Assembly: GCA_017433295.1 (NCBI GenBank)
Contig: JAFRHL010000034.1
Coordinates: 62,001 to 126,000, forward strand
Origin: Eubacterium sp.
GTDB lineage: Bacteria; Bacillota; Clostridia; Lachnospirales; Lachnospiraceae
Length of the DNA stretch: 64,000 nucleotides
Direction: 5' to 3'
In this document: positions 1-64,000 of the stretch, piece after piece
Numbering within the stretch: position 1 is the stretch's first letter
How the letters are laid out: every line of letters begins with the position of its first letter
Made by a program: the position numbers and the translations under genes
Notes under the pieces: model-generated
Databases searched by the model: none
Seen by the model: the letters and a program-made list of their open reading frames with translations, nothing else
What the model was told of the DNA's origin: nothing

Positions 1-997
1 GGTTCCATACATTTACTATGCGGTTGAGCTTCTCGTCATCGCTGGTGATGGTATAGGTGGAAAGCAGCTTGTCCCAGTAGTCCTTTAACTCTTTGAGGGC
101 CTGGTCTACCTGCTCATTGGTCTGATATTTTGCCAGCAGGGCATCTGCCGGTTTCTTATTGATAATGCCCGGGGCTTCAAACTTCTGGTCTGTGGGATTC
201 TCGCAGTAGCCCAGTACAAATATGTAAGAAACAGATTCTCCGGCCGTCAGGGTAGCCTTCAGGTGGTGGCTGCCCACCGGAGCCCAGCCATGGGCTATGC
301 TGTTACGGCTTTCCCCGGCAAATACGGCCTGCGGGTTATGGGGTCCGTTGTAGAGGCCGACGAAATCGTCTCTGCTGGTATCGAAACCGGCGATTTCGCT
401 GTTTACGGAGAATACAGCATAATGGTTTCGTCTTTCCCTGTATTCTGTCTTGTGATAAATGGTACTGCCGATGACTTCCACTTCACCGGTGGAGAAGTTT
501 CTCTGGAAATTGGTGGAGTCGTCCTCGGCGTTCCAGAGACAGAACTCTACGTAGCTGAAAAGATCTACGTCTTTGGCCCGGTCTGACTCATTGGTCAGGG
601 TGATCCTGGTGATCTCGCAGGAATCGTTGACCGGAACAAAGACTTCCTGTCTGGCGGCAAGATGATTTTTCTTTCCTTCTATAATAGTATAGCCGAGACC
701 GTGACGGCAGCTGTAATCATCAAGCTCTGTCTGGACCGGCTGCCATCCGGGATTCCAGACGGTATCCTTCTCTTTAATATAGAAGTAATGGCCTCCGCAG
801 TCCATGGGACTGTTGTTGTAGCGGTAACGGGTCATGCGGAGCAATTTCGCATCTTTATAAAAACAGTATCCTCCGGCTGTGTTGGAGATAAGACGGAAGA
901 AGTCCCGGGATCCAAGGTAATTGATCCAGGGAAGGGGAGTCCTGGGGGTTGTTATTACATATTCTTTGTTCTGGTCATCAAAGTGTCCGAATTTCAT
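1..997 (-). CDS. Cellobiose phosphorylase (GH94), N-terminal part, cut by window edge
   Basis: Reverse-strand reading gives 332 codons from an ATG at 997 with an AGGAAAGGAG-type ribosome site upstream; the 3' end lies outside the window. The protein begins MKFGHFDDQNKEYVITTPRT and contains the stretches NYLGS, RYRYNN, FCLWNAEDD and TNFQRNFSTGEVE, close to clostridial cellobiose phosphorylases as I know them. These enzymes split cellobiose with phosphate into glucose 1-phosphate and glucose in the cytoplasm. Only the N-terminal beta-sandwich and the start of the linker are visible; the catalytic Asp of the (alpha/alpha)6 barrel is not. The gene diverges from a LacI-type regulator and sugar ABC operon and shares operator sequences with them, which supports a role in cello-oligosaccharide use. 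Confidence 0.9.
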   Translation of the reverse strand, partial: MKFGHFDDQNKEYVITTPRTPLPWINYLGSRDFFRLISNTAGGYCFYKDAKLLRMTRYRYNNSPMDCGGHYFYIKEKDTVWNPGWQPVQTELDDYSCRHGLGYTIIEGKKNHLAARQEVFVPVNDSCEITRITLTNESDRAKDVDLFSYVEFCLWNAEDDSTNFQRNFSTGEVEVIGSTIYHKTEYRERRNHYAVFSVNSEIAGFDTSRDDFVGLYNGPHNPQAVFAGESRNSIAHGWAPVGSHHLKATLTAGESVSYIFVLGYCENPTDQKFEAPGIINKKPADALLAKYQTNEQVDQALKELKDYWDKLLSTYTITSDDEKLNRIVNVWN

Positions 998-1067
998 AGG
1001 GTGCTTACTCCTTTCCTTTCTTATTAATGAATACGAAAATGCGGTTTCGGAATGATGATCAAAACGG

Positions 1068-1081
1068 CGAAACCGATTTCG
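1068..1081. promoter_or_regulatory. LacI-type operator at the GH94 transcript start
   Basis: CGAAACCGATTTCG is an imperfect 14-bp palindrome with the central CG usual for LacI-family operators. It has the same CGAA-N2-CG-N2-TTCG form as the site at 1236-1249 and lies 7-20 bp past the predicted GH94 start site, where a bound repressor would block transcription. A looser relative, CGAAAATGCGGTTTCG, lies at 1034-1049 in the same leader. Confidence 0.6.
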
Positions 1082-1094
1082 CAGATTTGACTCT

Positions 1095-1124
1095 ATTATA
1101 AATGTATTCAGCCTGAAATGTAAA
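1095..1124 (-). promoter_or_regulatory. Sigma-A promoter of the GH94 gene
   Basis: On the minus strand TTTACA (1124-1119) is followed after 18 nt by TATAAT (1100-1095). The predicted transcript start is near 1088, leaving a leader of about 90 nt before the GH94 ATG. A LacI-type operator lies just downstream. Confidence 0.75.
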
Positions 1125-1199
1125 TACACAAATCAATAAGAAAGGGATATTTGTTAATAGTGAACAAAAAATATGAAAAATTATTGTGAAAATTGGTGA

Positions 1200-1228
1200 T
1201 TGACGAATGGCAAAAAAGGATTTAGAAT
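1200..1228 (+). promoter_or_regulatory. Sigma-A promoter of the lacI-type gene
   Basis: TTGACG (1200-1205), a 17-nt spacer and TAGAAT (1223-1228). The predicted start near 1235 touches the operator at 1236-1249, suggesting autoregulation. It may also serve the downstream ABC operon by read-through. Confidence 0.75.
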
Positions 1229-1235
1229 ACAGGTA

Positions 1236-1249
1236 CGAAAACGTATTCG
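1236..1249. promoter_or_regulatory. LacI-type operator at the regulator's own promoter
   Basis: CGAAAACGTATTCG is a 14-bp palindrome with a central CG (CGAA-N2-CG-N2-TTCG), placed directly at the predicted transcript start. It matches the site in front of the divergent GH94 gene, so one regulator probably controls both directions. Confidence 0.65.
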
Positions 1250-1292
1250 GAAGGTAGCTTACTGATGAAACCTGTGAAGGAGGGATCTGAAA

Positions 1293-2300
1293 ATGGTTAC
1301 AATCAGAGATATCTCTCGTAAATGCGGCGTTTCTCCTGCTACCGTCAGCAAGGCACTGAATGGCTATGAAGACATCAGCGCCGAAACCATGGAGCTTGTC
1401 AGGCGGACGGCAGCAGAGATGAATTATCTGCCCAATGCCGCGGCCAGACAGCTTAAGACGAACAGCTCCCATAATATCGGAGTGGTTTTTGTCGATGATA
1501 CCATGAGCGGTCTGACACACGAGTATTTTTCTACGATCCTCAACAGCGTGAAGGAGGAGGCGGAGAGCCGGGGATATGACATAACCTTCTTAAGCCAGAA
1601 CATGGGAGAGAGGAAGATGTCATTTCTGGAGCATTGCCGCTACCGCAAATGTGACGGCGTTGTAGTGGCCAACGTGAATTTTGAGAGTGATGCGGTGCTG
1701 GAACTTATCCGCAGCGAAGTGCCGGTGATTACCATCGATTATTCCTATGATAATACCAGCTGTGTTTTATCGGACAATGTGGAAGGGGCCTATGAGCTTA
1801 CATCCCATCTGATCCGGTCCGGCCACAGGAAGATCGCATTTATTCACGGCCAGAAAACCTCCGTCACCATAAAGAGGCTTCTGGGTTTTCACCGGGCCCT
1901 GGAGGATAACGGAATCACGGTTCCTGATTCTTATGTTATTGAAGGAAGATTCCATGATCCCGATCAGGGACGGAAGATCACCAGACAGCTTCTGGATCTT
2001 TCCGATCCGCCTACAGCCATTATGTATCCTGATGATTATACTTATCTGGGAGGCATGGCTGAATTTGAAAAAAGACATCTGGTGATTCCGGAGGATATCA
2101 GTGTCGTCGGTTACGACGGGATCAATCTTTCCCAGGTCCTTCGGCCCAGGCTTACCACCTGGTACCAGGATGCGGATAGTATCGGAAGGATGTCGGCAAA
2201 AAAGCTGATTGAGACCATTGAGCACAGAAAAACCAGTGTGACGGAACAGATCAAGGTATCCGGACGGTTGCTGACCGGATACAGTGTCCAGGTACTATAA
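1293..2300 (+). CDS. LacI/GalR-family transcriptional regulator
   Basis: 335 aa, the usual family length. Residues 3-24 form the N-terminal helix-turn-helix (TIRDISRKCGVSPATVSKAL), followed by the hinge helix (LPNAAARQL) and a periplasmic-binding-protein-like effector domain. The ATG is preceded by AGGAGGG with good spacing. The gene lies between a GH94 phosphorylase and a sugar ABC operon, and matching palindromes sit at both divergent promoters, so I infer it is the local repressor responding to cellobiose or a related oligosaccharide. The ligand is inference; the family assignment is clear. Confidence 0.93.
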   Translation: MVTIRDISRKCGVSPATVSKALNGYEDISAETMELVRRTAAEMNYLPNAAARQLKTNSSHNIGVVFVDDTMSGLTHEYFSTILNSVKEEAESRGYDITFLSQNMGERKMSFLEHCRYRKCDGVVVANVNFESDAVLELIRSEVPVITIDYSYDNTSCVLSDNVEGAYELTSHLIRSGHRKIAFIHGQKTSVTIKRLLGFHRALEDNGITVPDSYVIEGRFHDPDQGRKITRQLLDLSDPPTAIMYPDDYTYLGGMAEFEKRHLVIPEDISVVGYDGINLSQVLRPRLTTWYQDADSIGRMSAKKLIETIEHRKTSVTEQIKVSGRLLTGYSVQVL

Positions 2301-2378
2301 CTAAGGTGTAGTGCTTACAGTTTACATTGTCCCGATAAAACGGACAGCCATATTTTAAGTTATGAGGAGGAAACTTAA

Positions 2379-3791
2379 ATGAGAAAGAGTATTAAGTCTT
2401 TAGTCAGTCTTGCCCTGGCAGGAGCCATGGCCTTTTCAATGGTTGGCTGCGGCGGCGGAAGCACCGAGTCCACAGGAGCAGCCCAGGACACAGGAGAAAG
2501 CGGAAAGGTTTTGAATGTCTGGTGCTGGAATGATGAGTTCCAGAGTCGTTTTAATGACTACTATCCCGGAGTTAAGGAAGTTGCCGAGGACAAGTCCACA
2601 ACCACATTAACAGACGGCACAACCGTAAAATGGACCATTAATCCCAATGAGGGTAATAACTACCAGGATAAGCTGGATGAGGCACTTCTGAATCAGGAAT
2701 CAGCAGCAGCGGATGACAAGATCGACATCTTCCTGATCGAAGCAGATTACGCCCTGAAGTATGTAGATTCCGATTATACAATGAATGTGAATGATCTGGG
2801 TCTGACAGAAGATGACATGAAGGATCAGTATAAATATACACAGGATATCGTAAAAGATTCCAACGGAGCCATCAAGGGAACCACATGGCAGGCAACACCT
2901 GGCCTCTTCGCTTATCGTCGTTCCATTGCCAAAGATGTACTTGGCACAGACGATCCGGAAAAGGTTCAGGAAGCTCTGGCCGACTGGACCAAGTTTGATG
3001 AAGTGGCTAAGCAGGCACACGATAAGGGTTACAAGATGCTCTCCGGTTATGACGATTCCTACCGTACCTTCTCCAACAACGTTTCAGCACCCTGGGTTGA
3101 CGGTACCAGCGTTGTTGTTGACAAGAACATCATGAACTGGGTTGACCAGACAAAGCTGTATACTGATAATGGTTATAACAACAAAACATCCCTCTGGGAT
3201 GACGGCTGGGCAGCCGATCAGGGTCCCAAGGGCAAGGTATTTGGTTTCTTCTATTCCACATGGGGCATCAACTTTACACTTCTTGGAAACTCTCTTGAGA
3301 CTCCGGAGGAAGAAGGCGGAAAGCTTGAAGTCGGCAATGGTATTTATGGCGATTACGCAGTATGTGAAGGACCTCAGCCTTATTACTGGGGCGGTACATG
3401 GATCTGCGCAGCAACAGGCACAGACAATGCTGACCTTGTTAAGGACATTATGCTCAACTTAACATGCAATGAAGAGATCATGAAACAGATCACACTGGAT
3501 ACTCAGGACTACACCAACAACATTCCTGCCATGGAATCTCTGGCAGCAGATCCTGATTTCGGTTCCGACTTCCTTGGCGGACAGAACCATATCGCTCTCT
3601 TTGCAGAGGCAGCCAAGAAGATCGACATGAGTAATGCCGGCCCCTATGACCAGGGATGTAATGAGAAGATCCAGAATGCATTTAAGGATTACTATGATGG
3701 CAATATTGATGAAGATAAGGCTAAAGAAAACTTTGAGACTGCCATCAAGGAGCAGTATCCGGAACTGACAGAGGTTAAATGGCCTGAATAA
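2379..3791 (+). CDS. Sugar ABC transporter solute-binding lipoprotein
   Basis: 470 aa with a lipoprotein signal: positive N-terminus, hydrophobic segment and lipobox SMVGC with Cys24 as the lipidated residue, followed by a Gly/Ser-rich tether. The mature part looks like the family 1 extracellular sugar-binding proteins (LNVWCWNDEFQSRF near the start, many aromatic residues). It captures the sugar outside the membrane for the two permeases downstream. Neighbouring cellobiose phosphorylase suggests cellobiose or cellodextrins as ligand. Start has GAGGAGG upstream. The hairpins after the stop probably stabilise this message relative to the permease genes. Confidence 0.9.
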   Translation: MRKSIKSLVSLALAGAMAFSMVGCGGGSTESTGAAQDTGESGKVLNVWCWNDEFQSRFNDYYPGVKEVAEDKSTTTLTDGTTVKWTINPNEGNNYQDKLDEALLNQESAAADDKIDIFLIEADYALKYVDSDYTMNVNDLGLTEDDMKDQYKYTQDIVKDSNGAIKGTTWQATPGLFAYRRSIAKDVLGTDDPEKVQEALADWTKFDEVAKQAHDKGYKMLSGYDDSYRTFSNNVSAPWVDGTSVVVDKNIMNWVDQTKLYTDNGYNNKTSLWDDGWAADQGPKGKVFGFFYSTWGINFTLLGNSLETPEEEGGKLEVGNGIYGDYAVCEGPQPYYWGGTWICAATGTDNADLVKDIMLNLTCNEEIMKQITLDTQDYTNNIPAMESLAADPDFGSDFLGGQNHIALFAEAAKKIDMSNAGPYDQGCNEKIQNAFKDYYDGNIDEDKAKENFETAIKEQYPELTEVKWPE

Positions 3792-3874
3792 TTATCAGCG
3801 GATAATTGTTCGGAATATGAAATACTCTGGTCAAAAAAATGGCCCGAATATTGACTGTTTATTACGGAGGATGC

Positions 3875-3952
3875 GGGGTGGGCAATGCCCGCCCCCTTTC
3901 TATCGCGCAGGAAACGGTGTTAGCCGGCCTAATACAGCTTCCTGTGCGATAG
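3875..3952 (+). promoter_or_regulatory. Two intercistronic hairpins between binding-protein and permease genes
   Basis: The first is a 9-bp GC-rich stem with a 3-nt loop (3875-3895) followed by a short pyrimidine run, resembling a partial terminator. The second pairs 3900-3913 with 3939-3952 over 14 bp with one G-U pair. Placed in a 243-nt gap inside an otherwise tight operon, they would protect the upstream message and reduce permease expression. Confidence 0.65.
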
Positions 3953-4034
3953 ATGGATAAGTGACAGGAAGAAATTTTGAAAAAAAGAATGACACGGAAG
4001 TGATTCCGGCTGAAGAAAGAGAGGAGGAACCCTT

Positions 4035-4982
4035 ATGAATGGAACAGCCAGGAAGAGTAACGTAAGCTACGCGAAATGGGGATACATCTTTATTTTTCCC
4101 TTCTTTGCTGCTTTCCTGATTTTCCAGCTGATACCGCTGGCGTCCACGATTTACTATAGCTTTTTTGAATATTACAGAAGCGGCCTGAAGATCATCGGTC
4201 CCAACCCGGTGGGCCTGGCTAACTACAAGGCAATCTTTGAAAGTGATTTTCTGAAATATATGGGAAATACCGTTATTATCTGGATAATGGGATTTGTACC
4301 CCAGATATTCTTCTCCCTGCTGCTGGCGGCCTGGTTTACGGATCTCCGCCTGAAGATCAGAGGGAAGCAGTTCTTTAAGGTGGTCATCTATATGCCCAAC
4401 CTGATCATGGCCAGCGCCTTTGCCATGCTGTTCTTTGCTCTCTTTTCAGATAACGGGCCGGTCAATTCCTTCCTGCTGTCTGCCGGGCTTATCAGCAAGC
4501 CTTTCCGTTTCCTGTCCACTGTCTGGGGAGCCAGAGGACTTGTAGCCCTGATGAACTTCCTCATGTGGTTCGGTAATACAACCATCCTGCTCATGGCGGC
4601 GGTCATGGGTATCAACCCGGCACTGTTTGAAGCGGCCGAGCTTGACGGATGTACCCACTTACAGATCTTTTTCAAGATTACATTGCCCATGATCCGGCCT
4701 ATCCTGATCTACGTACTGATCACCTCCATGCTGGGTGGTCTCCAGATGTTTGATGTACCTCAGATTTTGACAAATGGTAAGGGAACCCCGGACCGTACGG
4801 TAACCACCATCATTATGTACCTGAATAACCATTTATATAGTAAGAATTATGGTATGGCAGGAGCCGTTTCAGTTATCCTGTTTATTATCTGCGCTATCCT
4901 CTGCATCGGAGTATATTTCTCCATGAACGGAGATGACGGCAGCAGCAGAAAGGCAAAGAAGAAAGGAGGAGCCAAAAAATGA
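4035..4982 (+). CDS. Sugar ABC transporter permease, MalF/LacF type
   Basis: 315 aa with about six hydrophobic membrane segments and the cytoplasmic EAA loop (EAAELDGCTHLQIFFKITLP) near residues 199-218, which docks the ATPase. An N-terminal stretch (YAKWGYIFIFPFFAAFLIFQLIPL) is typical of the first permease of this family. The stop overlaps the next permease start by ATGA, so the two are translationally coupled and form the heterodimeric channel. The C-terminus is rich in Lys. Start has GAGAGGAGG upstream. Confidence 0.92.
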   Translation: MNGTARKSNVSYAKWGYIFIFPFFAAFLIFQLIPLASTIYYSFFEYYRSGLKIIGPNPVGLANYKAIFESDFLKYMGNTVIIWIMGFVPQIFFSLLLAAWFTDLRLKIRGKQFFKVVIYMPNLIMASAFAMLFFALFSDNGPVNSFLLSAGLISKPFRFLSTVWGARGLVALMNFLMWFGNTTILLMAAVMGINPALFEAAELDGCTHLQIFFKITLPMIRPILIYVLITSMLGGLQMFDVPQILTNGKGTPDRTVTTIIMYLNNHLYSKNYGMAGAVSVILFIICAILCIGVYFSMNGDDGSSRKAKKKGGAKK

Positions 4983-5830
4983 GAGAGACAAAAGAAAAGA
5001 GCGGAGCCCCATTTACTGTTTTCGTACATATTGTGCTGATCTTCCTGGCTTTCCTCTGCCTGTTCTTTTTCTATATCCTGGTGATCAACTCCACCAGAAG
5101 TCACTCCATGATCCAGAAAGGATTTTCCTTCATTCCCGGAAAGAGCTTCCTGGTAAACTTTAAACATGTACTGGCCGATGCCAACATTCCGGTGCTTTCC
5201 GGTATTAAGAACAGCCTGATCGTGTCCACCTGCTCCGCAGTGCTGGCCACTTACTTCTCAGCCATGACGGCCTACGGCCTGTATGCTTATGATTTCAAGC
5301 TGAAGAAGCCGGCTTTCGTTTTTATCATGCTGATCCTTTCCATGCCCACACAGGTATCTGCCCTGGGATTTGTACAGCTGGTAACGAATATGCATATGAT
5401 CAACACCTTATGGCCTCTTTTCCTTCCGGCCATTGCTTCCCCGGCTGTATTCTACTTCATGTACAGTTACATTCAGTCCAGTCTTCCTCTGGAACTGGTG
5501 GAGGCGGCCAGAATGGATGGCTGCGGAGAGTTCAGGACCTTTAACCGGATCGTGCTTCCCATTATGAAGCCGGCCATAGCAGTGCAGGCAATCTTCGCAT
5601 TTGTTTCTTCCTGGAACAATTACTTTATTCCTGCCCTGATTATTTCGGATAACAAGAAAAAGACCCTGCCCATTCTTATTGCCGCCCTTCGGAGCGCCGA
5701 TTTCCTGAAATTTGATATGGGTAAGGTTTACATGCTGATCACAATAGCCATCGTTCCCATCATCATTGTATACCTGTTCTTATCCAGGTTTATCGTTGAC
5801 GGTGTGACCCTCGGTGGTGTAAAGGAATAA
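4979..5830 (+). CDS. Sugar ABC transporter permease, MalG/LacG type
   Basis: 283 aa, about six membrane segments, with the EAA loop (EAARMDGCGEFRTFNRIVLP) near residues 175-194 and a conserved Asn-rich region (SSWNNYF) typical of the second permease of carbohydrate ABC systems. Its ATG overlaps the stop of the preceding permease. It is followed after 32 nt by the ATPase gene, so the operon encodes a full importer. Confidence 0.92.
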   Translation: MRETKEKSGAPFTVFVHIVLIFLAFLCLFFFYILVINSTRSHSMIQKGFSFIPGKSFLVNFKHVLADANIPVLSGIKNSLIVSTCSAVLATYFSAMTAYGLYAYDFKLKKPAFVFIMLILSMPTQVSALGFVQLVTNMHMINTLWPLFLPAIASPAVFYFMYSYIQSSLPLELVEAARMDGCGEFRTFNRIVLPIMKPAIAVQAIFAFVSSWNNYFIPALIISDNKKKTLPILIAALRSADFLKFDMGKVYMLITIAIVPIIIVYLFLSRFIVDGVTLGGVKE

Positions 5831-5862
5831 TAATTATCATTTATTATGGAGGATTATATAAA

Positions 5863-6960
5863 ATGGCTGGTATTACATTTAAAAATGTTGTTAAGACCTA
5901 TGATAATGGCGTAACAGTTGTTCCGGACCTGAATCTGGAGATTAAAGATAAAGAGTTTGTAGTCCTGGTAGGACCTTCCGGCTGTGGAAAGTCCACAACT
6001 CTCCGTATGATCGCGGGACTGGAGAGTATTACTTCCGGAGAGCTTTATATCGGAGATAAGCTGGTCAATGATGTGGCACCCAAGAACCGTGATATTGCCA
6101 TGGTATTTCAGAGCTATGCCCTCTATCCCCATATGACGGTTTATAAGAACATGGCATTTGCCCTGGAGCTGCGCAAAACGCCCAAGGCAGAGATTGATGA
6201 GAAGGTAAAAGAGGCTGCCCGGATCCTGGAACTGGAGCCCTACCTGGACCGCAGGCCCAAGGCCCTTTCCGGAGGACAGCGTCAGCGTGTCGCTTTAGGC
6301 CGGGCCATGGTAAGGAATCCTGAGGTCTTCCTTCTGGATGAGCCTTTATCCAACCTGGACGCCAAGCTGAGAACCGAGATGAGAAGTCAGATCTCAGCCC
6401 TGCATAAGCGTCTTGCCACCACATTTGTCTATGTTACCCATGACCAGACAGAGGCCATGACCATGGGTGACCGGATCTGCGTAATGAAGGATGGTGTTAT
6501 CCAGCAGTTTGACACGCCCCAGAACCTTTATAAATCTCCCTGCAACATGTTTGTGGCGGGCTTTATCGGTTCACCCCAGATGAACTTCATCGAGGCAAAG
6601 GTGGAGAAAGCAGGAAACGGTTATGTGCTTGCCTTTGATCAGACAAGGGTTCCCGTATTCTCCGACAAGATTGCAGCATATGCCGGCAAGGAGGTCATCC
6701 TGGGCATCCGTCCCGAGGACCTTCATATTGAGCCGGATCTGGTTAATTCCATGGAAGACGCGGTCATCACTGCCGACATCGACCTGGATGAGATGATGGG
6801 TTCTGAGATCTATCTGTATTTCGAGATTGGCGGAAAGAAGATGATTTCCCGTATTCCTTCCAAGTTCCAGGTTAAAGCAGGAGATAGGGTGAAGCTCGCC
6901 GTGGATCCCGGCAGAGTTCATGTATTTGATAAGGAAACTGAGCAGGTGATCTGCCAGTAG
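5863..6960 (+). CDS. MsmX/UgpC-type sugar ABC transporter ATPase
   Basis: 365 aa. Walker A GPSGCGKST at residues 37-45, signature LSGGQRQRVALGRAM and Walker B VFLLDEPLSNLD in order, then a C-terminal TOBE-like regulatory domain. It powers sugar import through the two permeases encoded just upstream; MsmX-type ATPases in Firmicutes often serve several permease pairs, and a second copy occurs at 61837-62940 in this window. ATG follows GGAGGA. Two terminator-like hairpins close the operon. Confidence 0.93.
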   Translation: MAGITFKNVVKTYDNGVTVVPDLNLEIKDKEFVVLVGPSGCGKSTTLRMIAGLESITSGELYIGDKLVNDVAPKNRDIAMVFQSYALYPHMTVYKNMAFALELRKTPKAEIDEKVKEAARILELEPYLDRRPKALSGGQRQRVALGRAMVRNPEVFLLDEPLSNLDAKLRTEMRSQISALHKRLATTFVYVTHDQTEAMTMGDRICVMKDGVIQQFDTPQNLYKSPCNMFVAGFIGSPQMNFIEAKVEKAGNGYVLAFDQTRVPVFSDKIAAYAGKEVILGIRPEDLHIEPDLVNSMEDAVITADIDLDEMMGSEIYLYFEIGGKKMISRIPSKFQVKAGDRVKLAVDPGRVHVFDKETEQVICQ

Positions 6961-7025
6961 TTTTATAAACAGACACCGGGATGGGGCCGCCTCTGTCTTC
7001 CCGGGTTTTGTTCCTCCTCGGAAAT

Positions 7026-7135
7026 CAGACAGCTTTTAAGGCTGTCTGGTTTCTTCCGGCAAAATAGTCCCCCGGGGAGACAGGGGCGGCCCCTTGTCGG
7101 CTGATGCTGAGCAGATGTTTCTGCTCAGTTTTTTT
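7026..7135 (+). terminator. Tandem terminators closing the sugar ABC operon
   Basis: An 8-bp stem CAGACAGC/GCTGTCTG (7026-7048) followed by GTTTCTT, then a second stem CTGAGCAGA/TCTGCTCAG (7107-7128) followed by seven T. The second is a canonical intrinsic terminator; the first is weaker. Confidence 0.8.
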
Positions 7136-7185
7136 GTTTCCTGAAGAATATGGACCGGGAACCGGTCATGATTAACGGCCCGGAT

Positions 7186-7956
7186 TCAGACAGGGTCATT
7201 CATACTGTCTTCCAGAGCCTCAACAATGGTGTCAACGATCTTTGTGGCTTTTTCCTGTACTTCCTTTGGAGCATAGGGGAAGGTGTAGGAAACATCTGAA
7301 GCCAGGAGCAGGGGCAGGTCATTGATGGAATCGCCGATGCCGTAGAGTTTCATCTCACCGTATTTATCCTTGTAATACTCTTTGAGACGTTCTACGCCCC
7401 GGCCTTTGGTACAGCCCTTTGGAGCAACGTCTACCTCAACCACATTCTGGAAGGCATTGATGTGCTCGCCGAACATTTCATTGAGGTGGGCGGCAAGGGC
7501 TGCAGCTTCCTCCAGAGTCTCATTGTGGATGCCCAGCTGGTGGACCAGACCCGGCATGGCGTCCTTCATTCCCGTGATCACGTGATATTCACCGGGATAG
7601 TCCATCTCGGAGAATACATTAATTACACCGTTGATATCAATGGAAATACGGTGGAGATCCGGGTTTACTTCACGGCAGATGGCGTCCACCACATCCCGGT
7701 CGATGCCTCTGCGGTAAATATCATCTCCGGTACCGTCTACAATATTGGCGCCGGTGCTGGTGATGTAGAAGTCAGGAGTAAAATGTCCTGTGATAAAGGG
7801 AGTCAGGCCCCCTACCTGCCTTCCGGTGCACAGGCCGAAAAGATGTCCTGCCTTCTGGTATTCGTGGATCTTGGCTACGGATTCCGGCGGCAGCTTTACA
7901 TCAGCCTTATAGAAATACAGAGTACCGTCAAAATCACTGGCAAATACTTTTTTCAT
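7186..7956 (-). CDS. Cof-type HAD-IIB family phosphatase
   Basis: 256 aa. HAD motif I DFDGTLY at residues 8-14, motif II STGAN, a motif III Lys in the APKGCTKG segment, and motif IV GDSINDLPLL. Family members remove phosphate from sugar phosphates or small phosphorylated cofactors in the cytoplasm; the substrate cannot be told from sequence. Monocistronic on the minus strand, convergent with the sugar operon and divergent from the GH32 gene. A perfect 8-bp inverted repeat (7998-8005 with 8016-8023) lies in its leader. No clear promoter was recognised for it. Confidence 0.88.
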   Translation of the reverse strand: MKKVFASDFDGTLYFYKADVKLPPESVAKIHEYQKAGHLFGLCTGRQVGGLTPFITGHFTPDFYITSTGANIVDGTGDDIYRRGIDRDVVDAICREVNPDLHRISIDINGVINVFSEMDYPGEYHVITGMKDAMPGLVHQLGIHNETLEEAAALAAHLNEMFGEHINAFQNVVEVDVAPKGCTKGRGVERLKEYYKDKYGEMKLYGIGDSINDLPLLLASDVSYTFPYAPKEVQEKATKIVDTIVEALEDSMNDPV

Positions 7957-8173
7957 AATTGTTATCCCCTTTTTGTTAAATGCGATACCTCTGATTGAAC
8001 CGGAGACATTCCGCGCTCCGGTTGAATCCGGTATTCATTATCATTCCGGCCGGAGCCGGGTAATATTACAGTTTTATAATAGCATAAAGCAGAGGCGGAT
8101 TCCTAGTCTTTTTATGAAAATTAACAAAAAACAGTTATTTTTAAATCGTTCTTTGTTATTCCTGTTAAGTTTC

Positions 8174-8202
8174 TTGCTTTTATTATGTGAATCCTTTATA
8201 AT
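8174..8202 (+). promoter_or_regulatory. Sigma-A promoter of the GH32 gene
   Basis: TTGCTT (8174-8179), a 17-nt spacer, TATAAT (8197-8202); predicted start near 8209, giving a 65-nt leader. I see no clear operator. Confidence 0.75.
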
Positions 8203-8273
8203 GATGACATAATCAGGTTGGGGTGTTCTGATACCCGAACCGGGCTTTTAACAAAACAAAGGGGGATATTATT

Positions 8274-9731
8274 ATGAGAGAATGGACACGTGAAGAGCGT
8301 TATCGTGTACTGTACAGCGCAGATGAGATTTCTGACCTGCATGACAGGAATGCACAGTCGATTTACCGGCAGAAGTTCCATGTTCAGCCGGTGACAGGCC
8401 TGTCCAGCGATCCGAACGGATTTATTTATCATCAGGGAATATGGCATCTCTATTATCAGTGGTGTCCCTGGGGGGCAGTTCATGGTCTGAAGTACTGGTA
8501 TCATGTTACTTCAGAGGACCTGGTACATTGGAAGAACGCCGGAGTAGGGCTCAAGCCGGATACATTCTATGATAACAGGGGAACCCATTCGGGCTCCGGT
8601 TATTCAGACGGGGATGATATGTATCTTTTCTACACGGGAAATCACAGAGATGATGACTGGGTTCGTACCCCATATACCTGTGTTGCCAAGCTGGATGAGG
8701 AGGGGAACGCTGTAAAACTGCCTGAACCGATCTTCGGACCCAGAGATGATTACAGCGAGCACCAGAGAGACCCGAAGATCGTTTATGTTCCCGATAAGAA
8801 GAAATATTATATATTTATCGGCGCGCAGAATCTTGACTTGAAGGGAAGGGCCCTGATTTATGAATCGGATTCTCTGCTGGAAGGCTGGAAGTTTGCCGGC
8901 GAGCTTAAAGTGCCCGGCTTTGAGAACTTCGGTGGCATGTGGGAGTGCCCATGTATCGTGCACATCAGCGGAAAGGACGTCCTGATCTTCTCTCCCCAGT
9001 ATACCAAGCTTCCGGGACGTGCCGAGAGCACCAATCACAATGTATATTTCATAGGTAAAATGGATTATGATACCCTCACCTTTACTCCGGATGGAGGATA
9101 TCATTATCTGGATTACGGCTTTGATTTTTACGCAGCCCAGTTTGCGGCCAATGTGGGTGATCCCGACAAAGCCATACTGATCGGCTGGATCGGACTGCCG
9201 GATAACCATTATCCGACAGAGGAAGAGGACTGGGAAGGCAGTATGTCTCTTCCCAGGGAGGTTCGTCTGGTGGGTGATCATCTGGTTCAGTCTCCCGCGG
9301 CAGCCTTTGAACAGTTACTGGGTGATGAAGTTCCCGCAGACGGTAAGCTTCCGGATGTTTGTGATATGGCCATTCAGGTTCCCGAAGGAGCCTTTGACTT
9401 AAAGCTTTTCACGAAGGCAGACGGCAGCGGAGGATTTTCTGTACATTATGATGAGGCGGAAAAGAAGCTTGTGGTTGATAAGACCGGCCTTACAAAACGG
9501 TTCAATCAGAATGTGGGAGAGGTCCTGGAGATACCGCTTTCCGAAGGCCTTGCCGATATCAGGGTCATTATCGACAGCTGCTCGGTTGAGATGTTTATCA
9601 ATGGAGGCGCTGTGACCTTCACATCCCATGTTTATCCGGTGGCTGATGAGCATAATTATGTGGTGACAGAAGGCGCTGCTGTTAAGATCAGAGAGCTTAA
9701 ACCCTCCGTAAAAGATGACTTTGTTGTATAA
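8274..9731 (+). CDS. Glycoside hydrolase family 32 (sucrose-6-phosphate hydrolase/fructosidase)
   Basis: 485 aa without a signal peptide, so cytoplasmic. The five-bladed propeller motifs are present: SDPNG with nucleophile Asp46, QRDPK with Asp166, and MWECP with acid/base Glu224; a C-terminal beta-sandwich follows (FINGGAVTFTSHVYP). The enzyme hydrolyses beta-fructosides such as sucrose, sucrose 6-phosphate or short fructans. The first motif is LSSDPNG where the family usually has WMNDPNG. No sucrose PTS, fructokinase or scrR lies next to it, so the exact substrate is open. It has its own promoter and is monocistronic. Confidence 0.9.
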   Translation: MREWTREERYRVLYSADEISDLHDRNAQSIYRQKFHVQPVTGLSSDPNGFIYHQGIWHLYYQWCPWGAVHGLKYWYHVTSEDLVHWKNAGVGLKPDTFYDNRGTHSGSGYSDGDDMYLFYTGNHRDDDWVRTPYTCVAKLDEEGNAVKLPEPIFGPRDDYSEHQRDPKIVYVPDKKKYYIFIGAQNLDLKGRALIYESDSLLEGWKFAGELKVPGFENFGGMWECPCIVHISGKDVLIFSPQYTKLPGRAESTNHNVYFIGKMDYDTLTFTPDGGYHYLDYGFDFYAAQFAANVGDPDKAILIGWIGLPDNHYPTEEEDWEGSMSLPREVRLVGDHLVQSPAAAFEQLLGDEVPADGKLPDVCDMAIQVPEGAFDLKLFTKADGSGGFSVHYDEAEKKLVVDKTGLTKRFNQNVGEVLEIPLSEGLADIRVIIDSCSVEMFINGGAVTFTSHVYPVADEHNYVVTEGAAVKIRELKPSVKDDFVV

Positions 9732-10192
9732 TATTTGTTTTAATATTTATAAAAATAATTCTGGCTTTCCGGCAAGTATTGTGATAGAATGACCAGGATT
9801 GGGTATTTTATACCTGATAATCGAATAACCTGGGCAATTTCGCACGAGCCCGGCAGCAGCTTTAGCTGCTTTCCTTTGCCGGGCTCTGCGATTCGCCCTG
9901 CCTTAGTATATAATGTGAAGCTCCGGTGGAGCATTGTCTGCTGAGGTATGAAAGAGATGGGAAGTGTCTGACCGGGACTTCTGAAAAGCACATTGTCACA
10001 TACGATGTCCGGCAGTGTTTTTTTCAGTGGTTTCGGGGCCTTCCCAGCTTTGTTACATTTTGTGATTGCGGGCCGGCAGTTGTCCGGCAGACATCCTGCA
10101 GATTATGTAAATCTGCCGGGAGAGGTCAGGCGGTACCTGCACTGGTTTTTCCGCAATTGATTACAGGCCGGGAGGCCGGGAGGTTAATCCAG
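9732..10192 (+). promoter_or_regulatory. Intergenic region and structured leader before pnp
   Basis: 460 nt without a gene. A strong hairpin lies at 9841-9890 (outer stem CGCA and GAGCCCGGCA paired with TGCCGGGCTC and TGCG, inner stem GCAGC/GCTGC) without a T-run. TATAAT at 9909-9914 with no good -35 box could start a leader of about 270 nt. In E. coli pnp is autoregulated through a leader hairpin; a similar role here is inference. The usual upstream neighbour rpsO is absent. Confidence 0.4.
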
Positions 10193-12283
10193 ATGATAAA
10201 ACAGTTTTCTATGGAGCTGGCAGGAAGAACTCTGACAGTAGAGATCGGCAGAGTGGCAGCTCAGGCAAATGGCGCGGCATTTATGCATTACGGTGATACC
10301 GTTGTCTTATCCACGGCAACGGCATCAGACAAGCCAAGGGACGGAATTGATTTCTTCCCCTTAAGTGTGGAATTCGAAGAGAAGATGTATTCTGTGGGAA
10401 AGATCCCCGGAGGCTTTAACAAAAGAGAAGGAAAGGCCAGCGAACACGCAGTTCTTACTTCCCGTGTTATTGACCGTCCCATGAGACCCCTTTTCCCCAA
10501 AGACTATCGTAACGATGTGACACTGAACAACCTTGTTATGTCTGTTGACCCGGATTGTAATCCGGAAGTAGTGGCCATGCTGGGATCATCCATTGCCACC
10601 AGTATTTCCGATATTCCCTTTGACGGCCCTATCGCTGCTACTCAGATGGGTCTGGTGGATGGCCAGCTCGTTGTCAATCCTAACGAGGAGCAGCGTCATG
10701 CATCTGATCTGGCTCTTACAGTTGCTTCCACTGCCGAGAAGGTCATCATGATCGAGGCAGGTGCCAATGAAGTGCCCGAGGACCAGATGCTGGAAGCTAT
10801 TTTTAAAGCCCATGAAGTGAACACACAGATCATTGCTTTCATTCAGAAGATCGTTGATGAATGCGGAAAAGAAAAGCATGACTATGAGCATGTGGACACA
10901 CCGGAGGAGCTCTGGGAGGATATGGTAGCCTTTATCACTCCGGAAGCCATGGAGGAAGCTGTCTTTACAGATGTAAAGCAGGTACGTGAAGAGAACATCA
11001 GGCAGATCAAGGACAGACTGGCAGAAAGATATCAGGATGAGCATGAGGACTGGCTGCCTCTGATCGATGATGCCGTATACAAATTCCAGAAAAAGACAGT
11101 CCGTAAAATGATCCTTAAGGACCACAAGCGTCCGGATGGAAGAGGTATTGACGAAATCCGTCCCCTTTCCGCCGAGATCGATATCCTTCCGAGGGTACAC
11201 GGATCCGGTATGTTTAAGCGCGGGCAGACCCAGATTATGACCATTACAACCTTAGGGCCCCTCTCAGAGGCCCAGAGGCTTGATGGAATCGATGTGAATC
11301 TGACATCCAAGAGATATATGCATCATTACAATTTCCCGAGTTATTCAGTGGGTGAAACAAAACCCAGCAGAGGCCCGGGACGCCGGGAGATCGGTCATGG
11401 CGCCCTTGCCGAGAAGGCCCTTGTACCGGTTCTTCCTTCAGAAGACGAGTTCCCCTATGCGATCAGAACTGTTTCCGAGACACTGGAATCCAACGGTTCC
11501 ACGTCCCAGGCCAGTATCTGTGCGTCCACCCTGTCCCTGATGGCAGCCGGTGTACCGATCAGGAAACCTGTTGCAGGCATTTCCACCGGCCTTGTCACCG
11601 GTGATACCGATGATGACTATATCGTATTAACAGACATCCAGGGTCTTGAGGACTTTTTCGGTGACATGGACTTTAAGGTTGCGGGAACCCATGACGGTAT
11701 TACTGCGATCCAGATGGACATCAAGATCCACGGACTGACACCCGCCATCATTAAAGAAGCCATCGCAAAGACCAAGATCGCCAGGGAACACATCCTGACA
11801 AATGTTATGGAACCTGTCATAGCCGAGCCGAGAGATCATGTGGGCGAATATGCACCGAAGATCTCCCAGACCTTTGTGGATCCGGAGAAGATCAGCGAGA
11901 TTATCGGAAAACAGGGTAAGACCATCAACGGTATCATTGACCAGACAGGTGTCAAGATTGATATCACAGATGAAGGCCGCGTTGATATCCTGGGCGTAGA
12001 TCAGGAGATGATCGACAAAGCCCTTGAGATCATCAGGCTTATCGTAGAGCCGGTAGAACCCGGCAGAATCTATGAAGGCGAGGTTGTCCGCATCATGAAC
12101 TTCGGAGCATTCGTTCAGATCGCTCCCAACAAAGACGGACTGATTCACATCTCCAAGCTTGCCAAAGAAAGAGTAGCAAAAGTAGAAGATGTGGTTAACA
12201 TCGGGGACAAAGTAAAGGTTAAGGTCCTTGAAATCGATAAGATGGGAAGGATCAACCTTGCACTGAAGGAAAAATTATCATAA
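10193..12283 (+). CDS. pnp: Polyribonucleotide nucleotidyltransferase (PNPase)
   Basis: 696 aa from the ATG at 10193, which has GGAGG ten bases upstream and matches the known N-terminus ([19 protein letters not shown]); an upstream in-frame ATG at 9926 would add 89 residues unlike the family and is rejected. Two RNase PH domains are separated by an alpha-helical domain, followed by a KH domain ([17 protein letters not shown] from about residue 573) and an S1 domain ([26 protein letters not shown], about 625-690). It degrades RNA 3' to 5' phosphorolytically. No rpsO precedes it. Confidence 0.96.
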
Positions 12284-12428
12284 TTTTCAATCCTGGCGAT
12301 AAGATGAAAAAGATTATTCTAAGAATTCTTTCCTGCCGGAATGAAATCGTTGATGAAAATGAATCCAGGACGGACCAGAAAGATATGAAATTTGATGTCT
12401 GATTAAACAGACCGGCCTGAATATAAAA

Positions 12429-12464
12429 AACGGAGTGCTTTTGATGGTGCTCCGTTCTTCTTTT
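12429..12464 (+). terminator. Intrinsic terminator downstream of pnp
   Basis: Stem AACGGAGTGC (12429-12438) pairs with GTGCTCCGTT (12447-12456) with two wobble pairs, followed by CTTCTTTT. It lies 145 nt after the pnp stop. Confidence 0.75.
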
Positions 12465-12519
12465 ATCCTTGTATTATGGAGAAAAAATTGTGTTATTTGA
12501 ATTAATATTAACTTTTTTG

Positions 12520-12548
12520 TTGCCGAATTAAAAGAAAAATTGTATAAT
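12520..12548 (+). promoter_or_regulatory. Promoter of the hsdS-like/hsdM-like operon
   Basis: TTGCCG (12520-12525), 17-nt spacer, TATAAT (12543-12548). Predicted start near 12555 would give a leader of about 265 nt containing a terminator-like hairpin and GC-rich tandem repeats. Confidence 0.65.
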
Positions 12549-12568
12549 GAACGCATAGCGACGAGCGC

Positions 12569-12630
12569 AACCCGGAAGGAAAACCGGCAGCTGACTGCTC
12601 GCAGGCAGCTGCCGGTTTTTGCTCCGGGTT
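12569..12630 (+). promoter_or_regulatory. Nested leader hairpin with terminator-like core
   Basis: The inner stem AACCGGCAGCTG (12582-12593) pairs perfectly over 12 bp with CAGCTGCCGGTT (12606-12617), and a run of five T (12616-12620) follows, as in an intrinsic terminator. An outer stem AACCCGG (12569-12575) with CCGGGTT (12624-12630) encloses it. Placed between a promoter and the first gene, it could act as an attenuator for the hsdS-like/hsdM-like operon. Confidence 0.6.
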
Positions 12631-12672
12631 ATGTGAGTGCAACGAACACGGAGGATTCGAAGAATCCGACGT

Positions 12673-12777
12673 GAACGCGAGGAGCGAGGCGCGCGCACGA
12701 GGCGGGAGAACGCGAGGAGCGAGGCGCGCGCACGAGGCGGGAGAACGCGAGGAGCGAGGCGCACGCACGGGGCGAAA
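12673..12777 (+). repeat. Three 35-bp GC-rich tandem repeats
   Basis: Units at 12673-12707, 12708-12742 and 12743-12777. The first two are identical, beginning GAACGCGAGGAGCGAGGCGC and ending CGAGGCGGGA; the third carries a few changes at its 3' end. They lie in the leader, 42 nt before the GTG start of the hsdS-like gene. A frame is open through them but encodes only Arg/Ala/Glu-rich low-complexity sequence, so I do not regard them as coding. There are no unique spacers, so this is not a CRISPR array. Confidence 0.9.
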
Positions 12778-12818
12778 GACCGCAAAGGCAAATAAGAAGC
12801 GGCGAAGGAGGATACAAA

Positions 12819-13412
12819 GTGGAACTGCAATTGGATCAGATCAGCCGCATCACCCATGGTGTGGTGCTGAATCGAATAAAACCCAAAGTGCAGAGCGATG
12901 GAGTAGAGTATCCTATACTGTCTATCAGCCAGCTTCTGGATGAAGAAAGCGGCATCAGGGATTCGGAGGTTTCCACTGTTTTTGTGGACCGGAAAAAGAT
13001 CCGCAACCTGAATCTGGCCAAAGAGCACAGTATTGTCATCGGCCTTACCTCCTTCCACAGGGCTGCCGTTTTGGGCAAGCAGCATGTGGGAAAGATCATT
13101 CCGTCCAATTTTGTTTCCATTGAGTTTCTGGATGGAATTATGGATCCCTATTATTTTGCCTGGTATTTTAATGAGCATCCTGAGATAAGAAACCAGAGGC
13201 TGATTGCCATACAGGGCAACTCATCGGTCAAGGTATTATCCATACATATGATCAGGCAGCTGCCCATTGAGTGTCCCGATCTTTCGACCCAGATGTCCAT
13301 TGGGAAGCTGTATTATTATCAGAAGAGGAAGGAACTGCTTCTTAATGAGAAGCTAAAGCTTGAGAATGATGTGCTGTCGGAAGAACTGATGCGCTATCTG
13401 AAGAAGCTGTAA
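12819..13412 (+). CDS. HsdS-like DNA specificity protein, half size
   Basis: 197 aa from a GTG preceded by GAAGGAGG. The sequence looks like one target-recognition half of a type I restriction specificity subunit: an N-terminal region (LDQISRITHGVVLNR), a central segment (FVSIEFLDGIMDPYYFAWYFN, QGNSSVKVLSIHMIRQLPI) and a C-terminal coiled-coil (QMSIGKLYYYQKRKELLLNEKLKLEND) like the conserved HsdS helices. Normal HsdS has about 400 aa and two such halves, so this one would need to dimerise. The HsdM-like gene starts 15 nt downstream; no HsdR gene is nearby. Native DNA target and function unknown. Confidence 0.75.
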   Translation: MELQLDQISRITHGVVLNRIKPKVQSDGVEYPILSISQLLDEESGIRDSEVSTVFVDRKKIRNLNLAKEHSIVIGLTSFHRAAVLGKQHVGKIIPSNFVSIEFLDGIMDPYYFAWYFNEHPEIRNQRLIAIQGNSSVKVLSIHMIRQLPIECPDLSTQMSIGKLYYYQKRKELLLNEKLKLENDVLSEELMRYLKKL

Positions 13413-13427
13413 GGAAGGTACATAAGG

Positions 13428-14798
13428 ATGGATAACCAACAATTAAATTATGAGTTTATGTCAATTATAAGCGAAAGCCATCCCGGATTGACCTTTGAGG
13501 AATACAGAGACAGCTGTGTATTCCTGCTTTTTTATCATTATTTATGTATCAGGTATGACAGGGATCTGGAGGATCAGTATAAGCTCAACGCCATGGTCCG
13601 GATGGCCATCCGGGGCAAGCTGCAGCTGCCCTCCTTTCTGCGGTTTATAGAACAGGCTTCTTCCTTTATTCATCTGGCAGGCAGCCAGGTGCAGCTTACG
13701 GATCTTACATTTTACAGGAAACTGATGAATGTTCACCAGCTGGAAAAGCAGAAGAGTTTTGCCCGTTTTTTTCGTAAGCTGATCAAAAAGATTGATGCAT
13801 GGAACTGTGACGATCTTCTGTATCCCTCCTACGGGGATTACTTTGAGAGACTTTTGTCTGAATTTGCCAGAACAAAAAAGGAATCTTTCGTATCAGAAGA
13901 GATGATCAGGCTATACGCCCTTTTATACCATAACAGCGGCACTTCCATAAAGAAAGTCTTTCTTCCGGATTTCAGGTATGGAATCCTTTTGAAATCCATG
14001 TTGGATTTCAGTCCCGATTCCGAGATTTTCGGCTATGAAGAATCTGAAACATTTTCCGAGATCCTCAGGATCCTCTGTTATATGAAGAGTATTCCCGATG
14101 AATCTATTCACCTTTACAGTAAGGCACAGTGGATGGAGGTGATGGATTACCAGGGCTATTTTGACGCGGTCAGCATTTTTTCGCCCGAGGGGTCAGAACC
14201 TGGCAACTATATATCCGACGTACCGGACTGGCACCCGGTTTATCAGTTTATGAATTCCGGGACAAAAGGGGAATTTCCCATGATCCTTTCGGCCCTTCCC
14301 CTCCTGTCTGAGACGGGAGTCATGGCGGTGGTGGTTCCCAGCGCCCTGCTGTACCGGGAAGGAAAGGAGTCGCAGATCCGCCGTTACCTGGTGGAGGAGG
14401 CCCGGTGTCTGGAGCTTGTAATGCTCCTGCCGGATCAGATCTTCCATTCCACCGGGCAGAACGAAGTCCTTCTCTTTTTTAAAAAACAGCGCAGCAGTGA
14501 TGATATTATGTTCTTTGACTGCTCCGAGCTGGAGGATTTTTCGGAAGAAAAGCTTGAGATGATCAGGCAGTCCTGGGAAAAAAGGGAAACGGTCACGGGC
14601 TTTTGTGCCTCGGCCGGCATGGACCTGATCAGAAAGAATGATTATAATCTGAACCTGCCCCGTTATGTTACTAAATTGATGAAGCTTACAGAGGTTGACT
14701 TAAAGCTTAAGCTGGACAGAATTGCGGAGATTGACAAGGAACTTCTGGAGATAGATCACAAGATAGCCATGTACAAGCGGGATCTGGAGCTGAATTAA
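13428..14798 (+). CDS. HsdM-like protein with degenerate methyltransferase motifs
   Basis: 456 aa. The frame resembles type I N6-adenine methylase subunits: N-terminal helical domain (SHPGLTFEEYRDSCVFLLFYHYLCIRY), then a Rossmann-like region and the family's C-terminal stretch (LLSETGVMAVVVPSALLYRE, LVMLLPDQIFHSTGQNEVLLFF). Both catalytic signatures are lost: where HsdM has the SAM-binding DPxCGSGG, this has VFLPDFRYG (177-185), and where it has NPPF/Y it has FSPE (251-254). A C-terminal coiled coil (VDLKLKLDRIAEIDKELLEIDHK) could pair with the HsdS-like helices. I infer a DNA-binding complex that no longer methylates. It lies among housekeeping genes, not in a defence island. Confidence 0.7.
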   Translation: MDNQQLNYEFMSIISESHPGLTFEEYRDSCVFLLFYHYLCIRYDRDLEDQYKLNAMVRMAIRGKLQLPSFLRFIEQASSFIHLAGSQVQLTDLTFYRKLMNVHQLEKQKSFARFFRKLIKKIDAWNCDDLLYPSYGDYFERLLSEFARTKKESFVSEEMIRLYALLYHNSGTSIKKVFLPDFRYGILLKSMLDFSPDSEIFGYEESETFSEILRILCYMKSIPDESIHLYSKAQWMEVMDYQGYFDAVSIFSPEGSEPGNYISDVPDWHPVYQFMNSGTKGEFPMILSALPLLSETGVMAVVVPSALLYREGKESQIRRYLVEEARCLELVMLLPDQIFHSTGQNEVLLFFKKQRSSDDIMFFDCSELEDFSEEKLEMIRQSWEKRETVTGFCASAGMDLIRKNDYNLNLPRYVTKLMKLTEVDLKLKLDRIAEIDKELLEIDHKIAMYKRDLELN

Positions 14799-14860
14799 TT
14801 AATGTGGCAGTATGATTTATAATAAAATGTATATACTTATTATTAGAAGAAACTGTAAGA

Positions 14861-14888
14861 GGAAGAATGAGATATTTCTTCCTTTTTT
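14861..14888 (+). terminator. Terminator after the hsdM-like gene
   Basis: GGAAGAA (14861-14867) pairs with TTCTTCC (14876-14882), then six T. It separates the hsdS-like/hsdM-like operon from the TepA-like gene. Confidence 0.65.
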
Positions 14889-14906
14889 AATTAGGAGGAT
14901 TCTGAT

Positions 14907-15566
14907 ATGGATATACAGAAAAAGGAAATCACAGATTTCGGCAGCCAGCTGCTTGAAAATGAGGAGAGTGGACAGAGTATTCTCTGCCTTTCGGTCATCG
15001 GAGAGATCGAGGGGCATGAAGAGTTATCCGGCCAGTCAAAAACCACCAAATATGAACATTTGCTGCCCCTGCTGGTCCGCGCCCAGGAGGACCGGACCAT
15101 AGACGGGCTCTTCCTGCTGATCAATACAGTGGGGGGAGACTGTTCCTGCGGACTGGCTCTGGCCGAGATGATCGCTTCCGTAACCAAGCCTGTGGCATCG
15201 CTGATCATTGGAGACAGTCATTCGATCGGTGTTCCGGTATCAGTGGCGGCAGACAGGACATTTATTGCGCCCACAGCCACCATGATCATTCATCCGGTCC
15301 GGTTGAACGGGACCGTGATCGGAGCGCCCCAGACTTTTGAGTATTTCCGCCTGATTCAGGACAGGATCCTGGATTTCATTTCAGGGCATTCGGGAGCGGA
15401 TAAAGAAAAACTGGAGGCCATGATGATGAAAAAGGGTATCATGGCCAGGGATATCGGGACTATCCTGGTGGGAAAGGAAGCCGTGGATGCGGGCCTTGCC
15501 GATGAGGTCGGCGGGATGGATTCCGCCCTTCTCTGGCTTCATCAGCAATGCAAAAAGAAAAAATAA
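14907..15566 (+). CDS. tepA: ClpP-family serine protease, TepA-like
   Basis: 219 aa, no signal peptide. ClpP fold with an active-site segment GDSHSIG (nucleophile Ser106) and TMIIHPV (His129), corresponding to GxxxSMG and MIHQP of ClpP. In Bacillus subtilis the homologue (tepA/ymfB) also sits next to spoIIIE, as here before ftsK. It lacks obvious Clp-ATPase docking features that I can judge. ATG follows TAGGAGGA. Substrates are unknown; the name rests on similarity and synteny. Confidence 0.82.
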   Translation: MDIQKKEITDFGSQLLENEESGQSILCLSVIGEIEGHEELSGQSKTTKYEHLLPLLVRAQEDRTIDGLFLLINTVGGDCSCGLALAEMIASVTKPVASLIIGDSHSIGVPVSVAADRTFIAPTATMIIHPVRLNGTVIGAPQTFEYFRLIQDRILDFISGHSGADKEKLEAMMMKKGIMARDIGTILVGKEAVDAGLADEVGGMDSALLWLHQQCKKKK

Positions 15567-15610
15567 TTGTTATTTATTTCAAGAACATACTTTTTTTCTT
15601 CTTTTATTTG

Positions 15611-15619
15611 TGTTATGAT
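15611..15619 (+). promoter_or_regulatory. Extended -10 promoter of ftsK/spoIIIE
   Basis: TGTTATGAT (TG-n-TATGAT) at 15611-15619 with no strong -35 box. The predicted start near 15626 lies downstream of the first in-frame ATG (15567), supporting a later translation start. Confidence 0.5.
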
Positions 15620-15665
15620 GAGACAAGCGGAAAAAAATATGATTGAAAACCAAAGGGTGTTTAAT

Positions 15666-18600
15666 ATGGCAAGTAGAAATTTAAAAAGTAAACCATCTGC
15701 TGTTTCCGGCAGTAACGGAGGCGGAAGAAGAAAGAAAGCGGCTCCGGTCAGGGCCGGAGCGGATCGCAGTTCACGTTCCGCCGCAAAAAGAAGCCTTCCT
15801 GCCGGGAAGGAGACTGCCCGGGAAGAAGGTATCCCCATGGCAAATGAGATAGAGCTGATCTTATCAATCGGAATCATGCTGATTCTGATGCTCAGTAATT
15901 TCGGCCTGTGCGGCTACGTGGGCAAGGCATTATCAAGCTTCTTTTTCGGAGTCTTCGGCTGCGTCCAGTATGTCATGCCGGTGGCATTCTGCATCGGGGT
16001 ATTTATCCTGATCGCCAATGATTACAGCCTGCTTTCCATGAAGAAATGTTCGGCCGGCTTTGTTACCCTGATGATGATCAGCGCCTTTGCCCAGGTGATC
16101 TATCAGGGTGATCCTGTGAAGAGCTCAGAGCTCTTTTCCCAGGCTATAGAGGATCACCATGCAGGAGGAATTCTGGGCGGAGGATTTGGCATGGTTCTTA
16201 AAAATGGTTTTGGTACTGCCGGGGCCCTGATCATCATTTTATGTATCATGATGTTATCCCTGATCATGCTGACCCAGAGATCCTTTGTAGGATTTTTCCA
16301 GAATAATGTTAACCGGGGGAGCCGTTTTATTGATAAGGTGAGGGAAAATCGCCAGATCACCAGGGAAAGACGCAGGGAAGAGAAGGCAAAACGCCTGGCA
16401 GAGGAGGAAGCCTCAGATGAAGGGGAAGAGAAGAAAAGCCGGATGTCTTCTTTCCTGAAAATGAAAAACGGCAGGAAGGCAGAAGACAGCCCTGATGACA
16501 ATGACCGGATCCGGAAAGTGGAAGAGAAGCTTAAGGTCATTCAGGAATCCAGGTCAAAGAAACAGAAGAAGAGCGCCGAGGCTGCCAAAGAGAGACTGAA
16601 AAGGGAACCGTCTATTCATCGGAGTGTTCCTGTATTTACTTCCTCTGAAGAAGTAAGAAAGAAGGATTCTGTTACCGAGCTGCATCCCAGGGTGTATCCC
16701 TTTACAGCCGAAGACGGGAAAACAAAACCCTTTGACGGCGAACTGGATTTCTCCGCCTTCTCTTTCAGCAGCGGAAAGTCTCCCGAGGAGTTTAGGGAGG
16801 AGGTCAGCCGCAACTCAGAGGAGCTTCGCGTGTTCCTGGATTCTCTTGAGGAATATGTTCCCTCAAACAGGGCAAAAGCCGGGACCAGGCTGTCAGAGCT
16901 TACGGCGGACGCTGCTCACCCTGCCGGGGAGGCAGAAGAGTATCGCCCTGTCCCGGATGCAGAAGGATCTGTGAAGTTTGAAGCAGATATTGAAGAGATT
17001 CATTCTGATTTAACTGCAGATTCCAATGAGACAAAAATCAATATCCATTTTGCCCCTGATTCTGACGAGGCTGAAAATGCAGCGGATTATGATTCTGACG
17101 TAGCTGAAAACAAAGTAGATTCTGATAATGGCGATCCTGTAAAGAAGGATCAGACCTTGGACCTGCCGGAAGAAGAGATGGGTTCCTTGCATGAAGAAGA
17201 GATGGATTCATTCCATATAGTAGATGTGCCGGATCAGGAAGATGATCTGCCGGAGGGAACAGATAATATAAAGGCCGCCGACCCCAAAGGACTGCCTGAG
17301 GAGATCAGGCCGGCGGTAAGGGCTTCTGAATCGATAAATATTAACCGGGCGGCCCCGCCAAAGCCGGTTCCGGACAGGAAACCCGCGGGCAAAAAGGATT
17401 ACATATTCCCGCCCATGAACCTGCTTACCACAGAGAATGTCACTTTCTCCTCGGCCTATGACCAGGAGCTTAAGGACACTGCCCTGAAGCTGCAGACCAC
17501 CCTGGAAAGCTTTGGCGTCAAGGTGACCATAACGGATATCAGCTGCGGTCCGGCTGTAACCAGGTATGAGATGTTTCCGGAACAGGGGACCAAGGTCAGC
17601 AAGATCGTTTCCCTTACGGATGACATCAAGCTGAATCTGGCCGCTGCGGACATCCGTATCGAAGCGCCGATACCGGGCAAGGCAGCGGTCGGGATAGAGG
17701 TTCCCAATAAGGAGACCATGAAGGTCCATTTAAGGGAGCTGATCGATAACAGATTATTCAGGAATTTTAAATCAAAGCTGGCCTTTGCGGTGGGCAAGGA
17801 CATCGGCGGCAAGATCGTTGTGGCGGACCTGGCCAAGATGCCCCATCTTCTGATCGCCGGCGCCACGGGGTCAGGAAAGTCGGTTTGTATCAATACGCTG
17901 ATCATGAGTCTTTTATATAAGGCCACCCCGGACGAAGTGAAGCTGATCATGATTGATCCAAAGATGGTGGAACTTAACGTCTATAACGGGATCCCTCACC
18001 TTCTTATACCGGTAGTTACGGATCCTAAGAAAGCTTCGGGGGCTTTGAACTGGGCTGTGGCAGAGATGACCGACCGCTATAAAAAGTTTGCGGAGACTAA
18101 TGTCCGCAACCTGGAGGGATATAATAAAAAGGTGGACAGCCTCATAGCTTCCGGGGAGGTGGATCCGGAGAAACTGCAGCGGATGCCCCAGATCGTCATC
18201 ATTATCGATGAGCTGGCTGACCTGATGATGGTTGCTCCCGGTGAGGTGGAGGACGCCATTGTAAGACTGTCCCAGCTGGCCAGAGCTGCAGGCATACATC
18301 TTGTAATTGCCACCCAGAGACCTTCCGTTAATGTCATCACCGGTCTGATAAAGGCCAATGTTCCCTCCCGGATCGCATTTTCCGTATCATCGGGTGTGGA
18401 CAGCCGGACCATCATTGATATGAACGGGGCAGAGAAACTGCTGGGCAAGGGCGACATGCTCTTTTATCCGGCCGGATACCAGAAACCCGTCCGGGTCCAG
18501 GGAGCCCTGGTGGATGATTCTGAGGTGGCGGAGGTTGTGGATTTTATCAAGTCCAATGAAGACATTGCAGTCTATGATGACAATGTGACCTCCACCATTG

Positions 18601-18857
18601 AGAAAAAGATACAAAGTTCCGGAGATTCTCAGAACCGGGATGAATACTTTGAGGCAGCTGCCCGTTTTATTATGGAGAAGGATAAGGCCACCATCGGCAT
18701 GCTTCAGCGCATGTTCAAGATTGGTTTTAACAGGGCTGCCAGGATCATGGACCAGCTGGCGGATGCCGGGATCGTCGGTCCGGAGGAGGGAACCAAACCC
18801 AGGCAGATCCTAATGAGCCCGGAACAGCTGGACCAGTATCTTGAAGAATATCTGTAA
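15666..18857 (+). CDS. ftsK: DNA translocase FtsK/SpoIIIE
   Basis: 1063 aa from ATG 15666 (AAAGGGTG upstream; an earlier ATG at 15639 is possible). N-terminal membrane segments lie roughly at residues 55-210, followed by a long charged, Glu/Asp- and Lys-rich linker to about residue 560, the RecA-like motor with Walker A GATGSGKS (732-739) and Walker [14 protein letters not shown], and a C-terminal winged-helix gamma domain ([23 protein letters not shown]) that reads chromosome orientation sequences. It pumps chromosomal DNA through the division or sporulation septum. The linker is long for SpoIIIE. A strong terminator follows. Confidence 0.95.
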
Positions 18858-18902
18858 ATCGTAAGGTAAGGGTACTTTACTAAAGAAATAAAGTGTTGTA
18901 TG

Positions 18903-18943
18903 ATAAAGCCGTATATTTTCTGTAAATTATACGGCTTTATTAT
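18903..18943 (+). terminator. Terminator downstream of ftsK
   Basis: ATAAAGCCGTATA (18903-18915) pairs perfectly over 13 bp with TATACGGCTTTAT (18928-18940), then TATTATT. The folD start follows 25 nt later. Confidence 0.8.
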
Positions 18944-18965
18944 TATCGGGAGCGTGTAAGATATT

Positions 18966-19820
18966 ATGGCTTTAATTATTGACGGCAAGAAAATTTCTTC
19001 TGATATTAAGGAAGAAGTGAAGACCAAGGTGGCTGCCCTGAAGAGTAAGGGGATCCGGCCCTGCCTGGCGGTCATCCAGGTGGGTAAGGATCCGGCATCC
19101 ACGGTATATGTGGGTAATAAGAAGAAGGCATGTGCCTATACAGGGATTGAGTCCAGGGCTTACGAACTTCCTGAGGAGACAACCCAGGAGCAGCTGCTGG
19201 AACTGATCCGCCGGCTGAATGAAGACGATACGGTCCATGGCATTCTTGTGCAGCTGCCGGTGCCTGACCATATGGATGAGAAGGAGATCATCCGGACCAT
19301 ATCACCGGCCAAGGATGTGGATGGTTTCCATCCCCAGAGCGTGGGTGCCCTGTCCATCGGGGAACCGGGCTTTGTTTCCTGTACTCCTGCCGGTATCATC
19401 CAGCTTCTAAAGCGGTCAGGGATTGAGATTGACGGAAAGAACTGTGTGGTGGTGGGAAGGAGCAACATTGTGGGAAAGCCCATGGCCATGCTCCTGCTCA
19501 GGGAGAACGGGACTGTGACAGTCTGTCATTCCCATACCAGGAACCTCAGGGAAATCTGCAGCAGGGCGGATATCCTGGTGGCTGCCATAGGGAAGCCAAA
19601 GTTCTTTGATGCTTCCTATGTGAAGGACCAGGCCGTGGTCATCGATGTGGGCATTCACAGGGGTGCTGACAATAAGCTCTGCGGTGATGTGGACTACGAG
19701 GCTGTGGCAGATAAAGCTGGTGCCATCACTCCGGTGCCGGGCGGGGTAGGCCCCATGACCATTGCCATGCTGATGAGCAATTGCGCAGAATCTGCAGTCA
19801 GGATGTGCGGCCATGAATAA
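18966..19820 (+). CDS. folD: Methylenetetrahydrofolate dehydrogenase/cyclohydrolase FolD
   Basis: 284 aa, the standard length. The signatures YVGNKKKACAYTGI with catalytic Lys, QLPVPDH, PAKDVDGFHP, GRSNIVGKPMAMLLL and PVPGGVGPMTIAMLM are all present. It interconverts 5,10-methylene-THF and 10-formyl-THF with NADP in the cytoplasm and supplies one-carbon units; glyA in this window feeds the same pool. Its last codons overlap the rimO start by 8 nt, so folD-rimO-pgsA-pncC form one tight operon. Confidence 0.97.
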   Translation: MALIIDGKKISSDIKEEVKTKVAALKSKGIRPCLAVIQVGKDPASTVYVGNKKKACAYTGIESRAYELPEETTQEQLLELIRRLNEDDTVHGILVQLPVPDHMDEKEIIRTISPAKDVDGFHPQSVGALSIGEPGFVSCTPAGIIQLLKRSGIEIDGKNCVVVGRSNIVGKPMAMLLLRENGTVTVCHSHTRNLREICSRADILVAAIGKPKFFDASYVKDQAVVIDVGIHRGADNKLCGDVDYEAVADKAGAITPVPGGVGPMTIAMLMSNCAESAVRMCGHE

Positions 19821-21276
19821 TAATACAGCAGCAGGCCGTCAGGGCTTTCAGATCCTCTTTATCTCGCTGGGCTGTGATAAGAACCTGGTGGACAGTGAGA
19901 AAATGCTGGGCCTTCTTCAGGAAGCAGGCTACATTATGGTGGATGATGAGGCGGAGGCCGATGCCATCGTGATAAATACCTGCTGCTTTATCCACGATGC
20001 AAAGGAAGAGAGCATTGAGACCATCATCGAGATGGCAGAATGGAAGAAAAAGGGCAGATTAAAGGCCCTGGTTGCCGCAGGCTGCCTTGCCCAGCGCTAT
20101 CACCAGGAGATCAGGGAGGAAATCCCGGAACTTGATGCTGTGATAGGAACCGCCGGTTATACGGAGATCGTAAAGATTCTTGACAGCCTTCTTAAAAGGC
20201 CGGAAGGAACAGGGACCGGAGAGTCTTCCATCAGGGAGAGGACATCGGAAGACAGGGTTGGAACTGCAGACTCAGAAGGAGAGGCTTTGATTACCTGCTG
20301 TCCTTCCATAGACCTGCTGCCGGCTTCCCTCAGTGACAAGCGTGTGGTCACCACCGGAGGATATACAGCTTATCTTAAGATCGCGGAGGGCTGTAATAAG
20401 TTCTGTACCTATTGTATCATACCCTATGTCCGGGGCCGGTACAGAAGCTTTCCCATGGAAGATCTTCTGGATGAGGCGGAAAGACTGGCGGCGGATGGTG
20501 TAAAGGAGCTTATTCTGGTGGCTCAGGAAACTACGGTTTACGGGGTGGACTGCTATGGAAAAAAGATGCTGCCGGAGCTTTTAAGGAGACTCTGCAGGAT
20601 TGATGGTCTTGAATGGATCAGGATCCTTTACTGTTACCCGGAAGAGATCACCGATGAACTGATCGAGGTGATCCGGCAGGAACCCAAAATATGTCATTAT
20701 CTTGACGTCCCCATCCAGCACAGTGAAGACCGGGTGCTTAAGGCCATGGGGAGGAAGACCAGCCGCCGGGAGATTACCGCCCTGGTGGAGAAGCTCCGGG
20801 AGCGTATCCCGGATATAGTTTTAAGGACAACCCTGATCACCGGTTTCCCCGGAGAGACGGAGGAAGAAGCAGAAGCCCTTTGTGACTTTGCAGAGTCTCT
20901 CAAATTTGAACGTCTGGGTGTATTTACATTTTCTTCTGAAGAGGGAACGAAGGCTGCCCTTATGGAGGGGCAGATTCCCGAAAAGATAAAGGAGGAGCGA
21001 AGAGACAGGATTATGGCACTTCAGCAGGAGATATCCTCTGACAGGACCGCAGAGAGGATCGGTTCGGTCATGGAGGTCCTGATCGAGGGATATCTTTATG
21101 AAGATGACATATATATAGGGAGGACCTATATGGACGCCCCTAAAGTAGACGGTAATGTATTTGTCAACGCGCAGGAGGAACTGGTCTCCGGAGATATTGT
21201 CCCCGTGCTTATCACCGGTTCCGGCGAATATGATTTGATGGGAGATGTTATTTATGAAGATGAATTTGCCGAATAA
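19813..21276 (+). CDS. rimO: Ribosomal protein S12 methylthiotransferase RimO
   Basis: 487 aa, some 40-50 longer than typical. N-terminal UPF0004 domain with its Fe-S cysteines (LGCDKN, NTCCFI, AAGCLAQRY), radical-SAM motif CNKFCTYC, and a C-terminal TRAM domain. It adds a methylthio group to an aspartate of ribosomal protein S12. The extra length is mainly a hydrophilic insertion of about 50 residues (rich in Thr, Gly, Ser, Glu) between the UPF0004 and radical-SAM domains near residues 130-180. It overlaps folD upstream and pgsA downstream. Confidence 0.95.
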   Translation: MNNNTAAGRQGFQILFISLGCDKNLVDSEKMLGLLQEAGYIMVDDEAEADAIVINTCCFIHDAKEESIETIIEMAEWKKKGRLKALVAAGCLAQRYHQEIREEIPELDAVIGTAGYTEIVKILDSLLKRPEGTGTGESSIRERTSEDRVGTADSEGEALITCCPSIDLLPASLSDKRVVTTGGYTAYLKIAEGCNKFCTYCIIPYVRGRYRSFPMEDLLDEAERLAADGVKELILVAQETTVYGVDCYGKKMLPELLRRLCRIDGLEWIRILYCYPEEITDELIEVIRQEPKICHYLDVPIQHSEDRVLKAMGRKTSRREITALVEKLRERIPDIVLRTTLITGFPGETEEEAEALCDFAESLKFERLGVFTFSSEEGTKAALMEGQIPEKIKEERRDRIMALQQEISSDRTAERIGSVMEVLIEGYLYEDDIYIGRTYMDAPKVDGNVFVNAQEELVSGDIVPVLITGSGEYDLMGDVIYEDEFAE

Positions 21277-21820
21277 GCTGACCATAGTCAGAGTAGTCCT
21301 GATACCGTTTTTCGTATTCTTTCTTCTGGTACCGGATGCCATGATTCCTCATGACATATCCAAATGGATTGCACTGGTACTGTTCTGTATTGCCAGTCTG
21401 ACAGACATGGCTGACGGTAAGATTGCCAGAAAGTACGACCTGGTTACCAATTTTGGAAAGTTTATGGATCCCCTCGCAGACAAGATGCTGGTATCTTCGG
21501 CATTTATCTGTCTGGTGGTCACCAGGCAGGACGCCCTCCAGGCATGGATCGTCATCGTGATCATCGCCAGGGAGTTTATCATCAGTGGCTTCCGGCTGAT
21601 CGCCAGTGATAACGGAGTGGTTATTGCCGCCAGCTACTGGGGAAAGTTCAAAACCACTTTCCAGATGTTCGCGATCATAGCCCTGATCGCCGATTTTGGT
21701 ACAAAGCCTGCGCATATTGTAGAGCTCCTTCTGGTTTATATCGCGTTGATACTGACGCTTGTTTCTTTAATTGATTATATCGTAAAGAATATTAATATTC
21801 TTAAAGAAGGGGAGGCATAG
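21254..21820 (+). CDS. pgsA: CDP-diacylglycerol-glycerol-3-phosphate 3-phosphatidyltransferase
   Basis: 188 aa from ATG 21254, which has GGGAG nine bases upstream; the earlier in-frame ATG 21245 lies too close to that site. The CDP-alcohol phosphatidyltransferase signature is complete: LTDMADGKIAR, then G and DPLAD. Several membrane helices. It makes phosphatidylglycerophosphate, the first committed step to phosphatidylglycerol, in the cytoplasmic membrane. It overlaps the end of rimO and precedes pncC by 5 nt. Confidence 0.95.
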   Translation: MKMNLPNKLTIVRVVLIPFFVFFLLVPDAMIPHDISKWIALVLFCIASLTDMADGKIARKYDLVTNFGKFMDPLADKMLVSSAFICLVVTRQDALQAWIVIVIIAREFIISGFRLIASDNGVVIAASYWGKFKTTFQMFAIIALIADFGTKPAHIVELLLVYIALILTLVSLIDYIVKNINILKEGEA

Positions 21821-21825
21821 ATCAT

Positions 21826-22341
21826 ATGAGTTCCGGGAAAAGAATTGTGGAGATACCGATTGAGAAGAAGATAGAGCGCATTCTGGCAGGCCGGAATATG
21901 ACAGTGACGACAGCAGAATCCTGCACAGGCGGGCTGATCGCAGCCACACTGGTCAACGCAGATGGTATCTCCAATGTATTTAAAGAAGGGTATATTACTT
22001 ATTCTGATGAAGCAAAGCATAAGCTTCTGGGAGTGAAGGAGGAGACCCTTAAGGAATACGGCGCCGTTTCCAGGGAAACGGCACAGCAGATGGCAGAAGG
22101 AGCCGCCAGGGCTGCCGGCGCGGACGCGGCCATAGCCGTTACCGGTATAGCCGGACCGGGAGGCGGGACACCGGAAAAGCCGGTGGGACTGGTTTATATA
22201 GGCTGTACCTTTTTGGGGAAGACTATCGTCAAACGATGTTTCTTCAGCGGAGACCGCAACAGCATCCGCTTAAACACCATGAGGGAAGCCCTCCAGATCC
22301 TTTACTGCCGCATCCTGGGGGAAAGAAGCCAGGAGGAATGA
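21826..22341 (+). CDS. pncC: Nicotinamide-nucleotide amidase (CinA C-terminal domain)
   Basis: 171 aa, a stand-alone CinA C-terminal domain. The motif TTAESCTGGLIAATLV with nucleophile Ser32 and the glycine-rich GIAGPGGGTPEKPVGLVYIG are diagnostic. It deamidates nicotinamide mononucleotide in NAD recycling. The N-terminal pyrophosphatase domain of full CinA is absent, and so is the recA gene that often follows. Last gene of the folD operon; a strong terminator lies 50 nt downstream. Confidence 0.93.
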   Translation: MSSGKRIVEIPIEKKIERILAGRNMTVTTAESCTGGLIAATLVNADGISNVFKEGYITYSDEAKHKLLGVKEETLKEYGAVSRETAQQMAEGAARAAGADAAIAVTGIAGPGGGTPEKPVGLVYIGCTFLGKTIVKRCFFSGDRNSIRLNTMREALQILYCRILGERSQEE

Positions 22342-22393
22342 AACAAGAAATAATTTGTTTGAGTATGGGGTTGCCTTGCCAAACAGCCCCCTG

Positions 22394-22441
22394 AACGTCA
22401 GGATTTCATGTAAATTTAACATGGAATCCTGACGTTTTTTT
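22394..22441 (+). terminator. Terminator after pncC with CATGT/ACATG core
   Basis: AACGTCAGGATTTCATGT pairs with ACATGGAATCCTGACGTT around a short A/T loop, then seven T. The inner arm and an upstream AAACAGCCC resemble the hairpin at 26129-26170. The following 120 nt to the gntR promoter hold nothing I recognise. Confidence 0.9.
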
Positions 22442-22557
22442 CAGTCAGCAGGCAGTATTAGCCGCCTGCCTTTGCGCAACTTAAGCGCCTCGTCCCGCCA
22501 CCCGATGCTGACTTACTTGTTCGGAAAGACCACATTATTTGCATTTCCAGATAACCC

Positions 22558-22601
22558 TTGAAAAAATCTGTTCTTTCTGGTATAGTAATTCTATAACAGA
22601 T
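22558..22601 (+). promoter_or_regulatory. gntR promoter with flanking inverted repeat
   Basis: TTGAAA (22558-22563), 17-nt spacer, TATAGT (22581-22586). ATCTGTT (22566-22572) and AACAGAT (22595-22601) form a 7-bp inverted repeat around the -10 box, a plausible operator for the GntR protein encoded just downstream. Confidence 0.6.
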
Positions 22602-22621
22602 GGATAAAGGCAGGTGGGACT

Positions 22622-22999
22622 ATGTTGATAGAGATCGATTTTAACAGTCCGGAAGCGATATACATTCAGTTGAGAAACCAGATCGTCATGGCTATAGCCC
22701 AGGACAGACTCCACGACGGGGACTCCCTCCCCTCTGTGAGGACCCTGGCAGGGATGATCGGAGTGAATATGCATACGGTGAATAAAGCCTACGCCATGCT
22801 GCGGGAGGAAGGCTACCTGAAGCTTGACAGACGGAAGGGAGCCATTGTCTCCGTTGAGGTGAACAGCAAGGAGAGGGAGCTTACCAAGATTAATGATTAT
22901 ATGCAGATGATCGTTGCCCAGGCGATCTGCAAGGAGATCACCCGGGAGGAGATGAACCGGATGGTGGATGAGATGTATGATGCTTTTCGTATTATATGA
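22622..22999 (+). CDS. GntR-family regulator, YtrA type
   Basis: 125 aa: a winged helix-turn-helix (DSLPSVRTLAGMIGVNMHTVNKAYAMLREEGYL, residues about 35-67) with only a short C-terminal helical tail of roughly 50 residues, the layout of the YtrA subfamily. Such small GntR proteins usually control a neighbouring ABC transporter; here the next gene, 42 nt downstream, is clpC instead, which may mean the pair is co-transcribed and the stress ATPase is under this repressor. The effector is unknown. Confidence 0.9.
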   Translation: MLIEIDFNSPEAIYIQLRNQIVMAIAQDRLHDGDSLPSVRTLAGMIGVNMHTVNKAYAMLREEGYLKLDRRKGAIVSVEVNSKERELTKINDYMQMIVAQAICKEITREEMNRMVDEMYDAFRII

Positions 23000-23041
23000 C
23001 GGATTGGGGAAATGAATTTTTGACAGATTGGAGAATGAAGA

Positions 23042-25483
23042 ATGCAGAGAGACTATAATATATATGCCCTGGAGGCCCTTGGCCGAGCCAGGGAGGACGC
23101 GGCCTCCTGTCACCAGAAGTATATCGGGACAGAGCATATCCTTCTGGGCTTATTAGCCCAGGAGCAGTCCCTGGCCGGCAGGGTGCTTATTGAGAACGGA
23201 CTGACCTACCAGTCATTTCTTGATGCGGTGCTGGGCCAGTCGGCGGCTCTTGGGGATATGGAGAAGATTTCCTTTAAAGGTTACAGCCCCAAGGCCGAGA
23301 AGGTTCTTGAGGGCAGTGAACTGGAGGCCGAGCGTTTTGAAGCTGAGAAGATCGGGACAGAGCACATACTGCTTTCTCTCCTGAAGGAGAGGGACTGCAT
23401 AGCGGCCCGGCTTCTGAAAGGGCTGAATATTAATATTAAGAAGGTATATGTGGATATCCTGGTAACCCTGGGTATGGATCCTGGATCTGCCAGGAGGGAA
23501 TACCAGATGGTGACCGGATCCGGGCAGGCCGCAAACCAGGCCATGATGACAGATGTTTATTGTGAGGATCTCACAGAAAGGGCCCGGGAGGGAAGACTGG
23601 ATCCCATTGTGGGAAGAAAAGAAGAGATGACCAGGGTGATCCAGATCATGAGCCGCAGGACCAAGAACAGCCCTGTCCTTGTGGGAGAGCCCGGTGTCGG
23701 TAAAACGGCCATCGTTGAGGGTCTTGCCCAGTGGATCGTAAGAGGTGAGGTGCCCCAGATCCTTTCCGACAAGAAGATCATGATGCTGGATCTGCCGGGA
23801 CTGGTGGCCGGGTCCAAGTACCGGGGAGAGTTTGAGGAGAGGATCAAGAGGCTGCTGGAAGAAGTCATGATACGGGGAAATATCGTCCTTTTCGTGGATG
23901 AGATACATACCATGATCGGCGCCGGGGGAGCGGAAGGCTCCATTGATGCTTCCAATATTATCAAGCCTTTCCTGGCAAGGGGGGAGATCCAGCTGATCGG
24001 CGCCACCACCAGGGAAGAATACCGTAAATATATCGAGAAGGACGCAGCCTTTGAACGCCGTTTCCAGCCGGTGGCGGTGGAAGAGCCCTCCACAGAAGAG
24101 ACGGTGGAGATTCTTAAGGGCTTAAAAGCGCCCTTTGAAGAACATCATCAGGTCCGCTACAGTAAAGGAGCTCTGGAGGCTGCCGTCAGATTATCCAGGA
24201 GGTATATCAGCGACCGCTTTCTTCCCGACAAGGCCATCGATGTTATGGATGAGGCTGCCTCCAAGAAAAGGGTGCACATTTATACCATGCCTGCGGAGAT
24301 CAGGGAGATCGAGGAGGATATCCGAAAGTTCAGCCGCCGCAGGGAGGAGGCCCTTGTTGAGGGCAATATCCGCAAGGCCAGGCTGAATAATACAAAACAG
24401 CAGAAAGCCGTGGCAAAGAGGGATGAGCTTCTTGCCGCCTGGGAGGCGGGAAAGCAGGAGAAGCAGATGACCGTGACCGAGAATGATGTGGCCCAGGTGG
24501 TATCTGCCTGGACAAAGATCCCCGTGGCCCGGATCGGTCAGACAGAGTCCCAGAGGCTTCTTCATCTGGAGGACACCCTGAAGAAAAGAGTGATCGGTCA
24601 GGATGAAGCAGTTTCGGCAGTGGCCAAAGCCATCAAGAGGGGACGGGTCGGCATGAAGGATCCGAAACGTCCCGTGGGCTCTTTCATGTTCTTAGGACCC
24701 ACCGGCGTGGGAAAAACAGAGCTTTCCAAGGCTCTGGCAGAGGCCCTGTTCGGGGACGAGAGTGCCCTGATCCGTGTGGATATGTCCGAATATATGGAGA
24801 AGCACAGTGTTTCGAAGATGATCGGATCCCCGCCCGGTTACGTGGGATATGATGATGGAGGCCAGTTAAGCGAGCAGGTAAGGCGTCATCCTTATTCTGT
24901 GCTGCTTTTTGATGAGATCGAGAAAGCCCACCCGGATGTGTTCAATATCCTCCTTCAGGTTCTGGATGACGGGCAGATCACCGACTCCAACGGACGGAAG
25001 GTGGACTTTAAGAACACGGTCATCATTATGACCTCTAATGCCGGGGCAGCCCGCATCATGGCGCCCAAAAACCTGGGCTTTTCAGCGGCTGCAACTGCCG
25101 TCCAGGATCATGAACGGATGCAGTCCCGGGTAATGGAAGAAGTAAAGAAGCTGTTTAAACCGGAATTTCTCAACCGGATCGACGGAGTTCTGGTTTTCCA
25201 TACTCTGGAAAAACCTGAGCAGAAGGAGATCGTTCGTCTGCTACTTAAGGAAATGACTGACCGCATCAGTGAGAATCCGGGCTTTAGGCTGACTGTTTCC
25301 GAAGAAGTTGTGGATTACATCCTGGAGAAGGGCTACCAGCCCCAGTACGGAGCAAGGCCGCTTCGGAGGACCATCCAGAACGAGCTGGAGGATTTCCTGG
25401 CGGATGAGTACCTGAATGGAAGGATAAAAAATGGTTCCACATATAGACTTGTTATGAAAGAAGGAGCCGTTTCGCTGGAATAA
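23042..25483 (+). CDS. clpC: ATP-dependent Clp protease ATPase subunit ClpC
   Basis: 813 aa. Two N-terminal Clp_N repeats ([22 protein letters not shown]), AAA+ domain 1 with Walker A GEPGVGKT (215-222), a middle coiled region ([21 protein letters not shown]), AAA+ domain 2 with Walker A GPTGVGKT (552-559), and the C-terminal D2-small domain. It unfolds proteins for ClpP. In many Firmicutes clpC sits in ctsR-mcsA-mcsB-clpC; none of these three is here, and a GntR gene precedes it instead, so its control probably differs. Confidence 0.95.
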
Positions 25484-25549
25484 TATCATGATAGCAGGAT
25501 TGCGAAAGCTGCACTGCAGCGAAGCAATGGAAATATTTTCATCTTTTAG

Positions 25550-25578
25550 TGGAAAGTTTTTCGGGTTTCTAGTATAAT
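25550..25578 (+). promoter_or_regulatory. Promoter of the small conserved gene
   Basis: TGGAAA (25550-25555), 17-nt spacer, TATAAT (25573-25578). Predicted start near 25585 gives a leader of about 85 nt. Confidence 0.65.
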
Positions 25579-25668
25579 CATGATAAGGATCTGATATTGC
25601 ACTGATCCTAATCTTTAAGCCTGAGGGAGGATGAAGACATTTTCCCGAAAGACATGGGAGGACTAACA

Positions 25669-26085
25669 ATGGCTAGTATAAAAGAACTGTTAAGGACAGA
25701 GGAGAATGGCACTTTAAGCTTTGGAGACTATGATCTGGAAACTAAGACAAAGCTTTCTGATTATCTTTTTGAGGGGAATACATATAAGGTGAAGACCTTC
25801 AGGGAGATCACCCGTCTGGAGAAGAACGGAGGAGTGGCCTATGAGTCGGTTCCGGGTTCCGCAGTCCACGAGTATAAAGAGACAGACCGGGTCATAACTT
25901 TTAAAGTTGAGGCCCCTGATGATGTCCAGATCACGATAGAGGTTGACCCGGAGAAGGATTATAAGGTGCTTATAGACGATACCAATATCGGAAAGATCCG
26001 CTCCAGCTTAAGCGGCAAGATCAGTTTTTCCGTGGAGCTTAACCCCGGCGAGATCGCAAAGGTTCAGATTAATAAGCCGGCATAA
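25669..26085 (+). CDS. Conserved hypothetical protein, 138 aa
   Basis: Start ATG 25669 has GGGAGGA with ideal spacing; the upstream in-frame start at 25654 lies before that site and is rejected. Starts MASIKELLRTEENGTLSFGDY. No signal peptide or membrane segment. The sequence alternates short hydrophobic and charged stretches (TFKVEAPDDVQITIEVDPEKDYKVLID, KISFSVELNPGEIAKVQINK), suggesting an all-beta fold after a short helix. I do not recognise a family with known function. It has its own promoter and terminator, so it is a single-gene unit and probably well expressed. Confidence 0.85.
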   Translation: MASIKELLRTEENGTLSFGDYDLETKTKLSDYLFEGNTYKVKTFREITRLEKNGGVAYESVPGSAVHEYKETDRVITFKVEAPDDVQITIEVDPEKDYKVLIDDTNIGKIRSSLSGKISFSVELNPGEIAKVQINKPA

Positions 26086-26128
26086 ATGATACACATAAGG
26101 GGCTGATGGATTAAACAGCCCTTCCCGG

Positions 26129-26175
26129 ATCGCCGGGTTTTCATGTACGACTACATGGAATCCCGGCGATATTTT
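26129..26175 (+). terminator. Terminator-like hairpin before radA
   Basis: ATCGCCGGG (26129-26137) pairs with CCCGGCGAT (26162-26170), with inner arms CATGTA/TACATG, then ATTTT. The core TTTCATGTA...TACATGGAATCC and an upstream AAACAGCCC recur at the pncC terminator. Confidence 0.8.
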
Positions 26176-26228
26176 ACTTTATAGGAATTCTATGATGAGA
26201 GAACTGCAGAAATTGAGGGGAAAAATCA

Positions 26229-27593
26229 TTGGCAAAGAAAAAAACAGTATTTGTATGCAGAGAGTGCGGATATGAAACATCTAAATGGCTGGGCCAGTGT
26301 CCGGGCTGCCGCCAGTGGAACACTCTGGTGGAAGAGAAGGCGACTGCCGCCCCGGGAAGGGGGCGATCCATCAGTTCATTGCCCAGACAGAAGGTGACCA
26401 GCCTTTTTGACGTATCCATGAAAGCAGAGGACAGGATCAGTACCGGGATCCCCGAGATGGACCGGGTACTGGGAGGCGGAATTGTCCGGGGATCGCTGAC
26501 CCTGGTGGGAGGAGATCCCGGTATCGGCAAGTCTACCCTTCTTCTCCAGGTCTGCCGCAACCTGGCCAATGCCGGCAAAAAGGTGCTTTACATTTCAGGA
26601 GAGGAATCATTAAAACAGATCAGGCTCCGGGCAGACCGGCTGGGAGGCTTCGATAAGGAGGTACTGCTCCTGTGTGAAACGGATATTGAGATGGAAGCAG
26701 AAGCCATCAGGGATGCAGGGCCTGACATGGTGGTGATAGATTCGGTCCAGACCATGTCCAGCGGGGAGCTGAGCTCGGCGGCGGGAAGTGTGTCCCAGGT
26801 CAGGGAGGTCACTTCTGTACTGATGCAGATCGCAAAGATGGAAGGAATTGCCGTCTTTATCGTGGGACATGTGACGAAAGAGGGCGTGGTCGCGGGACCC
26901 AGGACCCTGGAGCATATGGTGGATACGGTCCTCTTTTTTGAAGGGGAAAAGAATGCCGTCTACCGGGTGCTCAGGGGAGTGAAAAACCGTTTTGGTTCCA
27001 CCAACGAGATGGGAGTCTTTGAGATGAAGGCCCAGGGGCTTACGGAGGTGACCAATCCTTCCCAGATCATGCTGGACGGAAGGCCGGTGGAGGCCCCCGG
27101 TTCTGTGGTGGTCTGCTCCATGGAGGGGACCAGGCCTCTGCTGATCGAGATTCAGGCCCTGGTTTCTCCCACCAGCTTTAACGTGCCCCGGCGGACCACG
27201 GTGGGGATCGATTTCAACCGGGTAAACCTGCTGTTGGCAGTGCTGGAGAAGAGAGCCGGCATGCAGCTTGGGGGATGTGATGCCTATGTAAACCTGGCGG
27301 GAGGCATGAAGCTTGCGGAGCCCGCCATGGACCTGGGCATTGTATGCGCAGTCATCTCCAGTTACCGCAACCTGCCGGTGCATTCCGGCACGGTAATATT
27401 CGGTGAGGTGGGGCTTGCCGGAGAGATCCGGGGAGTCAGCCATGTGGACCAGAGACTGTCAGAGGCAATAAAAATGGGCTTTACCAGGTGCATTATACCA
27501 AAGACCAACGAGGAAGGTATTTCCCGGAAAATCAGGGAAAAAACAGAAATCTGCGGCGTGGCAAATATCCGGGAACTGATGAATTATATTTAA
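26229..27593 (+). CDS. radA: DNA repair protein RadA
   Basis: 454 aa from a TTG start with GAGGGG upstream; the protein then begins MAKKKTVFVCRECGYE as expected. C4 zinc finger with Cys10, 13, 24 and 27; RecA-like ATPase with Walker A GGDPGIGKST near residue 95; the RadA-specific KNRFG motif (252-256); and a C-terminal Lon-like domain. It drives branch migration in recombinational repair. Length and motif order are standard. The only notable points are the TTG start and the absence of disA, its frequent neighbour. Confidence 0.96.
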   Translation: MAKKKTVFVCRECGYETSKWLGQCPGCRQWNTLVEEKATAAPGRGRSISSLPRQKVTSLFDVSMKAEDRISTGIPEMDRVLGGGIVRGSLTLVGGDPGIGKSTLLLQVCRNLANAGKKVLYISGEESLKQIRLRADRLGGFDKEVLLLCETDIEMEAEAIRDAGPDMVVIDSVQTMSSGELSSAAGSVSQVREVTSVLMQIAKMEGIAVFIVGHVTKEGVVAGPRTLEHMVDTVLFFEGEKNAVYRVLRGVKNRFGSTNEMGVFEMKAQGLTEVTNPSQIMLDGRPVEAPGSVVVCSMEGTRPLLIEIQALVSPTSFNVPRRTTVGIDFNRVNLLLAVLEKRAGMQLGGCDAYVNLAGGMKLAEPAMDLGIVCAVISSYRNLPVHSGTVIFGEVGLAGEIRGVSHVDQRLSEAIKMGFTRCIIPKTNEEGISRKIREKTEICGVANIRELMNYI

Positions 27594-27600
27594 GTCGTTC

Positions 27601-27629
27601 TTGCATCTATTATTTTCGTATGGTATACT
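27601..27629 (+). promoter_or_regulatory. Promoter of glyA
   Basis: TTGCAT (27601-27606), 17-nt spacer, TATACT (27624-27629); predicted start near 27636, leader about 54 nt. Confidence 0.75.
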
Positions 27630-27689
27630 ATCTGCCGAATCTGCAAAAATATAATTAATAATACATGCGAATGAACTGGAGGATAAAGA

Positions 27690-28937
27690 ATGTTCAGTTT
27701 TGAATACGTGAAAAAAACAGACCCTGAAATTGCAAAGGCCATGGAAGCTGAGATGGGACGCCAGAGGGATAATCTTGAGCTCATCGCCTCTGAGAATCTG
27801 GTTTCCCCGGCGGTAATGGCAGCCATGGGAAGTCATCTGACCAATAAATACGCCGAAGGATATCCCGGAAAGCGTTACTATGGCGGATGTCAGTATGTGG
27901 ATATGGTGGAAGAACTGGCAAGAGAACGGGCGAAGGAACTTTTCGGCTGCGAGTATGCCAACGTACAGCCCCACTCCGGCGCCCAGGCCAATATGGCAGT
28001 TTTCTTTGCCGTGATGGATCTGGGAGATACCTACATGGGTATGAATCTGGACCATGGCGGGCATCTGACCCATGGAAGTCCGGTAAATGTTTCCGGAAAA
28101 AACTATCATTGTGTCCCCTACGGGGTTGATGACGAAGGATTTATTAATTACGAGGAAGTCAGACGTTTAGCTCTGGAGTGTAAGCCCAAGATGATCATTG
28201 CCGGTGCCAGTGCCTATGCCCGGGAGATCAATTTCAAGAAGATGCGTCAGATCGCGGATGAGGCCGGTGCCATCCTGATGGTGGACATGGCCCATATTGC
28301 GGGACTTGTTGCTGCCGGTATTCATCCCAGTCCTGTTCCCTATGCCCATGTTACGACCACCACGACCCATAAGACTCTCCGGGGACCCAGGGGAGGACTG
28401 ATCCTTTCCAGCGAAGAAGTCAATAAAAGGTTCAATTTCAATAAAGCAGTTTTCCCGGGAATTCAGGGCGGTCCCCTGATGCATGTGATTGCTGCCAAGG
28501 CGGTCTGCTTTAAAGAAGCCCTGAGTCCGGAGTTTAAAGCGTATCAGCTTCAGATAAAGAAGAACGCTGCAGCCCTGGCTGATGCCCTTACAAAGAGAGG
28601 CTTTGACATTGTTTCCGGTGGAACCGACAACCATCTGATGCTGGTGGACCTGCGCAGAATGGGCCTTACCGGCAAGGATACGGAAAAGCTGCTGGATTCT
28701 GTCCACATTACCTGTAACAAGAACACGGTACCCAATGATCCCAAGTCACCCTTTGTCACCAGCGGTCTCAGGATCGGGACCCCTGCCGTAACTTCCAGAG
28801 GACTTGTGGAAGAGGATATGGAAATGGTGGCCGAAGCAATTAAGCTGGCAGTGATCGACGGGGAGCTGGCCGAGGCAGAAGCCCTCGTAAAGAGCCTTAC
28901 TGATAAGTATCCTCTTTATACTGAAGCAGGTATTTAA
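27690..28937 (+). CDS. glyA: Serine hydroxymethyltransferase
   Basis: 415 aa, standard length. Key segments: [51 protein letters not shown], and the PLP-lysine site [14 protein letters not shown] with Lys228. It converts serine and THF to glycine and methylene-THF, feeding the folate pool used by FolD. Start ATG has GGAGGA upstream. No glycine riboswitch is seen in the 96-nt upstream region. The exported-protein gene follows after 36 nt, possibly on the same transcript. Confidence 0.97.
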
Positions 28938-28973
28938 CATTCGATTGATTCTTAGCATGAGGAGGAAATAAGC

Positions 28974-31178
28974 ATGTATAACTTTATTTCAAAAATGGTT
29001 ACCCTGACAATCTGTCTGTTGATGGCAGCAGAGCCTGTAAGTCTTCTGGCGGCAACCAGATACCTGCCCGATGTCACGGTCGCCATGTCAAAAGCATCCT
29101 ACTGGTCCGATAAGCAGGCCGCGCCGGAGGAGACTCTGGTGACCTACGATGAGATCAGGAAGGTCAATCAGGCGGTATTAAATGAAAAAGCCTGCAATAT
29201 GAACGATCTGGCAGCCTGGTCGAAGGACACCTATAATGTAAGTGAACGTTCTGAGCAGTTAAGGAAATCAGCTGCAGACGATGCGGAATATTGTTATAAG
29301 ACCTATAAAGAAGGCGGACTGAATGCCAGATATGATGAAAATGGGAAGGAATTCACCAGCAAGGCGGAAGCATGGGAGAAACTGTATACTCCCCTTATTA
29401 ACAAATGCGTTGATTCTGACACAGGAGTGACTACGAAGCCTACTTTATATGCAATCTGTACCAGGAGGACTGAGATAAGGACCTTCCCGGATGATACGCC
29501 TTTGCTGGATGATGCCGATAAGGCCGACCCGGACTTTGATGTGCAGTATCTTTCTGCAGTTTCTGTAGGAGAGCCTCTGATTGCCCGGGGTGTGTCATCT
29601 GACAGGAAGTATTATCATGTCCAGACCGGTTATCTGTCAGGATGGATCCCGGCAGAGGATATCGCCGTTTGCAAGGATAAAACCGAGTGGCTGGCTGCCT
29701 GGCAGTACGATCCGGAGGAAACTCTGGTGGTATATGATGACAGGATCTATACAGAGGAGTCTAATTTCTCTCCCCAGGTATCAAAGCGGATGCTGACCAT
29801 GGGAACCAGGTTGAAGCTGGCGGACCGGAAAGACTGGGAGGGCAGGATCAATAACCGGTCGGCTTATAATAACTATGTGGTGTGGATGCCTGTAAGAAAA
29901 GATGACGGCAGATATGTTGCCCAGCTTTCCCTTATCTCTGAGCATTGCAAGGTTCATGAAGGTTTCCTGCCTCTGACTGCCTCCAATCTGGCAATGGTAA
30001 TGCTTAATCAGCTGGGAGATGCCTATGGATGGGGCGGAATGCTCAGTACCCAGGACTGCTCAGGCTATGTCAGGGATGTCTACCGCTGCTTCGGCCTGGA
30101 GATGGCCCGCAACACCAGCTGGCAGGCAGCCGAGCCGGTGAAGAAATATAACCTGGCCGGGAAGTCTGATCAGGAGAAGGCTGAGATCATAAAATCACTT
30201 CCTCTGGGCACAGAGCTTCTTTTTTCCGGGCATGCCATGCTCTACCTGGGAAATGAGAATAATAAGCTTTATGTAATAAGTTCAGTGAGTAACCTGGCTG
30301 TGGATGGCCAAAAGTACAGGGTCCGGGGAGCGGTGATCAATACACTTGATATCACCCGGGCCAATGGCAGCAGCTGGCTCTCCAATCTGCATACTGCGGT
30401 AATCCCTTATTATAATGCAAAGGCCGAAAGCATTTCCGGAGCTGTAGTAAAAGACATCAGTGACCAGGTCTATAACGGGCAGGAGCTGACTCCCAAGCCC
30501 GAGGTATCCTTAAACGGAAAGACATTAAAAGAAAATGTTCATTATACCCTGGCATACTCCGATAATACAGCAGTGGGAAATGCGGCAGTCTCCATTACAG
30601 GAATGGGGAATTACGAGGGTACCATCAGAAAAACATTTAAGATCAAAGAAGGTACTGCAGACGTATCCATGAGTCTGGCTAAAAATGTCTATACTTATTC
30701 AGGTAAGGTCATAAAGCCGGCTGTCACCGTTATGGTTGGAAACAGGAAGCTGGCCGCCTCCGAATATACGGTAACTTATCAGGCGGGCAGGAAAAATGCA
30801 GGGGTATATAAGGTTTCTGTCCAGCTGAAGAACGGATATGCAGGCAGCGCTTCAGCTACCTTCCGGATCATTCCAAAGGGGACCTCCATCACAAAACTCT
30901 CAAGGGGCAAACGGTCTTTTGTTGTCAGATGGAAGAGACAGACAGAGAAGATGGCTTCAAAGCGTATCACAGGATATCAGATCCAGTACGCCACCAATAA
31001 GTCTTTCACCAATGGAAGAGAAACCGTTACGGTAAAGAATTATAAGAAATATTCCAGAAAACTCAAGGACCTGCGGACCAAGAAAAAATATTTCGTCCGG
31101 GTACGTACTTATATGACATTAAATAAAAAGAATTATTATTCAGCCTGGAGTAAGACCAGGACCGTAGTTACGAAATAA
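28974..31178 (+). CDS. Exported NlpC/P60 (C40) peptidase with Ig-like and Fn3 domains
   Basis: 734 aa. Signal peptide (hydrophobic segment, likely cleaved near LLAAT), an SH3-like region around residues 150-300, then a C40 cysteine peptidase domain with Cys362 in STQDCSGYVRDVY and His420 in FSGHAMLYLG. Two bacterial surface Ig-like repeats follow (YNGQELTPKPEVSLNGKTL with NYEGTIRKTF; YSGKVIKPAVTVMVGNRKL), then a C-terminal fibronectin III-like domain (ITGYQIQYATNKSF). It probably trims peptidoglycan stem peptides at the cell surface. The C-terminal Fn3 resembles that of the CHAP protein at 56092-57063. Lys-rich C-terminus, no sortase motif. Confidence 0.88.
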   Translation: MYNFISKMVTLTICLLMAAEPVSLLAATRYLPDVTVAMSKASYWSDKQAAPEETLVTYDEIRKVNQAVLNEKACNMNDLAAWSKDTYNVSERSEQLRKSAADDAEYCYKTYKEGGLNARYDENGKEFTSKAEAWEKLYTPLINKCVDSDTGVTTKPTLYAICTRRTEIRTFPDDTPLLDDADKADPDFDVQYLSAVSVGEPLIARGVSSDRKYYHVQTGYLSGWIPAEDIAVCKDKTEWLAAWQYDPEETLVVYDDRIYTEESNFSPQVSKRMLTMGTRLKLADRKDWEGRINNRSAYNNYVVWMPVRKDDGRYVAQLSLISEHCKVHEGFLPLTASNLAMVMLNQLGDAYGWGGMLSTQDCSGYVRDVYRCFGLEMARNTSWQAAEPVKKYNLAGKSDQEKAEIIKSLPLGTELLFSGHAMLYLGNENNKLYVISSVSNLAVDGQKYRVRGAVINTLDITRANGSSWLSNLHTAVIPYYNAKAESISGAVVKDISDQVYNGQELTPKPEVSLNGKTLKENVHYTLAYSDNTAVGNAAVSITGMGNYEGTIRKTFKIKEGTADVSMSLAKNVYTYSGKVIKPAVTVMVGNRKLAASEYTVTYQAGRKNAGVYKVSVQLKNGYAGSASATFRIIPKGTSITKLSRGKRSFVVRWKRQTEKMASKRITGYQIQYATNKSFTNGRETVTVKNYKKYSRKLKDLRTKKKYFVRVRTYMTLNKKNYYSAWSKTRTVVTK

Positions 31179-31188
31179 ACTTTGCAGA

Positions 31189-31235
31189 AAAGCCCCAAAA
31201 ATTACTGTAATAGTAATTTTTGGGGCTTTCTTGTA
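31189..31235 (+). terminator. Strong terminator after the NlpC/P60 gene
   Basis: An 18-bp stem (31189-31206 with 31212-31229) with a five-base loop, containing AAAGCCCC/GGGGCTTT, followed by CTTGTATTTTT. Near symmetric, so it may act in both directions. Confidence 0.9.
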
Positions 31236-31303
31236 TTTTTCTCTCTGATATGATATAGTTACTCATATCATTTGACCGGGATACCGGGGCTGCAACCCGG
31301 TAT
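31231..31303 (+). promoter_or_regulatory. topB promoter and 5' leader hairpin
   Basis: TTGTAT (31231-31236), 17-nt spacer, TATAGT (31254-31259); predicted start near 31266. Shortly after it ATACCGGG (31281-31288) pairs perfectly with CCCGGTAT (31296-31303), a hairpin near the 5' end that could stabilise the message. Confidence 0.65.
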
Positions 31304-31334
31304 TTTCGAAATAATTATCGAGGAGGTGGTCCCG

Positions 31335-33572
31335 CTGAAAAAACTGATACTGGCTGAAAAGCCTTCTGTAGCAAAGAACATTGCCGATGCCACGGGGGCA
31401 GTCAGGAGAAACGGCTATTTTGAAGGAGAGGAGTATCTGATCACCTGGGCTTTCGGCCACCTGCTGCAGTTATTTGATGCCAGAGATTACGATCCTTCCA
31501 TGAAGAGCTGGCGGATGGAGAAGTTTCCCTTTATTCCCGACCATTTCAGATACAAGCTGAAAACAGATGGAAAGAATAAGGATAAGGCGGACGCCGGAGT
31601 GGTACGCCAGATGGAGACCATAAAGAGCCTGATGCAGCGGCAGGATGTGGACGGTATTATTTCCGCCACCGATGATGACCGGGAAGGACAGATCATAGCC
31701 GATGAAGTCTGGGGATATTTAAAGCCCTCCAAGCCGGTGGAAAGGATCCTTCTTAATGAGTGGACAGGCGATGAAGTCAGGCGCGGGCTTGCAAACCTCA
31801 AGCCCAATGAGGCCATGAGTCCCTTAAGGGACGCAGGCTTTGGAAGACAGATCGCCGACTGGCTTATCGGCATCAATCTTACCTCTGTAGCTACTCTGAA
31901 GTCCCGGCACGGGAAAGAAAGCAGGCTGTTAAATGTGGGCAGGGTGCTGATGCCCACTTTGAAGATTATTTATGACCGTGATAAGGAGATTGAGAATTTC
32001 AAGGTTACGAAGTATTATAAGTTAAGGGGGTTTTTCAAACCCGGCACGGCAAAGCAGTTCGAGGCGACATATTATGTAGATAAGAACGAGAAGTTCGACC
32101 GGCCGGAGGAGCTTAAAGAGCTGGCAGAAAGGATCCGGGGACTGCCGGCCAGGATCACCGACAAGAAGGTTACCAGAAAAAAGGAATATCCCCCCTATCT
32201 TTTTAACCTTTCCAACCTGCAGGGGCATATCACCAGCAAAAATAAAGGCTGGACCTCGGATAAGGTACTGAAAACCGCCCAGGATCTCTATGAAAAGAAG
32301 CTGATCACCTACCCCAGGACCGCAAGTCTTGTCCTGGATGAAAGCCTTATTGACAAGACCAGAAAGGTACTGGAGACGCACAGGCAGCAGTCGGAGTATG
32401 CCGACGAGATAAAATTCCATACATCAAAGCGGGTATTTGACAGTAAAAAGGTGGAGAGCCATTCGGCCATTATTCCCACCTATATGCTGCCAAAGAAGCT
32501 GTCAGATGACGAGCAGGTTGTTTACGATGCCATCAGGAACCGCTTTCTGGCCCAGTTTATGCCCATAGCCGAATCGGAAGATACAGAGCTTGTCCTGCGG
32601 ATGCTGGATCCCGCCGTTTCGGGACAGGGGGAAGGTTCCCCGGAAGAATGCGGTGGAGGCCAGGCGGAAAGCAGGAGTCCCGGAGACGATTATCTGGATA
32701 TACCGGGATATTTTCAGGCTAAGGGGAAGGTTCAGCTGGTGGACGGATGGAAGAAGATCGAGGGAATTGATTCCAAGGACAGCCTTCTGCCGAATGTTTC
32801 CAGGGGTGAGATCGCTGATCTGAAAAAGACAGAGGTCAAGGAAATTGAGAGAAAGCCGCCCAAGCCCCACACGGAAAAATCCCTGCTTAAGGTTATGGAG
32901 ACCTGTGGAAAAAAATATGAAGAAAAAGATGACCAGGAGATGATGATGGCCATCTTAAGCGGGTTTTCCATAGGAACTCCCGCCACCCGGGCAGAAACCA
33001 TAAAGAAGCTGAAAACCGCCGGCTATATCAGGGCCAGAGGGAAAAGCCTGACCTGCACAGACCTGGGCAGGAACATGGTGGAGACCTTCCCCGCCAGGGA
33101 ATTATTTGACCTGGAGTACACCGGGCGCCTGGAGAAGACCCTGGCGGATATTGAAAAGAAGAAGCACAGCAGGAAGGAATTTCTTGATCTGATCGAGGAA
33201 TTTGTTAAGGAATCCGTGGAAAAGATCAAGAAGGATCCGGTGTTCGGGGGAAGCCCCGGACAGCCTCCCCTCCATACAGAACCTGCCGGCCTGTGTCCGG
33301 AGTGCGGCCATCCCGTAATGGAAACGGACAGGGCCTTCGGCTGTTCCAACTGGAGAAATGGGTGCCATTTTGCAATATGGAAGAATGATTATTTCATCGA
33401 GTCTCTGGGGAAAAAGGTTAGCTATGAAATGGTAAAGATCCTCCTGGAACACGGAAAGGTGGGCTTTCACGGTTGCGTCAGTAAAAAGGGGAATAAGTTC
33501 TCGGCTTATTTTTACTATGAGAAAGATCCTGCCACCGGGAGGTATAAATGGAGACTGGACTTTATCGGATAA
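31335..33572 (+). CDS. topB: DNA topoisomerase III, probable CTG start
   Basis: 745 aa if read from CTG 31335, which lies 8 nt after a strong AGGAGG and gives the expected N-terminus (M)KKLILAEKPSVAKNIAD. The in-frame TTG at 31272 is only a few bases past the predicted transcript start, and GTG 31326 is inside the ribosome site, so neither fits. Toprim domain, then the topoisomerase IA core with active-site Tyr326 in KLITYPRTAS. A C-terminal Cys-rich zinc-ribbon-like segment (CPECGHPVM, GCSNWRNGCHF) follows. It decatenates DNA by single-strand passage. Residues about 440-460 form a Gly/Glu-rich insertion. Confidence 0.93.
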   Translation: MKKLILAEKPSVAKNIADATGAVRRNGYFEGEEYLITWAFGHLLQLFDARDYDPSMKSWRMEKFPFIPDHFRYKLKTDGKNKDKADAGVVRQMETIKSLMQRQDVDGIISATDDDREGQIIADEVWGYLKPSKPVERILLNEWTGDEVRRGLANLKPNEAMSPLRDAGFGRQIADWLIGINLTSVATLKSRHGKESRLLNVGRVLMPTLKIIYDRDKEIENFKVTKYYKLRGFFKPGTAKQFEATYYVDKNEKFDRPEELKELAERIRGLPARITDKKVTRKKEYPPYLFNLSNLQGHITSKNKGWTSDKVLKTAQDLYEKKLITYPRTASLVLDESLIDKTRKVLETHRQQSEYADEIKFHTSKRVFDSKKVESHSAIIPTYMLPKKLSDDEQVVYDAIRNRFLAQFMPIAESEDTELVLRMLDPAVSGQGEGSPEECGGGQAESRSPGDDYLDIPGYFQAKGKVQLVDGWKKIEGIDSKDSLLPNVSRGEIADLKKTEVKEIERKPPKPHTEKSLLKVMETCGKKYEEKDDQEMMMAILSGFSIGTPATRAETIKKLKTAGYIRARGKSLTCTDLGRNMVETFPARELFDLEYTGRLEKTLADIEKKKHSRKEFLDLIEEFVKESVEKIKKDPVFGGSPGQPPLHTEPAGLCPECGHPVMETDRAFGCSNWRNGCHFAIWKNDYFIESLGKKVSYEMVKILLEHGKVGFHGCVSKKGNKFSAYFYYEKDPATGRYKWRLDFIG

Positions 33573-33626
33573 GTCCAGTCGCATAGCATGGCGTAAGCGT
33601 GAAGCGCGGAGCCATGCGAGGGACTT
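33553..33626 (+). repeat. Hairpin repeat element, copy A, overlapping the topB stop
   Basis: AAGTCC (33571-33576) and GGACTT (33621-33626) bound an element with inner stem GCATGGC (33586-33592)/GCCATGC (33611-33617). It shares TAAGTCCAGT, GCGGAGCC and GGGACTT with a second copy at 58293-58356. AAGTCCAGTC (33571-33580) also pairs perfectly with GACTGGACTT (33553-33562) inside the end of topB, so two exclusive folds are possible. Confidence 0.7.
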
Positions 33627-33648
33627 TTATAAAAAACAGGAGATAATG

Positions 33649-34680
33649 ATGCGAAATTCAATTCGAAGATTATGTATTATGATATTTGCCTGCCTGGTGA
33701 TTTCCGCGGCCCTGACCGGCTGCAAGCCTTCTAAAAAGAAGGTGCAGTCTTCCGGCTATTATAAGGAACTTAACAAAAAGTATAAAAAGGTCAAAAAGGA
33801 GAATGAGAAGCTGAAAAAGGAGCTGGCCGAGAGGGACGCTCCTTCCGAGAATGGGCAGAGGGCCTCTGACTATCTTGCCAAAATTGTCCGGGACCGGATC
33901 ATCAGTATAGAGGTGGGCAATGCGGATAACATGAGGGGAGGCGAGCTCATACAGGATGAAGTGCTGTTTTCCGCGGCAACGGCCATCGCCAAAAGGGCGG
34001 ACCTTACCAGCAGATATACTCCGGAGCAGGTCAAGGAGAAATACGGTCCGGGCTATGAATATATCCTCTATGACGAAGATAACGCAGTGTATGAGATCAT
34101 GGTATACGGGGGGAACTATGTAGTGTTCACGGATCTTCCCAATAATGTTTACTATGCATATAATGCCGGTGCCCTGGGAGATGCCCTTATCCAATACAGG
34201 AACGGCTATCCTTACTCAAGACTTCTGCACCGGCTGGCGGACAGCGTTCTGATCAAGGATGACAAGAATTGCTATGAGAATGATTCGGCGGTGAGGGCGG
34301 CTAATTACATCCGCAATATGGGCAGGGAAAAATCTTCCAGAAAAAAGGCGGACAAGGTCTGGCTTGAGGAATATAAGAAAAAAAATAAAAAAGAAGATCC
34401 CCAGCCTTCGGATTATGAACCGGAAGGAAAAGCTTATACCTTTTACCATCATGGAAATGTGATGGTGATGACACTTTATGACAGATTTATCTGTATAAAG
34501 GACATGGACGAGAAGGAAACCTGGTATATGGTTGAAAAGGAGGATATCGGTGAACTGAAGAAAGTATTTCAAGTACCCGGGGAAGAGACTTCAGCTGATG
34601 GAAAAGAAGGAGAAGAGTCTTCCGGGGAAGAGAAAAAGTCCCATGAGAAGGAGATAGAAGAGGAGAGTGATGTTTTTTAA
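33649..34680 (+). CDS. Lipoprotein of unknown function with coiled coil
   Basis: 343 aa from ATG 33649 (AGGAG six bases upstream; ATG 33646 immediately before is too close). Lipoprotein signal with lipobox ALTGC and Cys25. Next comes a Lys/Glu coiled coil (about residues 40-65), then a globular region with no domain I recognise (YILYDEDNAVYEIMVYGGNYVVF, AYTFYHHGNVMVMTLYDRFI), and an acidic tail rich in Glu and Ser. It should be anchored to the outer face of the membrane. It may be co-transcribed with topB or use signals in the repeat between them. Function unknown. Confidence 0.82.
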   Translation: MRNSIRRLCIMIFACLVISAALTGCKPSKKKVQSSGYYKELNKKYKKVKKENEKLKKELAERDAPSENGQRASDYLAKIVRDRIISIEVGNADNMRGGELIQDEVLFSAATAIAKRADLTSRYTPEQVKEKYGPGYEYILYDEDNAVYEIMVYGGNYVVFTDLPNNVYYAYNAGALGDALIQYRNGYPYSRLLHRLADSVLIKDDKNCYENDSAVRAANYIRNMGREKSSRKKADKVWLEEYKKKNKKEDPQPSDYEPEGKAYTFYHHGNVMVMTLYDRFICIKDMDEKETWYMVEKEDIGELKKVFQVPGEETSADGKEGEESSGEEKKSHEKEIEEESDVF

Positions 34681-34855
34681 AAAATGTTAAAAAGTTATGG
34701 ACTAAAAGAGGTTTTTATGAGAAAATAACAGTATTAGTGAAGACTGTGTTTGACTTAGGGATTACGTACATATGTCTTTCACTTTTTACCATGCTCCGGC
34801 ACCTGAGGATGCCCGCATGAAATACCTAATTACCCAAACTGAAAGGAGTTATAAC

Positions 34856-35560
34856 ATGATTATCTCACAGGAAGTTGAAAAAATGTGTCCAGTAACTCAG
34901 GGTGCACGTCACGGTGCTGCTCCGATTCCGGAGGAGGCAAAGTGGGTTAAAGTCAAAGAAGTGAAAGACATTTCAGGCTTTACACACGGTATCGGCTGGT
35001 GTGCTCCGCAGCAGGGCGGCTGCAAGCTGACTCTTAATGTGAAAGAGGGTATCATTCAGGAAGCTCTTATCGAGACGATCGGATGTTCAGGAATGACTCA
35101 TTCCGCAGCTATGGCTTCTGAGATCCTTCCGGGTCTTACCGTTCTTGAAGCGCTTAACACCGACCTGGTCTGTGATGCCATCAACACAGCAATGCGTGAA
35201 TTATTCTTACAGATCGTTTACGGACGTTCCCAGTCTGCATTCTCAGAGGACGGACTTCAGATCGGCGCAGGTCTTGAGGACCTGGGCAAGGGCTTAAGAT
35301 CCCAGGTTGGTACCATGTACGGTACTCTTCAGAAGGGACCCCGTTACCTTGAGATGGCAGAAGGCTATGTAACAGGTATCGCTCTTGATGAAAATGATGA
35401 GATCATCGGCTATAAGTTCGTAAGCCTTGGCAAGATGACAGACTTTATCAAGAAGGGTGACGACCCCAACACCGCATGGGAGAAGGCATCCGGACAGTAT
35501 GGCCGTGTGGCTGATGCTGTGAAGATCATTGACCCGAGAACAGACGAAGTGATTTCATAA
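34856..35560 (+). CDS. NifU/IscU-like Fe-S scaffold-type protein, GGGtGRT partner
   Basis: 234 aa from ATG 34856 with AAAGGAG upstream; the longer frame from 34772 has no ribosome site. The stretch ALIETIGCSGMTHSAAMASEIL around Cys77 resembles the second Cys region of NifU/IscU N-terminal scaffolds, and Cys11 (MCPV) and GWCAPQQGGCKL add further Cys. The rest (KMTDFIKKGDDPNTAWEKASGQYGRVADAVKI) is specific to this family. It is followed after 29 nt by a GGGtGRT protein; the two genes occur together in anaerobes. A role in Fe-S or metal handling is inference from the scaffold resemblance. Confidence 0.82.
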   Translation: MIISQEVEKMCPVTQGARHGAAPIPEEAKWVKVKEVKDISGFTHGIGWCAPQQGGCKLTLNVKEGIIQEALIETIGCSGMTHSAAMASEILPGLTVLEALNTDLVCDAINTAMRELFLQIVYGRSQSAFSEDGLQIGAGLEDLGKGLRSQVGTMYGTLQKGPRYLEMAEGYVTGIALDENDEIIGYKFVSLGKMTDFIKKGDDPNTAWEKASGQYGRVADAVKIIDPRTDEVIS

Positions 35561-35589
35561 TTGTTTAGATATTTACGGAGGTAAGAATA

Positions 35590-36600
35590 ATGGCATTATT
35601 TGAATCATATGAAAGACGAATTGATAAGATTAATTCCGTACTGGCAAGCTATGGGATCTCCTCTCTTGAGGAAGCTGAAAAGATCACAAAGGATGCCGGT
35701 CTTGATGTATACGGACAGGTAAAGGCTATCCAGCCCATCTGTTTTGAGAATGCATGCTGGGCTTACACAGTAGGTGCAGCCATCGCCATCAAGAAGAATG
35801 CCCGCAAAGCTTCCGAGGCTGCAGCAGCCATCGGCGAAGGCCTTCAGGCTTTCTGTATTCCCGGTTCCGTAGCAGACAACCGTAAGGTTGGTCTTGGACA
35901 TGGTAACCTTGGAAAGATGCTCCTGGAAGAGGAGACAGAGTGCTTCGCATTCCTGGCAGGACATGAGTCCTTCGCAGCAGCAGAAGGTGCTATCGGTATC
36001 GCCGAGAAGGCAAACAAAGTACGTCAGAAACCCCTTCGCGTTATCTTAAACGGTCTTGGAAAAGATGCTGCCCAGATCATCTCCCGTATCAACGGATTTA
36101 CACATGTTGAGACAGAATATGATCCCTATACCAATACAGTAAAAGAAGTTTTCCGCAAGTCCTACTCCGACGGTCTCCGCGCCAAGGTTAACTGCTACGG
36201 CTCCAATGACGTTCAGGAAGGTGTTGCCATCATGTGGAAGGAAGACGTAGACGTTTCCATCACAGGTAACTCCACCAACCCGACCCGTTTCCAGCATCCG
36301 GTTGCAGGTACCTATAAGAAGGAACGCAACGAAGCAGGAAAGAAATACTTCTCCGTTGCATCCGGCGGTGGTACAGGCCGTACCCTTCACCCGGACAACA
36401 TGGCAGCAGGTCCCGCTTCCTATGGTATGACAGATACTTTAGGACGTATGCATTCTGATGCTCAGTTTGCAGGTTCCTCTTCCGTACCGGCTCACGTTGA
36501 GATGATGGGTCTCATCGGCATGGGCAACAACCCCATGGTTGGTGCTACCGTAGCTGTAGCTGTTGCCGTACAGGAAGCAGCAGACGCCGGCAAGTTCTGA
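35590..36600 (+). CDS. GGGtGRT family protein
   Basis: 336 aa. Contains the diagnostic GGGTGRT at residues 259-265, plus long conserved stretches (FENACWAYTVGAAIAIKKNA, GHGNLGKMLLEEETECFAFLAGHESFAAAEGA, GSSSVPAHVEMMGLIGMGNNPMVGATVAVAVAV). No signal peptide; the C-terminal Ala/Val/Gly stretch is hydrophobic but reads as buried helices rather than a membrane anchor. The biochemical function of the family is, to my knowledge, unknown. Codon use is biased to frequent codons as in the ribosomal genes, hinting at high expression. Paired with the NifU-like gene and closed by a strong terminator. Confidence 0.92.
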   Translation: MALFESYERRIDKINSVLASYGISSLEEAEKITKDAGLDVYGQVKAIQPICFENACWAYTVGAAIAIKKNARKASEAAAAIGEGLQAFCIPGSVADNRKVGLGHGNLGKMLLEEETECFAFLAGHESFAAAEGAIGIAEKANKVRQKPLRVILNGLGKDAAQIISRINGFTHVETEYDPYTNTVKEVFRKSYSDGLRAKVNCYGSNDVQEGVAIMWKEDVDVSITGNSTNPTRFQHPVAGTYKKERNEAGKKYFSVASGGGTGRTLHPDNMAAGPASYGMTDTLGRMHSDAQFAGSSSVPAHVEMMGLIGMGNNPMVGATVAVAVAVQEAADAGKF

Positions 36601-36668
36601 TTCAGAGGACAGGCACCGGATTATTCCGAATCAGAATCAGTTCTGATTTAAATAAGTAAATATTATAG

Positions 36669-36705
36669 AATGGGAGGCGTTATGATAACGACCTCCCATT
36701 TTTTT
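36669..36705 (+). terminator. Terminator after the GGGtGRT gene
   Basis: AATGGGAGG (36669-36677) pairs with CCTCCCATT (36692-36700), inner GTTAT/ATAAC, followed by a T-run to 36705. Confidence 0.92.
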
Positions 36706-36744
36706 CGGATTCAAGTTGTAATATTACAAGCCATCACTTTTGTG

Positions 36745-36773
36745 TTGTCATTCGGGACAAGTTAGAATATAAT
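36745..36773 (+). promoter_or_regulatory. Promoter of the two-component system
   Basis: TTGTCA (36745-36750), 17-nt spacer, TATAAT (36768-36773); leader about 43 nt before the response-regulator ATG. Confidence 0.8.
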
Positions 36774-36822
36774 AGATAGCAGACGGGAGCGATACTATGA
36801 AACCGGCAGCAAGGAGAAGGAC

Positions 36823-37497
36823 ATGATCTATTGTGTGGAAGATGATAATTCCATAAGAGAATTAATGATATATACTCTCAATTCCGCAGGTTTTGAGGCC
36901 TGTGGGTTTTCGGATGGCAGGAGTCTGTTTTCAAGGCTTAAATATGAGCTGCCTTCACTTATCATGCTTGACATTATGCTTCCGGATGAGGATGGCATAA
37001 CAATTCTGAAACGTCTGAGGGAGGATAAGGCAACCGGTGAGATACCTGTCATCCTTGCGACTGCCAAGGGTACCGAGTATGATAAGGTCATCGGCCTGGA
37101 TTCCGGGGCGGACGACTACCTGGCCAAGCCCTTCGGTATGATGGAGATGGTCAGCCGTGTCCGGGCTGTCCTTCGAAGGTGCTCCAAAAAGGAAAAGAAT
37201 GAGATATTACAGTGCGGGCAGCTGGTGATGAACGTCAGTGAGCATACAGTACGGTCAGGGGACAGACCTGTCATCCTGACCCTGAAGGAGTTTGAGATCC
37301 TCCGGACCCTCATGGAGAATCCGGGAATAGCCTTTACCAGGGAGAAGCTCCTCTCCAGTGTCTGGGGGCTGGACTTTATCGGAGAAAGCCGGACCATAGA
37401 CGTTCATATCGGTACGTTAAGAAATAAGCTTCTGGATTGCGGGCGTTATATAAAAACAGTCCGGGGTGTGGGATACAGACTGGAAGTTAAAGAATGA
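36823..37497 (+). CDS. OmpR/PhoB-family response regulator
   Basis: 224 aa. Receiver domain with phospho-acceptor Asp50 in MLDIMLPDEDG, conserved Thr in LATAKG and Lys in YLAKPFG; then a DNA-binding winged helix (LTLKEFEILRTLMENPGIAFTREKLL, TIDVHIGTLRNKL, VRGVGYRL). Overlaps the kinase gene by ATGA, so they are a cognate pair. Its similarity to PhoB/PhoP is strong, but no pst or pho genes are nearby, so the signal is not established. Confidence 0.93.
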   Translation: MIYCVEDDNSIRELMIYTLNSAGFEACGFSDGRSLFSRLKYELPSLIMLDIMLPDEDGITILKRLREDKATGEIPVILATAKGTEYDKVIGLDSGADDYLAKPFGMMEMVSRVRAVLRRCSKKEKNEILQCGQLVMNVSEHTVRSGDRPVILTLKEFEILRTLMENPGIAFTREKLLSSVWGLDFIGESRTIDVHIGTLRNKLLDCGRYIKTVRGVGYRLEVKE

Positions 37498-39173
37498 AGA
37501 ACAGTATTTTTCGATCCATCTGTCTGACCGTTTTCAGTGCCCTGGCCCTGGTACTGATTCTTATTACCGGAGTTCTCTACAACTATTTTGCCTCTGTTCA
37601 GCAAAGGGGTATGCGGATGCAGACGGAGCTTATCGCCAAGGCAGTGGAGGATGAAGGTACTGCCTTTTTTGACAGGCTGGAGCAGGAGAATTATCGAATC
37701 ACATATATCGGTTCAGATGGAAATGTTATTTATGATTCCCATGAAGGAACGGAAAGTCTGAAAAATCATCTGGACCGGGAGGAGGTCAGGGAAGCTCTGG
37801 CCCAGGGATATGGGGAGAGTTTCCGTTATTCTGATACCCTCCTTGAGAAAAGGTATTATTCCGCAAAGAAACTAAGTGATGGTTCCATAATACGTCTCTC
37901 CAGCGGACATCTGACCATGCTTTCCCTGCTGCTTACCATGGTTCCCTATGTCATTGCTGTCAGTATTTCAGCCGTTGCCATATCCTTACTTCTGGCTTCC
38001 CGGCTGTCCCGGAATATTGTGAAACCATTAAATGAACTGAACCTGGACAGGCCCAGGGACAATGATGCCTATGAGGAACTGTTTCCGCTTCTGGAGCGGA
38101 TAGACAGCCAGCAAAAGCAGCTCAAAAGCCAGGCCGCCCAGCTGCGGCATAAGCAGGAAGAGTTCAATGCGGCCACCGGTAACATGCAGGAGGGGCTGAT
38201 CCTTTTGAACGATGCCGGTACGGTCTTAAGTATCAACCGCATGGCTTCCCGCCTGTTTTCACTGGATGAAACCTGCGTCGGACAGAATATCTTTACAGTC
38301 AGTCCTGACCTGATGATTGAAGAACAGGTGGTTCTGGCCCAGGGGGGAGAATCTTCGGAAGTAAAGGTTGAGATCAATGGAATGGAATACCAGATCAATA
38401 CAGGTCCGGTTATTTCAGATGATAAGGTGGCCGGTGTGGCTGTTCTGATCTTTGATATTACCGAAAAAGAGCGGGCAGAGCAGATGCGCAGGGAGTTTAC
38501 CTCCAATGTATCCCATGAGCTTAAAACACCGCTGCATGCGATCTCCGGTTATGCGGAGCTTTTAAAGGACGGGATCGTAAAAGAGGAGGATATGGGGCAT
38601 TTTGCCGCCAGGATCTATTCGGAGGCCCAGCGCCTCATTGGTCTGGTGGAAGATATCATAAAGCTTTCCCATCTGGATGAGGGCGTCGGCAATCTCCCCT
38701 GGGAGGAGGCGGACCTTTACGAGCTTGCAGGAAATACCCTGGCTGTTCTTTCTTCCCAGGCGGAGGAGGCAGGGGTTTTTATGAGTTTAAAAGGCAGTCA
38801 CGTCAGGCTTTTCTGTTGTAGTCAGATGGTGGAAGTGATCCTGTTTAATCTTTGCGATAACGCCATAAAATATAATCATGAAAAAGGCAGTGTGGTAGTT
38901 TATATAGAAGAAAATGATACATCCGTCATCCTTTCAGTCAGTGATTCGGGGATCGGTATTCCCCCGGAAGACCATGAAAGGATATTTGAACGGTTTTACC
39001 GTGTTGATAAAAGTCATTCCAAGGAAGTGGGCGGGACCGGTCTGGGCTTATCCATCGTCAAGCATGCGGTGAGGATGCATGGCGGCCAGATCCTGGTGGA
39101 CAGTAAAGTCGGTTATGGGACCGTCATTAAGGTGGTGTTTCCCAAAAAGGCAGCAGAAGGGAGCGTACTATGA
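37494..39173 (+). CDS. PhoR-type sensor histidine kinase
   Basis: 559 aa. An N-terminal membrane segment (residues 8-30), an extracytoplasmic sensor loop of about 110 residues, a second membrane segment (about 143-168), a HAMP-like linker, a PAS domain (EGLILLNDAGTVLSINRMASRLF), HisKA with phospho-acceptor His341 in NVSHELKTPLHAIS, and a HATPase domain with N-box LCDNAIKYN and glycine boxes SDSGIGI and GGTGLGLSIV. The layout is that of PhoR/WalK kinases. Its stop overlaps the start of an esterase-like gene, an unusual downstream partner. Confidence 0.93.
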   Translation: MKNSIFRSICLTVFSALALVLILITGVLYNYFASVQQRGMRMQTELIAKAVEDEGTAFFDRLEQENYRITYIGSDGNVIYDSHEGTESLKNHLDREEVREALAQGYGESFRYSDTLLEKRYYSAKKLSDGSIIRLSSGHLTMLSLLLTMVPYVIAVSISAVAISLLLASRLSRNIVKPLNELNLDRPRDNDAYEELFPLLERIDSQQKQLKSQAAQLRHKQEEFNAATGNMQEGLILLNDAGTVLSINRMASRLFSLDETCVGQNIFTVSPDLMIEEQVVLAQGGESSEVKVEINGMEYQINTGPVISDDKVAGVAVLIFDITEKERAEQMRREFTSNVSHELKTPLHAISGYAELLKDGIVKEEDMGHFAARIYSEAQRLIGLVEDIIKLSHLDEGVGNLPWEEADLYELAGNTLAVLSSQAEEAGVFMSLKGSHVRLFCCSQMVEVILFNLCDNAIKYNHEKGSVVVYIEENDTSVILSVSDSGIGIPPEDHERIFERFYRVDKSHSKEVGGTGLGLSIVKHAVRMHGGQILVDSKVGYGTVIKVVFPKKAAEGSVL

Positions 39174-40749
39174 ATCAGGTAACAAGATGGTTTGATCATC
39201 CCCTTTACCGGTGGATGGATGAGCAGGCATTTTCGGATATGGAAGGAGTCCTTAGAGCCAACTGCAGGGATAGTGTGATAGAGGCTGTCCTTGACGGCTT
39301 TGAGAATATTTCGCTGGAGAGTATCGAGTATTATCCGGCGGGGACTTACGGTGAACCGGAGAAGACGGTCCTTGATAATATCCCTGACTTCTGGCTTATC
39401 CGTATGAGGCAGCGGGTCGCAAAAAAACACACGGGGACATTCCGGGTCTATCTTCCCGTCCTGTGGAACCGGCGCTTTATGGGCATTGCCGGCGCCGGAA
39501 CCAATAATGAAGTGGACTGGTTTTCTTCCGTGACCTTTAATGTGATCTCCTGGCCCATGGCTTTGAAGAACGGTTATGCCTGCGGTGTATCCGATAATGA
39601 CACCGGCATCCGCCTTGACTGCACCTGGGGCTTTGACCGGGAAGGAAAGCTGGAGTGGGACCATGTCGAGGCCTGGGCCTACAGCACGCTCCATGAGATG
39701 ACCCTGGCGGCAAAGAAGATCGTAGAAGCGGTCTATGAGGAAGCCATTCTTGCCAGTTATATGCACGGTACCTCGGGGGGAGGCCGGGAAGTGATCACGG
39801 AAGCGGCTCTTTTCCCGGAGGATTATGACGGACTCTGGGCCGACGGCCCGGCAGTCAACTACCTGGACCTGCAGTTTGCCTGCCTGTGGGCTGCTGTGGT
39901 GGAGGCCAATGAAAAACACCTGGTCCCCATTTCCAAATACCGCAGGGCCAGGGAACTCCTCCTGTCTGATCCCGTAAGACGCGACCTGCCCTTTGACAGC
40001 AGGCAGATCATCTGGATGGACTATATATAAGCGGACTTCTGGGGGTCATGACAGAAGACGGACCCATCAGCAGGGAGGACCTTAAGGTCATGGTCAAAAC
40101 CTGGGACGGCCCTTTCAGTTCAGACGGAAAAAGGATGGCCTACGGTTTCGGCCCCATTATCCGCCAGTGGCCTGAGGGAGCGGACAATCCTTTATATGGA
40201 TATTTTAAGAGAAAGGAAGACGGCAGGCTGGTGCTGATGCCCATTGCGGAGCAGTCCTTAAGGTGGTTTACCGGGAAGCCTGACCTCGACATCCACAGCC
40301 TTTCCTATGAAGAGTTTGAGAATATTTATCAAAACTGCCGCAAAGCCTTTTCGCGCTATGATTTTAATGACGCGGACTTTTCGGCTCTGGCAAAAAGAGG
40401 CGGCAGGCTGATGATCACCCATGGGACCGGGGACTGCATCGTTCCATACCAGGCGGCCATAGATTATTACAACCTGATCATGGATCATTTCCCCTCAGAA
40501 AAGATCATGAATGAGGCTGTCCGGCTCTATATGCCTGAGATGGCCGGCCATTCCATCCTGAACTGGACAGGGCCGGCAGTGGCCATTTCCGTCGGTATGG
40601 CAGCCCTGACCGTCTGGACAGAGAAAGGCATTACGCCCGACTCCATACCCACTGTCCAGTATAACTTTACCGAGGACAGACCGGTGAAGGAAGACAGTGT
40701 GGAACCCTTTGCCCTCTGGAAGTACAGAAGGAAGATCAGAAGACTCTGA
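39170..40749 (+). pseudogene. Tannase/feruloyl-esterase-like alpha/beta hydrolase, frameshifted
   Basis: Reads as one protein of about 525 aa split into two frames: 39170-40030, and a second frame open from 39997 to 40749. The frame change must fall between about 39997 and 40030. The first part has the nucleophile elbow HGTSGGGRE with Ser202 and the family segment FPEDYDGLWADGPAVN; the second has GRLMITHGTGDCIVPYQAA and a His in MAGHSILNW, supplying Asp and His. The Cys pair that brackets the triad in typical tannases (GCS, HC) is absent from both places. Starts by ATGA overlap with the kinase. Either a recent inactivation or a base-calling error; otherwise well conserved. Confidence 0.75.
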
Positions 40750-40800
40750 TCAGGACAGATAATAATATTTAATAATCCTAATAGAAAGAAGAGTATCACA

Positions 40801-41865
40801 ATGAAAAAAATAATCTTAACCGGTGACAGACCGACGGGAAGACTTCATGTAGGACATTATGTAGGTTCTCTGCGCAGAAGAGTGGAGCTGCAGGATTCCG
40901 GAGAATACGATAAGATCTTCATCATGATCGCGGATGCCCAGGCTCTCACCGATAACGCGGATCATCCGGAAAAGGTAAGGCAGAATATTATGGAGGTGGC
41001 CCTCGACTATCTGTCTGCAGGCCTTGACCCGGACAAGTCGACCATCTTTATCCAGTCCATGGTTTCGGAGCTTACAGAGCTGACCTTCTACTACTCCAAT
41101 CTGGTGACCGTATCCAGGCTGCAGCGGAATCCCACCGTTAAGGCCGAGATCGCCATGCGTAATTTTGAAGCCAGTATCCCGGTGGGCTTTTTCACCTATC
41201 CCATCAGCCAGGCGGCAGACATCACTGCCTTTAAAGCCACCACCGTTCCGGTGGGAGAGGACCAGATGCCCATGCTGGAGCAGTGCAGGGAAATCGTCCA
41301 TAAGTTTAATTCTGTTTATGGGGAGGCCCTTGTAATGCCCAATATTCTCCTCCCGGATAATAAAGCCTGCCTGCGGCTGCCGGGAATAGACGGGAAAGCC
41401 AAGATGAGTAAGTCATTGGGCAACTGTATCTATCTTTCAGATACAGAGCAGGATGTAAAGAAAAAAGTCATGTCCATGTTCACAGACCCCAACCATCTGC
41501 GGGTGGAGGATCCCGGCAGGACAGAAGGAAACCCGGTATTCATATATCTGGAAGCCTTCAGCAGACCGGAACATTTTGCGCAGTTCTGGCCTGAATATGC
41601 CGGGCTTGATGAGCTGAAGGCCCATTATGAAAGGGGAGGCCTCGGAGATGTGAAGGTGAAGAAGTTCTTAAATAAAGTACTTCAGGCAGAGCTGGCCCCC
41701 ATCCGGGCAAGAAGAAAGGAATGGGAGCAGAGGCTGCCGGAGGTCTATGAGATCCTGAAGAAGGGCAGCATGGAAGCCCAGGCTATTGCTGCCGAAACTC
41801 TTAAGGATGTTAAGGCTGCCATGAAGATCAATTATTTTGATGACGAGGCCATTCTCAGAATGTAA
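40801..41865 (+). CDS. trpS: Tryptophanyl-tRNA synthetase
   Basis: 354 aa. Class I signatures HVGH (residues 16-19, in [13 protein letters not shown]) and KMSKS (201-205). It charges tRNA-Trp. The longer form starting [10 protein letters not shown] belongs to the second TrpRS subtype common in Clostridia. The 51-nt upstream gap has no T-box leader, so it probably depends on upstream transcription or an unrecognised promoter. Confidence 0.96.
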
Positions 41866-41872
41866 TTTATAC

Positions 41873-41968
41873 TTGTGTTTATGGAAAAAGAAGGTTAAAA
41901 TAAACGTATAAGCTGATTCGTACCCTGTCATCGGCCTGTTTTCCTGCCGGAAACAGACACTGGCAGGG
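41873..41968 (+). promoter_or_regulatory. adk promoter and structured leader
   Basis: TTGTGT (41873-41878), 17-nt spacer, TAAAAT (41896-41901); predicted start near 41908. The leader folds: CCCTGTCA (41923-41930) pairs with TGGCAGGG (41961-41968), enclosing CTGTTT/AAACAG (41936-41941/41951-41956). This promoter gives the adk-map ribosomal segment its own start, since secY is not upstream. Confidence 0.6.
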
Positions 41969-42005
41969 ACGGATTGATCATAAGCAAAAGTTACGGGAGG
42001 TAATT

Positions 42006-42647
42006 ATGAAAATTATTATGTTAGGCGCTCCTGGCGCAGGTAAAGGAACACAGGCTAAGATGCTTGCCGACAAGTACGGAATTCCCCACATTTCCACCGG
42101 TGATATTTTCCGTGCCAATATCAAGAACAACACAGAGCTGGGAAAGAAAGCCAAAGGCTACATGGACGCCGGACAGCTGGTTCCGGATGAGCTGGTTGTG
42201 GATCTGGTTGTGGACCGTATTAAGAATGCAGACTGCTTTAAGGGCTTTATTCTCGACGGTTTCCCAAGAACCATTCCCCAGGCAGAGGCTTTGGATTATG
42301 CTCTGAATAACCAGAATGAGAAGATTGATTACGCCATCAATGTGGATGTTCCGGACGAGAACATTATCGAGAGAATGTCCGGCAGAAGAGCCTGCGTGGG
42401 ATGCGGCGCCACCTATCATGTGGTTTACAACCCCACTAAGAAGGAAGGAACCTGCGACAAGTGCGGACAGGACCTGATCCTTCGCGAGGATGACAAGCCT
42501 GAGACCGTAAAGAAGAGACTCCAGGTTTATCATGAGCAGACCCAGCCGCTGATCGACCATTATGAGAAGAAGGGCGCTCTCCTTACCGTTGACGGAACCA
42601 AAGATATTCAGCTGGTATTCGAGGATATCACCAAAGTACTGGGATAA
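42006..42647 (+). CDS. adk: Adenylate kinase
   Basis: 213 aa. P-loop GAPGAGKGT at residues 7-15, NMP-binding segment [19 protein letters not shown], and a long LID with four zinc-binding cysteines (Cys130, 133, 150, 153), the Gram-positive type. It balances ATP, ADP and AMP. In most Firmicutes adk follows secY in the spc operon; here the upstream gene is trpS, so the ribosomal cluster is split at this point. Confidence 0.97.
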
Positions 42648-42687
42648 AAAAGAAGACGGTATTCAGTGACCTGAATATTTAAAAAAG

Positions 42688-42739
42688 AAGATGAAGGTTG
42701 TCTTGAAGCTATTCTGCTGACTGACATCCTTCATCTTTT
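42688..42739 (+). terminator. Hairpin between adk and map
   Basis: AAGATGAAGG (42688-42697) pairs perfectly with CCTTCATCTT (42728-42737) around a 30-nt loop, followed by TT. Probably a partial terminator in the 228-nt gap between adk and map; no clear promoter for map was identified. Confidence 0.55.
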
Positions 42740-42875
42740 GCCGTATCAGCAGAGCCCATGTACCGTCAGATACCTCTGGAACAGACTGTATCCTTATTAT
42801 ATGTGGGAAGTTTCCAATCGAAATCATCTCTGTAAGAAAATATGCAGAATATGTTACAGGAGTACTTATAAAACA

Positions 42876-43949
42876 ATGGCAATCACAATTAAAAACGAAG
42901 AGCAGATCGAACTGATGCGCCGGGCAGGCCGGATGCTGGCAAGAGTCCATGCGGAGCTGGCAAAGGAGCTAAAGGAGGGAATGACCACAAAGGATGTGGA
43001 CCGCCTTGTGGAGGAAATGATCTTAAGCTTCGGAGGCTATCCGAATTTTAAGAATTATAACGGATTTCCGGCGGCGGCCTGTGTCTCTCTGAATGATGAG
43101 GTGGTTCATGGTATCCCATCTGATAAACGTTATCTGAAGAACGGGGATATCGTCAGTATTGATACCGGGGTACTCTACAAGGGTTACCACTCGGATGCTG
43201 CCAGGACCCATGCCATCGGGGAGATCAGTGAGGAAGCAGCAAAGCTGATCAGGGTGACAGAGGAGTCTTTTTTTGAGGGAATAAAGAAAGCCCGTCCCGG
43301 AAATCACATCGCAGACATCGGTCAGGCAGTACAGCGGATCGCCCTTTCTAACGGGTTTTCCGTCGTCCGGGACCTGACGGGCCACGGGATTGGAGCCAAT
43401 CTTCATGAAGCGCCCAATGTGCCCAATTTTAAAACTCTTTTCAGGGGAGCCAGGCTGCGAAAGGGAATGACCCTGGCTGTTGAACCTATGGTCAATGTGG
43501 GCAATTATGGTGTAAGGCGCCTTGAGGATAACTGGACATTCGCCACAGCGGATGGCTCTTTGTCCGCCCACTATGAGAATACCATAGCCATCACGGATGG
43601 CGACTGTGAGATCCTGACCATGCTGCCCGAAGAGCTGGATCTTTTGTCCGGGGATAAAGAAAAGAACCGGCCCGGAGGAGATATCCGTCAGGCAGTCAGG
43701 GAGATCCCCGGGACTTTTATAGTATTAAAAGAGGAAAAGAAGAAGCCTGCAGAGAAGAAGCAGGAAGAGAAGGAGGCCGCAGACAAGGACCGGTCAGAGA
43801 AAAAGCCGGAAGAGCAGCCTCCCGTAGAACCGGCGGCAGAACCGGTCACAGCTACCATAGCATCCGAGCGGCAGCCAAAAGCCCCCTACCAGACCCTGTC
43901 TCCGGAGGAAAAGCGTGTAAGGAGAGAGTCTTTATTTGAGGATGATTGA
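42876..43949 (+). CDS. map: Methionine aminopeptidase type I with charged C-terminal tail
   Basis: 357 aa from ATG 42876, matching the family N-terminus (MAITIKNEEQIELMRRAGRML); the frame is open further upstream but unlike the family. Residues 1-250 are a complete enzyme with metal ligands in SIDTGVLYKGYHSDAARTH, GHGIGANLHEAP and the EPMVN and HYENTIAIT glutamates. It removes initiator Met from new proteins. After residue about 255 comes a 100-residue tail rich in Lys, Glu and Pro, absent from the standard 250-aa enzyme and probably disordered. It could tether the enzyme to the ribosome. Confidence 0.93.
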   Translation: MAITIKNEEQIELMRRAGRMLARVHAELAKELKEGMTTKDVDRLVEEMILSFGGYPNFKNYNGFPAAACVSLNDEVVHGIPSDKRYLKNGDIVSIDTGVLYKGYHSDAARTHAIGEISEEAAKLIRVTEESFFEGIKKARPGNHIADIGQAVQRIALSNGFSVVRDLTGHGIGANLHEAPNVPNFKTLFRGARLRKGMTLAVEPMVNVGNYGVRRLEDNWTFATADGSLSAHYENTIAITDGDCEILTMLPEELDLLSGDKEKNRPGGDIRQAVREIPGTFIVLKEEKKKPAEKKQEEKEAADKDRSEKKPEEQPPVEPAAEPVTATIASERQPKAPYQTLSPEEKRVRRESLFEDD

Positions 43950-43999
43950 TGACAGCTTTTGAAATTTGCGAAAATTACCCCTTGAAACGGAGGATATTT

Positions 44000-44311
44000 A
44001 TGGTAGAATATAGATTAGGCTATTTTGCCACCTCACTTTGCGGTCATGATAAAGACCGCCTTTACATGATCGTCAGGGAGGAGGCAGACATGGTCGGGTT
44101 GTGCGATGGTATCCACAGATTTGTCGCAGATCCCAAGATGAAGAAGAAAAAACATGTTCAGATGATGCGTTCGGATATTACCGCCGAAGACTTCCGGAGG
44201 CATATGGAAGCTCCGGAGCCTGACCGGTGGATCAGGGAGCGGGTATTATCCATCAACAAAAGCAGTGCAGACGGCTGCCGGGACGGCAGTCATCAACCTG
44301 CAGACACATGA
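44000..44311 (+). CDS. KOW-domain RNA-binding protein (L14E-like)
   Basis: 103 aa from ATG 44000 (GGAGG upstream); the longer frame from 43946 overlaps map and is rejected. Residues 2-55 (YRLGYFATSLCGHDKDRLYMI) match the small KOW proteins that sit between map and infA in Clostridia. Probably ribosome- or rRNA-associated. The Asp/Gly/His-rich C-terminus is not conserved in a way I recognise. Part of the adk-map-infA transcript. Confidence 0.85.
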   Translation: MVEYRLGYFATSLCGHDKDRLYMIVREEADMVGLCDGIHRFVADPKMKKKKHVQMMRSDITAEDFRRHMEAPEPDRWIRERVLSINKSSADGCRDGSHQPADT

Positions 44312-44335
44312 CATTAGAAAGCAGGAGGATTTAGT

Positions 44336-44554
44336 ATGTCAAAGTCAGATGTAATCGAAGTAGAAGGCAAGGTAGTTGAAAAGCTTCCCAACGCTATGTT
44401 TAAGGTAGAGCTGGAGAACGGCCACCAGGTTCTTGGTCATATCAGCGGCAAGCTGCGTATGAACTTTATCAAGATCCTTCCCGGCGACAAGGTTACTATT
44501 GAGCTTTCTCCCTATGATTTGACCAAGGGCAGAATTATCTGGAGAGATAAGTAA
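44336..44554 (+). CDS. infA: Translation initiation factor IF-1
   Basis: 72 aa, the exact family length, an S1-like OB fold ([40 protein letters not shown]). It occupies the A site of the 30S subunit at initiation. ATG follows AGGAGG. Followed by rpmJ after 71 nt, the standard order. Confidence 0.97.
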
Positions 44555-44625
44555 AAATAATGCTTGCTTTTTTAATGCAATAATGTTATCCTACACTCTG
44601 AGCGTTTTGGAAAGGAGAGATTATC

Positions 44626-44739
44626 GTGAAGGTTAGAGCATCCGTTAAGCCTATCTGCGAGAAGTGCAAGGTCATTCGTCGCAAGGGCGCTATCAGAATC
44701 ATTTGCGAAAATCCAAAACATAAACAGAGACAGGGCTGA
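44626..44739 (+). CDS. rpmJ: 50S ribosomal protein L36
   Basis: 37 aa from a GTG start with AAAGGAGAG upstream. Begins [15 protein letters not shown] and contains the zinc ligands Cys11, Cys14, Cys27 and His32, so it is the zinc-binding form. It is short enough to be missed by length-limited gene calling. Located between infA and rpsM as in other Firmicutes, but the gap to rpsM is 456 nt instead of the usual few dozen. Confidence 0.95.
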
Positions 44740-45195
44740 TAATCGAGCAATTTATGGCGTCAGGGAGCTGTCACGAAATTATTTGATCACAGTATGCGCT
44801 TTGATCAAGTTATTTCGTGATAGTTCCCAGGCTTTAAAGCGATCGAGGAAGGTACCTGGCTTTGTTATGTTATTGGTATGATATCCAGTTTATAACACAG
44901 GGTATTGTAAAGATTGCCACCGTCATGGCAATGTTTTATTGGCAGGAGACTGATCATTTCCTGTTTAATAAACCCTCCGGAGAATGCACATCCGGCTATG
45001 AGCCTGAAGGATGAGGCCGGGTCTTATAGCGGCTGCGTTGACATATGGTCATCGTTTTGTAAGAACCGGATCCGGGGTATGATCAGATCATTTTTATTAT
45101 AAGAAAGAGACATCCGGCAGAGGCACGCTGGTTATTTCACCGCACAGGCGGCAGCGTCGGCTCATTACGGATAAGTATTTAGTGGAGGTGCACAC
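44740..45195 (+). other. 456-nt gap in the alpha operon with a 30-bp hairpin
   Basis: 44761-44830 forms a nearly continuous stem of about 29 pairs: GGGAGCTGTCACGAAAT on the left with ATTTCGTGATAGTTCCC on the right, extending inward through TTGATCA/TGATCAA, around a loop of about 10 nt. There is no T-run. The rest (44831-45195) holds no ORF I trust; TTGACA at 45038-45043 lacks a good -10 box. It may contain the S4-responsive leader of the rpsM-rpsK-rpsD-rpoA operon, but I cannot match a known fold. Confidence 0.65.
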
Positions 45196-45564
45196 ATGGC
45201 TCGTATATCAGGTGTTGATTTGCCTAGAGAGAAACGTGTAGAGATCGGTCTTACTTATATTTACGGTATTGGAAGAACAAGTGCAGACAAGATCCTTGAA
45301 GCAGCGAATGTTAATCCGGACACACGTGTACGCGACCTTACAGACAATGAGGTTCGCCGTATCGCCGAGATCATCAATAACGATTACATGGTAGAGGGTG
45401 ACCTTCGCCGTGAGACCGCTATGAACATCAAGCGCTTACAGGAGATCGGATGCTACAGAGGAATCCGTCACAGAAAGGGACTCCCGGTTCGCGGTCAGAA
45501 GACCAAGACCAACGCCAGAACACGTAAGGGTCCGAGAAAGACTGTTGCGAATAAGAAGAAATAA
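45196..45564 (+). CDS. rpsM: 30S ribosomal protein S13
   Basis: 122 aa, the usual length. [21 protein letters not shown] at the start and the conserved C-terminal basic tail ([18 protein letters not shown]). It sits in the head of the 30S subunit and contacts the P-site tRNA. First gene of the alpha operon rpsM-rpsK-rpsD-rpoA-rplQ, with GTGGAGGTG as ribosome site. Confidence 0.98.
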
Positions 45565-45626
45565 TTAATAACAGTATAATAATAGTTTAGATTATAAGAA
45601 GATTTTAATCTGCAGGAGGTTTCGTC

Positions 45627-46022
45627 GTGGCAAAGAGAACAGTAAAAAAGGTGACGAAGAAACGTGTCAAGAAGAATGTTCAGCACGGACAGGCACATAT
45701 TCAGGCATCTTTTAATAATACAATTGTAACATTAACTGACTCTGAAGGTAATGCTCTTTCCTGGGCAAGTGCAGGAGAGATGGGCTTCAGAGGTTCCAAA
45801 AAGTCTACACCTTACGCTGCTCAGATGGCAGCAGAGACAGCTGCAAAGGCCGCTTTGATCCATGGCCTTAAGTCTGTTGATGTAATGGTTAAAGGACCGG
45901 GTTCAGGAAGGGAAGCAGCAATCCGTGCTCTTTCCGCATGCGGTATTGACGTAACAAGCATCAAGGATGTTACTCCGGTTCCGCATAACGGATGCCGTCC
46001 GCCTAAGAGAAGAAGAGTCTGA
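45627..46022 (+). CDS. rpsK: 30S ribosomal protein S11
   Basis: 131 aa from a GTG start with GGAGG upstream. Conserved [35 protein letters not shown] and the C-terminal [13 protein letters not shown]. It forms part of the 30S platform near the mRNA exit. Confidence 0.98.
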
Positions 46023-46042
46023 GTGTAAGGAGGTAAGTTAGA

Positions 46043-46636
46043 ATGGCAATTGATAGAACTCCCGTCCTTAAGAGATGCAGGTCCCTGGATATGGATCCCA
46101 TCTATCTGGGCGTTAATAAGAAATCCAACAGAAAGTTAATCCGTTCCAGCAGAAAGATCAGTGAGTACGGTCTTCAGCTGAGAGAAAAGCAGAAAGCCAA
46201 ATTTATCTACGGCGTTCTTGAGAAGCCTTTCAGAAATTACTATGCCAAGGCAGAGCGTATGAAAGGTCTTACCGGTCCCAACCTCATGATGCTCCTTGAG
46301 ACAAGACTGGACAATATCGTTTTCCGTATGGGATTTGCCAGAACCAGAAAAGAAGCAAGACAGATCGTTGGACATAAGCATATTCTTGTGAACGGCAAGT
46401 GCGTTAATATTCCTTCCTACAGAGTGAACGTCGGTGACGTGATCGAAGTAAAGGAAAACAAGAAGACCATGCAGAGATATAAGGACATTGCCGAGGCCAA
46501 TGGCGGTATGCTTGTACCCGCATGGATGGATGCTGATCTGGAAGAGTTCAAGGGCAAGATCAATGAGCTTCCTTCCAGGGAAATGATTGATGTACCGGTT
46601 AACGAAACACTGATCGTCGAGTTGTACTCCAAATAA
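46043..46636 (+). CDS. rpsD: 30S ribosomal protein S4, zinc-free form
   Basis: 197 aa. S4 RNA-binding domain (LETRLDNIVFRMGFARTRKEARQIVGHKHILVNG) is complete. The N-terminus (MAIDRTPVLKRCRSLDMDPIYLG) has a single Cys, so the zinc knuckle of the four-Cys type is absent. S4 starts 30S assembly and in many bacteria represses its own operon. It stays in the operon between rpsK and rpoA. Confidence 0.97.
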   Translation: MAIDRTPVLKRCRSLDMDPIYLGVNKKSNRKLIRSSRKISEYGLQLREKQKAKFIYGVLEKPFRNYYAKAERMKGLTGPNLMMLLETRLDNIVFRMGFARTRKEARQIVGHKHILVNGKCVNIPSYRVNVGDVIEVKENKKTMQRYKDIAEANGGMLVPAWMDADLEEFKGKINELPSREMIDVPVNETLIVELYSK

Positions 46637-46652
46637 TTAATGATTCTTCCGG

Positions 46653-46683
46653 TGAATGTCTGCACTTTGCGCGCAGGCATTCA
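46653..46683 (+). promoter_or_regulatory. Intercistronic hairpin between rpsD and rpoA
   Basis: TGAATGTCTGC (46653-46663) pairs over 11 bp with GCAGGCATTCA (46673-46683) around a 9-nt loop; no T-run, so more likely a processing or stability element than a terminator. Confidence 0.55.
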
Positions 46684-46758
46684 TCTGATTCCGATTGAGA
46701 CTCCCTCCTTTTTCAGGGGGATAGTTCGCTACGTATTTCGAAGAGGAGGTTCCAATTA

Positions 46759-47718
46759 GTGTTTGAATTCGAAAAGCCGAGAATTGAAATAGCAGAAATT
46801 TCAGAAGACAATAAGTATGGTCGTTTTGTGGTGGAGCCTTTGGAAAGAGGTTACGGCACAACTTTAGGTAACTCCTTAAGAAGAATCATGTTATCCTCAT
46901 TACCCGGTGCAGCAGTCAGCGCTGTCAAGATCAAGGGCGTTCTCCATGAATTCAGTTCCATTCCGGGAGTGAAAGAAGATGTTACTGAGATCATCATGAA
47001 CATAAAGGAACTGGCTTTGAAGAATAACAGTTCTTCCTTTGATCCCAAGCATGCTTTTATTGAGTTTTCCGGTGAGGGCGTTGTGACAGCAGCCGATATC
47101 CAGGTTGACAGTGATATAGAGATCATCAATCCCGATCTGGTTATCTGCACATTAAACGGCGGCACCGACAGCCATTTTGAAGCTGAGCTGACCATCAGTA
47201 AAGGCCGTGGTTATGTGGGAGCCGACAGGAATAAGTCCGAGGATCAGTCCATTGATGTGATCGCTGTGGATTCTATCTATACTCCGGTGGAGAGAGTGAA
47301 CTTAACAGTGGAGAATACCCGTGTGGGACAGGTTACAGACTTTGATAAGCTGACCCTCGATGTGTTTACCAACGGGACCCTGGCGCCGGATGAGGCAGTC
47401 AGCCTGGCTGCCAAGGTACTGAGCGAGCACCTGAACCTCTTTATCGACCTGTCTGAGAATGCGAAATCAGCAGAGGTAATGGTGGAGACTGCCCAGGATC
47501 CGGTGGATAAGGTACTGGAGATGAATATTGATGAACTGGAGCTGTCTGTCCGTTCTTACAACTGCTTAAAGAGAGCAGGGATTAATACCGTTGAAGAACT
47601 GACCAACAAGACTCCGGAAGATATGATGAAGGTTCGTAATCTGGGCCGCAAGTCCCTCGAAGAGGTCCTTGCCAAGCTCAAGGAACTGGGATTGTCACTC
47701 AATTCCAGCGAAGAATAA
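46759..47718 (+). CDS. rpoA: RNA polymerase alpha subunit
   Basis: 319 aa from a GTG start with GAGGAGG upstream. N-terminal assembly domain ([31 protein letters not shown]) and C-terminal domain that binds UP elements and activators ([35 protein letters not shown]). Standard in length and position. Confidence 0.98.
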
Positions 47719-47783
47719 TAATGACCCGCCTAGGCTGAAGGTTTTAGTAAGCATGGCGAAAAATGAAAGGGAGGTCCATTATC

Positions 47784-48320
47784 ATGGCAAAGTACAGAAA
47801 GTTAGGAAGAACATCCGACCAGAGAAAGGCACTGTTACGTAATCAGGTAACACAGCTTCTTTATCACGGAAAGATCCGTACCACAGAGTCCAAGGCAAAA
47901 GAAGTTCGCAAGATCGCTGAAGGCCTGATCGCTCTTGGTGTTAAGGAAAGAGATAATTTTGAAGTGGTTAAGGTAGACGCCAAGGTTGCCAGAAAAGACA
48001 AAGACGGCAAGAGAGTAAAAGAGGTTGTTGACGGCAAGAAGAAGACTGTATACGATACAGTTCAGAAGGAGATCAAGAAGGATCTTCCCTCCAGACTTCA
48101 CGCAAGACGTCAGATGCTCAAGGTTTTATATCCTGTGACAGAAGTGCCGGCTGAGGCTAAGGGAAGAAAAGCCAACACAAAGAAGGTTGACCTGCCTCAG
48201 AAGATCTTTGATGAGTATGGTCCGAAGTACGCAGGACGTAACGGTGGTTACACCAGGATCGTAAAGATCGGCCAGCGTAAGGGTGACGCCGCTCTGGAAG
48301 TTATTCTTGAGTTAGTATAA
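47784..48320 (+). CDS. rplQ: 50S ribosomal protein L17, extended
   Basis: 178 aa from ATG 47784, which has GGGAGG upstream; the ORF opens 21 nt earlier without a ribosome site. N-terminus MAKYRKLGRTSDQRKALLRNQ and C-terminus GGYTRIVKIGQRKGDAALEVILEL are classical. Between them lies an insertion of roughly 55 residues (VARKDKDGKRVKEVVDGKKK through PAEAKGRKANTK) that the usual 115-130-aa L17 lacks; extended L17 is known in Lachnospiraceae. Last gene of the alpha operon before a strong terminator. Confidence 0.97.
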   Translation: MAKYRKLGRTSDQRKALLRNQVTQLLYHGKIRTTESKAKEVRKIAEGLIALGVKERDNFEVVKVDAKVARKDKDGKRVKEVVDGKKKTVYDTVQKEIKKDLPSRLHARRQMLKVLYPVTEVPAEAKGRKANTKKVDLPQKIFDEYGPKYAGRNGGYTRIVKIGQRKGDAALEVILELV

Positions 48321-48366
48321 TGTAGTATATCAGGTTCCCGGAAGGGTTCCGGTAGTATGATGATTT

Positions 48367-48395
48367 GGGGAACTGCTTCAGGCAGTTCCCCTTTT
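48367..48395 (+). terminator. Terminator of the alpha ribosomal operon
   Basis: GGGGAACTGC (48367-48376) pairs perfectly with GCAGTTCCCC (48382-48391) around TTCAG, then TTTT. The next ATG follows 11 nt later, so ecfA must depend on read-through or a start within this region. Confidence 0.9.
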
Positions 48396-48405
48396 GGTTT
48401 GCTTT

Positions 48406-50295
48406 ATGAATATTATTGAAGTGGTCAATCTTATATCACGTTATAAAATATTCTCTGAGGAAAAAGACAAAACGGAAGAAAAAACTGTCATCGATGATAT
48501 TTCCCTGTCCATAGGCCGGGGCGACTTTGTGGGAATCCTGGGCCATAACGGATCCGGGAAATCCACCCTGGCCAGACACCTGACAGCCCTGCTGCGGCCT
48601 GCAGGAGGCTTTGTCTACGTGAAAGGCATGGATACAGCCTCGGAAAAAGATATCCTGGATATCAGGAAGAGTGCCGGCATTGTTTTTCAGAATCCCGATA
48701 ACCAGATCATCGGGAGTACTGTGGAAGAAGATGTGGCCTTTGGACTTGAGAATCTGGGAGTTCCCAGGGAGAAGATGTGGGGGCGTATTGCCGGTGCCCT
48801 GGAGGCCACCGGTATGACCGCCTTCAGATATTCCGTCCCCGGACAGCTGTCAGGAGGACAGAAGCAGCGGGTCGCCATATCGGGGATCCTGGCCATGGAG
48901 CCGGAATGCATTGTATTTGATGAGCCAACTGCCATGCTGGACCCGAAAGGATGCCGGGAAGTCAGGGAGGCTGTCAGATATCTGAATCAGGAGAAGAAGA
49001 TAACGATTATTTATATCACCCATCATATTGATGAGGTCAAAGACGCCGACTATCTTTATGTCATGAACCGGGGAAAGCTGGCTCTTAAGGGGAGTCCTGA
49101 AGATCTCTGGGCCAGGGAGGAAGAGCTGGAGGAAAACGGAGTGGAGCTTCCCTTCATACAGAGTCTGGCCGAAAAGCTGAAAAGGCATGGCCTAAAGATT
49201 CCCCGGGGGATCAGTGAAGAAGATGAACTGGTGGAATACCTGGCAGGAATCCTCTGCCACATTGGGCAGGAGAAGGGACGATGGCAGACCAATGTGGACC
49301 GGCAGACCGAAGAGAATCGGCAGACCGGCCTGGACCGGACGGTATCCTCCCATCAGGGTATGCGCCTTCTGAATGTAAGCTATTCTTATGACAGTATACA
49401 TCAGGCGGATCGAAGCTTTGCTTTAAAGGAAATCTGCCTTGATATTCATCCCGGTGAGTATATAGCCCTTGCCGGACAGACAGGATCCGGCAAATCAACC
49501 CTTCTTATGCATCTGAACGGTCTCCTGAAACCCACAGAGGGGAGATATGTTTTTGAAGGAAGGGACGTAAGCGAGAAGAACTTTTCCATGAGCAGTCTCA
49601 GGCAGAAGGCAGCCCTCTGTTTCCAGTATCCAGAAAATCAGCTTTTTGAAGAGTCAGTTCTCAAGGATATATGCTTCGGGCCGGCCAACATGGGCCTGGA
49701 TAAAGAGGCATGTCTTGAGAGGGCCAGAAATGCCATGAAGCTGACAGGGCTTTCCCCGGACCTGGAGAACCGTTCTCCTTTTCTCTTGTCAGGAGGCCAG
49801 AAAAGAAGAGTTGCCCTGGCGGGGATCCTGGCCATGGAGCCGGATTACCTGATCCTTGACGAACCTGCTGCCGGGCTGGATAAGGAGGGCAGGGAAATGC
49901 TTTACGATCTGTTGGAAGCGCTTAACCGGGACAAGGGTATTACCATCATAATGGTTTCCCATAATATGAACGATCTGGCCGCCCGGGCCCGGAGGATCAT
50001 TCTGATGAAGGACGGGGCCATTGCGGCAGACGGAAAACCGGCTGACATTTTTATGGACAGGCAGCTTCTTGAGGATACCGGTCTTGACCAGCCGGACTGT
50101 GTCCGCCTCTTTATCAAGCTGCGCAAAAGATTAACTGCTGAACTGTCAGGCAGGAATGACCCGTCCGGACAGGGCGATCTACCAGGATTGGGAGAGAAAA
50201 ATACTTTCCCTCCGGCTGTGCCGCTTACCCAGGATCAGCTGGCAGAATGGATCCGCATGATGTGCAGGGGGGAAGAAGTATGTTCAGGGATATGA
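48406..50295 (+). CDS. ECF transporter ATPase, EcfA1-EcfA2 fusion
   Basis: 629 aa from ATG 48406; two complete ABC ATPase units in one chain. Unit 1: Walker A GHNGSGKS (46-53), LSGGQKQRVAI, VFDEPTAMLD. Unit 2: Walker A GQTGSGKS (357-364), LSGGQKRRVAL, LILDEPAAGLD. Elsewhere these are two genes, ecfA1 and ecfA2, in this same position after rplQ. A linker of about 50 residues (rich in Gln, Thr, Asp, Arg) joins them near residues 285-325. With EcfT it powers vitamin uptake through substrate-specific S components, none of which is encoded here. No good ribosome site precedes the ATG. Confidence 0.9.
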   Translation: MNIIEVVNLISRYKIFSEEKDKTEEKTVIDDISLSIGRGDFVGILGHNGSGKSTLARHLTALLRPAGGFVYVKGMDTASEKDILDIRKSAGIVFQNPDNQIIGSTVEEDVAFGLENLGVPREKMWGRIAGALEATGMTAFRYSVPGQLSGGQKQRVAISGILAMEPECIVFDEPTAMLDPKGCREVREAVRYLNQEKKITIIYITHHIDEVKDADYLYVMNRGKLALKGSPEDLWAREEELEENGVELPFIQSLAEKLKRHGLKIPRGISEEDELVEYLAGILCHIGQEKGRWQTNVDRQTEENRQTGLDRTVSSHQGMRLLNVSYSYDSIHQADRSFALKEICLDIHPGEYIALAGQTGSGKSTLLMHLNGLLKPTEGRYVFEGRDVSEKNFSMSSLRQKAALCFQYPENQLFEESVLKDICFGPANMGLDKEACLERARNAMKLTGLSPDLENRSPFLLSGGQKRRVALAGILAMEPDYLILDEPAAGLDKEGREMLYDLLEALNRDKGITIIMVSHNMNDLAARARRIILMKDGAIAADGKPADIFMDRQLLEDTGLDQPDCVRLFIKLRKRLTAELSGRNDPSGQGDLPGLGEKNTFPPAVPLTQDQLAEWIRMMCRGEEVCSGI

Positions 50296-51086
50296 CTCTG
50301 GGACGGTATTATCCGTCTGACTCTGTTTTGCACCGGCTGGATCCCCGGGTAAAGCTATTCGGGACAGTGGCCTTCGCAGTCAGCCTCTTTTTTCCCAGGT
50401 CCATGGCAGGCCTTCTGGCAGCCACCATATTTCTTGGGACAGTGATCGGTCTGTCCCGCGTGCCGGTCAGACTATATATACAGGGTATAAGGCCTCTTCT
50501 GGTCATCATTATTTTTTCTGCTCTTATGAATATGGTTTTTACCCCCGGAGAAATTCTTTTCCGGTTCGGTCCGGTTACCATCACCCGGGAAGGCCTCTTT
50601 CTTGCTGCCTTTCTGGTTATCCGTCTGCTTTATCTGATCGTCGGTTCCACGGTGATGACATTTACCACCACGCCGTGTCAGCTTACGGCAGGTCTGGAAA
50701 AAAGCCTGGCTTTTCTTTCGGTTTTTCACATTCCGGTCCACGAATTTGCCATGATGATGTCCATTGCCCTTCGTTTTATACCCATCCTGACGGAGGAAAT
50801 GGATAAGATCATGAAAGCCCAGATGTCCAGAGGAGCAGACTTTGAAAAGGGCAACCTGATCATCAGGGCCAAAAAACTGATTCCGGTCCTTTTACCTCTC
50901 TTTGTCGCCGCCCTGCGCCGGGCTTCAGATCTGGCAATGGCCATGGAAGCCAGATGCTATCATGGAGGGAAAGGCCGGACCAGACTATATCCATTAGTCT
51001 ATGGCAAAGCAGACTTTTTTGCGTATGCCGTATTGCTGATTTACCTGATCATAATGGCGGTGACGGCATTTGTTATCAGGGTTTAG
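50280..51086 (+). CDS. ecfT: Energy-coupling factor transporter transmembrane protein EcfT
   Basis: 268 aa from ATG 50280, overlapping the ATPase gene by 16 nt with GGGGGAAG upstream. Starts MFRDMTLGRYYPSDSVLHRLDPRVKL, a typical EcfT N-terminus, and has several membrane helices plus the coupling-helix motifs around MSRGADFEKG and EARCYHGG. It links the fused ATPase to S components in the membrane. Confidence 0.94.
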   Translation: MFRDMTLGRYYPSDSVLHRLDPRVKLFGTVAFAVSLFFPRSMAGLLAATIFLGTVIGLSRVPVRLYIQGIRPLLVIIIFSALMNMVFTPGEILFRFGPVTITREGLFLAAFLVIRLLYLIVGSTVMTFTTTPCQLTAGLEKSLAFLSVFHIPVHEFAMMMSIALRFIPILTEEMDKIMKAQMSRGADFEKGNLIIRAKKLIPVLLPLFVAALRRASDLAMAMEARCYHGGKGRTRLYPLVYGKADFFAYAVLLIYLIIMAVTAFVIRV

Positions 51087-51120
51087 TCTTGCAAATCGAA
51101 ATCGAAAGGTGGTCTTTCCT

Positions 51121-51873
51121 ATGAAACGAATCAAACTGGAGGTTGCCTACGACGGGACAAATTACTGCGGTTGGCAGATCCAGCCCGGACAGCCTACCAT
51201 AGAAGGTGTTCTGAACAGGGTCCTCAGTGATGTCTTGAAAGAGACTGTCACTGTAACCGGGGCCAGCAGGACGGATGCCGGGGTCCATGCTTATGGAAAT
51301 GTGGCAGTCTTTGATACGGATACCCCTGTTCCTCCGGACAGGATTTCTTTGGCGGTCAATCCCCACCTTCCCGCAGATATAAAGACTATGAATTCCTGCC
51401 AGGTTTCCGGGGATTTTCATCCCAGGTTTGCTGATACCATAAAGACCTACGAGTATCATATCCAGACAGGTCCTGTGGCCATACCTGCCTGTCGTTTATA
51501 CTCCTGCTGGATCCCCCGGCATCCGGATATTGCTGCCATGACGGAGGCCGGCTCCTATCTGACAGGTACCCATGATTTTAAAAGCTTCTGTGCCGCCGGG
51601 GCCCAGGTTAAAACCACTGTCCGGACGGTGACCCATGTCGGTGTCAGAGAGGAGGAGATATTGCCCGGGATAAAGCATATTGTAATTACAGTTTCCGGAG
51701 AAGGCTTCCTCTACAATATGGTCCGGATCATGGCAGGTACCTTACTGAAGGCGGGCTTTCACGCGTGGCCCCCGGAGTATATCATTAAGATCCTTGAAGG
51801 ACGGGACAGAAGGCTGGCCGGCGAGACAGCACCGGCAAAAGGCCTTTTCCTGAAAAAAATTAAATATTTGTGA
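51121..51873 (+). CDS. truA: tRNA pseudouridine synthase A
   Basis: 250 aa from ATG 51121 with AAAGGTGG upstream. N-terminus KRIKLEVAYDGTNYCGWQIQ, catalytic Asp52 in GASRTDAGVHA and the C-terminal GEGFLYNMVRIMAGTLL. It makes pseudouridine at positions 38-40 of tRNA anticodon arms. In many Firmicutes rplM and rpsI follow immediately; here a 5.5-kb segment separates them. Confidence 0.96.
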   Translation: MKRIKLEVAYDGTNYCGWQIQPGQPTIEGVLNRVLSDVLKETVTVTGASRTDAGVHAYGNVAVFDTDTPVPPDRISLAVNPHLPADIKTMNSCQVSGDFHPRFADTIKTYEYHIQTGPVAIPACRLYSCWIPRHPDIAAMTEAGSYLTGTHDFKSFCAAGAQVKTTVRTVTHVGVREEEILPGIKHIVITVSGEGFLYNMVRIMAGTLLKAGFHAWPPEYIIKILEGRDRRLAGETAPAKGLFLKKIKYL

Positions 51874-51921
51874 GTCACTATTTACGGCCTTTCACACAAC
51901 ATTCGTAAAATACGTGCTTTT

Positions 51922-52332
51922 TTATTTTCCAAACAATCCTCTCACCCGTTTCACGATCACGTCCCTAACGGTCAGGGACCGTCTCATCCGGTCTCCGGGA
52001 ATATACTTATTAATGGCCTTGAGAACCTTTTTGGGCTCCTTACAGGCAAAAGTAAAGTTACCGCTGGCTTTTGTCTTCAGAACAAAGCGGGGAATAAACC
52101 GCTTGCCAAACATAACAGATGCCGCCACGATCTCCACTTCCTCCCAGGGAATCTGGATATAATCATGCACATTCCTGTCATTATAGTATTCAAAGGCCTT
52201 GTCCCCAACCATGATCTGACCATAGGAATTGATCCCGAGAAAAGAAGTCCCTTTCACCACCAGGTCTACCGTCTTGTTCATGGACCGGACCAGGCCCTCC
52301 TCTTTATTCTTTTTTCCTTTATTAACTGCCAT
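51922..52332 (-). CDS. manO: DUF956 protein (ManO)
   Basis: 136 aa. Contains the DUF956 pattern (VDLVVKGTSFLGINSYGQIMVGDKAFEYYND, IQIPWEEVEIVAASVMFGKRFIPRF), the small protein that accompanies mannose-family PTS operons in Firmicutes. Basic and soluble; its role is thought to be regulatory or accessory but is not settled. It lies 158 nt downstream of the IID gene, with a symmetric terminator between, and converges on truA. Confidence 0.88.
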   Translation of the reverse strand: MAVNKGKKNKEEGLVRSMNKTVDLVVKGTSFLGINSYGQIMVGDKAFEYYNDRNVHDYIQIPWEEVEIVAASVMFGKRFIPRFVLKTKASGNFTFACKEPKKVLKAINKYIPGDRMRRSLTVRDVIVKRVRGLFGK

Positions 52333-52453
52333 ATGCTCTCCTTTGCATCTTTACTTCTCATCTTCATTTTATCTTTCTGCCGGCCGCATTTGCGGATGGT
52401 GGGATAGATTCCGTGTTTGCCAGGCTGATAAAGTCTCCCAACACAAGCCAAAT

Positions 52454-52477
52454 AAAGCCCGGATTCCTCCGGGCTTT
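52454..52477. terminator. Symmetric terminator between manZ and manO
   Basis: AAAGCCCGGA (52454-52463) and TCCGGGCTTT (52468-52477) form a perfect 10-bp stem with a 4-nt loop. T-runs are better on the plus strand (TTTTT) than on the minus strand, where it would separate manZ from manO only partly. Confidence 0.8.
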
Positions 52478-52490
52478 TTGATTCTGCAGA

Positions 52491-53411
52491 TTATAATAAT
52501 CCTACAAGATGTCCTAAAATACCAACAATGAACAGAGCGATGATGATAATAATAGGAGATACATTCTTCTTTAAGAGCCACATACAAAGCAGTGTGAGCA
52601 ACAGGGGAACGAATCCCGGAATCAGGGAGTTCAGGTTGTCCTGCAGTGTAGTAACTTTAGTAATAGTAGGGTCAAGGGTAGCTCCGGCGGCATACTGTGT
52701 CAATGCCTGACGGATACCTTCTGCTCCTTCCGGAAGTTTAGCCCAGTCAATATAGTTCGGGGAATCCGCTGTTATGGTCGATACCGGAATAACGAAATTA
52801 ATACTTACCCATCGTTCAACCAGCGCTCCCAGTACAAACATACCGAGGATGGAAGCACCCTTGGTGATCTTGCCAAGAAGGCCGCCGGAAAGGTCCTTTG
52901 TGATCTCGGTTCCTACTCTGTAACCAAACTCCTGTGTATACCACATGAATGCGTAACGAATCACATTCCAGAGAACAAAGAAAAGAATCGGTCCAAGAAG
53001 GTTTCCGGTCAGTGCCAGGGATGCTCCCAGAGCACCGAGGATCGGACGTGCGGTAAACCAGAATACGGGATCACCGACACCGGCCAGGGGGCCCATCATA
53101 CCGACTTTTACACCCTGGATGGCCTGATCTTCTACGGCTGCGCCATTGGCTCGGTCTTCCTCCAAAGCCAGGGTTACACCCAGGATCGGGGATGCTACAT
53201 AGGGATGAGTGTTAAAGAACTCAAGATGTCTCTTTAAAGCAGCTGCCTGCTCTTCTTTTGTCGTATATAACTTCTTGATTGCCGGGATCATCGCAAAGAC
53301 CCAGCCACCATTCTGCATACGCTCATAGTTCCAGGAACCCTGAAGGAAAGTAGAACGCAAACAAACGGACATACGATCAGATTTCGATAATTCAATTCTA
53401 TTTTCTGCCAT
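52491..53411 (-). CDS. manZ: PTS mannose-family IID component
   Basis: 306 aa. N-terminus with MSVCLRSTFLQGSWNYERMQNGGW, typical of IID, then a large domain with PLAGVGDPVFWFTARPILGALGASLAL and C-terminal membrane segments. With IIC it forms the membrane channel for mannose, glucose or amino sugars. The gene follows manY after 15 nt. Confidence 0.95.
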   Translation of the reverse strand: MAENRIELSKSDRMSVCLRSTFLQGSWNYERMQNGGWVFAMIPAIKKLYTTKEEQAAALKRHLEFFNTHPYVASPILGVTLALEEDRANGAAVEDQAIQGVKVGMMGPLAGVGDPVFWFTARPILGALGASLALTGNLLGPILFFVLWNVIRYAFMWYTQEFGYRVGTEITKDLSGGLLGKITKGASILGMFVLGALVERWVSINFVIPVSTITADSPNYIDWAKLPEGAEGIRQALTQYAAGATLDPTITKVTTLQDNLNSLIPGFVPLLLTLLCMWLLKKNVSPIIIIIALFIVGILGHLVGLL

Positions 53412-53426
53412 CTTTCTTACCCCCTT

Positions 53427-54230
53427 CTATTCATAGTCGTCCAGGATGTCTCCCAGAGGATCACCTGTTCCTGCTCCCGCGTCACCCGCAGAACCTTTGT
53501 TTTCACTCAGTGTAAGATAAATCAGAGCCATGGATACGCCGATAACACCAAGAGCGATCAGTGTCAGATCAGAGATAGCTGCCACTGCGAAACCGATGGC
53601 AAAGAAGGGCCATACTTCCGCTGTTGCCATCATGTTGATAACCATAGCGTAACCTACTGCAACAACCATGCCGCCGCCGATGGCCATACCTTCGGACAAC
53701 CATGCCGGCATCTGAGCCAGAAGGCCCTGAACTGCGCTGGCCGGAATGGAAAGCAAAAGAGCTGCAGGGATAGCGATACGAAGTCCCTGGAGACAGATCG
53801 CGGCGATCTGCCAGAACTGAATAGCGCTAAAGTTAGCTTTCTCAGCCGCGTTGTCCATCTGGTGAACGATAATAACGGAGATTGTACGAACGATCATAGT
53901 CAGGAACAGACCTGCTACAGCCAGCGGAACCGCGATAGCGATAGCTTCACCGACACCGGCCTCGCCCTTTCCACCGACAACAAGGATAATAGCGGATGCG
54001 ACTGACGCGAGAGCAGCATCCGGAGATACAGCGGCACCTATGTTGGCCCATCCGAGAGCAATCAGCTGCAGTGATCCGCCAAGGATAATACATTCGGCCG
54101 GATGACCGGTTACAATACCGATCAGTGTACATGCTACCAGTGGCTGATGGAACTGGAACTCATCGAGAATACCCTCTACACCAGCCAGAAAGGCAACCAA
54201 CACAACTAATATCATTGAAAGAAAATTCAT
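53427..54230 (-). CDS. manY: PTS mannose-family IIC component
   Basis: 267 aa, polytopic membrane protein with conserved GILDEFQFHQPLVACTLIGIVTGHPAECIILGGSLQLIALGWANIGAAVSPDAALASV at residues 20-77 (a hallmark of IIC of this class). It forms the sugar translocation path. The acidic C-terminal tail (GDAGAGTGDPLGDILDDYE) is common in this family. Preceded by manX by 49 nt. Confidence 0.95.
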   Translation of the reverse strand: MNFLSMILVVLVAFLAGVEGILDEFQFHQPLVACTLIGIVTGHPAECIILGGSLQLIALGWANIGAAVSPDAALASVASAIILVVGGKGEAGVGEAIAIAVPLAVAGLFLTMIVRTISVIIVHQMDNAAEKANFSAIQFWQIAAICLQGLRIAIPAALLLSIPASAVQGLLAQMPAWLSEGMAIGGGMVVAVGYAMVINMMATAEVWPFFAIGFAVAAISDLTLIALGVIGVSMALIYLTLSENKGSAGDAGAGTGDPLGDILDDYE

Positions 54231-54279
54231 GATGTTTCCTCCTGTTTTGAAATTAGAGTTCTGGGATTTACTAATTATT

Positions 54280-55281
54280 CTACTGTTTTAAACCTTCTCT
54301 TGCTTTCTCAAGCAATGTGTCCATGTTCTCCGGAGTATCTGACGGAACCTTACGAACGTCGAACTCTACTCCAAGAGCCTTCAGCTCCTCGAAGGTCTCA
54401 ATGTCCTTCATATCCAGGGAAAGCACTTTGTTAACCGCAAACTTCCCTTTGGAATGAGCCATGGAACCAACGTTAAGCTTCTTAATCTCAACGCCGCCCT
54501 TTATAGCTGCCAGGGCATCCTGGGGAGTCTCGAAAAGGAGCATGGCCTTGGTATTACCAAAACGTACATCCTTAAAGACCTGGATCATCTTGTTGATCGG
54601 CACACAGTGAGCCTTAACTCCGGGAGGAGCAGCCTCCATAATCATACGCTTTCTCAGCTCATCATGGGCAACGCCATCCGATACGGCAATAATCCTGTTG
54701 GGGGCAACCGCCTTGGTCCATCCGGTGGCAACCTGCCCATGAAGCAGACGGGTATCGATACGGGCCAGCGCAATCTTGATCTTTCCGTCGCCGAGTACGG
54801 TTCCCGGAGGAATAGCCCCTCTTAAAGCTGCCTTAGCTTTGTCTGCAGTCTTCTCCACCGGAGTCTCTTTCTTCGGATCCAGAACTGCCGGGAATACTTT
54901 TACGCCGTCTCTTCCGCTGCCGATTATCTGCTTTGCTATATCCTGCGCGGACAGGGAATCGTCCATACGGGAAGCGTAAGCATCAATCAGCATCGGCAGG
55001 TTCAAACCGGCAACCACTGCCCAGGTATCCTCATGTCCGGCAATCAGCTTGTTGGACTGATTAAAGGGCGTGCCGCCCCACAGATCCACAAGAATCAGCA
55101 CCTGTTCGGGATCGTCAAAGCCGGCAATTGCTTCTTCCATCTTTTTGCGCAGATCATCCGGACTGTCGCTGGGCATCAGTTTAACCGCGGCAGTATTGGG
55201 TTGATCACCGAAAAGCATGGAGGAAGACATCGCAATACCTTCAGCAAAGTTGCCGTGTGTAGCAAGTAAAATGCCTACCAT
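54280..55281 (-). CDS. manX: PTS mannose-family IIAB component
   Basis: 333 aa: IIA domain with phospho-His9 (LLATHGNFAEG) and VDLWGGTPFNQS, a linker (KKETPVEKTADKAKAALRGA) around residues 137-157, and IIB with phospho-His181 (DTRLLHGQVA). It relays phosphate from HPr to the incoming sugar. First gene of the man operon; ATG has GAAAGGAAGG upstream. A sigma-A promoter is present and I see no -24/-12 promoter, so control by a LevR/sigma-54 system is not indicated. Confidence 0.95.
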   Translation of the reverse strand: MVGILLATHGNFAEGIAMSSSMLFGDQPNTAAVKLMPSDSPDDLRKKMEEAIAGFDDPEQVLILVDLWGGTPFNQSNKLIAGHEDTWAVVAGLNLPMLIDAYASRMDDSLSAQDIAKQIIGSGRDGVKVFPAVLDPKKETPVEKTADKAKAALRGAIPPGTVLGDGKIKIALARIDTRLLHGQVATGWTKAVAPNRIIAVSDGVAHDELRKRMIMEAAPPGVKAHCVPINKMIQVFKDVRFGNTKAMLLFETPQDALAAIKGGVEIKKLNVGSMAHSKGKFAVNKVLSLDMKDIETFEELKALGVEFDVRKVPSDTPENMDTLLEKAREGLKQ

Positions 55282-55334
55282 TTCTTTATCCTTCCTTTCA
55301 TTAAAATTAGTAACTATTATTTTATTATAAATTT

Positions 55335-55353
55335 GAAAAGTCTCTGACTTTTC
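55335..55353. promoter_or_regulatory. Palindrome in the man operon leader
   Basis: GAAAAGTC-TCT-GACTTTTC, two perfect 8-bp arms around a 3-bp centre, about 40 nt downstream of the predicted transcript start. It could be an operator for a dimeric repressor or an mRNA hairpin. Confidence 0.6.
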
Positions 55354-55398
55354 TCTTATATAATACTAAATATTTTCTTACGTCTCTCTTATTATTAG

Positions 55399-55427
55399 AT
55401 TTTAACGGAACAGGGTAGCAAAGTCAA
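55399..55427 (-). promoter_or_regulatory. Sigma-A promoter of the man operon
   Basis: On the minus strand TTGACT (55427-55422), a 17-nt spacer, TAAAAT (55404-55399); start near 55392, leader about 110 nt. Confidence 0.82.
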
Positions 55428-55736
55428 TCATTTGTTACTATTTACGGACAAATGAGCAATGAATATTGAAAAAAAAGGATGATCTTTGGGAGACCATTTT
55501 CGACCGGCACTTCTGGCGACAGCTGTATGGGTCAGCTGCCGCTGCAGGACAGTACTTCTGATAAGGTAAAGGGGTTTATCCAGGGTATCATTGAATCTGT
55601 CCAGGTATTCCCCACTGAACCCCCTTGCGCCATGCCATATCCTAAAAAATGGAAGGAAATGGAAAGTTCAGATCAAAATACATCAAAACAGCCGTGAATA
55701 GTAACATTTATGATGGGATAAATGTTAAAAAAGTAG
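55428..55736. other. Intergenic stretch without recognised features
   Basis: About 300 nt between the man promoter and the tRNA promoter. A 72-codon open frame (55479-55697) has poor ribosome-site spacing and no recognisable similarity, so I do not call a gene here. Confidence 0.6.
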
Positions 55737-55765
55737 TTGCATTTTTTTGAAAAATGAGTTATGAT
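55737..55765 (+). promoter_or_regulatory. Promoter of tRNA-Pro
   Basis: TTGCAT (55737-55742), 17-nt spacer, TATGAT (55760-55765); start near 55772, about 23 nt before the tRNA. Confidence 0.8.
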
Positions 55766-55794
55766 ATGCAAGTACGTCAGACAGATGACGTTAT

Positions 55795-55869
55795 CGGGGT
55801 ATGGCTCAGTTTGGTTAGAGCGCACGGCTGGGGGCCGTGAGGTCGCAGGTTCGAATCCTGTTACCCCGA
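55795..55869 (+). tRNA. tRNA-Pro (anticodon GGG)
   Basis: 75 nt. Acceptor stem CGGGGTA/TACCCCG, D arm GCTC/GAGC, anticodon stem CACGG/CCGTG around loop CTGGGGG (anticodon GGG), and T arm with GTTCGAATC. The CCA end is not encoded. It has its own promoter and a downstream terminator. It lies between the minus-strand man operon and the CHAP gene; tRNA genes are common integration points, but I see no flanking direct repeat. Confidence 0.95.
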
Positions 55870-55907
55870 TTTTTTCTTTTGTTTAAGCCATATTTGGAAT
55901 ATCGCTT

Positions 55908-55939
55908 AACAGTCGGCTTATGGTCGGCTGTTTTGTTTG
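55908..55939 (+). terminator. Terminator after tRNA-Pro
   Basis: AACAGTCGGC (55908-55917) pairs with GTCGGCTGTT (55923-55932) with two wobbles, then TTGTTTG. Confidence 0.7.
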
Positions 55940-56030
55940 TTGTAAGTAATACATAGAAAAACCTGCCCTTGTACTTTGGACGGTCGAGGGTAGGCTTTCT
56001 ATTTTTTATCGGTCAACCACTTTGTGACGG

Positions 56031-56058
56031 TTGCTTTTTTTGTAATTTTGAATATAAT
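56031..56058 (+). promoter_or_regulatory. Promoter of the CHAP-domain gene
   Basis: TTGCTT (56031-56036), 16-nt spacer, TATAAT (56053-56058); start near 56065, which excludes the earlier in-frame ATG at 55969. Confidence 0.7.
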
Positions 56059-56091
56059 GAGATTAGCCAATATGAAAGCGGGGGTGATACT

Positions 56092-57063
56092 ATGATCGGA
56101 ACAGCAGCGACAGGGGATATTATGAGGTTGGATATGATGAAAAAACCAAAAAAAAGAATAGTTGTCCTTCTTTCCTTTATCGTGATTCTCATGCTTACGG
56201 CACTGCCTGCCCATGCGGAGGAATTCTGTCCGCCCGCAAAACCCCTTCCCAATCTTACAGGAAATTACAGGGAAGATCTTATCTCTGTATGTAATTCCCA
56301 GCTGGGTTATGTGGAAGCTGAATCGGGAAACAGCATTTATGCTGCCTGGGCAGGACAGGCCGGAAGGGCCTGGTGTTCGGAATTTGTTGCCTGGTGCGCC
56401 AGAAAGGCCGGAATCTCAAAGACTATAATTCCTACCGGAACTTCTTCAAAAAAATATATGGAGGTATTTTCCGGGCAGGGAAGATTGTTTATTCCGGAAG
56501 GTAACGCCAATAATTGCATTTGCAGAAATTACACGGCAAAGACTATTTCTTTTACAGACATAAAACGGGGAGATATCATTTTTACGGAGACAGATGGCAA
56601 TTATTCAAATGGTCCTGATCATACAGCCCTCGTTCTTTCAAATGAAGGAGATAAATTAAGCGTCATAAATGGAAATTCACACAACTCGGTGAGGATCACT
56701 TCCTGCTCAAAAGAGAAGATCCATTGTCTTGCCCGCCCCTGTTATGAGAAGGCAGCCTGTGCGGCCTCAGTAATAAAAACAAAGTTAAGGATCAGGAACG
56801 TAAGAATCTCACGCAGAAAAATACGTGTTATATATACCGGCATAAAGGATAAGTATGCGAGATATCAGATCGCTTACCGGCTGGCCGGCTCTTATAAATG
56901 GATTACAAAAACCACTGCTGCGAAATCGATCCAGTTAACAAAACTGAAACCCGGACGTAAGTATATTATCCGTGTCCGGGCGTTCTGCAAAGTCAGCAAC
57001 AATGTCGAAGACATGGAATTTGGAAGCTGGTCAAAGGTGAGGACCATTAAAACAAAAAAATGA
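56092..57063 (+). CDS. Exported CHAP-domain amidase with C-terminal Fn3
   Basis: 323 aa from ATG 56092 (GGGGGTG upstream); ATG 56134/56137 just before the signal sequence (MKKPKKRIVVLLSFIVILML) is an alternative. Signal peptidase site near PAHA-EE. The CHAP domain (YREDLISVCNSQLGYVE, RAWCSEFVAWCARKAGI, DHTALVLSNEGDKLSVINGN) supplies the catalytic Cys and His for peptidoglycan cleavage. A fibronectin III-like domain follows (ARYQIAYRLAGSYKW, KLKPGRKYIIRVRAF), like that of the NlpC protein at 28974-31178. Probably a secreted cell-wall hydrolase. It lies in the segment between truA and rplM. Confidence 0.87.
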   Translation: MIGTAATGDIMRLDMMKKPKKRIVVLLSFIVILMLTALPAHAEEFCPPAKPLPNLTGNYREDLISVCNSQLGYVEAESGNSIYAAWAGQAGRAWCSEFVAWCARKAGISKTIIPTGTSSKKYMEVFSGQGRLFIPEGNANNCICRNYTAKTISFTDIKRGDIIFTETDGNYSNGPDHTALVLSNEGDKLSVINGNSHNSVRITSCSKEKIHCLARPCYEKAACAASVIKTKLRIRNVRISRRKIRVIYTGIKDKYARYQIAYRLAGSYKWITKTTAAKSIQLTKLKPGRKYIIRVRAFCKVSNNVEDMEFGSWSKVRTIKTKK

Positions 57064-57109
57064 GAATTAACAGGCCATGCTTCATATTTAAATTTTATTC
57101 ATTTTCCGA

Positions 57110-57138
57110 TTGACACCGGTTGACTGCTGATATATAAT
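57110..57138 (+). promoter_or_regulatory. Consensus promoter of rplM-rpsI
   Basis: TTGACA (57110-57115), 17-nt spacer, TATAAT (57133-57138): a perfect sigma-A promoter, start near 57145. The leader to the rplM ATG is about 225 nt and contains a GCCCC/GGGGC hairpin near 57165-57185, so it may hold a ribosomal-protein feedback site. The 72-codon open frame in it is not supported as a gene. Confidence 0.85.
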
Positions 57139-57368
57139 AAATAATCGTGGTAAAGAAAGTATGCCCCATTAGCCCCGGGGCATCCTTTTATGATACAGTT
57201 GTGTTTGGCCTGCATTTGCTAAAACACATAAAGCGGATACGGTGGAGGGTCCGGACAGCCAGGAAGCCGTATCATAATTGTAAGTTTGACATTATCTCTG
57301 TTATGGTATCTGTCATTATGACGTTCTCCAGGATACTGTGGCAGCTTATTACAGGAGGAGTATAACTC

Positions 57369-57797
57369 ATGAAAAGTTTTATGGCCAGCCCATCCACCAT
57401 TACAAGAGACTGGTATGTAGTGGATGCTGAAGGAAAGACATTAGGACGCCTGGCATCAGAGATCGCCAAGGTTTTAAGAGGAAAGAACAAACCCATCTTT
57501 ACACCCCATATGGACTGTGGAGATTATGTTATCGTTGTTAATGCCGAGAAGATCAAGGTGACAGGCAAGAAGCTGGATCAGAAGATCTACTATCATCACA
57601 GCGAATACATTGGTGGTATGAAAGAGACCACATTAAAAGAGAAGTTAGCAAAGAAACCGGAACAGGTTATTGAACTTGCCGTAAAGGGTATGCTCCCGAA
57701 AGGACCTCTTGGAAGGCAGATGTACAAGAAGCTCTTTGTATATGCCGGACCTGATCACAAGCATGCTGCACAGCAGCCGAAACCATTAGAATTCTAA
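57369..57797 (+). CDS. rplM: 50S ribosomal protein L13
   Basis: 142 aa. Family stretches [62 protein letters not shown] follows ACAGGAGGAG. An early assembly protein of the 50S subunit; co-transcribed with rpsI 24 nt downstream. Confidence 0.98.
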
Positions 57798-57821
57798 GGA
57801 TTGATAAGGAGGACAAAGTAA

Positions 57822-58214
57822 GTGGCTACTACAAGATATTACGGAACCGGTAGAAGAAAAAGCAGCGTTGCAAGAGTTTATCTTGTACCGGGAACAGGTA
57901 AAGTAACTATTAATAAGAAAGATATGGATGATTACTTTGGCTATGACACTTTAAAGGTGATTGCCCGTCAGCCTCTGGAATTAACATCCACCACAGATAA
58001 ATTTGACGTACTTGTTAATGTGAAGGGCGGCGGTTATACTGGTCAGGCAGGAGCCATCCGCCATGGTATCGCAAGAGCCCTCTGTGAGGCAGATGCAGAC
58101 CTTCGTCCGGCCCTGAAGAAGGCTGGTTTCCTTACTCGTGATCCGCGTATGAAGGAAAGAAAGAAACCTGGTCTGAAGAAAGCCCGTAGAGCTCCGCAGT
58201 TCAGCAAGCGTTAA
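57822..58214 (+). CDS. rpsI: 30S ribosomal protein S9
   Basis: 130 aa from a GTG start with AAGGAGG upstream. Conserved [38 protein letters not shown] and the C-terminal [12 protein letters not shown] that reaches the P-site tRNA. Followed by a terminator. Confidence 0.98.
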
Positions 58215-58246
58215 TTTTTCTTTTAACTTTATTTGAGAATTTCTGA

Positions 58247-58286
58247 CCGTCAGATAGGGGTATTGGCCCTCTTATCTGGCGGTTTT
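58247..58286 (+). terminator. Terminator after rpsI
   Basis: CCGTCAGATA (58247-58256) pairs with TATCTGGCGG (58273-58282) with one wobble, then TTTT. Confidence 0.85.
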
Positions 58287-58292
58287 GCATTG

Positions 58293-58356
58293 TATAAGTC
58301 CAGTTCGCTGCGGCTGAGCGGGAGCACAAAGTGCGGAGCCGTGCGTGGGACTTATA
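58293..58356 (+). repeat. Hairpin repeat element, copy B
   Basis: TATAAGTCC (58293-58301) pairs perfectly with GGACTTATA (58348-58356). Inside it shares AAGTCCAGT, CGC, GCGGAGCC and TGCG with copy A at 33571-33626. It lies between the rpsI terminator and the ABC transporter gene, 60 nt before its start. Confidence 0.75.
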
Positions 58357-58415
58357 TACCCCGTGGCGCTGACATAAGTCGGCGATTTCGATTGATTATG
58401 GAGGAGGTAGCTGAC

Positions 58416-59984
58416 ATGAAAAAGAAAATTACAGGCTGGATCACAGCGCTTCTGCTTCTGCTTTTGCTGACCTGTACAGCGTATGCGGATTCGACAATCC
58501 CGTCTTCTGTTGCTGCATATAACGGCAAGCGGATCGGTGTGTTGACCGGCACCCTGATGGAGGGCATTGCGAAAGAGACTTTCCCGGACAGCGAGTATCT
58601 GTATTTTAATAATTACCCGGACTGTATCACCGCACTGCTGTCGAACAAAATCGACGCGTTTCTCGGCGATGAGCCGGGTCTGAAGACCATTCATGCTGAA
58701 CAGCCGGAAGTGAACTTTATCAGGGATCGGATCACCAATCAGGAATACAGCTTTGCTTTTCGGAAAAACGATCCGAAGAGCGCGGACCTGTGCGCAGAAC
58801 TGAATACCTTTCTGGCGAAGTGCCGCAGAGACGGGACGATCCAGGAACTGGAAGATATCTGGTTCGGGGTGGACGAGGACCGCAAGGTGGTGGACATGTC
58901 CGATCTTACCGGGAAAAACGGGACCATAAAGGTTATAACCACTTCTACGGATATGCCTTTTTCCTATATCAAGAACAACAGGAACGTTGGTTATGATATC
59001 GACCTGGTCGTTCGGTTCTGCCGGGACAGAGGATATCAGCTGGAGCTGGGCGATGTGGATTTTTCAGGTAGAATTCCCGCGATCAATTCCGGCAAATATG
59101 ACTTTACCACAGATATGAACGTAACTCCGGAACGGGCTGAAGAGGTGCTGTTTTCGGATGCCACCAGCACAGGTGGAGTGGTGCTGGCGGTAAAAAGCGA
59201 GGACCTGGCGGAGGCTGCTGCCGCTGGTTCGGATACGGCAAAAGTCGGGAACGATTCAGCTGGCGACGCGCGAAGCGGCATCGTGGCCAGCTTCTACAAG
59301 ACCTTTATCCGGGAGGATCGCTGGCAGCTGTTCGTAAAGGGCCTGATGACCACCCTGCTGGTCACGCTGCTGTCGCTTCTGTCTGGCACACTGCTGGGCT
59401 TTGCGGTGTTCATGCTCTGCCGAAACGGCAACCCCGTCACCAACCTCATAACCCGCGTTTGCCTGTGGCTGCTGCAGGGCATGCCGATGGTGGTGCTTCT
59501 GATGATCCTCTACTATATCATTTTCGGCAGTGTGAACATCAGCGGTATTGCTGTGGCAGTCATCGGCTTCACGCTCACTTTCGGCTCGGCTGTGTTCGGG
59601 CTTTTGAAGATGGGCGTGGGAGCAGTGGACGGTGGGCAGTACGAAGCCGCCTGCGCCCTGGGCTATTCTGACCGCCGCACATTCTTCAGAATTATTTTGC
59701 CTCAGGCGCTGCCCCATGTGCTGCCTGCCTACAGGAGCGAGATCGTGAGCCTGATCAAGGCGACGGCCATCGTGGGATACATCGCTGTGCAGGACCTGAC
59801 CAAGATGGGGGACATCGTGCGCGGCCGTACCTACGAAGCCTTTTTTCCACTGATTGCGGTGGCAGTCATTTACTTCGTGCTGGAGGGGCTCACCAAGCTG
59901 CTGGTTGACTGCGTGACGCGGCGCTTCGATTACAGGCGCAGGCGAACCGAGGACATTCTGAAGGGGGTGAAGACCGATGATTAG
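58416..59984 (+). CDS. Amino-acid ABC transporter, binding domain fused to permease
   Basis: 522 aa from ATG 58416 (GGAGGAGG upstream). Signal peptide (MKKKITGWITALLLLLLL, cleavage near AYA). Then a segment resembling the second half of a family 3 binding protein (GKRIGVLTGT at residue 37 to LEDIWFG near 150), followed by one resembling the first half (GTIKVITTSTDMPFSYI at 169, VGYDIDLVVRF, PERAEEVLFSDA to about 257). From residue 300 a His/Glu/Gln-type permease follows with helices and an EAA loop (EAACALGYSDRRTFFRIILP near 408). The half order is swapped relative to free binding proteins. Codon use is richer in CGC/GCG than in neighbours, possibly a transferred segment. Confidence 0.87.
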   Translation: MKKKITGWITALLLLLLLTCTAYADSTIPSSVAAYNGKRIGVLTGTLMEGIAKETFPDSEYLYFNNYPDCITALLSNKIDAFLGDEPGLKTIHAEQPEVNFIRDRITNQEYSFAFRKNDPKSADLCAELNTFLAKCRRDGTIQELEDIWFGVDEDRKVVDMSDLTGKNGTIKVITTSTDMPFSYIKNNRNVGYDIDLVVRFCRDRGYQLELGDVDFSGRIPAINSGKYDFTTDMNVTPERAEEVLFSDATSTGGVVLAVKSEDLAEAAAAGSDTAKVGNDSAGDARSGIVASFYKTFIREDRWQLFVKGLMTTLLVTLLSLLSGTLLGFAVFMLCRNGNPVTNLITRVCLWLLQGMPMVVLLMILYYIIFGSVNISGIAVAVIGFTLTFGSAVFGLLKMGVGAVDGGQYEAACALGYSDRRTFFRIILPQALPHVLPAYRSEIVSLIKATAIVGYIAVQDLTKMGDIVRGRTYEAFFPLIAVAVIYFVLEGLTKLLVDCVTRRFDYRRRRTEDILKGVKTDD

Positions 59985-61089
59985 AATCGAGCATCTGAAA
60001 AAACAGTATCCGAACGTTACGCCGATTAAGGATGTGAGTGTGGAGATCAATGACGGTGATGTCATCTCCATCATCGGCCCGTCGGGAACAGGAAAGAGTA
60101 CCCTGCTTCGCTGCATCAACCTGCTCGAGAGGCCCACATCGGGCAAAATATGGGTAGATGATGTGGAGATCACGAATCCGAAATGCGACATCAACAAGAT
60201 ACGGCAGAAGATGGGCATGGTGTTCCAGTCTTTCAATTTATTCGGGCACAGGACGGTGATCGAGAACATTATGATGGCACCCATGGACCTGCTGGGCAAG
60301 TCGAAGCAGGAAGCCTATGACACCGGCATGCATCTGCTGCGTTCGGTGGGTCTGGCAGAAAAGGCACTGAATTACCCGGACGAGCTCTCCGGCGGACAAA
60401 AACAGCGCATCGCCATCGTGCGTACGCTGGCGATGGATCCGGACGTTATACTGATGGACGAGCCCACCAGCGCCCTCGATCCCACGATGGTGGGTGAGGT
60501 GCAGGCGGTCATCCGTGACCTGGCCAGGAGGAACACGGGCGGATCTTCCGCAAAGACAATGATGATCGTCACCCACGAGATGGCATTTGCCCATGCCATC
60601 AGCAACTGCGTGTTCTACCTGGACGAGGGCGGCATCTACGAGCAGGGCACGCCCGGGCAGATATTCGACAAGCCGCAGCGCGAAAAAACGCGGCGGTTTA
60701 TCCGACGCCTGAAGGTGTTGGAGCTGAACATCGATAGCCGGGACTACGACTTTCTGGGCATGGCGGCACAGATTGACCGGTACTGCAACAAGAACCAGAT
60801 TCCGCCGAAGCAGGCCAGCCACCTTCAACTGGCGTTCGAAGAACTGGGGCAGCAGATGCTGATACCTGTACTGGAATCACCCCGTATTCAGGTGGTGATC
60901 GAATACGCCGAGACAGATCAGCGGGCAACAATGACTGTGCGATATAACGGACCGCAGTATGATATCCTTGAGAATGGGGACGATTTGTCCCGGTCATTGC
61001 TCATGGGCATTACCGCAGATATCTCCTTCGAAACGGTGGCAGTGGATGACTTTTCAAATTGTCTGACACTCGTTTTTGCTGAAGGATGA
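59977..61089 (+). CDS. Amino-acid ABC transporter ATPase with GHKL-like C-terminal domain
   Basis: 370 aa, overlapping the transporter gene by 8 nt. Residues 1-245 are a polar-amino-acid ABC ATPase: Walker A GPSGTGKS (34-41), LSGGQKQRIAIVR, VILMDEPTSALD, and the switch His in VTHEMAFA. The family normally ends here. Residues 250-370 add a domain whose pattern (LQLAFEELGQQML near 282, then VVIEYAETDQRATMTVRYNGPQYDIL and CLTLVF) resembles RsbW-type GHKL folds, with the usual N-box Asn replaced. This might sense or regulate; inference only. Confidence 0.88.
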   Translation: MIRIEHLKKQYPNVTPIKDVSVEINDGDVISIIGPSGTGKSTLLRCINLLERPTSGKIWVDDVEITNPKCDINKIRQKMGMVFQSFNLFGHRTVIENIMMAPMDLLGKSKQEAYDTGMHLLRSVGLAEKALNYPDELSGGQKQRIAIVRTLAMDPDVILMDEPTSALDPTMVGEVQAVIRDLARRNTGGSSAKTMMIVTHEMAFAHAISNCVFYLDEGGIYEQGTPGQIFDKPQREKTRRFIRRLKVLELNIDSRDYDFLGMAAQIDRYCNKNQIPPKQASHLQLAFEELGQQMLIPVLESPRIQVVIEYAETDQRATMTVRYNGPQYDILENGDDLSRSLLMGITADISFETVAVDDFSNCLTLVFAEG

Positions 61090-61180
61090 CCAGAACTCTT
61101 GATAAATGTTACAACAGCAACGGTCAGGCCGGATATCAGGACATGCTGCCAAACAGGCCGAAAGGTTCCTCCAGCTAAAA

Positions 61181-61224
61181 AACCCCAAAGAGATTACCGG
61201 TATCCCGCCGGTCTCTTTGGGGTT
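61181..61224. terminator. Symmetric terminator after the amino-acid transporter
   Basis: AACCCCAAAGAGA (61181-61193) pairs perfectly with TCTCTTTGGGGTT (61212-61224), with an inner CCGG/CCGG. T tail modest on the plus strand; A-run before it makes it usable on the minus strand too. Confidence 0.85.
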
Positions 61225-61296
61225 TATTAAGTCTGCTGAATTTTGACGTCCACCATAGTATACCACATATGATTATATTTGTGGTCTTGTTTTTTT

Positions 61297-61623
61297 ATGG
61301 GAGCGTTACTGCGACGCCTCCATCCATTTTTTGTTTGTATCTATAGTCAGAGTATTTGCCCTGGAAAGTTTACTCCGCCTGAGACTGAAATTGTTGATGT
61401 ATATGATTTGCCGGCCGGCCCGAAAGACACAAAAGTTGATGTCTGCCTGGGCGGGTCGGCCGAATCATCAAAAAAGGGAGCATCATTGATAGTAATCAGT
61501 TCACTCAATCAGTCAGACGCTACTCTGTCGTATTTCAGCAGGTTATCGGGTGAGAGCCACCTGGTTCTTTACAAATATGCAGATGGAGAACTGAAGGAGC
61601 TTAGTACAGCAGACAGCTACTAA
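61297..61623 (+). pseudogene. Possible gene remnant, about 108 codons
   Basis: An open frame reading PPETEIVDVYDLPAGPKDTK and ending LVLYKYADGELKELSTADSY. The second half looks like the end of a beta-rich extracellular repeat protein, but the start (ATG 61297, or TTG 61279) has no ribosome site and no signal peptide. I read it as a decayed 3' fragment of a surface protein gene; it could also be a chance frame. The rest of 61090-61836 holds only the terminator before it and the promoter region after it. Confidence 0.35.
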
Positions 61624-61766
61624 TACCAATATAATTTACATAACATGAGGGATAAGGCGACAAATATACTTGTCGGAGGATAAACATGGGGTTACGCTGT
61701 GAATAGTAACTGTGGTTTTATTTTTACCTTGTTTTGAGAAAGCTGGTTTTAAAACACGCAAATGCA

Positions 61767-61798
61767 TGTTAAAATATACATATACAAAACGTTTTTGA
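61767..61798 (+). promoter_or_regulatory. Extended -10 promoter and LacI-like operator before the second sugar operon
   Basis: TGTTAAAAT (61767-61775) fits an extended -10 box. Ten nt further, CAAAACGTTTTTG with perfect core AAAACGTTTT (61786-61795) and central CG resembles a LacI-family operator at the predicted start. Its regulator gene is not in the window. Confidence 0.5.
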
Positions 61799-61836
61799 AT
61801 ACAGAGGTGTTGAGAATTGATTCAGGAGGAATTATT

Positions 61837-62940
61837 ATGAGAGTCATACTAAAGAATCTGACAAAAAAATTCCCGAACCAGAACAGGAAGATCAAAGAAG
61901 ATGTGATTGCTGTCAATAACTTCGACTTTGAGATTCCTGACGGGCAGCTGATTGGTCTGCTGGGGCCTTCCGGTTGTGGGAAAAGCACCACCCTGAATCT
62001 GATCTGCGGATTGCAGTCTCCCACAAGCGGGCGCATCATATTTGGTGACAGGGATGTCACAGACCTGCCTCCGGAGAAGAGAGGCGTGGGGCTGGTCTTC
62101 CAGAATTATGCCCTGTATCCTCACCTGACCGTCCTGCAGAACATCATGTTTCCCCTTGAGAACCTGAAGGGAGACAAAAAACTGTCCAAAGAAGAGATGA
62201 TCAGGAGGGCGAAGGAGGCGGCTGCCCTTGTACAGATCGACCAGCTCCTGGACAGAAGGCCCAGGGAATTGTCGGGAGGACAGCAGCAGAGGGTCGCCAT
62301 AGCCAGGGCACTGGTCAAGGTACCGGATGTTCTGCTGCTGGATGAACCCCTGTCCAACCTGGATGCCAGGCTGCGGCTTCAGACCAGGGAGGAGATCCGT
62401 CGGATCCAGCGGGAGACAGGCGTTACGACCGTCTTTGTCACCCATGACCAGGATGAGGCCATGTCTATCTCAGACATGATCGTGGTGATGGAGGCCGGGC
62501 TGGTCCAGCAGATCGGAAAACCCCAGGAAGTCTATGATGATCCTGTCAATCTTTTTGTGGCCAGGTTCCTGGGAACGCCGCCCATCAATATCTTTGAGGG
62601 TTCGGTCAGGAATGGCAGGCTCTGTATCGGCACCGATGCAGTGCTTGATGTCAGAGGTGTTCCAGACAGGGATGTCATCGTAGGCATCCGGCCGGAGGGC
62701 TTCATCCTGGATGAGAAGGGACCATTTATCTGCCGCATGACGGCGGTGGAGGTTATGGGAAGGGATGTCAGTGTCGTGTCCTCCCATGATGCCTGCTTAA
62801 GCGGGATCATCCGGTCCATCATACCTTCCGGATCTGATGTGAGGGCCTCCGATGAATATGTCTATTTTACACTGAAACATGATAAAGTCCATCTGTTTGA
62901 TAAAGAAACAGAAGAACGGATACGATTTACTGTCAGTTAA
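61837..62940 (+). CDS. MsmX-type sugar ABC transporter ATPase, second copy
   Basis: 367 aa from ATG 61837 with AGGAGGA upstream. Walker A GPSGCGKST, LSGGQQQRVAIARAL, VLLLDEPLSNLD, then a TOBE-type C-terminal domain. Unlike the 5863-6960 copy, this one comes before its permease genes. An insertion after the first beta strands (NQNRKIKEDVIA) and a distinct C-terminus separate it from that copy. It should energise the permeases that follow. Confidence 0.93.
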   Translation: MRVILKNLTKKFPNQNRKIKEDVIAVNNFDFEIPDGQLIGLLGPSGCGKSTTLNLICGLQSPTSGRIIFGDRDVTDLPPEKRGVGLVFQNYALYPHLTVLQNIMFPLENLKGDKKLSKEEMIRRAKEAAALVQIDQLLDRRPRELSGGQQQRVAIARALVKVPDVLLLDEPLSNLDARLRLQTREEIRRIQRETGVTTVFVTHDQDEAMSISDMIVVMEAGLVQQIGKPQEVYDDPVNLFVARFLGTPPINIFEGSVRNGRLCIGTDAVLDVRGVPDRDVIVGIRPEGFILDEKGPFICRMTAVEVMGRDVSVVSSHDACLSGIIRSIIPSGSDVRASDEYVYFTLKHDKVHLFDKETEERIRFTVS

Positions 62941-62951
62941 AGGAGAAAGCT

Positions 62952-63842
62952 ATGGAACAAAAAAGCAGGAAGGGATGGCTGTATCTTCTGCCGGCGATGG
63001 TATTCCTGGGGCTCTTCATGGTGTATCCGCTGGTTGATGTCTTTATTTACGGATTTGAAGAACAGTTTAATTTTGCTTCCCAGTCCTACACGGGGATCGG
63101 CCTTTTTAATTTCTCTTATGTACTCCATGATCCCTATTTTATGTCGGCTGTGAAGAACACATTTATACTTGTGATCATTACTGTTCCCCTGTCCACGGGG
63201 ATCGCTCTTCTGATCAGTCTTGGCCTGACCTCCGTTCACAGGCTGAGAGACCTGTATCAGACAGTTTTCTTTCTTCCTTATGTGACCAATACCCTGGCCA
63301 TCGGCCTGGTGTTTATGATCATGTTCAAGAAGACGGCATACAGTGACGGAATGATCAACATGCTGCTGGGCATCTTCGGAATAAGCCCCATCGACTTTAT
63401 GGAAGGACCTTACTGGGCGAAGATGTTTGCCCTGTGTTTTTATACGGTCTGGATCGTCATGCCTTTTAAGATCCTGATCCTCACCAGTGCCTTGATGTCG
63501 GTCAATCAAGATTATTACAATGCGGCAAAGATAGATGGCACGGGAAAGTGGAGAACCTTCCGCAAGATCACCCTGCCCATGATTTCCCCCTCTGTTTTCT
63601 ACCTGGTCATCACCGGGTTTATCGGAGCCTTTAAGGCCTATTCGGATGCCGTGGCCCTCTTCGGGATCGATCTGAACGCGGCAGGGATGAATACCATCGT
63701 TGGTTATGTTTATGACATGCTTTACGGAAACAGCGGAGGTTATCCCTCCTATGCATCCGCGGCGGCCCTGATCCTGTTTGCCACTGTCATGACAATCACG
63801 GTGATCAATATGATCGTACGAAGAAAATACGTCTATATGTGA
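62952..63842 (+). CDS. Sugar ABC transporter permease, MalF type
   Basis: 296 aa, six hydrophobic segments and an EAA-type loop (NAAKIDGTGKWRTFRKITLPMI near residue 193). Begins MEQKSRKGWLYLLPAMVFLGLF, the usual first segment. It follows the ATPase gene by 11 nt and precedes a second permease gene by 10 nt. Substrate unknown because the binding-protein gene lies outside the window. Confidence 0.92.
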   Translation: MEQKSRKGWLYLLPAMVFLGLFMVYPLVDVFIYGFEEQFNFASQSYTGIGLFNFSYVLHDPYFMSAVKNTFILVIITVPLSTGIALLISLGLTSVHRLRDLYQTVFFLPYVTNTLAIGLVFMIMFKKTAYSDGMINMLLGIFGISPIDFMEGPYWAKMFALCFYTVWIVMPFKILILTSALMSVNQDYYNAAKIDGTGKWRTFRKITLPMISPSVFYLVITGFIGAFKAYSDAVALFGIDLNAAGMNTIVGYVYDMLYGNSGGYPSYASAAALILFATVMTITVINMIVRRKYVYM

Positions 63843-63852
63843 GGTGGATGAT

Positions 63853-64000
63853 ATGGCTGGAAGAAAAGATATCATACCTGTTAAAGATGGGAGGAATATA
63901 AAGGCAGGCAGGGTGGTCGCCTATATCCTCCTGACAGTGTGGGCGCTGATGGTCCTGTTTCCGTTCTACTGGATGGTCCTGACCTCGGTAAAGAGTTATG
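63853..64000 (+). CDS. Sugar ABC transporter permease, MalG type, N-terminus only
   Basis: 49 codons from ATG 63853 (GAGGTGG upstream) to the window edge. The start (KAGRVVAYILLTVWALMVLF, PFYWMVLTSVKS) is the first membrane segment and the following conserved PFYWM stretch of MalG-type permeases. It completes the heterodimer with the preceding permease. Confidence 0.9.
   Translation, partial: MAGRKDIIPVKDGRNIKAGRVVAYILLTVWALMVLFPFYWMVLTSVKSY

Follow-up and report, generated by a model that had tools for sequence, protein, structure and literature searches.

A core HsdS_short-HsdM pair of Anaerobutyricum with a methylase subunit lacking its catalytic motifs: a possible DNA-binding complex derived from a type I restriction-modification system

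Four-gene hsdRSMS type I systems have been described in Staphylococcus xylosus TMW 2.1324, in which the small subunit HsdS_short (191 aa) is conserved between strains with different motifs, is required for proper methylation, and is toxic if expressed alone in E. coli (PMC10030836). That study considers HsdS_short unlikely to recognize the target (PMC10030836, section 4). In the sequence of the S. xylosus locus the genes are ordered R, S_short, M, S_long.

We analyzed a 64,000-nucleotide stretch of contig JAFRHL010000034.1, hereafter the window, in which a first-pass annotation had pointed to an HsdS-like/HsdM-like gene pair with a dead methyltransferase and no HsdR, proposed as an undescribed DNA-binding system. 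Both open reading frames (S and M) were confirmed at the positions given in Table 1, separated by a gap of 15 nt.

Table 1. Features of the S-M locus in the window.
Feature	Position	Strand	Remarks
Promoter of the S-M pair, TTGCCG-17-TATAAT	12520..12548	+	pattern before S in 12/16 genus loci
S	12819..13412	+	197 aa, GTG start, HsdS_short family, half-size specificity subunit
M	13428..14798	+	456 aa, HsdM-fold protein without catalytic motifs
Former SAM motif I, now VFLPDFRYG (M aa 177-185)	13956..13982	+	D, G, S in 0/19 genus orthologs
Former NPPY motif IV, now FSPE (M aa 251-254)	14178..14189	+	N in 0/19 genus orthologs
C-terminal HsdM stretch NDYNLNLPRY (M aa 404-413), retained	14637..14666	+	7 residues in 19/19 genus orthologs

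A profile of the S proteins of the genus matches the HsdS_short of S. xylosus at E 9.2e-19, as well as half-S genes of other Firmicutes, whereas the HsdS_long proteins of S. xylosus and Aeribacillus are reached only at E 0.16 and 0.34. Profile-profile comparison (hhalign) gave a probability of 99.8% for HsdS_short versus 1.6% for HsdS_long, which rules out a truncated ordinary HsdS, and we place S in the HsdS_short family known from four-gene hsdRSMS type I systems. One member of that family, the S_short of Aeribacillus composti (gene order R, S_short, M, S_long), is 34-37% identical to the S of the window. Searches against Pfam, as the first-pass annotation had proposed for both proteins, gave a weak match of S to Methylase_S (E 0.039, 14.6 bits, below the 22-bit cut-off), a model reached at E 1 by 8 of the 17 S orthologs, and the type I specificity models of PADLOC match S at E 9.6e-9. 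Within the genus, identity amounts to 87% in the recognition-like part (aa 1-150) and 79% in the C-terminal part. The structure model of S (pLDDT 60.9) is too weak to support a claim on its fold; in it a long helix comes after an alpha-beta part, the layout expected for a half-S. Start codons of S in the 16 genus loci are GTG (13), TTG (2) and ATG (1).

M matches Pfam N6_Mtase at E 3.6e-29, above the cut-off of the model, and the NCBIfam hsdM model with 87 bits, under its cut-off of 242.75 bits; it also matches the sequences of solved HsdM structures (E down to 7.8e-21) and aligns over its whole length with the intact HsdM of hsdRSMS systems in hhalign (99.9% over 439 columns). Comparison of the predicted structure, with Foldseek matches re-examined by VIA-align 2, indicates that the full HsdM fold is kept. 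In the alignment to solved HsdM sequences, VFLPDFRYG falls on the SAM motif and FSPE on NPPY, as had been read at first pass. Scored against a reference of 19 HsdM proteins with intact motifs, none of the 19 genus orthologs of M retains the D, G or S of motif I or the N of motif IV, and GEFxTP is mostly lost (its P is present in 4/19); the P and second G of motif I and the second P of NPPY are retained in all 19. The C-terminal signature noticed by the annotation is also kept (N404, N407, L408, N409, P411, R412 and Y413). A search for intact SAM or NPPY motifs elsewhere in M, which the annotation had named along with a linked hsdR and poor conservation in related genomes as evidence against its reading, found none, and M is judged to have lost catalysis.

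Conservation of M across the genus is 67% in the N-domain, 39% in the catalytic part, 55% in the distal core and 63% at the C-terminus. Among the 19 intact HsdM proteins, conservation is lowest in the N-terminal domain (34%) and reaches 54% in the catalytic part. Since overall divergence is not the same in the two sets, the comparison extends only to the ranking of the domains; this ranking is inverted in the genus M, with the N-domain kept best and the catalytic part worst. Selection on M and S thus retains those parts that serve complex assembly and DNA contact in type I enzymes, with the chemistry released.

The pair is core in Anaerobutyricum, and the selection on it that the first-pass annotation had suggested is supported. 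M was detected in 22 of 24 same-genus genomes, including that of the window (19 full length and three cut by contig ends), and S in 20/24, with S present in all 11 good genomes (completeness >=90%, contamination <=5%); the genomes with no S or M match are 70 to 84% complete. None of the 22 M and 20 S matches has an internal stop. The alignments used for these comparisons comprised 19/22 M matches (A1) and 17/20 S matches (A2), with partial copies at contig ends excluded. Median dN/dS values (NG86) were 0.041 for Pnp, 0.042 for S, 0.057 for FolD, 0.083 for TepA, 0.097 for RimO, 0.129 for FtsK and 0.141 for M, values that are rough because dS is near saturation and that come only from pairs with dS <3 (S 46/120, M 27/120, Pnp 18/28, FtsK 18/45). 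By these estimates both S and M are under purifying selection across the genus.

Beyond the genus, two further Lachnospiraceae MAGs carry an S that is 54-58% identical and lies beside a divergent M. In one (L081) the order is dtd-S-M-tepA-ftsK and M is much more divergent (23% identity); in the other (L082) the contig ends within M. Matches to the S profile were found in 6/299 family genomes at E 1e-5 and in 10/397 at E 1e-10, own genus included in both, and in 1/295 order genomes, the one being the genome of the window; outside the genus, the matches with loci examined are type I or stand-alone loci. The pair had no match in phages, and of 69 pattern matches in viral contigs none was confirmed, so a phage origin was rejected.

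Gene order was compared in 16 loci, namely the window and 15 other genus genomes. Downstream of M in the window are a TepA-like gene of ClpP fold (Pfam CLP_protease, E 7.6e-18) and an FtsK-like gene; neighboring genes were presumptively named pnp, ftsK, folD, rimO and dtd from their sequences. In the comparison of gene order proposed at first pass, S and M are adjacent with ftsK downstream in 16/16 loci, pnp is the nearest listed upstream gene in 9/16, and tepA is present in 12/16, S-M staying in the four loci that lack it. The gene after M is SBP-like, tepA or ftsK in most relatives, and in one (L050) an unrelated gene on the reverse strand. The order pnp ... tepA-ftsK is ordinary in Firmicutes, so the neighbors say little about the function of the pair. 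A gene of 225-265 aa resembling a solute-binding lipoprotein lies between M and tepA/ftsK in 10/16 loci (L049, L051, L052, L054, L056 and L059-L063), the window not being among them; the two that were tested, from L054 and L063, belong to Pfam SBP_bac_3.

A promoter pattern, TTGCC[GT]-17-TATA[AC]T, precedes S in 12 of the 16 genus loci and is missing in four. The exact TTGCCG/TATAAT pair occurs before S in 9/16 loci, compared with 5/13 for the best pair at seven neighboring genes (folD), several of which may have no promoter of their own. Searching 10 genus genomes for the pattern returned 12 matches, six before S and six elsewhere, and three for a reversed control pattern; a plain promoter scan of the region did not rise above shuffles (6 found, shuffle mean 4.6). 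Such a dedicated conserved promoter is compatible with a fixed expression level or with self-control, and proves neither. We found no genus-wide palindromic site near the promoter: GTTAT-N8-ATAAC is present in only 5/16 loci, which by eye are the more similar ones. A search of the S leader for known RNA elements was likewise negative. The leader of the window has features of its own between promoter and S, namely a long-stem hairpin at 12549-12640 (z -6.7 on folding) and a GC-rich 35-bp tandem repeat of 2.9 copies at 12673-12774; the first 139 bases of 12549-12774 have a 73% identical copy at one other site of the genome, and in the other 11 loci with the promoter its distance to S is only 59-102 nt.

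The absence of a restriction subunit noted at first pass was also borne out, with no hsdR linked to S-M in the 16 genus loci, no HsdS_long adjoining M at the window locus, and no match to HsdR_N (PF04313) in the genome of the window, which is 91.3% complete. HsdR_N was found in 10/24 genus genomes and in 7/11 good ones, and the pair is equally present in its absence (4/11 good genomes, own included). The genome of the window contains further N6_Mtase genes. Outside the window, it also has a single 612-aa frame (G000:C3:4240-5808) in which an HsdS-like match comes after an N6_Mtase match, so that M and S appear to be fused in one protein.

We sorted into types 31 HsdS_short loci that belong neither to the genus nor to the two sister MAGs. 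These comprised 23 stretches with an open frame of at most 245 aa and E no higher than about 2e-14, 5 + 1 hits of the family-genome scans, and L085 and L092, weaker short hits being excluded. Twenty-four are of complete type, having either an M with its motifs or R and S_long next to the pair. All of these but L168, where the contig ends, show HsdR sequence (23/24); L174 is broken into frames, L045 has only a fragment of R, and the stretch read at L048 contains no M. The M proteins of 19 complete-type loci entered the tree, the motif scoring and the domain comparison (L046, L161, L174, L198 and L048 were left out); among them, L164 and L165 have NMPF at motif IV instead of NPP[YF], as does the left-out L174, and were counted as intact because N and F are kept. 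In four loci (L047, L170, L171 and L173) the dead M after HsdS_short is itself followed by one or two additional M genes with intact motifs; such dead M proteins may function within active type I systems. The remaining three (L044, L156 and L167) have HsdS_short and a dead M alone in 11-17 kb.

With dead pairs also at these seven loci, loss of catalysis with the pair kept is a recurrent or an old outcome. The M sequences of the dead pairs are far apart, and the M tree, in which long branches meet, places the genus and L081 apart from the other dead M; the dead M proteins may have died independently or go back to one loss. Of the first-pass reading, the dead state, the selection and the missing hsdR stand, but the system is not of undescribed origin: S belongs to the HsdS_short family, M matches the HsdM of hsdRSMS systems, and dead counterparts exist elsewhere. 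Two of the stand-alone loci lie near recombinase genes, L044 near one of resolvase type (Pfam) and L167 near a similar gene (by eye). At L167 (L167:2027-10573) the pair comes directly after genes for an OLD-TOPRIM ATPase, a UvrD helicase and a 676-aa protein with no Pfam match; the ATPase and helicase resemble a Gabija-like pair.

The explanation that we favor, and hold as a whole to be reasonably probable, is a domesticated HsdS_short-HsdM pair that does not methylate and binds one fixed DNA site. That S-M is a re-used type I module seems very probable; that its working activity is sequence-specific DNA binding we hold to be reasonably probable. By its sequences, the pair comes from a type I restriction-modification system of the hsdRSMS type and has lost HsdR, HsdS_long and catalysis. 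S and M would assemble into a complex whose composition is probably S2M2, judging from half-S enzymes like NgoAV; through the clamp of M and the recognition-like part of S, which hardly varies, it would bind one fixed, probably symmetric DNA site. The complex would then stay there as a non-methylating clamp that blocks or marks the site. Its output, the least certain part, could be control of transcription, perhaps of its own conserved promoter, or the marking of chromosomal sites. Counting against this explanation are the four loci with no promoter, the null palindrome scan and the weak model of S; in addition, the adjacency of S and M is no proof of a complex. The judgement, made for S. xylosus, that HsdS_short is an unlikely target reader (PMC10030836) counts against the reading of a DNA site.

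That judgement would suit a different arrangement, in which S mainly contacts a protein partner while M serves as a dead scaffold, tied for example to FtsK, TepA or the nucleoid, with no DNA site of its own. S is conserved over most of its length, like a protein-binding surface (blocks of aa 1-175 are 79-92% conserved in the genus), and ftsK is always downstream; however, the pair persists where tepA is absent, and both proteins retain the parts that hold DNA and each other in type I enzymes, so that we regard this arrangement as unlikely. Less likely again is an accessory acting in trans, as regulatory partner or decoy subunit, on other type I/II methylases or restriction enzymes. Proper methylation in S. 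xylosus does need HsdS_short (PMC10030836), four loci carry an additional intact M alongside HsdS_short and a dead M, and other N6_Mtase genes exist in the genome of the window, but the pair is far more constant than type I systems and does not follow HsdR_N.

The surroundings of L044 and L167 raise the idea that dead HsdS_short-HsdM pairs carried by mobile elements gave rise to a module that defends against phages or plasmids or senses them. We consider this improbable for Anaerobutyricum, where the pair belongs to the core, keeps its synteny and equals pnp in conservation, unlike typical defense genes, and has neither a phage match nor a confirmed match in viral contigs. An M that is still an active methyltransferase with unusual motifs could point to its fully retained HsdM fold and to the few motif residues that remain; the uniform loss of the key residues, with the catalytic region as the least conserved part of M, makes this very improbable. 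The reading to which we give the least weight of all is a decaying type I remnant: the missing HsdR and HsdS_long and the diverged catalytic core would be expected of one, and it is rejected by the open frames and the low dN/dS of both genes.

Anaerobutyricum species are gut bacteria noted for producing butyrate. If the favored explanation, a domesticated DNA-binding pair, is true, a restriction-modification enzyme can lose its chemistry and yet be retained as a core component of the cell. More broadly, and only tentatively, type I methylases may have become, on one occasion at least and perhaps on several, catalytically dead DNA-binding complexes of fixed specificity. The one in Anaerobutyricum would then regulate or mark sites as a core chromosomal component under a conserved promoter of its own, and the related dead pairs, alone or in type I operons, may form a wider unrecognized class. 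The pair offers a clean model for the role of HsdS_short, a recently described subunit, in a setting free of HsdR and HsdS_long; as S is nearly invariant across the genus, a binding result from one culturable species would probably hold for all. Profile-based annotation would label M a DNA methylase, given its N6_Mtase match above cut-off, and mislead methylome work. Among the matches listed by a search of the open-access literature, with few subscription journals and preprints, none was a paper on dead HsdM pairs or on Anaerobutyricum methylation. The family is already known; its dead state with neither HsdR nor HsdS_long, as a core locus of a genus, appears in none of the papers listed.

Compared with known systems, the locus is most readily set beside the hsdRSMS of S. 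xylosus, with which it shares an HsdS_short of about 190-197 aa directly before HsdM, the same two families, and a conserved recognition-like part of S (PMC10030836). It differs in having no HsdR or HsdS_long, in an M stripped of catalytic motifs, and in being a chromosomal core locus, whereas the S. xylosus system lies on a plasmid or mobile element (PMC10030836). The seven dead-pair loci, whether alone or in type I operons, likewise have HsdS_short directly before an HsdM-like protein whose motifs are lost, but L044 and L167 lie near recombinase genes, unlike the pair of the window, and the M sequences of the dead pairs are far apart. NgoAV also has a half-size S, expected by analogy to act as a homodimer on a symmetric site, but it is active and its S is a truncated ordinary HsdS, which the S of the window is not (PMC3874165). 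Finally, the PacII M1M2S structures (7vru, 7vs4) share the HsdM fold with M and, by their entry titles, contain two different M subunits, a possible model for the loci with a dead and an intact M, whereas the window locus has a single M.
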